Assembly: GCF_017656475.1 (NCBI RefSeq)
Contig: NZ_JACDNT010000019.1
Location: forward strand, 1-34,537
Length of the DNA stretch: 34,537 nt
Source: Archaeoglobus sp.
GTDB taxonomy: Archaea > Halobacteriota > Archaeoglobi > Archaeoglobales > Archaeoglobaceae
Direction of reading: 5' to 3'
This document shows positions 1 through 34,537 of the stretch, one piece after another. The position numbers and the translations under genes are program-made. Under the pieces are notes generated by a model. It worked only from the letters and a program-made list of their open reading frames with translations. It ran no database searches and was not told the DNA's origin. Every line of letters begins with the position of its first letter. The stretch's first letter is position 1.

Positions 1-34
1 GTCTTACAACTTCATAAACTCGCTTTCTACCCAT
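1..34 (-). CDS. 5' end of a divergent gene cut by the window edge (hypothetical)
   Basis: Only eleven codons are visible (MGRKRVYEVVR), so no function can be assigned. The start is supported by the sequence TTTATA on the minus strand about 27 nt before the ATG, the usual distance for a leaderless archaeal transcript. The frame is open to the window edge. The gene would be divergent from the phosphodiesterase/APS kinase operon. It could be a chance open frame. Confidence 0.35.
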   Translation of the reverse strand, partial: MGRKRVYEVVR

Positions 35-135
35 GTATTTTGTTGTTTGTTTTAGTATAAATAGTTTTGCTCAAGACCATAGTTATCTAAATCTAAACCC
101 AAAACTTAAAAACATTCAAACCCCTCATTTAAAAC

Positions 136-348
136 ATGCCCGAAAGAACAGTAAAAATTCCCGAACACATCTACGAGAAGATTCAAGAGAGAATAAAGGA
201 CACAGAATTCAAATCGGTCGACGAATACGTCACCTACGTCTTACAGGAAGTTTTAGCAAGCCTTGAAGAAGAGGAAGAGAATGTCTTCACCGAAGAAGAG
301 GAGGAGAAGGTCAAGGAAAGGCTGAGAGCGCTAGGGTATCTGGACTGA
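136..348 (+). CDS. small ribbon-helix-helix-like protein at the head of the APS kinase operon
   Basis: A 70-residue protein. Its N-terminus (MPERTVKIPEHIYEKI) has the short strand followed by a helix expected of a CopG/MetJ-type ribbon-helix-helix fold. The middle is very acidic (EEEEEN, EEEEEK) and the C-terminus reads LRALGYLD. The stop lies two bases before the phosphodiesterase start, so the two genes are almost certainly co-transcribed. By fold it could be a DNA-binding regulator of the operon; the acidic half could equally bind a partner protein. An overlapping frame starting at 33 is a shadow. Confidence 0.75.
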   Translation: MPERTVKIPEHIYEKIQERIKDTEFKSVDEYVTYVLQEVLASLEEEEENVFTEEEEEKVKERLRALGYLD

Positions 349-350
349 AC

Positions 351-1727
351 ATGAAGGCTTTCGTTATCGGCTTGGATTCCGCACCACCAGAACTTCTTTT
401 TAACAAGTTCATCGACGACCTGCCAAACCTGAGAAGGCTCTTAAGTAAATCGATTTACGGCCCGATGAGAAGCAGCATACCCGCCATCACAATCCCCGCC
501 TGGATGTGCATGGCTACCGGAAAGACTCCGGGAGAGCTCGGCCTGTACGGCTTCAGACATAGGAAGGGAAACAGCTACAAAGACATCTGGATTGCGCACA
601 GCCTAATGGTGAGGGAAAAGGCTGTATGGGACTACTTAGGAGAGAAAGGTTATAAATCAGTCGTCTTAGGTGTTCCCCCTTCCTACCCACCCAAGAAGAT
701 AAACGGCTGGATGATCGGCTGTTTCATCACACCAGACTCCTCGGTAAACTACACCCACCCGCCAGAGCTCAAATCCGAAATTGAGAAGGTGGTCGGAAAC
801 TACATCTTTGATGTAGTATTTAGAAAAGAAAACAGAGACGAGGTTAAGGAGCAGATCTGGGAGATGACGGAAAAGAGGTTCGAACTCGTCAGGCACCTTG
901 TTGAAACAAAGGACTGGGACTTCTTCTGGTTCGTGGAGATCGGTTTGGACAGGGTTCACCACGCGTTCTGGAAGTACTTCGACGAAACTCATCACCTCCA
1001 CGAACCGAACAGTCCTTACAAAGACACCATTCCGGACTACTACAAGCTCCTTGACAAGGAAATCGGAAAAACACTGAAGCTGCTGGACGACGACACTGCT
1101 GTAATAATCGCATCGGATCACGGTATAAAGAAAATGAAAGGTTGCTTCGCAGTAAATCAGTGGTTGGTGGAAGAGGGCTTGCTTAAAGCTAGCTACAATA
1201 AGGGCAAAGTCATCAGATTCGAGCAGATAGACATAGACTGGAGCAAAACTGTTGCGTGGGCCTGGGGTGGCTATTACGCTAGGGTCTTTCTCAACGTTAA
1301 AGGGAGAGATCCCAACGGAGTTATTAGGATGTCAGAGTACGATAAGGTTAGAGACGAGATTGCCGAGACTATAAAGTCTGTTAGGGGCCCAAATGGAGAG
1401 AAGTGGGACACTAAGGTTTTCTACCCGGAAGAAATCTATCCTATTGCCAAGGGTGACAAGCCGGACATGATGGTCTACTTTGACGACCTATACTGGCGCG
1501 CTGCCGGAACTCTTGGCTGGGAGAGTAACTATTTGCTGGAGAACGATACCGGGCCTGATGATGCAGTACATTCAGAATACGGTGTTTTTGCACTGCATAC
1601 ACCAGACATGGACGGAAGCAAAACAATCGATGCGACGATCTACGACTTTGCACCAACCATTTTATCTTTGTTTGATCTAAAGGCCAACCTGAAGGGAAAA
1701 GTTCTTTATAATGGCCACAATATTTAA
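351..1727 (+). CDS. type I phosphodiesterase / nucleotide pyrophosphatase family protein
   Basis: A 458-residue member of the alkaline phosphatase superfamily (PF01663-like). The N-terminal FVIGLDSAPP supplies the first metal-binding Asp. The segment SIPAITIPAWMCMATGKTPGE carries the likely Thr nucleophile. IIASDHGIKKMKG and a later His (DAVHSEYGVF) complete the two-metal site. There is no signal peptide, so it is probably cytosolic. It starts 2 nt after the ribbon-helix-helix gene and ends 6 nt before APS kinase, so its substrate may be a nucleotide or sulfonucleotide such as APS, PAPS or PAP. That substrate is inferred from context only. Confidence 0.85.
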   Translation: MKAFVIGLDSAPPELLFNKFIDDLPNLRRLLSKSIYGPMRSSIPAITIPAWMCMATGKTPGELGLYGFRHRKGNSYKDIWIAHSLMVREKAVWDYLGEKGYKSVVLGVPPSYPPKKINGWMIGCFITPDSSVNYTHPPELKSEIEKVVGNYIFDVVFRKENRDEVKEQIWEMTEKRFELVRHLVETKDWDFFWFVEIGLDRVHHAFWKYFDETHHLHEPNSPYKDTIPDYYKLLDKEIGKTLKLLDDDTAVIIASDHGIKKMKGCFAVNQWLVEEGLLKASYNKGKVIRFEQIDIDWSKTVAWAWGGYYARVFLNVKGRDPNGVIRMSEYDKVRDEIAETIKSVRGPNGEKWDTKVFYPEEIYPIAKGDKPDMMVYFDDLYWRAAGTLGWESNYLLENDTGPDDAVHSEYGVFALHTPDMDGSKTIDATIYDFAPTILSLFDLKANLKGKVLYNGHNI

Positions 1728-1733
1728 TTAGGC

Positions 1734-2255
1734 ATGTTCGTGGTATGGCTTACCGGTCCAAGTGGTGCAGGGAAAACCACTCTGGCTAAAGCCTTAGCTG
1801 AAAGACTTCAGTCTATGGGTTATAGAGTGGAAGTTTTGGATGGTGATGGAATTAGAAGCAAGCTTTATCCGGATTTGGGCTTCAGTAAAGAGGAACGAGA
1901 GATGCACAACAAAGTAGTTACAGAGATGGCCAAAATGCTGGCAAAAAACGGGGTCATAACAATTGTCTCGGTAATAGCACCCTATAGGGAATGGAGAAAG
2001 TATGCGAGAAGAGAGATCGGGAGATTTGTTGAAGTCTACTTGAGATGTTCTCTGGAGGTTAGAATTAAACGAGATCCAAAAGGTTTGTACAGGAGAGCTT
2101 TGAATGGGGAAATTGAGGGTCTGACGGGTTTTGATGGAGAATACGAGGAACCAGATAACCCAGAACTGACTCTGGATACTGACAAAATGAGTGTTGAAGA
2201 TGAGGTCAAAGCTGTTTTAAAGAAGGTTGTGGAACTGGGATATCTTAAATTGTAG
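1734..2255 (+). CDS. cysC: adenylyl-sulfate (APS) kinase
   Basis: A 173-residue protein, full length for the family. It phosphorylates APS to PAPS. The Walker A motif GPSGAGKT is at residues 8-15. It is followed by the family's LDGDGIRSKLYPDLGFS segment, the MHNKVV region, and the C-terminal KRDPKGLYRRA and GLTGFDGEYEEP motifs that bind APS. It is the last gene of a tight three-gene operon with the phosphodiesterase. Together they suggest a PAPS-making and hydrolysing module outside the dissimilatory sulfate reduction genes. No fused ATP sulfurylase domain is present. Confidence 0.95.
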   Translation: MFVVWLTGPSGAGKTTLAKALAERLQSMGYRVEVLDGDGIRSKLYPDLGFSKEEREMHNKVVTEMAKMLAKNGVITIVSVIAPYREWRKYARREIGRFVEVYLRCSLEVRIKRDPKGLYRRALNGEIEGLTGFDGEYEEPDNPELTLDTDKMSVEDEVKAVLKKVVELGYLKL

Positions 2256-2517
2256 ATCCCAAAAAATACAAACTTCGAAATGCCTGAATCTCGGATGTCT
2301 GAGGCATCAGTATTTGTTAAGCCCCTTACCAAATCCACATCTCAGCCAACCTCGTAGAAAGGGCAGTCAAAGTAATCTCTGGATCCAAGTGTTTCTTGTT
2401 CTGGCTATTGAGGAGGAGTTTCTCTCCGTTTGATTGAGGAAGTTAAGATTCACGCCAAGTGAGAGCCGAATCTTCTCCGTTTTTTGTTACTATGGGTTAT
2501 ATATACATCTTGCTCCT
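2256..2517. other. gene-free stretch between the APS kinase operon and the left island repeat
   Basis: No credible gene is visible in either strand. A small interrupted inverted repeat (TGCCT...AGGCA, about 2281-2306) lies just after the APS kinase stop, and a run of six or more T lies near 2480. Either could help end transcription. Short open frames here have no ribosome site or recognisable product. The segment belongs to the host flank of the island. Confidence 0.4.
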
Positions 2518-2792
2518 TATGTTCCACTTGGAACAAGTTGGAACACATTCTGAATCAACTCTATAAAATAGATTCCATGGAAAAACTGCCAGAGAAGGGT
2601 TGATTTACACATCAAAATTTTAAGGAGCAATTGTATATTTCTAAAAGAAAACTTCAGAGATGGCTTTTTAGAGCCTGTAAAGAATTCTCCAAACCATGTA
2701 AAAGCTGAAAAAACCCCATAAAGAACAATTTTAAGGAAAATGTGCCCGGACCCGGATTTGAACCGGGGACTATGCGGTCTTCAGCCGCACGC
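2518..2792. repeat. left direct repeat of the tRNA-Phe island (attachment-site copy)
   Basis: This 275-bp segment recurs in the same orientation at 22969-23244. The last 77 bp (2716-2792 and 23168-23244) are identical, and cover the 3' part of tRNA-Phe plus some trailing sequence. The first 41 bp or so differ by two bases, a block of about 35 bp (roughly 2559-2596) does not align well, and the rest differs by scattered substitutions. Both copies begin with a GTTCYACTTGGAAC near-palindrome followed by a second TTGGAAC. This arrangement marks the left edge of an integrated element. Confidence 0.9.
2743..2792 (-). pseudogene. 3' fragment of tRNA-Phe (att remnant)
   Basis: The minus strand carries the last 50 nt of tRNA-Phe: anticodon arm with loop CTGAAGA, variable region, T arm and the 3' acceptor strand. 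It matches the intact gene at 23195-23244 base for base. The 5' acceptor strand and D arm are missing, because similarity stops at 2792. It cannot form a tRNA. This is the displaced end left when an element integrates into a tRNA gene and restores it with its own copy. Confidence 0.92.
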
Positions 2793-3120
2793 AGAAGGAA
2801 GGAGAGCAGTCTTTTTCAAATATTGTGGAAATACAACAAATATCTAATGGAGGTATAATAGACACGTAACAAAAACGGTCTTCGCCAAACAGTCTTATGG
2901 ATCTGAGCTGAGATATACTAAAGGAGCTTGATGCTTATACAGCTCAGAGGTTGAAGGGAGCAAACAAGTTTTTTGAGCAAAACTAAAGAAGATATCAGCT
3001 ACAACAATATCAATGGCTTTGGGAAGGCTACCTCAGCAATTGGGATTCAAGGGATGCATGCAGAAGTTCTGAATTTTGTAAAGCCTCATTAAAAAACCTA
3101 TTAGCGATCCTACATCCAAC
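2793..3120. other. gene-free left end of the island
   Basis: About 330 bp between the tRNA fragment and the HEPN gene. Plus-strand frames show coding-like stretches such as ELDAYTAQRLKGANKFFEQN, broken by stops. This could be a decayed gene, possibly of the element's own mobility functions, but no family can be named. No structured RNA or clear promoter is seen. Confidence 0.3.
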
Positions 3121-3510
3121 CTAACCCTTATCGAGAATCTTACTCAAAGCCCTTGCGATTCTCTCAATAAATACCTCAGCCTCTCTTATTATCTCTTCAG
3201 CTTCCTCTCTGCTGGCTTTGTAGTAAGCGTCGTAATCAACTCTTTCCCTCATCTGCATACTTTTTGCAAGAATTCTACCGTAAATCTCCTCAATAAAGCC
3301 CTCGTTCACAAATTTTAATCCAAGCTCCGAAACCACCCCTCTATGCGTTCTTGGATAAATCCCCTTAACGCTGAGAAGAGCTTTTGATGCGTAAAACATT
3401 GAATAGTAAGCCTGGCTTATCGATGCATTGTATTTTCCGCTCTCAAACAGAATTTTTGCCGATTCGAGAGCATCATAAGCTCTTTCCATGTATTTTTCAT
3501 GCTCTGGCAT
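3121..3510 (-). CDS. HEPN domain protein (toxin half of HEPN/MNT pair)
   Basis: A 129-residue all-helical protein. The conserved HEPN core QAYYSMFYASKALLSVKG is near residues 33-50, and an Arg-rich catalytic-type segment (MRERVDYDAYY) is near 87-97. Such proteins are RNases or nucleotide-binding toxins held in check by a neighbouring minimal nucleotidyltransferase. Its start overlaps the end of the nucleotidyltransferase gene by 14 bp, which indicates translational coupling. It is the last gene of the leftward island operon. Confidence 0.85.
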   Translation of the reverse strand: MPEHEKYMERAYDALESAKILFESGKYNASISQAYYSMFYASKALLSVKGIYPRTHRGVVSELGLKFVNEGFIEEIYGRILAKSMQMRERVDYDAYYKASREEAEEIIREAEVFIERIARALSKILDKG

Positions 3511-3811
3511 AGATTGTAACTCCCTCTCGCAAAACGTTCTTCACAAAACCCGTACCTTCAGCTTTCAGCATCTCGAAGTAATCTCTGTCCATAACTATGG
3601 GTGAGATGTATACAGCATATTTGAGTGAAAGAGGGTAGGAAACATCTAAAACTTCATCAAGTTTGACATTGCCAATTACCAGTACATCCAGATCGCTCTC
3701 TTCTCCAAACTCATCTCTCGCATACGAGCCGAAAAGAATAACCTGCTCAACTTTATCTCCAAATTTTTCCCTGAGTTTTTGTGCAAATTCTTCGACTATT
3801 TTATCAACCAT
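3497..3811 (-). CDS. minimal nucleotidyltransferase (antitoxin half of HEPN/MNT pair)
   Basis: A 104-residue polymerase-beta-superfamily nucleotidyltransferase. It carries the signature GSYARDEFGEESDLDVLV, with Gly28-Ser29 and the metal-binding Asp40 and Asp42. Family members neutralise their HEPN partner, in studied cases by adding AMP to it. It overlaps the downstream HEPN gene and starts 9 bp after the lipoprotein gene, so it could be read from the same transcript as the EVE and DUF499 genes. Confidence 0.87.
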   Translation of the reverse strand: MVDKIVEEFAQKLREKFGDKVEQVILFGSYARDEFGEESDLDVLVIGNVKLDEVLDVSYPLSLKYAVYISPIVMDRDYFEMLKAEGTGFVKNVLREGVTIYARA

Positions 3812-3819
3812 TGATTTTA

Positions 3820-4690
3820 CTACAGCTTTTTTCCTTTATTAATTTTAAGCTCTCGTAGGTAGAAGATCATCAAAGAATTATTCCTGAGAGCATCCAACAA
3901 CCCATCCCAGCCCTCATTTATCTCCCCTCTCAACATCCAGTGGATTTCACTAAGGAGTAAACCATATCCTTTAGGGCCGAGAACTGCCTGAGTTTTTGCT
4001 AGGCCTAGTGTTGCTGCAATTTTACCAGTTGTTACAAATGCAGTTTTATACGCTACTTTCTCCTCCAAGAAATAAAAATCAGCCATGAACAAGAAGAAGT
4101 TCATGTAAAATTTCCAGTAATCTTCATCCCTATTGCTTGGCAGTTTTCCAGCAGACTTATACAATTCGTTGTATGAATCAATTAGTGTTGTATAGCCTAA
4201 AACATTTCTAATTTTCCTGTAGTGCTCTTCTGAAGTGTCTATTTCAGGTATTTTTGTGCCAAATTCCTGATTTAGAGTTCTTATAACATGGTTTAACCGG
4301 TATGTCTGTCTGTTGAAGATGTTATAATCCTCAAAAAAAGCTTCGTTTATAGGTCCAATTTCCTTTATTTCATCAGCTAAGCTATTGGCAATATCTTTGT
4401 GTGCTTGGCTAATAGATTTTTCTTGCATAAGAGCATCAAAATGGAATATCAGCAGTTTTAAAACACTCTGGTTTGTAGGATTTTTGCATTCGTTGTAAAG
4501 CTCGACGATAATGTCTTTATTAAAGCCAATCTCTTCCGCCCTTTTAATCAACTCCTCTTTTTTTGCTCATCAAAAAAGATGCATATTGTTTGCTTTCCTC
4601 AACAAATTTAGTGTTGAATTTTTCATCTATCTGGACACAACCAGCGAGGATTAAAGCTAAGATCAGGAGTAGAATATTCCTGCTTATCAT
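3820..4690 (-). pseudogene. predicted lipoprotein with a homopolymer frameshift, downstream of the EVE gene
   Basis: From ATG 4690 the minus strand reads [18 protein letters not shown], a lipoprotein signal peptide with lipobox LAGC (Cys18). It continues through YASFLMSKK. A run of seven A (plus-strand T 4558-4564) then shifts the frame. Six A would continue directly into EELIKRAEEIGF and about 240 more residues, ending at 3820. Without the correction only a TTG start at 4551 is available. The start overlaps the EVE stop (TGATG) and has GGAAGGTGA in front. The mature part is helical and unrecognised. The frameshift could be real, phase-variable or a sequencing error. Confidence 0.75.
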
Positions 4691-5127
4691 CACCTTCCAA
4701 CTATCAACCTGTAATCTTCCTCAGGAATCTCTCTCATCGCCTTTCCCTGTATGTGCCCAGTCCACTTCTTTTTGTTTGCGATGAACTTCAGCTTTGGGAT
4801 GAGAGACTTGAAGTCAATTGGTTTTTCAAATATCTTGATTGGCTTCAATTTAATTCTAAGCGGAAACGTTTCATTCCTGTTTCTTGCAGGCGGTTTGAAG
4901 ATTCTTGAGGAATCTTTGAAAACTTCTGATGCTACTTCGTAGACAGCCATTATTCTCGGTGGGATAACCTCATCATCTTTCTTCGTGGACATAACATAAA
5001 TCAAACACTTGTCTCCAGGCTTAACCTTTGCAATTGTATTTCGATGCTTTTCCTGAACACCCCAAATATTTTTCTGCTTTATAACTTCCCAGTTATCTTC
5101 GTTGGTTATGCAGAGCCAGTAGGCCAT
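4690..5127 (-). CDS. EVE domain protein
   Basis: A 145-residue protein with EVE (PUA/YTH-like) features: an N-terminal [13 protein letters not shown] strand-helix, [12 protein letters not shown], the central [13 protein letters not shown], and the C-terminal [23 protein letters not shown] domains bind modified bases in DNA or RNA and are often found with restriction and anti-phage genes. It starts 6 bp after the DUF499 stop, with GGAGGAGTGA in front. A modified-base reader next to a methyltransferase system is biologically sensible, but its ligand is unknown. Confidence 0.88.
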
Positions 5128-5133
5128 GCTTCA

Positions 5134-7767
5134 TCACTCCTCCGTGTTTTCCTCAACAATTTGGGCATTTATCTGTGCAAGTGTTTCCTTAACCTTATCC
5201 TCGTAATCTGACTTTGCAATTCGACCTTTCCTTGCAGTGATTTTTATTTCAATATCGGTTTCGTCAAAGGAATTCTCAAGGAAGCTGAGAACGCCCTTGT
5301 AAAACTCATAAAACTTGCCTTTTGGAAGTTTGACACTCAGGGTTATTCCCTTGTATGAAGGCTGAGCAACTTTTGGCGGTTCTGGTTCAATGAGTGATGG
5401 GGGAGTTGTACCTATAGGTTCTGTATCTGTCGTTCTATCTCCACCCAGCGATGTACCAGCTTCTTCTTTCCCTTCTTCCTCTTTTATACAGAGTTCCTTC
5501 CTTATGATTGCTTCGTAGTCCTGTAAGGTTACTTCTGGAACCTCTCCGATTTTAACACATTCCACCTCACCATTCCTAACTAGCCCAAATCCAAAATATT
5601 CATCCTTAACTCCATCCTTTATCGATTTGATGAAGCTATCTCTGGAAATCCTCGGTTCTCCAGGTGTTGATAGCAGAGTTTTGTAAAGTTGTTCTAGCTT
5701 AAGGTAATCTTTACTCCCAAGATATTTTTCTAAAATTAAGAAGGGTGAGAGTTTCTCTACTATTTCTCCGTCAGCCTTCAACCTCTCAAGAATCTCGCTG
5801 CTAAGAGGTCTTTTATCTCCAAACATAGGAATGCCCAGATCGATTTCCTTAAGCTCTTTTGCAGGAATGAACACCAATCGGTAGAATTTTCTTAAATTGT
5901 CCCTTTCTTCTTTTTCCATTTCTTTTACGTTCTTATCAACCTCTTTTTTCTGGGCTGGAGTTAGGTTGAGCGATTTATCCTTTGATATGCTTTCCCATGC
6001 TAATTTTCTTCTCAACCAGCTTTCGAAAGCGTATCTTTCCGACTCCAGTGGAGCGAGGAAGAAAACTGTATTCTTGTTTACTCTTGGATTTTCTCCATAA
6101 TTGTTTAGTATGTCGGTGATAAGCTCTCTGTCGTTGGTAGGTAGTATAACAAGCTTGAATCCCTCAGTATCGGGAATATCTTTTGAGTTTTTCGGCCATA
6201 TGTATACAGGCAAACTCTTTCCTGCATATTTCTGCAACAATGCTTTGATTTGCTCTCTGAGTTCAGGTTCTTCAATTTCAGACATTTTTGAAATTACGAG
6301 CTTGTTCAGGTTCGGCTGACTCTTGAAAACGTATCTTCCATCCTCTTTCCATAAATAGTAGAGGGAAGTTGAGAGGCTATCCACAACCTCTGTGATAACG
6401 CTTGAGGGAATGTTAACATCAGCGCATGAAAGCTTCAGCTCACCCAAAGTTACACCTCTCTCACCGCCAGAGAATGAGTATAGAAATATAGCAGATGCAA
6501 GCTTTGTTGCAAGCTTTAGTCCCTGATAAGTGCTTCCAAGACTTCTATCCACCTTCTTTGAGTTTGCATCCTTTGCTGTTATGTCCGCTCTGAGAACACT
6601 CTCGTATTCTCTGCCGATGTGTTTAATCAGCTCTTCTGACAGCTCATCAAAGCTCAAATCAAAATCACATGGGCGAATGAGCGGGATTGAGGAATCCTTG
6701 AGTTTGTAAACGGCAAGGGATAAAATTCTCAGAATTCCTCTCGTTCTCTGAAATGTCGGAAGGCTACCCCACCGTCTGTGAAAGAGGTCAATGACTTCAG
6801 GATGGAATGGGTAGCTTCGGAGCATCTTCTCTCTGTATTCTGCTTTGTCTATCACTATTCCCTCTCTCTCGTAGTACTCTATGAATTCGTTGACTATTTC
6901 CTTGGCTGCGATTTCATCGACATTTGAGAATAGCCTCCTTCTTATCACTTCATAGATTTCATCACCACTAACAGGAGCGTATATTTTCTCAACTCTCCCA
7001 GCCACCTTCTGTAGCTTGGAAAGTAGAGCTTCAGCTTTCTCTTCATCAGGATACTCCATAACGCTTGCTGGCAACGTAACAACGAGCAGTGCTTTATCGA
7101 GTGATTTTACTGCCTCAGTTAATTCCTGCATGAATGCAATCGTCTGAGCTGCCAGATTTGTGTCTCCAACTTTAAGCTCTTTATAACCAGTTTTAATTCC
7201 TGCAGCCTTTGCAACATACTCAAGAACTTCATCCATCAGGATGAGGACTGGCTGATGTTTTTCGAGAACTTTTCTTAAATTCTCCCTCCCAGGAGCTATT
7301 GGCTGATCGAGCTCCTTTATTTCTCCTTCGAGCTGCTTTTCTATTTCTCCCCAGAGTGTTCCAGTGATTTTGCCATTTTCTTCTCTTGGGCTGATTGCTG
7401 TACCAACAATAACTATAACGTTGGCTTTCAACGCATCTTCAAAGTACGGTTTTACAGAGTCAGGGTTGGTGAAAGCATGATATAAAGCAATTAAGGAGTG
7501 AGTTTTACCTCCTCCAAAAGGAGTTTGAATCTGAATTACTGGATCTCCTCCTTCTCCTTTTAACCTTGTTGCAGCAATTTTTAGCAGATTCTTCAACCCA
7601 GCAGTCAGATACGTTTTATTGAAGAAAACATCAGGATTCTGATAATCCTCAACTGCTCTGCCTTTGTAAACCTCCCAGAGATCTGCTGCAAAAACATCCA
7701 TTGTAAGTCTGCCTTCAAGGATATCTTTATGAGGGATTGCAACAAGATGGAACGGCTTCATGTTCAT
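5134..7767 (-). CDS. DUF499 family AAA+ ATPase (COG1483-type) of the defence cluster
   Basis: An 877-residue ATPase. Walker A is in TPFGGGKTHS (Lys88) and Walker B in PVLILMDEVLEYV, with a predicted sensor region around LLVVTLPASVMEYP. The long C-terminal half is charged and ends in a basic segment (ITARKGRIAKSDYEDKV). Residues near 760-790 are a Pro/Glu/Thr-rich linker. The gene appears intact. DUF499 ATPases recur next to DUF1156 methyltransferases and SNF2-type helicases in defence islands, as here. The likely role is nucleotide-driven DNA handling or remodelling in that complex. It lies 67 bp after the methyltransferase 3' end. Confidence 0.92.
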   Translation of the reverse strand: MNMKPFHLVAIPHKDILEGRLTMDVFAADLWEVYKGRAVEDYQNPDVFFNKTYLTAGLKNLLKIAATRLKGEGGDPVIQIQTPFGGGKTHSLIALYHAFTNPDSVKPYFEDALKANVIVIVGTAISPREENGKITGTLWGEIEKQLEGEIKELDQPIAPGRENLRKVLEKHQPVLILMDEVLEYVAKAAGIKTGYKELKVGDTNLAAQTIAFMQELTEAVKSLDKALLVVTLPASVMEYPDEEKAEALLSKLQKVAGRVEKIYAPVSGDEIYEVIRRRLFSNVDEIAAKEIVNEFIEYYEREGIVIDKAEYREKMLRSYPFHPEVIDLFHRRWGSLPTFQRTRGILRILSLAVYKLKDSSIPLIRPCDFDLSFDELSEELIKHIGREYESVLRADITAKDANSKKVDRSLGSTYQGLKLATKLASAIFLYSFSGGERGVTLGELKLSCADVNIPSSVITEVVDSLSTSLYYLWKEDGRYVFKSQPNLNKLVISKMSEIEEPELREQIKALLQKYAGKSLPVYIWPKNSKDIPDTEGFKLVILPTNDRELITDILNNYGENPRVNKNTVFFLAPLESERYAFESWLRRKLAWESISKDKSLNLTPAQKKEVDKNVKEMEKEERDNLRKFYRLVFIPAKELKEIDLGIPMFGDKRPLSSEILERLKADGEIVEKLSPFLILEKYLGSKDYLKLEQLYKTLLSTPGEPRISRDSFIKSIKDGVKDEYFGFGLVRNGEVECVKIGEVPEVTLQDYEAIIRKELCIKEEEGKEEAGTSLGGDRTTDTEPIGTTPPSLIEPEPPKVAQPSYKGITLSVKLPKGKFYEFYKGVLSFLENSFDETDIEIKITARKGRIAKSDYEDKVKETLAQINAQIVEENTEE

Positions 7768-7834
7768 TCCTCCGCTTTTATGTAGAAATAAAAGTTAAAA
7801 TAGTTTTTGACAACTTCATGAATTGCTTCAAACT

Positions 7835-9069
7835 CTATTCCAAGAAATCCGTCAACTTCGCATCCTTAGCCTTAGCCTCACTTATTATCCTCTCCTTACC
7901 CGTCAAAAATCCATCGAGCAGTTTCTTTTCTTTGCTGTCGTTAGGTAAGCATTCGGAAACAGCCTGAGCGAATCTGAAGAAAGAATCTTTGAGCCATCCA
8001 GTCTCTTGAAGAGTTTCAGTGATTTCATCCCTCTTGCCCTTCTCCCAGAGCAGCAAAACTTTATGCAGAACATCCACAAGCTCTTTTGCATTCTCAAGCT
8101 CCTTTAAATTCCTCTCGTGAGGGCCAAGAAGGTAGATGTATTCCTTATCTTTTACAACAAAACTCCTGTTCCAGACTTTTTCGAGGTCAACACCAACGCT
8201 CTGAGCCAGCTTGCGGGCTTCATCGAAGTGGACTTTGGCAGTTTGATAGCTCCAGCGATAGAGGAGATAGAATCTTGCTAAGGGTGATAACTCCCAGCTA
8301 TGCCGTTGTGGAGGATTTGTCTGACCGCATAATCAGTAACAAGCTCTCTCACGTATTCGAGGAGTTTGTCCGCTCTGATCACGTTGCCCTCGTAATCCAT
8401 AACTTTCTCGTATTTACCAAAAACTTCTATGGCTGAGCCTATTGCTGATATAAAGAAGTCTGCTCCACTTACTCCTTCTTTCCACAAGCGGTCGAGTTTT
8501 TTGTTGAGGTGTTTTTTGAGCTCTTCTTTCACTTCGTTGAACCAGCCAGTTGGTTCTCTTTCCATTTTCCTTGCTACAATGTAGATTGAAGATGCAAGAG
8601 CAGCAGATTCCTTCGCCCTTAAACGGGCTTTCATTTCGGTATTAATGGGCCATGATGCAGTAATTACCAACCCTGAATCAAGTAAAGAGTTGATTAGTGT
8701 CTCCCAGCCTGATGTGGTTTTGTGGGCGTAAACGATTACAGCGATGCCGTTCGGTTTAAGAATGCGGTGTATTTCCTTAAAGGATTGGCTGAGCATGTTC
8801 TCGAAGTACTCTTTTGCCTCCTCCCAGCTTCTGTTGTTTGTGTATGCTACGATTTCTTTCGATTTGGGTGTTAAAGGTGTGGAGAAAAGTTCTGGGTATA
8901 GGTCGCCTACAGCCCTTTTCAGCCACACATAGAAGAAGTCTGAAAGATATGAATAGGGAACGTTGTCGTAGTATGGCGGGTCTGTGAAAACTGCATCGAA
9001 GTAGTTGTCTGGAAACGGCAACTCGGTTGCTGAAGCCATGAAGACGTTCGGAATTCGGATTACGTTCAT
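7835..9069 (-). pseudogene. C-terminal half of the split DUF1156 DNA methyltransferase, frameshifted
   Basis: The frame from ATG 9069 carries the catalytic motif FTDPPYYDNVPY (DPPY at residues 30-33) and typical family sequence (YLSDFFYVWLKR, TPLTPKSKE). It stops at 8278 after ILHNGIAGSYHP. Near 8288-8291 one base is missing. AGTTTATCACCC instead of AGTTATCACCC would give AGSLSPLARFYLLYRW and continue to 7835 (WNRSFVV, KVLLLWEKG, AKLTDFLE). The N-terminal half with the SAM-binding motif lies 5.3 kb away at 14323-15792. Its ATG overlaps the HepT stop, so this half may still be translated. As sequenced the enzyme is interrupted twice. Confidence 0.88.
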
Positions 9070-9461
9070 ATTTTACCAGCCTCCGCCTTTATTCTGCTAA
9101 CAAAACCGGAGCATTTCTCAAGCAGGTTCACCATTTCGAGCAGCTCACTCTCAGATATTCTGTAGTACTCATGAGCTATAAGGTTTCGGAGAAATATCAG
9201 GCGTTTGAAGGTTTTGAGTTCATCTTCACTTATGTATCCCTCACTTTCAAGGACCTCAAAAAGCTCCCTGTAGGTTGAGGGAAATCCCAGTTTCTTCTTC
9301 GCAACGATGTACTGGGCTAAATCTATGAGGGCGTTGGCAGCCTGAAAGCACTCCATTGCCAGAGTGTTGTAAACAAAGTAGTCTTTAACATCTTTGGATT
9401 TGAGGTTCAACGCACCTTTTAGATGCCTCTCGAAACGCAGTATGTACTCTGCAAGCCTCAT
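9066..9461 (-). CDS. hepT: HepT-like HEPN toxin (DUF86-type)
   Basis: A 131-residue helical protein with the RX4HXY motif LRNLIAHEYY (Arg92, His97, Tyr99). This is the catalytic and AMP-accepting site in characterised HepT RNases. It overlaps MntA upstream by 4 bp. Its stop overlaps the start of the methyltransferase C-terminal fragment (ATATGA). It lies inside the block that splits the methyltransferase. Confidence 0.88.
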   Translation of the reverse strand: MRLAEYILRFERHLKGALNLKSKDVKDYFVYNTLAMECFQAANALIDLAQYIVAKKKLGFPSTYRELFEVLESEGYISEDELKTFKRLIFLRNLIAHEYYRISESELLEMVNLLEKCSGFVSRIKAEAGKI

Positions 9462-9829
9462 CCAAGCACCTCTGAAGAGATTTGCCTGTACATTCGAGCT
9501 GTGTCGAGGTACTCTCTCATGACTTCGAGTTTGATCTCCAGTAGCTTTTCCTCATCCCTGACGAAGATTTCCCTACCGTATTTGAAAACTTCATGTTTTA
9601 TGTGCAACGGCAGGCGGTGAAAAAGGACTACATCGATTTGTGGTGATGCCAAGCTCCCGATTTCTGCCTCACTTTCGGGAGTGGGATTTTCCATTATAAC
9701 CGCAATGTCAATATCTGATAGAGGAGTTGCCTCTCCTTTGGCGTGAGAACCAAAGAGGTAGATTGCAATAACACTTGGGTGGGCTTTGATGGTTTCGATG
9801 ATTTTCGAGAGTTTTTGGTTTAATCCCAT
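9458..9829 (-). CDS. mntA: MntA-like nucleotidyltransferase antitoxin
   Basis: A 123-residue minimal nucleotidyltransferase. The signature GSHAKGEATPLSDIDIAV gives Gly27-Ser28 and Asp39/Asp41, the GSX10DXD pattern of MntA. Characterised members AMPylate the HepT tyrosine in RX4HXY to block the toxin. It is followed by hepT with a 4-bp overlap and is divergent from the M48 protease. This pair is distinct from the HEPN/MNT pair at 3121-3811: its HEPN partner is of the DUF86 type. Confidence 0.88.
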   Translation of the reverse strand: MGLNQKLSKIIETIKAHPSVIAIYLFGSHAKGEATPLSDIDIAVIMENPTPESEAEIGSLASPQIDVVLFHRLPLHIKHEVFKYGREIFVRDEEKLLEIKLEVMREYLDTARMYRQISSEVLG

Positions 9830-9910
9830 GTGTTTTTATTAGGGTGAAAGTTAATATCTTTTGTTCTTACTCGAAAAATTATTATTTGGTGGTTTAGTAT
9901 AGATAGAATC

Positions 9911-10867
9911 ATGGAAATTGAACTGGAGAACGTCAAACTCCTTTTTCAAGCCATAACTATATCTCTACTAATATCAATCTCCATTTCTGCAGTATACTAT
10001 GGGTATCTCCAAAGAGGAGGGTCTTGGAGGGTTGTAGCACAGCTCTCTCTTATTATTCCAATTCTAATCTCTTTGTTCTTAATTTTCTATGTCCCGATTA
10101 TATCAAATCCTATCTGGAATGCGTTATCTTCTTTTGTGCTAATAACCATATTTCTGCTCTTTGTTGGGAGTTATCCGAGATTCGAGTGTGAAAAACCAGA
10201 AGAAAAGTTAGGAGAGATTGAAAACATTCCTATTTTCATCTGCCGTGAGAGAAAAGGCAGAATCTACAACGCATGTTATAAGGGGAGGAAAATCAAAATT
10301 ACGAAAAGTCTTTACGATATATTGTCCGAGGAGGAAAGAAGAGCAATCTTTTACCACGAAGTCGGACATTCGAAGGTAAAACTCTGGGATATAATGACTC
10401 GACTTACCTGCTCTTTATGGCTTCTATCAGTTTCATTGATACTGACGATGTTTGTTTTAGTCTGGTTATCAAACTACGATTGGCTGAACAAACTAATTTT
10501 TTCTATAGCTTTTCTTTCATTCCTACCAATGTATGCCGTTGTGTTCATGATTTCAAGCTGGGTTAATGAGCATGAAGCAGACAGTTACGCTGTTGAAATG
10601 GTAGGATTCAAACCAAAAGCTCAGGCCCTTATAAAACTCCACATTTACAACAGTTTGAAAGGTTGCGAGAATGTAATTTCTGCAATTGAGTTCTCAGATT
10701 TATTTGAACTGGACAAACTTTCATATTTCCAAGTTTTGAAGGCTATAATCCGGAGGGTGTTCAAATATATGCATCCGCAAACCGTCTTAAATCAGCCGTT
10801 GCCAGAAACACATCCGCCTTTGAGGTTGAGGTTAGAGAAGATAAAAGCATTTAAGCGACATAATTAA
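9911..10867 (+). CDS. M48 family membrane zinc metalloprotease (HtpX-like)
   Basis: A 318-residue protein with two hydrophobic segments at the N-terminus (about 10-30 and 43-62), another near 70-86, and further segments near 165-187 and 195-217. The zinc motif HEVGH is at 149-153, and the third ligand is Glu220 in VNEHEAD. HtpX-type proteases clip membrane proteins. This is the only confident plus-strand gene in the island and is divergent from mntA, with about 80 bp of AT-rich sequence between them. It is a candidate effector or housekeeping passenger of the inserted module. Confidence 0.88.
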   Translation: MEIELENVKLLFQAITISLLISISISAVYYGYLQRGGSWRVVAQLSLIIPILISLFLIFYVPIISNPIWNALSSFVLITIFLLFVGSYPRFECEKPEEKLGEIENIPIFICRERKGRIYNACYKGRKIKITKSLYDILSEEERRAIFYHEVGHSKVKLWDIMTRLTCSLWLLSVSLILTMFVLVWLSNYDWLNKLIFSIAFLSFLPMYAVVFMISSWVNEHEADSYAVEMVGFKPKAQALIKLHIYNSLKGCENVISAIEFSDLFELDKLSYFQVLKAIIRRVFKYMHPQTVLNQPLPETHPPLRLRLEKIKAFKRHN

Positions 10868-10890
10868 AACAACAATATTTTAGGACACCT

Positions 10891-12062
10891 ATGTTGGAAC
10901 CCTTACAGCGGGTTATGGTTGGGGTTGATAAATAAACCTTACCTTGGGTTATACACCTCCTTTCTTTTTAACATGTAATATATGCAGACTAACATTTTCC
11001 TTGCTGTGGCTACAATAGCTATGTTGTGTCCCCTCCTCCTCTTTATTCTCAGATAGAAGGAGCGGAGATATTCATCATGCCTTATTGCCACATTTGCACA
11101 CTGTATTAGAATCCATCTAAGCATTCTTGATCCCTGTTTGGTTATGTGACCCTTTATCTCTTTATTTCCTGATTGCTTTATGGAGGGGCATAAGCCTGCG
11201 TAGCTTACAAGCTTGAACTTGTTAGGGAATCTGTTAGCATCTCCTATTTCTGCTTTGATTAGCAAAGCTGAGTAGTAGCTTATTCCAGGGATTGTTGTTA
11301 GCAATATGGCATCGTTATCCTCTTTAGCCTTTTCCTGAATGATTCCGTCTATTCTCTTTATTTTCTCATTTATTTTATCTATGATTGATAGATTGATTTC
11401 AAGGAGTTCTCTGTCTATTTCTGATAGGTCAAGATTTTCAAGGAATTCTCTTCCTTTCTTTGTGAAAGGATTTGGGTAATCTATTATGCCGTTTTTAGCA
11501 AGGATGGCATGTACTCTATTCTTTAATCTGTTTCTGTCCTCTATCAAAGCCTTTCTTAATCTTGTAAGATCTCTTAATTCCCTCACTTCTTTGGGTGGTA
11601 CATAACTTTCTGCTATAAGATTTGCTCTCAAAAGATGAGCAAGCATCTTAGCGTCAAGGGAATCGTTCTTTATCCTTGCTTCAGCTATTATTCTTGTCTT
11701 GTAGGGATGAGCCAGTTTTACTTCCATGTAGTTTTCCAGAACATCGTAGATAAACCTGTAATTTCCTGTTGCCTCTATTACTGCTTTAGCTCCTTTGTAT
11801 TTCATTGCAAATTGTTCTAAGCTTTGTTTGGTGTTCTCTATTCTTACTTCTTCTATTATCTCTCCCAAATCATCCACTATGGCTGCATATGAGTACCTCT
11901 TGTGTACATCCAATCCAATGCAGACCGGATACTCACCTATTCGTGCTTCTAACACACTACCACCATCCTTTTCGCCTGTTAAGTCACCCTAACGCGTTTA
12001 TAACGCATGTTCCAATCTAACTACTGGCATTTGGCTCGGTCTGCTGAAAAGGGTTCCAACAT
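10891..12062 (-). mobile_element. IS110-family insertion sequence with 14-bp inverted repeats
   Basis: The transposase gene is flanked by an exact 14-bp inverted pair, ATGTTGGAACCCTT at 10891-10904 and its complement at 12049-12062. Subterminal inverted repeats are typical of the IS1111 branch. About 93 bp upstream of the transposase start (11956-12048) and about 34 bp downstream are non-coding. The upstream part has a GCGTTATAAACGC hairpin (about 11992-12004) and is where a bridge RNA could lie. True ends may be a few bases outside the repeats. The element lies between the M48 protease and the PD-(D/E)XK-like gene. Confidence 0.75.
10939..11955 (-). CDS. IS110-family DEDD transposase
   Basis: A 338-residue, apparently intact transposase. 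The N-terminal RuvC-like domain has Asp16 (CIGLDVHKR), Glu58 (AVIEATGNYR) and Asp95/Asp98 (NDSLDAKMLA). A central coiled segment follows. The C-terminal Tnp_20 domain has LLTTIPGISYYSA and YAGLCPSIKQSG, with the conserved Ser259 that is the nucleophile in studied members. The start is a GTG preceded by GGATGGTGG. IS110 elements use a bridge RNA to choose their target. Confidence 0.94.
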   Translation of the reverse strand: MLEARIGEYPVCIGLDVHKRYSYAAIVDDLGEIIEEVRIENTKQSLEQFAMKYKGAKAVIEATGNYRFIYDVLENYMEVKLAHPYKTRIIAEARIKNDSLDAKMLAHLLRANLIAESYVPPKEVRELRDLTRLRKALIEDRNRLKNRVHAILAKNGIIDYPNPFTKKGREFLENLDLSEIDRELLEINLSIIDKINEKIKRIDGIIQEKAKEDNDAILLTTIPGISYYSALLIKAEIGDANRFPNKFKLVSYAGLCPSIKQSGNKEIKGHITKQGSRMLRWILIQCANVAIRHDEYLRSFYLRIKRRRGHNIAIVATARKMLVCIYYMLKRKEVYNPR

Positions 12063-12547
12063 GTGGTCACCCTATTCCAAATATTTCCCCCACATGGTGC
12101 TATCCAGGCATCATTGAAACCCTTTCTTTTTAAGGCTACAAATTTACTTTTAAAACGACTGAGAAGAGCGTATACTCTATCCAATTTTTCATCTTGATGT
12201 AGGGGTAAAACTAGAACACCGTAAAACTTTGTATTTCTTCTAGCGTTAAGAAATTCTAATACTCTTGGTAGAATACTATTTCGAGTTTGTGGAAACTTGT
12301 TATCAACAATATCGTCCAATATAGACTCCAGATCATCTTTCATGAGTTCTCCCATATCTTTAAGCTCTACAATAAATATCTGAAATTCCTCGCCTTTAAG
12401 AAAGACATACACAAAATCGCAATGGGATAGCCCCTTCAATCCATTACAATTGCAGTACATTTCGAGATTTAAAAGCAAATACGGATTATCACCCTCCATT
12501 TCAACACCACAGCCGTTCTCCTTATACTCTGCTTTAAGCTCGTGCAT
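12017..12547 (-). CDS. PD-(D/E)XK nuclease-like protein paired with an OLD-like ATPase
   Basis: A 176-residue protein. HCDFVYVFLKGEEFQIFIVELKD has Asp44 and Glu61-x-Lys63 on consecutive strands, the spacing expected of a PD-(D/E)XK nuclease core. Cysteines near 13, 32, 34 and 43 might bind metal. It starts 10 bp after the ATPase stop, so the two form an operon. The last 12-13 codons (NPFQQTEPNASS) run into the IS110 inverted repeat, so the native C-terminus was probably replaced by the insertion. The nuclease assignment comes from motif shape only. Confidence 0.6.
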   Translation of the reverse strand: MHELKAEYKENGCGVEMEGDNPYLLLNLEMYCNCNGLKGLSHCDFVYVFLKGEEFQIFIVELKDMGELMKDDLESILDDIVDNKFPQTRNSILPRVLEFLNARRNTKFYGVLVLPLHQDEKLDRVYALLSRFKSKFVALKRKGFNDAWIAPCGGNIWNRVTTCWNPFQQTEPNASS

Positions 12548-12557
12548 ATCCCGACAC

Positions 12558-14258
12558 CTACAAGCTCATCGCCCATGAAGTCAAGATATTAACGACATCC
12601 GTTATTCCGGGAACATCCTTCATGATCTCGGAAGATCTCTTCTCGAAAACTCTAACTCCGCTTGGTGTTGGTTCGTAGTAGTAAAACCTAACGTCTACAT
12701 TTTTCGCCTCGGAAACAGCTTTAGCTAGAGGCTTCAAATTGATTTCGTCCACGCAGATATTTTGCATTTCAAGGAGTTTCTTTATTAATTCTAAGACTTT
12801 ATTTTCGTTTGGTTTAAATTCCTGAATATATGCCAAAGTGAGTGTCAGCACATCGCTGTGGGTGCTGAAGGCTATTTTGTGGCCAAAAACGTTTGAAAGT
12901 CCAATCAAAGTTAAAGCCATCAGAACCTGTGCGGAATAATGTAGCTGCGACTCTGGTTCTTCAATAATGAGGTAAGAGTTATATGGAACGGATAGGATTG
13001 GTAGTAGGACTCCCGTAACTTCTCCCGCCAAAGCAGAAGCCCATTTTATTGGAACAACTACTGGGTCTCTATCGTCTATTTCTTTAAAACTCCAACGTTT
13101 GTATTTTAATTCGCCAGATCGTTTATCAAACATTAAATTTCCTTGAATGACTGGTTCAAATAGTTGAACCATATTTTTATCGTATTTACCTTCTGAAAGC
13201 TTGGCTCTACCGCTACTTAGCTTAGACATATATGGGTAAAGAGGAGTGTCAAATCCGTAGTAATCTTCAATTATTTCCGTCCTAAGGAAAGGCTCTCGTG
13301 AAATGTATTCCAACTGACAAACGATTGGACTCCTACCGAACGGAATGAACAAAACTGACTGAATACCTAAGGCTCTTCTGTAGATCGATTCAAGCATTTC
13401 ACCGATCTTCTCTGCGAGTCGATCTTGTATTTCTTCGGTTAATACCATCTCAGGAATTGCCCGAAGTATAAACCAGCCTTTTGGTGTTAACTTAAATAAT
13501 CTCAAATTATCTAAAATTTTTAGAATTTCTGTTGTGTCTTTTGCTTTCTCCAATTTAAGTAATTCTCCCTTTGGATATCTTTTCTTTATTATGGGACTTA
13601 TCATATCTAATTTTACTTCTGCTGTTTTTTCAAGAATCAACCTAGTCTCTTGAAGGTACGAGGATATATAGCATCCAATGAAAAGTTTTAGTTCTTGATT
13701 ATAATTTTCTTCTTTTACTGTAAGGGGTCTTCTAAAAGCTTCCACTAATAGTGGAAATAGGTTAGGTACTGATAGTTTAATGTTTACTTTTGTTTTGTCG
13801 GTAGTTGGAAGTAGTCCCCAAAGATGATCGTTTTGCTCTTGTATCAGTTCCATCAGTTTCTTTAAATCTAATATTTCTGTTTTCTTCGACGTCGCTACGA
13901 TCGTATCGTTCTCGATTTTAATATCTATCTTACCGACAGCGTCACCTATGCGTTTGACGATATCTTTTGTCATTTGGGAATCGATCTTGTAAAGTATCGC
14001 CAAATTGGTTAAAAAGACAAATATATCTTCCTCATACACAAAGCGTCTACGCTTCAGAACTCCTAATTCGGCAAATATCGATTTGAGTAAAGATTTTCTC
14101 GCTATTGGATCGAGCATGATTAGAGAAGAATACAGAGCTTTAAGAGTGTAAGATTTACCTACATTCGGCGGGCCGATTAATACCGTAATATCTCCCAACT
14201 CCAATTTTGCCTCGTTTATGGGCCCCAACTTCTTTATCGTAAATTCCATCAAGCTCAC
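12558..14258 (-). CDS. OLD-like / AAA_15-type ABC-family ATPase
   Basis: A 566-residue SMC/ABC-type ATPase. Walker A is GPPNVGKS (29-36 from the GTG at 14258). A long helical insertion occupies about 60-380. Walker B is YLIIEEPESQLH and the switch His is in AFSTHSDVLTLT. The ATG at 14249 (MEFTIKKLGPINEAKLEL) is a better start, because GGTGAG precedes it and family members begin this way. With the adjacent PD-(D/E)XK-like gene it resembles two-gene ATPase-plus-nuclease defence systems. No Toprim domain is visible. It occupies the upstream end of the block that splits the methyltransferase. Confidence 0.85.
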   Translation of the reverse strand: MSLMEFTIKKLGPINEAKLELGDITVLIGPPNVGKSYTLKALYSSLIMLDPIARKSLLKSIFAELGVLKRRRFVYEEDIFVFLTNLAILYKIDSQMTKDIVKRIGDAVGKIDIKIENDTIVATSKKTEILDLKKLMELIQEQNDHLWGLLPTTDKTKVNIKLSVPNLFPLLVEAFRRPLTVKEENYNQELKLFIGCYISSYLQETRLILEKTAEVKLDMISPIIKKRYPKGELLKLEKAKDTTEILKILDNLRLFKLTPKGWFILRAIPEMVLTEEIQDRLAEKIGEMLESIYRRALGIQSVLFIPFGRSPIVCQLEYISREPFLRTEIIEDYYGFDTPLYPYMSKLSSGRAKLSEGKYDKNMVQLFEPVIQGNLMFDKRSGELKYKRWSFKEIDDRDPVVVPIKWASALAGEVTGVLLPILSVPYNSYLIIEEPESQLHYSAQVLMALTLIGLSNVFGHKIAFSTHSDVLTLTLAYIQEFKPNENKVLELIKKLLEMQNICVDEINLKPLAKAVSEAKNVDVRFYYYEPTPSGVRVFEKRSSEIMKDVPGITDVVNILTSWAMSL

Positions 14259-14322
14259 CTACTGGAATTTGACTTACTTGAAGTTTATTAAAACTTTATC
14301 CCAAAAAAAATTGGAGTGAATT

Positions 14323-15792
14323 CTACGCATGTGAGCAGTGTTCAATAACACGTAGAATCCAATCCAAATTCGTTATCCAACTAAAAGATTCTGCAAACGG
14401 GTTGCTTTCGGCATAGTCAAACACCATGGCAATTGCCTGTCTCTGCATGGCTGGACTCATTTTTTCACCAGTAACATGCCAGTAGCCAAGTGTGGAGCAA
14501 TAAGAGGCAAATCTATTGAAATTTAAAGCCAAATACGTCACAACACCCCTCGCATACTCCTCCTCATACCCCTCCTCAACCATCCTGCGGTAAGCTTCTC
14601 TAACCTTATCCACGAAGGTGATTAGAGCAAGCTTCTGCCGTGAATTGAACAAATCACCCCATGTGTTCAACCCGTAATTTCTTACAGAAAAAGCTCTCTC
14701 CGCTCCTTTTCCTTTTCCTTCGGGTGTGGGCTCATCAGGAACCGGCTCAATCCCCCACTTCTTCCTCAACTCTTCAACCTTCTTCTCCAACTCCTTTTCA
14801 GCCTGCCTGAATACCTCTACATCCTTCTCGTTCGCTATTCTGTAAAACTTCCCCTTCTTTTTGAGATGGTGCAAAACAACGGCAACCATCCTCTCTCCAG
14901 CCTTCCCCTCCTGAAACAGCCTTCTTGTTGTCTTGGCATCCACAGTCGAACCGCAAACGGGGCATGTGGCTATAGCACCCTTCACAGTTCCCTTAGATGG
15001 GTCAAAATCCTTAGGCATCTCTTCATACCCATCTCCAACAACCTTGAATTTCACGTCCTTACCCTCAACATACGGATACAACGCCACCTTCTTGTTGCTC
15101 TTCTTCGCCAACCAGAACTGTCTCATCAAAGGAATTTCTGCACCACACGAAGGGTTCTGGCAGGGAATCGTCCTCGCCCAGATATAGCCCACAGGGATGT
15201 ACTCCTCACCGCTCTCCCCGAAATACCCCTTCTGCTCAATAACATCGTTCGGATAAAACCTTCCAATCTCCTTCTTCGCCTCCTCAAGAACCCACTTTCC
15301 CCACTTCTTGACATCCTCAACCAGCTTCTTGCCATACTTCTGCGGATACTCCAGAACAGCCTTAAGAATCAATACCGCAACTGGATTGTAATCTGAGGCG
15401 TAGGTTTCGCAACCCAGCCTCAACGCCTCTAAAGGTATCGCCCCACCACCAGCAAACGGATCAAGCACTCTTGGGGTGTGACCCAAAGCCCTCTTTATAT
15501 CTTCTCTGGCCTTCTCGATGTACGTTGGGTTAAGTGAGTTCTCCCACTTGCAAAGCTCTGCTATAAACTGCTTTACCTTTTCAGCTTCCTCAATGCTGTC
15601 AGGGGCAGGAATTAAAGCTGCATAAGCTGTAGCTCTCGAAGCTGCTAATGGTCGCCTTGCCCACCAGATGTGTAGGGTTGAGATATGGCCATGCCTGATA
15701 TTCTTCTCCCTCGCACTCTCCTCGCTTACTTCCCTAACTGGAAAAGTTTCCTCGATGAATGATCTTTTTATTGGAAATTCTTCTTGACTCAT
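14323..15792 (-). CDS. N-terminal half of the split DUF1156 DNA methyltransferase
   Basis: A 489-residue fragment of a COG1743-type adenine DNA methyltransferase. It has the DUF1156 signature EKNIRHGHISTLHIWWARRPLA (about 29-50), SAM motif I RVLDPFAGGGAIP (108-120) and zinc-ribbon cysteines at 211/216 and 277/280. It ends WILRVIEHCSHA at 14323, just before the expected catalytic DPPY region, which is at 9069-7835. Intact relatives are one polypeptide. The half is open throughout and may fold, so a two-chain enzyme cannot be excluded, but a gene disrupted by insertion is the simpler reading. Its start overlaps the stop of a 34-residue peptide gene. Confidence 0.88.
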   Translation of the reverse strand: MSQEEFPIKRSFIEETFPVREVSEESAREKNIRHGHISTLHIWWARRPLAASRATAYAALIPAPDSIEEAEKVKQFIAELCKWENSLNPTYIEKAREDIKRALGHTPRVLDPFAGGGAIPLEALRLGCETYASDYNPVAVLILKAVLEYPQKYGKKLVEDVKKWGKWVLEEAKKEIGRFYPNDVIEQKGYFGESGEEYIPVGYIWARTIPCQNPSCGAEIPLMRQFWLAKKSNKKVALYPYVEGKDVKFKVVGDGYEEMPKDFDPSKGTVKGAIATCPVCGSTVDAKTTRRLFQEGKAGERMVAVVLHHLKKKGKFYRIANEKDVEVFRQAEKELEKKVEELRKKWGIEPVPDEPTPEGKGKGAERAFSVRNYGLNTWGDLFNSRQKLALITFVDKVREAYRRMVEEGYEEEYARGVVTYLALNFNRFASYCSTLGYWHVTGEKMSPAMQRQAIAMVFDYAESNPFAESFSWITNLDWILRVIEHCSHA

Positions 15793-15893
15793 CTAATCAT
15801 CCCCCAGTTCATTCTTTCTGGTTTTAGCCTCGTTTTATGGCATCCCACACCAATACAGCTGCAACCTCTTTCAGCATCTACAGGAGTTTTCAT
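15789..15893 (-). CDS. small Cys-rich peptide translationally coupled to the methyltransferase
   Basis: A 34-codon frame. Its sequence starts MKTPVDAERGCSCIGVGCHK and ends RMNWGMIR. A good ribosome site (AAAGGTGA) lies 7-8 nt before its ATG, and its TGA overlaps the methyltransferase ATG (ATGA). The CxCxxxxCH arrangement could bind metal. No family is recognised. It could be a leader peptide that couples translation, or a real small subunit. Confidence 0.5.
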   Translation of the reverse strand: MKTPVDAERGCSCIGVGCHKTRLKPERMNWGMIR

Positions 15894-15910
15894 TATATCT
15901 TCACCTTTCC

Positions 15911-16324
15911 TCAATCAAACACTCTCTTTAATCCTTCAACCACATCGAAGTCTACATCATTGCTAATAATAACCCCATCACAGTATTTCAGGGCAAGAGC
16001 GGAGTGAATAGCATCTCTCGGTAAAAGCTTATACTTCTCAACAAGTTTCTGGGCATCTTCACAAATAGCATAATCAACATCCAAAAACTCGAGAAATGGC
16101 ATTTTAAGGAGAATTCTTCCAGCTCTTATACTTTCCTCAAATCCAGCAACTTTTCTCACAACATAAATTACTTCATCCCACGTCAGTGCTGATGTGTATG
16201 CGTTAAATTCACCATCTGCTGCTTTTCTTAGGTATTCTTTTGATTTTTCGGCAACCTCTCCAGAATATAGAGAGGCATAAATGAAAACATTAGAGTCCAG
16301 ATAAGCGCTCTTCAATTTGGCCAT
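15911..16324 (-). CDS. vapC: VapC-like PIN domain ribonuclease toxin
   Basis: A 137-residue PIN protein. The acidic residues are in place: AYLDSNVFIYA (Asp10), LTWDEVIYV, LPRDAIHSALAL and VIISNDVDFD. VapC toxins cleave tRNA or rRNA. The gene overlaps the AbrB-type antitoxin upstream by 35 bp, the usual VapBC order. It lies between the nucleotidyltransferase/VapB genes and the methyltransferase cluster. Confidence 0.92.
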   Translation of the reverse strand: MAKLKSAYLDSNVFIYASLYSGEVAEKSKEYLRKAADGEFNAYTSALTWDEVIYVVRKVAGFEESIRAGRILLKMPFLEFLDVDYAICEDAQKLVEKYKLLPRDAIHSALALKYCDGVIISNDVDFDVVEGLKRVFD

Positions 16325-16571
16325 AGTACAACCTCTTCAATTCAGCGGGTTCTGGAGCTTTGAGCTTTTTCTTAACAATTGAAACGAACTCCTCTACATA
16401 ATCACTTCCGCTTTTATCCGGTCTAATGATTATCTCATCTCCTCTAACCTCAAAAACAACTTTTTCACCCTCTTTCAAACCAAACTTTTCTCTGATCTCC
16501 TTGGGTATCGTGACCTGCCCTTTTTTGCCGACCACTCTGGTTCTTACCATCAAGTATGATTTTTGATCCAT
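16290..16571 (-). CDS. vapB: VapB-like antitoxin with AbrB/SpoVT DNA-binding domain
   Basis: A 93-residue protein. Residues about 9-52 form a swapped-hairpin AbrB domain (VVGKKGQVTIPKEIREKFGL, then GEKVVFEVRGDEIIIRP). The C-terminus is a helix (EEFVSIVKKKLKAP) that would bind VapC. Such antitoxins also repress their own promoter. A Met closer to the domain (MVRTRVVGKKG) is an alternative start. Confidence 0.92.
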   Translation of the reverse strand: MDQKSYLMVRTRVVGKKGQVTIPKEIREKFGLKEGEKVVFEVRGDEIIIRPDKSGSDYVEEFVSIVKKKLKAPEPAELKRLYYGQIEERLSGL

Positions 16572-16592
16572 TAAGTTATAAAGTTTATTTGT

Positions 16593-16889
16593 CTAAGGCT
16601 TAGAATCTTGAAATATCACCACTTGCTCTTTCAGTATCCTTTTTCCCAACCTTAGTTTTATCGTGTTGTACTCGATCAAATCCACTTTTCTGCCAAGCTT
16701 TTCTTCAAGTTCAAGCTTCAATGCAACAAAATCCAGCAGGCTGATATCTTTTTCAATTTCCACGAGTATGTCTATGTCGCTGCTCTCTTTCATCTCCCCT
16801 CTAACTGCCGAGCCGAAAATAGAGGCTCTTTTAACTCCGTATTTCCGCAATATTGGGACAACGTTTCTCTTTATTTCTTCAAGTCTCAT
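16593..16889 (-). CDS. orphan minimal nucleotidyltransferase (MNT)
   Basis: A 98-residue nucleotidyltransferase with IFGSAVRGEMKESSDIDILVE (Gly26-Ser27, Asp38, Asp40) and the second-strand acidic residue in GRKVDLIEYN. Two other MNT genes in the island have a HEPN partner, but none is visible beside this one. VapB follows 21 bp downstream. It may have lost its HEPN toxin, or act on another protein. Confidence 0.85.
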   Translation of the reverse strand: MRLEEIKRNVVPILRKYGVKRASIFGSAVRGEMKESSDIDILVEIEKDISLLDFVALKLELEEKLGRKVDLIEYNTIKLRLGKRILKEQVVIFQDSKP

Positions 16890-16895
16890 ACTTAA

Positions 16896-17087
16896 TCACA
16901 ATTGATAATGTCTACCCCCATAATGGTGTTTCGGATTTTCTTGGATCTTATCTAGTTCATGCCCATAGCCTGTTCTCTTAGCTGAAGTTATCAGCAAGTG
17001 TAATCTTTTCCCTATAAACAATTTGTTCGGATTAACTGAACTACTCAATTCTTTAACAAGGTCTATGTCAGATTTTTCTTTCTTCAT
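16896..17087 (-). CDS. short hypothetical protein
   Basis: A 63-residue basic protein (KSDIDLVKELSSSV, then IGKRLHLLITSAKRTGYGHE) ending in a His-rich tail (HHYGGRHYQL). It lies 16 bp after the 429-residue hypothetical gene and 6 bp before the orphan nucleotidyltransferase, so it fits the operon. No family is recognised. It could be a remnant of a longer gene. Confidence 0.45.
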   Translation of the reverse strand: MKKEKSDIDLVKELSSSVNPNKLFIGKRLHLLITSAKRTGYGHELDKIQENPKHHYGGRHYQL

Positions 17088-17103
17088 ATTTTTCGATTAC
17101 CCC

Positions 17104-18393
17104 CTAAATTAACTTACTAAAGCACTCTAAAGCAATTCTTAGTTGGTACCATGGATTCTTTGTCTCATCTTTAACTTTTATAGAGATATCCAACAAATTT
17201 TCAGTTAGTTCCTTAAATGCAAATAGGAATTCTAGAAATTCTGTCAAAATGTAGATGAAAGAGATTCTTGGATTTTCGTTAGGTATTCCAAATTTAAGTA
17301 AAACATCTTCAACACTTTTATCTGGATGTCCTTTACATTGTCTTAGTTCGTTTATTACGTCTAAGATATAACTTTCCCCTTTCCGATTATTCGTTCTGTG
17401 TTTCCTAAAAAGTAATTGTGTAAATTTTATAGATTTCATTTCTTTATAATTTTTTTCCTTACTCAAGTATGAAAAATGCGGATCATCCTTAATTTCATTA
17501 ATTTTGTACTCTGGTATTACCAATTTTCTAAACTCTAACATCACATCCGCTAACTCTCTAAATTCTCTTGAGATTAATCCCAATAAGATACATTCTGAAA
17601 GTTTATCTTCATCGGGATTTAATAGCAAATTTTTGCCAAATCTATCAATCCAAGGTTTATTTACATCTTTCAAGCAACGAGAAATTGTCCAGCCTATTGG
17701 ATATGTTTCGGGAAATTCAGCATAAACGTTAATTCTAATAAACTCTGCTGGCGGATCTGCTTTCTTAGGTTCAGAAAATGTGGATAGTTTCTTCTGTTTT
17801 TCATGACTCAATTTAGCTAACGAACCCAAAAAAGTTTGAAACTGACCGTATTTGTTAATACACCCATCAAGATACTCTCCATCTGCGAATTTCAAGGTAA
17901 GAGTTGTTAAGGTATTAAATTTGATCTCATTGTTAAGCTCTGAAAGAAAAACCTTAAACATAGATGGACTAAAGGATATTAATTTAAAATAATCTATTTT
18001 TTCATTTGCGAATTTTATATGTTCTCCATCTTCATCTTTAAATTCGACTCCAAATTCAAATTCTGACGTTTTATATCTCTGTCTTTTCGGTTCTGAAGCT
18101 GGATCAATCCAGAAACTCTCCCAAAGACGTGATAAGTATATATACTCTCCCGAAATTGGATCATCAATAATTACGAAATAATATTTGCCAAACTCAGTTT
18201 CTTTCTGATACTCTTCTAATTCCAACTTCACTGGGGTTTTAAGTGCTTTTTCTGCATACCTAACAATCAAAAGACCACACCTTCGTGCAGAGAGATAATC
18301 TCTAAGCATATCCTTTCTAACTCCAAGCCAAGCATTATGTTCCTCCCAGCCATAGTTGATAATTTCTCCCTCACACCGTATTATTATTCTCAT
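17104..18393 (-). CDS. hypothetical 429-residue island protein
   Basis: A soluble protein I do not recognise. Residues 1-130 look mostly beta-stranded (RIIIRCEGEIINYGWEEHNA, KYYFVIIDDPISGEYIYLSR). The second half is helical (FRELADVMLEFRKLV, FIYILTEFLEFLFAFKELTE). No catalytic motif stands out. Its ATG overlaps the end of the upstream broken gene by about 20 bp, and the pair lies between the helicase and the VapBC locus. It could be an accessory or sensor component of the helicase/methyltransferase system, or a separate defence gene. Confidence 0.65.
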   Translation of the reverse strand: MRIIIRCEGEIINYGWEEHNAWLGVRKDMLRDYLSARRCGLLIVRYAEKALKTPVKLELEEYQKETEFGKYYFVIIDDPISGEYIYLSRLWESFWIDPASEPKRQRYKTSEFEFGVEFKDEDGEHIKFANEKIDYFKLISFSPSMFKVFLSELNNEIKFNTLTTLTLKFADGEYLDGCINKYGQFQTFLGSLAKLSHEKQKKLSTFSEPKKADPPAEFIRINVYAEFPETYPIGWTISRCLKDVNKPWIDRFGKNLLLNPDEDKLSECILLGLISREFRELADVMLEFRKLVIPEYKINEIKDDPHFSYLSKEKNYKEMKSIKFTQLLFRKHRTNNRKGESYILDVINELRQCKGHPDKSVEDVLLKFGIPNENPRISFIYILTEFLEFLFAFKELTENLLDISIKVKDETKNPWYQLRIALECFSKLI

Positions 18394-18817
18394 TGGTGTA
18401 GGGATCTTCCCAGTAGCTGTCTTTCCTTCTTAAATTCAAGTACTTAATTAGCCTGTCCGTAGGCTCATAATACCCTATACCCAAGCCTTCAATTCTCCTC
18501 TCGTTTACTATGATCTCAAAATTTACACCTTTTATTTCGAAAGTTTCACCTGTATTATAATCTCCATTTTCATCGAAATATGGTTGTCCCTCATTTCCTG
18601 TAAAACTATCAAAATAGAATTTTTTGATTACTTCATCTCACTGTTCAATTGGTACAAGAAAAGAGCGTATATGTACTCTTTCTGTAAGTTCTCCATCCAA
18701 GTTGTCTATTTTTTCTTTTTTAAATGATGACTGTGCAATGACTACAAAAGACTCTACCATCGAAATTTTACCAAGAATATTTGCCATTGATAACATTTTC
18801 TCAATATACTCTTTCAT
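18371..18817 (-). pseudogene. hypothetical gene with an in-frame TGA
   Basis: The frame starts near ATG 18817 (MKEYIEKMLSMANILGKISM) and runs to SFLVPIEQ. It meets TGA at 18638-18640, then continues in the same frame (DEVIKKFYFDSF, then NERRIEGLGIGYYEP) to a second stop at 18371. Both parts look coding and there is no frame change, so this is a nonsense mutation or a base error (TGG or CGA would mend it). The family is unknown. It sits directly after the helicase and overlaps the start of the 429-residue protein. Confidence 0.6.
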
Positions 18818-18845
18818 TTTCTTAGGAACTTCACTTTTATAATAT

Positions 18846-21800
18846 TTAAACCTTCGTAACTTTTCCCTTCCACTTCCACTCGCTGTATGGAATGATAAAC
18901 CTAACCGATTCAACCTTCTCAATTACTTCGAGCTTCTCCGCTGGATTTCTGATGATGTAGAGCGTCGGGCTTATTGCAGCATTTTCAACTATGTAAAGAT
19001 AGTACTGGTCGCCGAATCGCTTAGCTTTAAACCACTCGTTAGGTGTTAGAGCAACATCGCCAGCAGTAGCTCTGGCTTTGACCTCTATGTATCTTACCTC
19101 ATTTTCCCCCACAGAGCGAATGTCATATCCCAGATTTTGGCTGGAAACATCCTCTGGAACTCTCCCATGCATCCTTTCATAAGCCATAGCAACTTCCATC
19201 CCAATCTTCTCAATCTCAGCATCACTTACCATCTCATCTCCCGCCACAACCCTAACAACTCCAACAAGCTTGGGCATGCTGACACTCAGGTTTTTCTCCC
19301 TCTCAATCTCCCATTTCAGCTCGTCCAAAGCTTTTTCGTACTCTCTCTTCCTTCTCTCTGCCATCTGAATGGCCAAATCCATTTTCACTCCTTTCTTTTT
19401 CCTCTCCTCGTATTCTATCAACTTGAGATCGTAGCTCGTGATCAAACTCTTAAGAGATTTAACACCGTATTTCTCCTTAATCTCAGCCTGTCTAAGCCTC
19501 TCCTTTAGGAGTTCATCCTTAAAACTCATTAAGGCTCTTATTGCATAACTTTCAGCTTCCTTCTTCCATCCCTCTTCAAGTTGATAGCTTCCATTGTATG
19601 GAGCCAGATCCCAGATAATGGAAGGATTCAATTCCTTGATTTCACCCGTTCTATCGTCTCGATAAATGGCGAAAAGCCTCTTTCCAGCAACTACACCTTT
19701 TCCATCTGTAACCTCTCCCTCGAAAAAGAAAATCACACCATTGTACATCCCAGACGGATCTTTGAACGTCGCTCCAGTCATGCAGTCCTTGATATAATTT
19801 CTTAGAACCCATTCAAGGACAGCTTCAAACAGAGGATGTCCAAAGGAAACGAACTCAGCATCGGCGTTTTTCATTGCAACTTCTTTGTCGAATGTTATGT
19901 TCTTGTATTTGGAGGCAAGTATTCCCCAAGTATTCTTGAAGCTATCTTCTGCAGCAATTTTCCTGATCTCATAGGGAATTGAGTCTATTCTGTAAAACTC
20001 CCCTGTTTTTGTGATCTTCCCCCCAGCTTTCTCAAAAGCCCTGATAAAGAAGTTCTCAGTATATTCTGGAATCAATCTGTATTCCTTTGCTCTCTCAGCC
20101 ATTTCCTTTATCCTTGTGTAATCTATAAACCTCGTTGCAAGACTCTCACCGAGAGCTTCCTTAACTTTGAATATATACTCTTCATCAAGCTTTGCTTCAA
20201 TCGTTGCAAGTATTTCGTCAATGCTCCTCGCATTGGCGGCAGCATCTATTACGAGCTGATAAAAGTCCCTTCCTGGGAATATCTCTCCAATAACATCAAA
20301 AACTCTATCACCCAGAGCTTCCCTAATCTCTCTAAGTTTGTCGAGAAGTCTTGCAAGAACCATCCCCTCTCTCGTATCCTCATTGACGAGGTTGAAGATG
20401 AATACTTCCTTTGTTTGCCCATATCTGTGTATTCTACCCTCCTCTGCTCAAGTCTGTTGGGATTCCATGGGATATCGTAGTTTATCATGATGTTGCAGAA
20501 CTGCAGGTTTATACCCTCTCCTGCAGCCTCAGTTGCAACCATAACTTGGGTGTTGTGCTTGAATTCCTTCTCTGCCTTAATCCTGTCCTCAAGCTTCATT
20601 CCACCGTGGATGTAGTTAACGCTGTATCCCCAGCTTCTTATTTTGTCGTAAAGGTAATCGAGAGTGTCTCTTGATTCGGTGAATATCAGAATCTTCTGAT
20701 TCTTCAGCTCACCACTCTCCATCAACTCTTTCAGTTTCTTCAGCTTAACTTCGCTCTCCTTCCTGATGATTTCGTCCGCCTTTTCGATTAGCTTTTCAAT
20801 TGTCTTGATTTCCTTCTCAAGCTCCTCCCTCGTTTCAGCAACGCTTAAACTCTCCCACTCCTGCTCTATCCTCCATCTCTCCTCTTCTTCGTAGTCGTCA
20901 ACCTCCTCAATGTCTACAGGCTTAACCTCCCTTTCAATTCCATTCCTCAGAATTTCCTCAAGTCTTCTCTTTCTCCTTTCAAGGGAGCGTTTCAGAGCGT
21001 ATATGCTGGAAGCCATCCTTCTCTGCAGAATGATGAGGGCAAATGCAACGTTTCTTTTCTTATCACTCATTAAAGCTTTGTTGTATTGAGTAATAACGTA
21101 TTTTGAGAGCTCGTTGTAAAGCTCACGCTCCTCATCTGTTATGTTGAACTTGATCGTTTTAACGTGCCTTGGGAGGAAGAGAGGTCTTCCTTCGAAATCC
21201 CTCAAATCCTCTTTGAGCCTTCTTATAAACAGTGGATTGTCCCTGTTCTTTATCGACTCCATAAGCATTGATTGGGATGCGAAAAATCCTGGTTCGAGCA
21301 AATCAAGAAACAATCTGAAGTTCTCTGGATCGCCTTTATGCGGTGTTGCTGTAAGAAACAGTAAATGCTCTGAAGTTCTTGACAGAACTTCGCCGAGCTT
21401 GTATCTTGCAGTCTTGCTGATTTTCTCTCCATAACGGTATGCAGCCATCTTGTGGGCTTCATCAACTATAACCAGATCCCAATGAACGCTGCTAAGAGAG
21501 TTGAGAACGTGCTCCTGCTTTGCGAAATCCATTGACGTTATTATCTGGTTCTCCCTCTCCCAAACGTTCTCGCCAAAATGAGCATCCATTGTATGTCTGT
21601 CAACAGTTACGAAGTTTTCAGAGAATTTCTCTTTAAGTTCTCTTCTCCACTGGTCTTTCAAATGACCTGGAACAACGATGAGTATTCTTCGGGCCAAACC
21701 TCTCAATTTCAATTCTTTGATTATGAGCCCAGCCATTATGGTTTTACCAGCTCCAGGATCGTCAGCTATAAGAAATCTAATCCTTGGAAGCTTCAAAGCA

Positions 21801-22129
21801 TAACCATACACTGCCTCAATTTGATGTGGCAAAGGATCAACTCTTGATACATTCATTGCCAGTATTGGGTCAAAAAGAGATGCCAACCTGAAACGATATG
21901 CTTCCAAACCCAGAAAAACGTCTTCAGGATTTGCAGAAAAATCCATATTGTATGTAAATGCCTTCAGCTTTGAAATCTCATCTTTTGGGATTATTCTGTC
22001 TATATGCTGGTTACTATCTATTGTAGCACCGACGATTCTTACAAAATCTCCAAACTCCTCCACTTTTTCTATTTTAACTGGTTCTGGGAAAAGAGATGAT
22101 TGAATGACTATACCGCTTCTTATTTCCAT
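18846..22129 (-). pseudogene. SNF2-family helicase with C-terminal DUF3883 domain, frameshifted
   Basis: The first frame (22129-20249) has Walker A DDPGAGKT (123-130), DEAH (223-226), motif III LTATPHKG, motif IV region ILIFTESRD and motif V VATEAAGEGINL. It then loses frame within motif VI near 20439-20442. CAGAGGATGGGTAGA instead of CAGAGGAGGGTAGA gives QRMGRIHRYGQ and joins the second frame, which runs to 18846. The second part ends in DUF3883 (VSSQNLGYDIRS, IEVKARATAGD, YYLYIVENA), a PD-(D/E)XK-like domain common in defence helicases. An internal ATG at 20363 behind GAGAGGGG could give a separate C-terminal protein. Confidence 0.88.
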
Positions 22130-22150
22130 GTAACTTCTTTGGATTTGTTG

Positions 22151-22158
22151 TATATTTT
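22151..22158 (-). promoter_or_regulatory. TATA box for the helicase/methyltransferase operon
   Basis: The minus strand has AAAATATA about 22-29 nt before the helicase ATG at 22129, with no Shine-Dalgarno sequence between. This fits a leaderless transcript at the head of the island's main leftward operon. The repeat array begins about 75-110 bp further upstream. Confidence 0.5.
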
Positions 22159-22268
22159 ACTTACGTTTACAAACACGGCTCAGAAACAAAAGAACTGCGT
22201 GTTGAGTCTAAGAGAATTGATTTGATTTCAAACGTTGATTTTCTGTTGACATTGATCCGTCAAACCTC

Positions 22269-22559
22269 ATCAACCTGTTGATTTACTGGGTGAACCGATT
22301 CAAATAGTAAAAATCAACCTAATCAACGAGTGATCAACTGGATCAACACCATCAATTTGATCAATCAACGCTCAATCAACGATGATCAACTCTATCAACA
22401 AATCAATCAACCTCGATCTACAAGTCAATCAACGCTAATCAACCTTAATCAACTGATCAAAAATTGACCGATCAACTTCTATCAACCTCAATCAACCCAA
22501 ATCAACAGTCAATCAACAGTCAATCAACTAATCAATCAACAGGCTCAACGTAAATCAAC
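22269..22559. repeat. helically phased ATCAAC direct-repeat array
   Basis: Twenty-one exact ATCAAC hexamers occur in one orientation in about 290 bp. Examples are at 22322, 22333, 22342, 22364, 22375, 22385, 22394, 22471, 22481, 22491, 22501, 22512 and 22523. Most start-to-start distances are 9-12 bp, about one helical turn; larger gaps are mostly 19-23 bp, with a degenerate hexamer in between. Inverted GTTGAT copies occur at about 22234 and 22278. No gene covers it. It resembles an iteron array or a cooperative binding platform for a protein docking on one DNA face. Confidence 0.85.
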
Positions 22560-22560
22560 A

Positions 22561-22684
22561 GGAATCACCTTATCAATCCCCTTTATCCCCACATATCCCT
22601 TTATCAATCCCCTGGTGATCACTCATGATCCCCTTTAATCACCCTTCATCCCCCATCAATCTCCCCTAAAATCACCATGGTGAT
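22561..22684. repeat. ATC(C/A)CC-rich block ending in a 14-bp palindrome
   Basis: Directly after the ATCAAC array the motif changes to repeated ATCCCC, ATCACC and ATCAATCCCC (about ten loose copies). It ends with the perfect palindrome ATCACCATGGTGAT at 22671-22684. The strand is strongly pyrimidine-rich. It may be a second binding array or an unwinding region. No coding frame explains it. Confidence 0.6.
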
Positions 22685-22968
22685 AACCGAAAGAGGGAGT
22701 ATCCTTCAGGGAATCGCTTTAGTAATGAGGAGAAAAGTTGGTTGATGATCTTCTAGAATGGATGGCTTAAGGGAATAGTTATCTCATCTTTTCTATCCGC
22801 ATTTCATATTCAGATCCTCCGTTTCATTGCTTTTCTTTACCTCCTGAAAAACCTTTTCACATTAGCTTGGATATTTTTCTTTCTCTTCCTGAGATTTTGC
22901 CCCTCTGCTGAGCATTCCCTCAACAATTTTTGTTCTTATGGTTACGTATTCATCTCACGCTCACGCTC
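22685..22968. other. gene-free right end of the island with a possible decayed reading frame
   Basis: No intact gene is visible. On the minus strand a coding-like frame (DEYVTIRTKIVEGMLSRG, then KSQEEKEKYPS, a stop, CEKVFQEVKKSNETEDLN) runs leftward from about 22960. It has no start and is broken by stops, so it may be the remnant of a small element gene. A tandem CTCACG doublet lies at about 22954-22966 beside the repeat. Confidence 0.3.
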
Positions 22969-23244
22969 TATGTTCTACTTGGAACAAGTTGGAACATATT
23001 CTGAATCAACCTCTCTAAGGAGTGATCAGGGAAAAACGAAAGAAGAAAGGTTGATTCGCACATCAAAATTTTAAGGAGCAATTGTATATTTCTAAAAGAA
23101 AACTTCAAAAATGGCTTTTTATAGCCTGTAAAGAATTCTCCAAACCCTGTGAAAGCCGAAAAAACCTCCATAAAGAACAATTTTAAGGAAAATGTGCCCG
23201 GACCCGGATTTGAACCGGGGACTATGCGGTCTTCAGCCGCACGC
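22969..23244. repeat. right direct repeat of the tRNA-Phe island
   Basis: This copy matches 2518-2792 in the same orientation and contains the 3' 50 nt of the intact tRNA-Phe. The 77 bp nearest the tRNA are identical in the two copies and the outer part is mosaic. The copy next to the intact tRNA is expected to be the incoming element's version, and the left copy the original host sequence. Confidence 0.9.
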
Positions 23245-23268
23245 TCTCCCTGGCTGAGCTACCCGGGC
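23195..23268 (-). tRNA. tRNA-Phe (anticodon GAA)
   Basis: The minus strand folds as a complete cloverleaf. The acceptor stem is GCCCGGG with TCCGGGC (one G-U pair at the base). The D arm is GCTC...GAGC. The anticodon stem is TGCGG/CCGCA with loop CTGAAGA, so the anticodon is GAA at 23232-23234. The T arm is CCCGG-TTCAAAT-CCGGG. The discriminator is A and CCA is not encoded. It is the integration target of the island. The last 50 nt are duplicated at 2743-2792. Confidence 0.97.
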
Positions 23269-23290
23269 TTTAATGAACATCCATCATATG

Positions 23291-23301
23291 GGTATTTTTA
23301 A
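23291..23301 (-). promoter_or_regulatory. TATA box for tRNA-Phe
   Basis: TTAAAAATACC on the minus strand is centred about 28 nt upstream of the mature tRNA 5' end, a normal archaeal position. It overlaps the last codons of the kinase-like gene upstream. Confidence 0.5.
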
Positions 23302-24259
23302 TTTTTGGTCTGATACCTCTTTATCCTGCCAGGTAGTATGAACTCATACCTTCCGAAAAGAATTTTGGTGACAATGAATCGGTGAATTTTTCTCAGGTTC
23401 AGGTACAAGCTCCATATAAACGCATCCTCCCTGTAATACTTCTCAATTTCCTTGTAGGTCATTGGCTCGTAACTGTTTCCAGTTGCCATCAGATATTCGT
23501 TTGCATGGTTGATAAAAGGCTGCACGAGGTCTCTCCTGCCCTCCTTGAATAGGTTTGCGATGAGGTCAAGTAAAATCATCCTGAAATCGTAGTATCTGTC
23601 GAGTATGTCTTGCAGAAAGAATTTCTTTAACAACACCCTAACACCAGGCGGGCAAGCCCGAAGAAATATATCCGTATCAAGTAAATCCCTTCCGTCCTGT
23701 CTCACCATTGGTGTGCTCGTGTCAAAGTACACCATTCTGTCGTAAAGTGCCCAGTTGGACAGCTGCCCATCCAGACCTATTTCAACTCCTTCCTCCTTCT
23801 TTCTCCTGTTGAACTCTTCCACCCTGTATATTTCGTCCAAAACCTTTGAGAAAAGCTCAATCGCGTCTTCTCTTTCCATCTCCTTTATGATGTTGTTGCA
23901 AATTCTTGATGGATCCAGCTTTTCCTGCATCAGAAACAGCACTATCCTGTTATCCCTGTAACAACATACTCAGCACCACTTTTCGGAACCTTTAGCCCGG
24001 CTTCGGTGAGCAACGTGTTGTAAGCATGGAAAAGCTCTATGTACTTCTCTACCTGCTCCACCGACCTGAACATCGGAATTCTCTTGAATGCTATGTTTGA
24101 GTACTCCTCAAGCGGTATTTCAAAAACCGTGCTTATCTCGCCATATCCGAGTATCCTTATCGGAACCTTCGATTTTTCCGGTTTGGCTGGGTTCAGATTC
24201 TCCTCGAACTCCCTCAACAATTTTCTCTCGACACCAAATTTTGTGATGATTTCTCTCAC
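23298..24259 (-). pseudogene. kinase-like-fold protein (DUF6206-like), frameshifted
   Basis: The gene starts at GTG 24259, overlapping the aminotransferase stop (GGGGTGAG), and reads VREIITKFGVERKLL. A nucleotide-loop-like segment ILGYGEISTVFEI, a possible lysine in IAFKRIPMF, EIGLDGQLSNWAL (catalytic-loop-like, D...N) and MVYFDTSTP (metal-binding-Asp-like) resemble an APH/protein-kinase fold. One G is missing at a run of three (plus-strand CCC 23954-23956). A fourth G joins EYVVTGDNRIVLFLMQ in one frame, giving about 320 residues. The second part alone could start at ATG 23942. The family name is from memory and tentative. Confidence 0.65.
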
Positions 24260-25529
24260 CCCGCCATGGACCTTATTACCTCCACCATGTCCTGTTTTTG
24301 AGACGCTATCTCCAGCGCCTTTCGGAGATTGTCGAGTATGTAGTCAACATACTCTCTCCCTATTATTAGCGGAGGCAGAAGCTGCAGGACAGAAGTGTCG
24401 TGTTCGCATAAACCGCAAGTATTCCGCTGTGATAGCACAAAAGAGATAACAATGGACCAAAACCTTCCTCAATCATCTTTACACCTATGAACAATCCCTT
24501 CTGCCTGATTTCGGCCAGGAAGTCGAACTCATTCATGAGATTCTCAAGACCTTCTGACAACAATGAGCCCATCTCGTTAACATTTTCCAGAAAACTTGGA
24601 TCAGAGGTAATATCCAGTACCTTCTCAGCAACCAAGCAGCCTATCTCAGCACTCCGAAAGTTGATACGTGCATAAACGGATTCTCAGCCATGAAGTCATC
24701 CAAGTCCTCTCTGAAGCATGTTGCAGAAATTGGATAAACTCCTCCTGAAAGTCCCTTCGACGTGACAATTACATCTGGAGTGACGCGGTAGTGCTCTATA
24801 CCCCATTTTTCCGGTCCTTCCCAGCCCCGTCTGAACCTCGTCCATAATCATTAGCGCACCTCTTTCATCACAGAACTCTCTAACCATTTTGTAAAATTCT
24901 GGTGGGGGCAATGGCATTCCAAGGGTTGCAGGTATCGTTTCGAACAGAACGGCTGCAGTATCTTTATCAACGGCTTTTTCGAGCGAATCGAAATTGCCGA
25001 ATGGGACTTCGACAAAACCGGGAGCAAGGGGCTCGAAGGGCTTTCGGTACTTCTCGTCACCAGCAGCGAGGGTAAAGCCTGTATGCCCGTGATACCCTCC
25101 TTTCGCGTAAACTATCTTTTTCCTTTTTGTGTGACCTCTTGCAAGTTTTATAGCGAAATCTACCGCCTCCCCGCCACCCACACCGAACACGACCCGGTTT
25201 ATATCACCCGGCATTGTGTCAGTCAGCTTCTCCGCAAGCACAGCCCTGTGCTCACTTATCAGATGGTGATTGCCTATATCCACCTCCTCAACAGCCTCTC
25301 TCAGCCTGCGAACAATTTCTGGATGTCTGTGACCGAGGTTGAAAACGCCTCCGTTGCAGTGGCAGTCCATCAACTTTCTGCCGTCCAGATCCCAGTACCA
25401 CACACCTTCTCTTCTGCCTGGTACGAAATCTAACCCAACCGCTGTGAAAAACCTCACTTTAGCCGGAGAGACTCTTTCTCCGAATAGTTTTATTACTTCA
25501 TCCTTTCTCCTTCTACCTACAGATCCCAT
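24256..25529 (-). pseudogene. class III PLP-dependent aminotransferase with three indels
   Basis: The start MGSVGRRRKDEVIKLFGERV leads into a normal class III aminotransferase: GGGEAVDFAIKLAR, YHGHTG, and MDEVQTGLGRTGK with the cofactor-binding Asp. An extra A in the run at 24806-24810 breaks the frame. The shifted frame keeps the PLP lysine in VIVTSKGLSGGVYP. A missing base near 24653-24657 (STFGG|SAEIGCL) restores the first frame. A missing C near 24399-24403 moves it again (YANHDTSVLQLLPPL). The end is at 24256, overlapping the kinase-like gene. Substrate unknown. All lesions are single-base, so base errors remain possible. Confidence 0.88.
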
Positions 25530-25540
25530 AGGAAAAATAA

Positions 25541-25601
25541 TTGCAATTTCTTTTATATGTGTTTTGCAATCTCGTTTTCCTTTTTAAATAGTGGTTGCAA
25601 T
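25541..25601 (-). promoter_or_regulatory. aminotransferase promoter with three TTGCAAT sites
   Basis: On the minus strand a TATATAAAAG-like box (CATATAAAAG) lies about 26 nt before the aminotransferase ATG at 25529, so transcription is probably leaderless. ATTGCAA/TTGCAAT occurs three times (25541-25547, 25564-25570, 25595-25601). The site nearest the gene falls between the TATA box and the start, where a bound protein would block transcription. A local repressor is inferred. Confidence 0.45.
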
Positions 25602-25801
25602 CATTTAAACCTGAATCGTTTCTGAAGTAAATTGGACGGCAAAGAATAAAGGAGACAGAAAAAGAGTCACTACCAGAATTTTTCCAGTCTCTATGCGAAA
25701 ATTAAGCATTAACATTTTTCAATTTTTCAATTATCTTTTAAATTATATTTTTTTAGAAAGAGTTATATTTTCTGTACAATCTTTACCTTAGAGGTGATAG
25801 T

Positions 25802-27208
25802 GTGGACTACAAAAGCGAGTATGAGAAGAAGCTTATCAGTCCCGAAGATGCGGCAAGATTAGTCAAAGACGGAATGCACATAGAAATAGGTGGTTCTGCT
25901 AACACCGCTCTGATTATAGACAGGTATCTGGCACAGAGAAAGGATGAGCTGAGCAACGTCGAGATAGGGACATTCATAGACCTTGCACCGTACGAGTTTC
26001 TGAAAGCTGACCCTGAGCAGGAAACGTTCAAGTGGGAAAGCTGTTTCCTGTATGAGCCGGTGAGAAAATACAGCAAAGAAATTGGCCCGTGTGTACATAG
26101 ACCGGGAGTGCTATCAGATGCAGGACTGATTGCGAGAGAGATTGGTATAGATTCAGTGGATATGGCTTTTCTTGTCACAACTCCAATGGACAGACACGGT
26201 TACTTTAACTTCGGCGTTACCTGCACCTTCCTGAAATCGATTGCAGAGGCAGCGGATACCGTTGTTTTGGTTGTCAAGGAAGACATGCCGTGGATTAATG
26301 GAGGCTATGATGAGTGTATCCACATCTCGGAGGTTGACTACATCGTTGAAGACAGGGAATTTCCAACACCGTTCCTGCCGTTTCTGCCACCACCTACCAA
26401 GGAGGACGAAATGATAGCGGAGAACATAATTGAAGCAGGGCTTGTGGAGAATGGTTCAACGCTTCAGGTGGGAATCGGTGGGTTGCCGAACACCGTTATA
26501 AAGATGCTGAAAGAGGCTGGATTCAAAGACCTTGGAATACACACGGAGATGATTGGAGATGGGCTTATGGAGCTGATAGAGGACGGGATAGTTACAAACA
26601 GTCAGAAGAAACTGGATAAAGGCAAGTCAGTCTTCTCCTTCGCTCTTGGAACGAGAAAGCTTTACGACTTTCTTGACAGGAACCCGAAGGTGGCGACCTA
26701 TCCGGTAGAGTACACCAACCACCCATTCGTTATTGCTCAACAGCCGAAAATGTTCTCCCTGAACCAGATAGCTCAGATTGACCTGATGGGGCAGGTAAAT
26801 TCGGAACAGATTGGTCTGACGTCTCCGACAGGTAAGATTTACCAGGTAAGCGGCACCGGTGGGCAGCTTGACTTTGTACTTGGCAGCTTCTACAGCTTCG
26901 ACAGAAGGGGGAAGGCCGTGCTTGCGACTTACTCCACATACAACGGCACTTCCAGAATTATTCCCGCACTGCCAACTGGAGCAGCAATTACCGTCCCGAG
27001 ATCAGTGGTGCAGTATGTGGCCACCGAGTGGGGCATCGCATACCTGAGAGGTTTGCCGATCTACAAGAGAGCCGCGGCATTGATTCAGATTGCTCATCCC
27101 GACCACCGAGATTGGCTTGAGGAGGAAGCGAGGAAGCTCGGTATACTTCCGCCCAAGTACAGCATACCTTCGGGTAAAGCAGATGGTGTGATATACAGAA
27201 GAGATTGA
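25802..27208 (+). CDS. acetyl-CoA hydrolase/transferase family, likely 4-hydroxybutyrate CoA-transferase
   Basis: A 468-residue family I-type CoA-transferase. The catalytic glutamate is Glu249 in GIHTEMIGDG. Glycine-rich CoA-binding segments are LQVGIGGLPN and QVSGTGGQLDF. It starts at GTG 25802 with GAGGTGAT four bases upstream. It transfers CoA between acyl donors such as acetyl- or butyryl-CoA and a hydroxy acid. Substrate choice between 4-hydroxybutyrate and simple acids cannot be read from sequence. The gene is intact, in contrast to its left neighbour, and begins after an AT-rich intergenic stretch with GTTATATTTT about 40 nt upstream. Confidence 0.88.
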   Translation: MDYKSEYEKKLISPEDAARLVKDGMHIEIGGSANTALIIDRYLAQRKDELSNVEIGTFIDLAPYEFLKADPEQETFKWESCFLYEPVRKYSKEIGPCVHRPGVLSDAGLIAREIGIDSVDMAFLVTTPMDRHGYFNFGVTCTFLKSIAEAADTVVLVVKEDMPWINGGYDECIHISEVDYIVEDREFPTPFLPFLPPPTKEDEMIAENIIEAGLVENGSTLQVGIGGLPNTVIKMLKEAGFKDLGIHTEMIGDGLMELIEDGIVTNSQKKLDKGKSVFSFALGTRKLYDFLDRNPKVATYPVEYTNHPFVIAQQPKMFSLNQIAQIDLMGQVNSEQIGLTSPTGKIYQVSGTGGQLDFVLGSFYSFDRRGKAVLATYSTYNGTSRIIPALPTGAAITVPRSVVQYVATEWGIAYLRGLPIYKRAAALIQIAHPDHRDWLEEEARKLGILPPKYSIPSGKADGVIYRRD

Positions 27209-27302
27209 GGCAGAGATCTTCTCTGGATTTAATCAAAGCCCTTCATTACTTTTTACTGGGAGAAATCAAAGGATTTTTAAAACTCTAAATCAACACTTTT
27301 TT

Positions 27303-27491
27303 ATGGAGAAACTCCCTCACCTCCTGAAGCATTGGGTTGAACACACGAAGGAGCACAGAGAGAGATTTGAAGAAGTAGCCAGCAAGATTGAAAGCACAGA
27401 TCCGAAGATTGCTGAGAAACTCAGAGAGGCTGCAGAAAAATACAGAGAAGTCGAAGAAATTCTCAAAGAAGCGGTTAATATGGTAAGGTGA
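27303..27491 (+). CDS. small helical His/Glu-rich protein
   Basis: A 62-residue, highly charged helical protein. The N-terminal HLLKHWVEHTKEHRERF places four histidines along one helix and could bind metal. A TTTTTAAAA box about 25-30 nt upstream supports a leaderless start. The following gene starts 5 bp after its stop, with GGTGAT overlapping the stop. No function is assigned; the two genes probably act together. Confidence 0.75.
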   Translation: MEKLPHLLKHWVEHTKEHRERFEEVASKIESTDPKIAEKLREAAEKYREVEEILKEAVNMVR

Positions 27492-27495
27492 TTCG

Positions 27496-27864
27496 ATGTT
27501 CAGCCTTAAAGTGGAGTCAGAGGATGGATTCTGCAAGATGAAGCTTTATCCTGCAGACCCTGAGTTCTCAATTGGGGGCTACGGCAGAGATGACGTTCTG
27601 GTATTTAAGGGTGCCCCTGTAAGTCTTTCTGCAATTCAGAAGATGCTCGAAAAGGAGTTTGGTGAGGTTCTGGTCAATATAAAGGAGAACTCGATAGAAA
27701 TCGAAATGCAGCGAATGGACTGCTCTCTCGTCATTGAGGATGTTGCAATAGCCATTCGCGAAATGATGGAAAATGCAGCTAAGGATTTAGACCAGATAGA
27801 GGAGATTATTAAGGAATCGCTGAAAAAGTACATGAGAAGGGTTGGCGGGAGTAATGGAAACTAA
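27496..27864 (+). CDS. hypothetical protein co-transcribed with the small helical protein
   Basis: A 122-residue protein of unknown family. Beta-rich N-terminal half (FSLKVESEDGFCKMKLYP, VNIKENSIEIEMQRMD) and a helical C-terminus (VAIAIREMMENAAKDLDQIEEII). Two cysteines. Its ribosome site AAGGTGAT overlaps the stop of the preceding gene. It ends two bases before a small membrane protein gene on the opposite strand. Confidence 0.75.
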   Translation: MFSLKVESEDGFCKMKLYPADPEFSIGGYGRDDVLVFKGAPVSLSAIQKMLEKEFGEVLVNIKENSIEIEMQRMDCSLVIEDVAIAIREMMENAAKDLDQIEEIIKESLKKYMRRVGGSNGN

Positions 27865-27865
27865 A

Positions 27866-28051
27866 TCACTTTTTCAACCTGAATATTAGAACGGCAGTCG
27901 AAAATGCAAAGGCAATTGCTACAGAATGAACCACGTCAAGACCTGAAACTTTTAGGACTATAACGAGAACTGCGAAGGTCATTATAACCGAGCCCGAAAT
28001 TGAGAGGTTTTCGAGTGAGTCCAGCAGATTTTTGCGTTGTTCATCCTTCAT
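27866..28051 (-). CDS. small membrane protein with two transmembrane segments
   Basis: A 61-residue protein. A short charged N-terminus (MKDEQRKNLLDSLENLS) is followed by hydrophobic spans (SGSVIMTFAVLVIVLKVSG and VVHSVAIAFAFSTAVLIF) and the basic tail RLKK. It converges with the hypothetical gene at 27496. Function unknown. Confidence 0.6.
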   Translation of the reverse strand: MKDEQRKNLLDSLENLSISGSVIMTFAVLVIVLKVSGLDVVHSVAIAFAFSTAVLIFRLKK

Positions 28052-28111
28052 TTAGTCTATGTTGATCTTGAAGCTGAAAAACCTTTCTCTAGCGTTCAAT
28101 GAACTCCTTCT

Positions 28112-28201
28112 TTAGCCCAATACTCCCAGCTGAATAGTTAGCAGCCCCAGTGCAATAACTGAGAGTATGATCATGTCCTTTATTTCAATCACTGCTTTCA
28201 T
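28112..28201 (-). CDS. 29-residue single-span membrane peptide
   Basis: The frame begins MKAVIEIKDMIILSVIALGL and continues LTIQLGVLG before the stop at 28112. It has one hydrophobic span behind a short charged head. It lies about 60 bp upstream of, and on the same strand as, the 61-residue membrane protein. The two could be co-transcribed. There is no clear ribosome site, and chance cannot be excluded at this length. Confidence 0.35.
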   Translation of the reverse strand: MKAVIEIKDMIILSVIALGLLTIQLGVLG

Positions 28202-28318
28202 AGTGTTGATTTACCTTAAGGATATTTAAATCTTTTCCTTTTTATATTAGTCAGATTATTATCATCATAATGAGGACTGCACAGGCAAAGTTTTTTGCTT
28301 TAATGCCAAGCAGGGACA

Positions 28319-28732
28319 ATGGTGGAAAAGGTCAGAGAATACATGTACAAAAACGACAAGCTCTTCGAGCTGCTGGGTGCGAGAATTCTGGAGATGAAGG
28401 AGGGCTACGCAAAGGTCGAAATGGTCGTTAAAGATGAGCATCTTAATGCTGCAAAAGTCTGCCATGGTGGCATCATTTTCTCTATTGCGGATCTAGCCTT
28501 TGCTCTGGCGAGCAACAGCCATGGAAAGATTGCACTTGCCATCGAAGTGAGCATTACCTACATGAAAGCCGCTTTTGAAGGAGAAAAACTCGCAGCTGAG
28601 GCAAAAGAAGTCAATCTCGGAAATAGGACTGCTACGTATCTGATGGAGGTGAGAAATTCCAAAAATGAGCTCGTAGCTCTTGCAAAGGGAACTGTTTACA
28701 GGATGGACAAAGAATTCCCTCCTACCTCCTGA
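28319..28732 (+). CDS. PaaI-type hotdog-fold thioesterase
   Basis: A 137-residue protein with the PaaI thioesterase signature: an N-terminal helix, GYAKVEMVVKDEHLNAAKVCHGGIIFSIADLAFALASN with the HGG turn and following Asp, and EVSITYMKAA in the next strand. It hydrolyses acyl-CoA thioesters, probably aromatic or hydroxylated ones. Its end overlaps hisH on the opposite strand by 11 bp. Confidence 0.9.
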   Translation: MVEKVREYMYKNDKLFELLGARILEMKEGYAKVEMVVKDEHLNAAKVCHGGIIFSIADLAFALASNSHGKIALAIEVSITYMKAAFEGEKLAAEAKEVNLGNRTATYLMEVRNSKNELVALAKGTVYRMDKEFPPTS

Positions 28733-29318
28733 CGATGCTGACGAAGTTCTCCAGAATTCTCAACCCAATCTTCCCGCTTTTTTCAGGGTGAAACTGAAAG
28801 CCGAAGTAGTTTTCCCTCTCGATTCCCGAAGGAAAGTCTATTCCGTAGTCGGTTTTGGATATTACAAACTCATCGTCAGTCTGCATGTAGTAGGAGTGGA
28901 CGAAGTATACAAACTCGCCACTCTCAATGCCTTCAAGTATTTCTGTCTCCTTTATTATCTCAAGCGTATTCCAGCCCATGTGCGGCACTTTTCCAACGCT
29001 CGGAGGGAACCTCACCACTTTTCCAGGAATGTAATCCAGTCCTTTATGCAAACCACCTTCTGTGCTTTCTGTGGCGAAAAGCTGCATTCCGAGGCAAATT
29101 CCAAGTATCGGAACCTCCAAAGAATCTATTACGTCTTTCATCGCATTCAATCTTTCAATTGCAGACCTGAAAGCACCCACTCCAGGAAAAACAACTCCTG
29201 ACGCGCTTTTTATTTTATCCGGGTTTTGAGTTACAACTACACTCGCTCCTACCGTTTCAAGAGCCTTTGAGATGCTCTTCAGGTTTCCGACGCCGTAGTT
29301 GACTATAACCATCATCAC
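28722..29318 (-). CDS. hisH: imidazole glycerol phosphate synthase, glutaminase subunit
   Basis: A 198-residue class I glutamine amidotransferase. The nucleophile is Cys75 in GICLGMQLF; His177 and Glu179 are in FQFHPEKSG. It supplies ammonia to HisF for histidine and purine-precursor synthesis. Three consecutive ATG codons make the exact start uncertain by two residues. No other his gene is in the window. The length and motif set favour HisH over other amidotransferases. Confidence 0.93.
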   Translation of the reverse strand: MMMVIVNYGVGNLKSISKALETVGASVVVTQNPDKIKSASGVVFPGVGAFRSAIERLNAMKDVIDSLEVPILGICLGMQLFATESTEGGLHKGLDYIPGKVVRFPPSVGKVPHMGWNTLEIIKETEILEGIESGEFVYFVHSYYMQTDDEFVISKTDYGIDFPSGIERENYFGFQFHPEKSGKIGLRILENFVSIVRR

Positions 29319-29364
29319 CGGATTTGGAGAAAAAAGATTAATTAAGGTTGTTCTAATTCAATCA

Positions 29365-30153
29365 ATGTACAAGATAATCGAGGCTCCGAATTCCGGGAAA
29401 TATCCCTTCAGCCACAGTCTGATTGTCGGGAAAAGCTGTATTATCGACACTGGAGCCGGTGAAAAACTCGCTTCATTGAGGTTTGATTATGTTCTCAACA
29501 CTCACTGGCATGAAGACCATATAGCGATGAACAGGATAGGCAGAAAGGTTCTGGCACACCCTCTCGATGCGGAGGCGATTGAAAGTTACGAGGAGTTCAG
29601 GGAAAGGTACGGTTTGGGTGATCTGGCTAAGATGTTTATAAACTTTGAATTTGGTAGTGTCTATGATGTTTTTGAGGATGAAGACGAGCTTGAATTTGAC
29701 GGCGTTGGTGTTGAGGTTCTGCACACTCCTGGGCATTCAGCGGGGCACTGCTGCTTTGTTGTGAATGATGAGGCTATTTTTCTCGGCGATATCGACCTCA
29801 CAAGCTTTGGACCCTGGTATGGCTGCCTGGATTGCGATGTGAGGGATTTTGCTGCCTCGGTGAAGAGGCTGATGAAGGAGGTGGAGAGCAGAGACATAAA
29901 TCTGGCAATCCCCTCCCACGGAAATCCGGTTTACGGCAAGGAGAACATAATCGAAGCTCTGCAGAAGTACCTCAACAAGTTTTGTGAGAGAGACAAGAAG
30001 ATTAAAGAGTTGGCAAAATCAGGTGTGGATCCTGTGGGGAAAGGTGTTGTTTACAGAAAACTACCTGAGCCAAGGGAGATCTACCTGCACTTCGAAAAAA
30101 TTATGGTGGAGAAGCACCTCACCACTTCTCTCGATAAATTCTGTCAGGGTTGA
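29365..30153 (+). CDS. metallo-beta-lactamase fold hydrolase
   Basis: A 262-residue protein from ATG 29365, chosen because an upstream extension to 29299 would overlap the divergent hisH start and lacks family sequence. The metal motif is THWHEDH (His47, His49, Asp51, His52), followed by TPGHSAGH, FLGDIDL and PSHGNPV. Such enzymes hydrolyse thioesters or similar bonds; glyoxalase II-like activity is possible. Its C-terminus overlaps the convergent nitroreductase by 35 bp. Confidence 0.88.
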   Translation: MYKIIEAPNSGKYPFSHSLIVGKSCIIDTGAGEKLASLRFDYVLNTHWHEDHIAMNRIGRKVLAHPLDAEAIESYEEFRERYGLGDLAKMFINFEFGSVYDVFEDEDELEFDGVGVEVLHTPGHSAGHCCFVVNDEAIFLGDIDLTSFGPWYGCLDCDVRDFAASVKRLMKEVESRDINLAIPSHGNPVYGKENIIEALQKYLNKFCERDKKIKELAKSGVDPVGKGVVYRKLPEPREIYLHFEKIMVEKHLTTSLDKFCQG

Positions 30154-30643
30154 ACCTATCCCCAGCCTCGTAAAAGTCCTTCTCATTTTTCGGATAGCCG
30201 AGTGAAACGACGCTGAAAACCACTATGTTCTCAGGTATCTCCAGAAGCTCTCTCAGCGCCTTCATTCTTTCCTCTCTCGGATAAACACCAAGCCAGACGG
30301 AGCCTATACCGAGACACCGTGCAGCAAGTAAGATGTTCTCAGTGGCAGCACTGCAGTCCTGAACCCACATCTCGTAAGGATATTTCGAGAGCTTGGGGTC
30401 AGCGCAGACCACTATAGCTGCACTCGCATGGGGGAGCATCTGGCCAAACGTGAAAGCCTCGCTCATCTTCTTAAGCATCTCCTTGTTTCTTACAACTACA
30501 AAGTGCCAGGGTTGCTCGTTTCCTGCAGAAGGGGCGAGCATCGCAGCTTTGAGAATTTTTTCGATGTCCTCATCGCTTATTTCCTCATCCGAGTAAACTC
30601 TGATGCTTCTTCTGGTATATATCATTTCAAGACACTCTTCCAT
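30119..30643 (-). CDS. nitroreductase family flavoprotein
   Basis: A 174-residue FMN protein, starting at ATG 30643 (MEECLEMIYTRRSIRVY). A longer frame to 30694 begins with unrelated residues. The N-terminal RRSIRVYSDEEIS and LAPSAGNEQPWHFVVV bind FMN. The C-terminal LGIGSVWLGVYP and SLGYP are typical. It reduces an unknown electron-poor substrate with NAD(P)H. It is divergent from the acetoacetate decarboxylase-like gene and convergent with the metallo-hydrolase. Confidence 0.9.
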   Translation of the reverse strand: MEECLEMIYTRRSIRVYSDEEISDEDIEKILKAAMLAPSAGNEQPWHFVVVRNKEMLKKMSEAFTFGQMLPHASAAIVVCADPKLSKYPYEMWVQDCSAATENILLAARCLGIGSVWLGVYPREERMKALRELLEIPENIVVFSVVSLGYPKNEKDFYEAGDRFNPDRIYREKW

Positions 30644-30692
30644 GAAGCCAAGTGTAGCCAAAGTTAATAATACTTTCAGAAAAAATTGGAAC

Positions 30693-31409
30693 ATGGCGTG
30701 GACGACACCATACTCAAAATCGGGAAGGTCTGCATTGGTGCCTTCAGGTCCTTGGAACTACGGTATGGATGCCATAGCCGTTCATGCAAGCTTTGAAGGT
30801 GTAGAGGACTTGCTTCCAGGAGAGATGAAAAGTGACGGAGAGGGATATGTTTACTTTGCCGACATCGTCTCTCAGAGCCCGAACTTTCCAGAGCTAAATT
30901 TTGAGGCTCCGGGACTTGTTCAATACAGAGAATTCGCCGTTTTTCTGAAAGTTGAGTACAACGGAAGAAACTATGCATACTGTCCGTTCATGTATGTTGA
31001 CAACGATGTCTCTCTTTTGAGAGGTTTTGTAGCGGGCTTTCCAAAAAAGCTTGCCGTTATTGAGATAACAAGAGACCATCCGCTGCTCAAGCAGAAAAAG
31101 TTCGGCGGTGTGGCGATGAGAGGTGGTTATAGCCTTGCGAAACTCGTGGTTGAACCAGAAGTGAAGGCTGATGCGAACCCGCTCGACAGCTTCGGAAGCT
31201 GGATACTGTACAGGTTAGCCGAGCCGATGGGAGTCAAAGATTTCGTGGAAATTGTTCCCGATGTTAGCTACGCAAAAATCGAAAAAGGTTCTGGAGAACT
31301 GGAGCTTTACGGCGGGATAAACGACGAACTGCCCGGAATCAAAGATGTCTTCGGAGGATACAGATTCTCGGCTTTGCTCAAAATAAAGGATATCAAAAAA
31401 ATTCAGTAG
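30693..31409 (+). CDS. acetoacetate decarboxylase family protein
   Basis: A 238-residue protein from ATG 30693 (MAWTTPYSKSGRSALVPSGP). The Schiff-base lysine pair is Lys118-Lys119 in GFVAGFPKKLAV, as in acetoacetate decarboxylases. GVAMRGGYSLAKLVVEP follows. Related proteins decarboxylate or otherwise process beta-keto or cyclic substrates, so the reaction is uncertain. Its stop overlaps the convergent Mrp gene by 7 bp. Confidence 0.85.
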   Translation: MAWTTPYSKSGRSALVPSGPWNYGMDAIAVHASFEGVEDLLPGEMKSDGEGYVYFADIVSQSPNFPELNFEAPGLVQYREFAVFLKVEYNGRNYAYCPFMYVDNDVSLLRGFVAGFPKKLAVIEITRDHPLLKQKKFGGVAMRGGYSLAKLVVEPEVKADANPLDSFGSWILYRLAEPMGVKDFVEIVPDVSYAKIEKGSGELELYGGINDELPGIKDVFGGYRFSALLKIKDIKKIQ

Positions 31410-32173
31410 GGGAAGAACTCGAACCAGTCCGGCTCGTATTCCTCCACTCTTCCCAAATCGGATAGTCTCAGCAACTCTGAGTCGATGGGGATTTCATAGA
31501 GGTATTCTATTTTATATTTCCTCGCGAGTTCCGATGCTTTCCCCTGTCCAAATATGTAGCTTCTCTCACCGCAGTTAGGACATTCAAAGTAGGCCATGTT
31601 CTCCACAATTCCCAGAACAGCAGTCTTCGTCTGCTCTGCCATTGTTATAGCCTTCTCTACTACCGCAGCCGTCAGTTCCTGTGGGGTGGAAACTATGACC
31701 GCGCCATTTGGTTTGGCATCCTGCATTACTGTAAGCGGCGCATCTCCTGTTCCTGGGGGCAAATCAATCAGCAGGTAGTCAAGTTCACCCCACGCAACTC
31801 TGCCGAGAAACTCCCTTATCATCCCCGCAATAAGAGGGCCTCTCCAGATTACTGGCGTTTCCTTTTTCGGGAGTAGGAACTGCATGGACATGACCTTTAT
31901 CCCAAACCTCTGCGTTAATACCGGCTCCAGACCCTCATCGCTTACAGCAACCCTACCATTCTCAAGACCAAAGAGGTGGGGGATGCTCGGCCCGAGAAAG
32001 TCCGCATCCAGAATTCCGACTCTCTTTCCCTGCTTAGCATAGTGTACAGCGAGCAATGCTGTGACTGTGGATTTTCCGACTCCCCCCTTTCCACTCATTA
32101 CGGCTATCCTGAAACTGATCCTGTCAAGTTTCTTCTTGATGTCCTCATCCGTAACTCTTCTCTGCATGAGCAA
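31403..32173 (-). CDS. Mrp/NBP35 family iron-sulfur carrier ATPase
   Basis: A 256-residue deviant-Walker ATPase. SGKGGVGKST (27-36) is the P-loop with signature lysine. GILDADFLGPSIPHLFG and DLPPGTGDAPLTV are switch regions. ECPNCGE (Cys198, Cys201) is the Fe-S cluster bridge of ApbC/Nbp35 dimers. It assembles and delivers Fe-S clusters in the cytosol. The start could be the second or third Met. It follows a Cys-containing hypothetical gene by 24 bp on the same strand. Confidence 0.92.
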   Translation of the reverse strand: MLMQRRVTDEDIKKKLDRISFRIAVMSGKGGVGKSTVTALLAVHYAKQGKRVGILDADFLGPSIPHLFGLENGRVAVSDEGLEPVLTQRFGIKVMSMQFLLPKKETPVIWRGPLIAGMIREFLGRVAWGELDYLLIDLPPGTGDAPLTVMQDAKPNGAVIVSTPQELTAAVVEKAITMAEQTKTAVLGIVENMAYFECPNCGERSYIFGQGKASELARKYKIEYLYEIPIDSELLRLSDLGRVEEYEPDWFEFFPY

Positions 32174-32197
32174 AAAATGAGAACTCGCTTTTTAAAT

Positions 32198-32653
32198 TCA
32201 CGTATTCGTAAACCTTTTACAGACTTCATTATCACACAGTTCAGGGTATAGCGAGGGGAACATTACGTAAACCGGCACGGCCCAGCATGGTGAGTTCCAG
32301 CAGAAGTTTTTGAAACTGAGCTCGAAACTTTCACTTTCGAGATATATCCTGTATCTGGAATCTTCGACTTCGTAGGCCATCAAGAAGTCTTCTTCTTTAC
32401 CAATGATCTTAACAAGGACGAGAGCTTTTTTCTCAATAAGCTGTCTGCAAACTGCAACAACTCCTTCTTCGATCAGTATAAGTTTACCCTTTAGCTTATC
32501 AAAATCTAAGGACTTAAGGTGTGTCAAAAACTTTTTTGACTTTTTATCGCTGAAGATTTTGGCGATGTCCTCTGCTGTTAATGTAACGGGTTCAAAAACC
32601 ACTTTTGACTCAGCATTCCCTCCCAAGTTACACACACCAGTTGCCGGTTCCAT
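32198..32653 (-). CDS. hypothetical protein with a C-terminal four-cysteine pattern
   Basis: A 151-residue protein of unknown family. The last 35 residues contain CWNSPCW (Cys118, Cys123) and CDNEVC (Cys140, Cys145), two CX4C pairs that could bind a metal or an Fe-S cluster. The central part (EDIAKIFSDKKSKKF) is helical. A TTTATATT box lies about 25-30 nt before ATG 32653. It precedes the Fe-S carrier gene by 24 bp and is probably co-transcribed with it. Confidence 0.7.
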   Translation of the reverse strand: MEPATGVCNLGGNAESKVVFEPVTLTAEDIAKIFSDKKSKKFLTHLKSLDFDKLKGKLILIEEGVVAVCRQLIEKKALVLVKIIGKEEDFLMAYEVEDSRYRIYLESESFELSFKNFCWNSPCWAVPVYVMFPSLYPELCDNEVCKRFTNT

Positions 32654-32748
32654 GTTTCCCTTGTTATCTACGGAATATAAAAAATTTTTTTATTTGTTTT
32701 GATTAAAATTTAATATCTCAGGTTATTTTCTAACCTCTTTGGTCAATC

Positions 32749-32805
32749 GTTAACCGATAAAGTAAACTTTTTACATTAATGGTTAACCAAAAAGAAAAAG
32801 GTTAA
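32749..32805 (+). promoter_or_regulatory. repeated GTTAACC sites before the FilR1-like regulator
   Basis: GTTAACC is at 32749-32755, the palindrome GGTTAACC at 32781-32788 and GGTTAA at 32800-32805, with a further TAACC at 32731. They lie within 100 bp upstream of the ArsR/FilR1-like gene. Repeated palindromic sites fit autoregulation by that winged-helix protein. This is inferred from position only. Confidence 0.4.
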
Positions 32806-32830
32806 AACATTGCAATCCCAATTTGACATT

Positions 32831-33598
32831 ATGGATACCTTTGAAGCCCTTGCGTGTTCAGGGCAGAGGAAAAAGATTCTAAATATTCTTTCAAGTTCTC
32901 CGAAATCTACTAAGGAAATTAGCGATTTGACGGGGATATCATCCCCCCTGATTTCAAGACATTTGAAAAAACTCAATGAACTAGGATTCGTGGAGAAAGA
33001 CGGCACTCGCTATATTCTGACGGACAAGGGCTACTTCGTATATCTTGCACTTGAAAAGTTCAGAAAAATAGTAGAGATACTGGATAAGGATCCTGAGTTC
33101 TGGGAGATCCATGATTTTAGCGGAATTCCGGATGAATTCAAGTTAAGAATAGACGAAATTGGAGACTACGAGATACTGAGAAGTGGCAAAGATGAAGTGC
33201 TGAGACACTTCAAGGTATTCTCTTCTATTTACACCGAATCTAAGGTTGTCAGACTTGCGTCGGCAATTTTCTTCCCCTCACACCCCAAAATGTTCGCGGA
33301 AATTTCAGCAAAAGCCGATGTTGAGGTAATAATACCGCTAAAAGCTTTGAACAAACTTAAAAGTGAGTACAGAGAAGAACTGGAGCACTATCTGTCGAAT
33401 GGAGGTAAGATTTACAGAAACGACGATGTTAAGTTAACGGTCATTGTTACTGAAAGGGCGCTTTGTATGGGCTTCTTTCTCAGGGATGGAAAATATGATA
33501 CAGAAAGTGGTCTGCTGAGTTTAGACAGCAGTGCGATAAGATGGGGATTTGAACTGTATAACTATTTCAAAAAGAGTGCTGTCCCGGTGGAAATCTGA
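32831..33598 (+). CDS. ArsR-type transcriptional regulator, FilR1-like (DUF1724)
   Basis: Residues 1-80 form a winged helix (ILNILSSSPKSTKEISDLTG, SPLISRHLKKLNELGFVEKD). The rest matches the FilR1/DUF1724 regulatory domain (FSSIYTESKVVRLASAIFFP, EHYLSNGGKIYRNDDV). I chose ATG 32831; a TTG at 32810 would add seven residues. Proteins of this type control methanogenesis-type or related metabolic genes in Euryarchaeota. Likely autoregulated through the GTTAACC sites. Confidence 0.88.
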   Translation: MDTFEALACSGQRKKILNILSSSPKSTKEISDLTGISSPLISRHLKKLNELGFVEKDGTRYILTDKGYFVYLALEKFRKIVEILDKDPEFWEIHDFSGIPDEFKLRIDEIGDYEILRSGKDEVLRHFKVFSSIYTESKVVRLASAIFFPSHPKMFAEISAKADVEVIIPLKALNKLKSEYREELEHYLSNGGKIYRNDDVKLTVIVTERALCMGFFLRDGKYDTESGLLSLDSSAIRWGFELYNYFKKSAVPVEI

Positions 33599-33684
33599 AT
33601 GCTAACAATGACCATAGAGACATAATTGTTTAATGCAGAGACAGTGTGATGAATGTAAAGAGCATAATCTGGATGTGAAGAAAT

Positions 33685-34407
33685 ATGGCATCAATAGACT
33701 ACGTAGTAATAGGCGCTGGCTATGCAGGATTGATGTGTGCCGAAGCACTTATGGATAAGGGATTCAGAGCCCTCGTATTCGATATGAGAAGCAGCGGAGG
33801 AGAAATTGTCGTATTTTCCAAGCTTGAAGAATTCAGATCAAAATACGAAAAGTATATTGAAAAGGTTGAAGAAATAAAAGAGGACATTCCTGTTGATGTA
33901 GGAACCGTCATCAAGTCAAAGCCTGTTATAATAAATTCAGGTAATGGTCTGAAAAGATATGAGGCAAGGAGAGTCATACTCGCCACTGGTGCGGCTGATG
34001 CCGCCCCTGTGAAGTTGAACGTGCTAAGCAAGAAAGTTAAAGGTATTTACACACTCGACAATGCCCTGAGAGAGATTTCTGAGAACCACAAAATAGGCGA
34101 GAAAGTGCTGCTGGCAGCGAAAGATGACGTGGTGGTGAAACTCGCTGAATCTCAGCTAAGCGAGCTTGGCTATGAGGTGGAGATCGGTGAACTCACAGGA
34201 GATATTCAGGTTACCGGAAAGGAGAGAGTAGAGGGAGTTGAGATCTCAGGTGTCAGATACAACTGCGATACCCTCATTGTTTATGGGGGCAGAAACCCCT
34301 TCAACCCACTCAAGCTGAGAGGGACTCCTGTTGGCAACGTTGTAACATGTACATACGACTACTCCAAAGTTGAGGAGAATGTAAAGAACTTTATTGCAAA
34401 AATTTAG
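33685..34407 (+). CDS. small FAD/NAD(P)-binding oxidoreductase-like protein
   Basis: A 240-residue protein. The FAD-binding GAGYAG motif follows YVVIGAGYAG at the N-terminus, and a typical Asp ends the second strand (ALVFDM). RRVILATGAADAAP is the second flavin motif, and a C-terminal strand (CDTLIVYGGRNPF) resembles the GD motif region. At 240 residues it is shorter than most disulfide reductases and no redox-active CxxxxC is seen. It may be a subunit or a reduced paralogue. Unlike the damaged genes around the island, it is intact. Confidence 0.75.
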   Translation: MASIDYVVIGAGYAGLMCAEALMDKGFRALVFDMRSSGGEIVVFSKLEEFRSKYEKYIEKVEEIKEDIPVDVGTVIKSKPVIINSGNGLKRYEARRVILATGAADAAPVKLNVLSKKVKGIYTLDNALREISENHKIGEKVLLAAKDDVVVKLAESQLSELGYEVEIGELTGDIQVTGKERVEGVEISGVRYNCDTLIVYGGRNPFNPLKLRGTPVGNVVTCTYDYSKVEENVKNFIAKI

Positions 34408-34494
34408 AACTTTTTTACACCTTAAATTCAAGGATAACGAATAAAACGGAAAAACTTAATACATGTGCGACTGATGGTGAAGCAGGTGATTAAT

Positions 34495-34537
34495 ATGGAT
34501 GTAAAGGAGAGGATAAAAACCGTAGCAGTTCTCGGCG
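34495..34537 (+). CDS. 5' end of a Rossmann-fold gene, possibly 3-hydroxyacyl-CoA dehydrogenase
   Basis: The window ends after MDVKERIKTVAVLG. GGTGAT lies four bases before the ATG, and AAAACTTAATA about 45 nt upstream could be the TATA box. The basic helix followed by a hydrophobic strand ending in Gly is typical of an NAD-binding domain such as 3-hydroxyacyl-CoA dehydrogenase. Only fourteen codons are present, so the family is a guess. Confidence 0.55.
   Translation, partial: MDVKERIKTVAVLG

Follow-up and report, generated by a model that had tools for sequence, protein, structure and literature searches.

The 34,537-bp contig analysed here, which we call the window, comes from an Archaeoglobus sp. 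genome and contains an integrated element of ~20.4 kb bounded by 93-bp att direct repeats. The left repeat, attL (2701-2792, plus strand), is 97.8% identical over 93 columns to attR (23152-23244, plus strand), which overlaps the integration target, a tRNA-Phe (GAA) gene recognised by Rfam at 23194-23268 on the minus strand. The cargo identified by PADLOC is an Hma-type defence operon whose genes hmaA, hmaB and hmaC are all on the minus strand. Its first gene, hmaA, is frameshifted into a 5' part encoding a SNF2 helicase (20249-22129) and a 3' part carrying a NOV_C domain in another frame (18846-20363), with a TATA-like promoter element, AAAATATACAACAAA, at 22150-22159 (minus strand). The DUF1156 methyltransferase gene hmaB is interrupted, its 5' part (14323-15792) lying ~5 kb from its 3' part (8278-9069), and hmaC, encoding a DUF499 ATPase, occupies 5134-7767. 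The minus-strand EVE-domain gene at 4690-5127 has similar genes in islands L034, L035/L357 and L350. The ~5-kb insert that splits hmaB (8278-15792) includes an IS110-type transposase gene (10939-11955) and an AAA_15/OLD-like ATPase gene (12558-14258), the latter possibly forming another defence unit with its neighbour. One further gene has similar versions in three sister elements, each close to the integrase end: 3820-4551 in the window, 4101-4898 in L034 and 14278-15015 in L357.

Direct att repeats with one copy over a tRNA gene, the arrangement of SSV-type elements, are present in the window and also in L357/L035 (51 bp) and L034 (50 bp). The split integrase layout is visible in sister L034, where a PF16795 integrase lies at attL and an ORF for the N-terminal integrase fragment (IntN) runs into tRNA-Phe. 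The window retains a degenerate IntN remnant alone (22970-23193, plus strand), homologous to ORFs at L009 7211-7522 and L034 10504-10851, and the PF16795 integrase core had no match in the whole of this genome.

Between the Hma operon and the tRNA end of the element, a motif search finds 21 exact copies of the hexamer ATCAAC on the plus strand (22269-22559), an array spanning ~300 bases. The initial annotation of this DNA had described about 21 direct repeats on one strand, with no gene over them, between the helicase promoter and the attachment site, and that description holds: the hmaA start codon is at 22129, the att repeat in tRNA-Phe begins at 23152, and a reading-frame scan found no stop-free frame across the array, which rules out a coding repeat. 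Among 2000 dinucleotide shuffles of 22130-22600, the mean was 0.85 copies and the maximum 6. Two reversed copies (GTTGAT) are present, one at 22277 and one to the left of the array core at 22234-22239 (minus strand), the latter marking the left edge of the interval first annotated. A CRISPR array is ruled out by the 6-bp unit and the mostly 3-6-bp spacers, as opposed to long near-identical repeats separated by unique spacers of tens of bases. A known RNA is likewise ruled out, the tRNA-Phe being the sole Rfam match in the window.

Successive ATCAAC copies are spaced by 44, 9, 11, 9, 22, 11, 10, 9, 12, 22, 10, 10, 23, 10, 10, 10, 11, 11, 12 and 19 bp, with spacers of varied length. The best-fit period is 10.6 bp with a vector strength of 0.89, a value that 2000 random placements never reached; for the looser unit ATCAA the period is 10.55 bp (p=0.0003). 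The array has the multiple helically phased direct repeats typical of iteron-controlled origins. The earlier claim that all copies face one side of the DNA stands as a strong tendency, but "all" is slightly too strong. Two features, one within the array and one beside it, are shared with other loci: a conserved dyad-like core, GTTGATTT-n-TGAACCGATTCAAA-n-AAATCAAC (22276-22319), present too in L009, L033 and, inverted, in the remnant L032, and a pyrimidine-rich tail (TTATCAATCCCCTTTATCCCC...ACCATGGTGATAACC, 22563-22700) common to the window and an array on contig C33 of the same genome.

A three-copy ATCAAC pattern occurs in this genome only in the window and on C33 (locus L009), where an array accompanies a type I R-M operon and tRNA-Val in the window's layout, and the intergenic DNA is ~73% identical. 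A third island, L361 on contig C10, was detected through the palindrome GTTGATCAAC and contains an R-M operon, a HEPN-MNT pair, an IntN ORF and tRNA-Val. Beyond the window, the genome was thus found to hold just two further sites, both in tRNA islands of like kind, rather than many unrelated dense runs, and a chromosome-wide repeat is ruled out. In L361 the near-identical GTTGAT/ATCAAC clusters at 7211-7452 and 8647-8841, without clear phasing, lie on either side of the HEPN-MNT gene pair, as if duplicated at its insertion or as if forming a recombination site.

The search for ATCAAC arrays beyond the window that the initial annotation had proposed revealed recurrence not only in these tRNA islands but also in those of relatives (L033, L034, L035, L351 and L345). 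L032 holds a remnant, and the clusters of four proviruses, L036, L038, L039 and L353, are looser. Array periods are 10.75-10.85 bp in C33, L034, L035 and L351; phasing is borderline in L345 and mostly not significant in the provirus clusters. Proviruses L036 and L038 encode a HerA/FtsK-like ATPase. In L034, L009, L345, L350 and L351 the order tRNA/IntN, DNA-binding gene, array, defence cargo recurs. Across 55 genomes of the family the three-copy pattern was found at 14 loci, 10 of them in integrated elements or their remnants and three of the other four in low-complexity coding DNA; a reversed-control pattern gave 0 matches in the same 55 genomes. Scans of genome and viral collections were uninformative for this element family, since the matches listed came mostly from unclassified viral contigs and Bacteroidota. 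Among the matches listed, ATCAAC arrays are numerous in Saprospiraceae and further Bacteroidota (L041-L159), often as facing pairs ~85-100 bp apart, and these are apparently unrelated to the arrays of Archaeoglobaceae-type elements.

In the complete L357/L035 element, EVE and R-M genes run leftward, a UvrD-type helicase and a primase-like gene run rightward, and the array lies near the junction between the leftward cargo and the helicase-primase module. The module (L035 12223-16085) comprises the helicase gene, a large-primase-subunit-like gene and a gene of 380 aa, a replication-like set within a defence island that we take to resemble pTN2-type plasmids. In the joined sequence the GC-skew minimum falls at 29990, ~1.8 kb past the array, a position consistent with an origin, although the direction of transcription confounds the skew.

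The initial annotation had offered two functions, replication or partition iterons of the element and a platform for a multimeric regulator of the defence operon. An element of the operon would be expected to be conserved with its promoter in orthologues, and it is not: intact hmaA orthologues (85-90%) in four genomes retain an identical or near-identical TATA region and have no array (in G010, 175 bp upstream were covered), and the array is likewise missing next to the hsdM orthologue (90%) that neighbours tRNA-Val in G011. Moreover, convergent genes flank the L345 array, which is at the 3' end of hsdR, and the same hsdM is accompanied by opposite array orientations in L009 and in L034/L035. 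A promoter element of the Hma operon and an operator of hsdM are both ruled out by these observations, and the regulator platform is left unsupported. Because of them we assign the array to the element backbone, independent of cargo promoters and of the defence system. Of the two functions first offered, element iterons fit best, since the array is a backbone feature that recurs in sisters and proviruses with different cargo.

A candidate partner gene, the family of alignment A1, separates array from IntN in L034 and L009 (short in both), L345 and L351, and is no more than ~3 kb from the clusters in four proviruses. The 224-aa partner protein of the L345 island shares 84% identity with its counterpart in provirus L353, and GTTGAT clusters are present at both loci. 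Its C-terminal half models as a winged helix, MarR/SarA-like by Foldseek, and its N-terminal half is predicted from a strand-helix-helix pattern to be a ribbon-helix-helix (RHH) domain. Pfam, hhalign against approximate RHH sequences, and Foldseek gave no match to an RHH fold, and a PDB sequence search did not confirm it either. No relatives of the candidate binder were found in the phage, plasmid and viral-contig collections. A simple pairing of gene and array is opposed by two observations: arrays occur without a homologue of this gene in L035, L361 and the window, and the gene occurs without a visible cluster in L346-L349, L352 and L354. In G026 (L348 8684-9343 and downstream) the DNA-binding gene directly precedes a pair of hsdM-like genes, and no repeat cluster is visible in between.

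Covariation of protein and motif has one clear case, L350 from another genus, in which IntN/tRNA-Lys is followed in turn by two tandem copies of the partner gene, an ATCCGA cluster, and a type III R-M operon plus an EVE-like gene. This ATCCGA/CTCGGAT cluster (12500-12780), also not significantly phased, reproduces the array-island architecture with a different motif. A provirus-like locus on contig C28 of the window's own genome, L344, encodes a DNA-binding protein 68% identical to that of L345, and at 8801-9140 is rich in GATGAA/TTCATC, both within a Zn-ribbon-like gene and ahead of it, an enrichment partly explained by acidic coding sequence. As a case of covariation this largely acidic coding cluster is ambiguous. 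The predicted DNA-facing strand residues differ among proteins that accompany the same motif and do not track it.

Our favoured interpretation, to which we give about an even chance, is a maintenance role in cis: tRNA-integrating elements would use the array as an iteron- or centromere-like site, bound by a protein of the element. The family would be that of split-integrase, SSV-type mobile elements of Archaeoglobaceae-type archaea, with the site common to proviruses of the same hosts. An element-encoded dimeric protein, with its predicted N-terminal RHH domain and winged helix, would occupy ATCAAC half-sites, two of which make up GTTGATCAAC. With ~10.6-bp phasing, these dimers would all face the same side of the helix and could bind cooperatively, building a continuous nucleoprotein complex on the array, and this complex may maintain the excised circle through replication initiation, partition, or both. 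We do not file the array as a partition system because no motor NTPase gene (ParA/ParM/TubZ) was found among the element genes read or scanned, a subset of the ORFs. Nor do we file it as an origin, because no recognised initiator adjoins the window array, beside which there is no ParA/ParM either; a helicase-primase module is present in the L035 element only. Also weighing against the favoured interpretation are the arrays and binder genes that occur apart from each other, the differing strand residues, the lack of support for the RHH domain from Pfam, hhalign or Foldseek, and the non-significant phasing of the L361, proviral and ATCCGA clusters.

The main rival casts the DNA-binding protein as a lysogeny- or copy-control repressor, with the array as its multi-site operator for flanking element or provirus promoters, a possible explanation that we nonetheless think doubtful. 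The resemblance of the winged helix to MarR/SarA-type regulators suits such a role, as do the array's position just upstream of the first cargo gene's TATA in most islands and the clusters in L038, L039, L353 and L036, which span a Zn-ribbon gene's promoter and 5' half, with genes for membrane proteins and a packaging ATPase downstream. However, the hsdR 3' location, the two orientations beside one hsdM and the array-free orthologous promoters all tell against it, and 16-21 phased sites are many for a simple operator. Persistence of the motif in the window, L035, L361 and L032 without the candidate gene, together with the variable strand residues, could instead point to a host-encoded protein exploited by the elements, for example a replication or chromosome-organising factor. 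This is unlikely: the protein-carrying element of the more distant genus has ATCCGA instead, and no dense arrays were found at ordinary host chromosomal loci, except for one three-copy site and low-complexity coding DNA.

The array is often within ~0.5-2 kb of att, and N-terminal integrase fragments resemble small strand-helix-helix domains, so that the array could serve as arm-type sites bound by the N-terminal fragment of the split integrase in an accessory recombination role. Yet the L035 array is 7 kb from att, the proviral clusters are internal, and the fragments differ between elements that share the motif, which makes this very improbable. We give slightly less credence still to a functionless, fortuitous expansion of simple sequence (a minisatellite). 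Elsewhere in the phylum the three-copy pattern does consist mostly of near-perfect 12-bp tandem repeats, and ATCAAC runs abound in Bacteroidota, but here the hexamer and its ~10.6-bp phase persist across spacers that differ in both sequence and size, and different elements carry the feature in the same position. In addition, none of 96 motif positions differ between the arrays of C33 and G003, a closely related pair whose comparison is weak alone. It is also quite improbable that the defence islands stand to proviruses as satellites or near relatives, sharing with them a DNA-binding protein and docking motif, the array acting as a cis signal for island replication or packaging by resident virus machinery.

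The window copy is an orphan in a decayed element that has lost its partner gene and integrase core and whose Hma genes are broken. The window is ~570 bp shorter than C33 at the place matching the partner gene, and from this missing DNA we infer the gene's loss. The window array is probably vestigial unless the protein comes in trans, from C33 or from the provirus-like locus on C28.

In the limited set of open-literature papers searched, we found no description of an ATCAAC array, nor of an origin or partition site of this kind in hyperthermophilic archaea. These observations suggest that a whole group of mobile elements with defence cargo, from hyperthermophilic archaea, has a cis site in common and perhaps a DNA-binding partner protein as well. 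They show the site to be distinct from the defence system itself. Phased half-sites and a small protein would make a compact, testable protein-DNA pair, and the array can serve as a marker for finding such islands.

Among known systems, iteron-controlled plasmid origins likewise have multiple phased direct repeats in one intergenic region, and the L035 array lies by a helicase-primase module; the window array differs in having no Rep-type initiator next to it and a unit of ~10-11 bp, the classical plasmid iteron unit being ~20 bp. StbA of plasmid R388 acts on direct repeats. With its stb site it offers, by description, the likeness of a stability protein without a classical motor, although its context is bacterial and conjugative (PMC3098194). 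SSV-type (suicidal) archaeal integrative elements share tRNA-gene integration and an att site inside the integrase gene, which is split afterwards, and pT26-2-type integrases have been reported in Archaeoglobales (PMC8371274); here the backbone carries defence cargo, an EVE gene and the array, and the window copy lacks the integrase core. AvPV1/Thalassapleoviridae (PMC10919331) and ArcVen-P3 (PMC4158269) also integrate in tRNA genes of the same host group. In the excerpts of those two reports that we draw on, RHH and Zn-binding genes are annotated in these published proviruses, and winged-helix genes in the AvPV1 group, but no such array is described. ParR/parC (type II) and ParG/Omega (type Ib) are similar in their short-repeat arrays near helical pitch: ParR repeats measure ~10 bp, the iterons of Omega occur both as direct and as inverted copies, and these small RHH proteins form wrapped or helical complexes on repeats close to the binder gene (PMC5016525). 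They differ in that no ParM/ParA motor was found in the elements examined and that the candidate binder, its RHH domain being a prediction, adds a winged helix. TubR/tubC (type III) pairs direct repeats with a winged-helix protein (PMC5016525), although we found no TubZ and the protein architecture is different. By analogy, parC/ParR, the Omega or ParG sites and tubC/TubR would be the nearest working parallels for the array.
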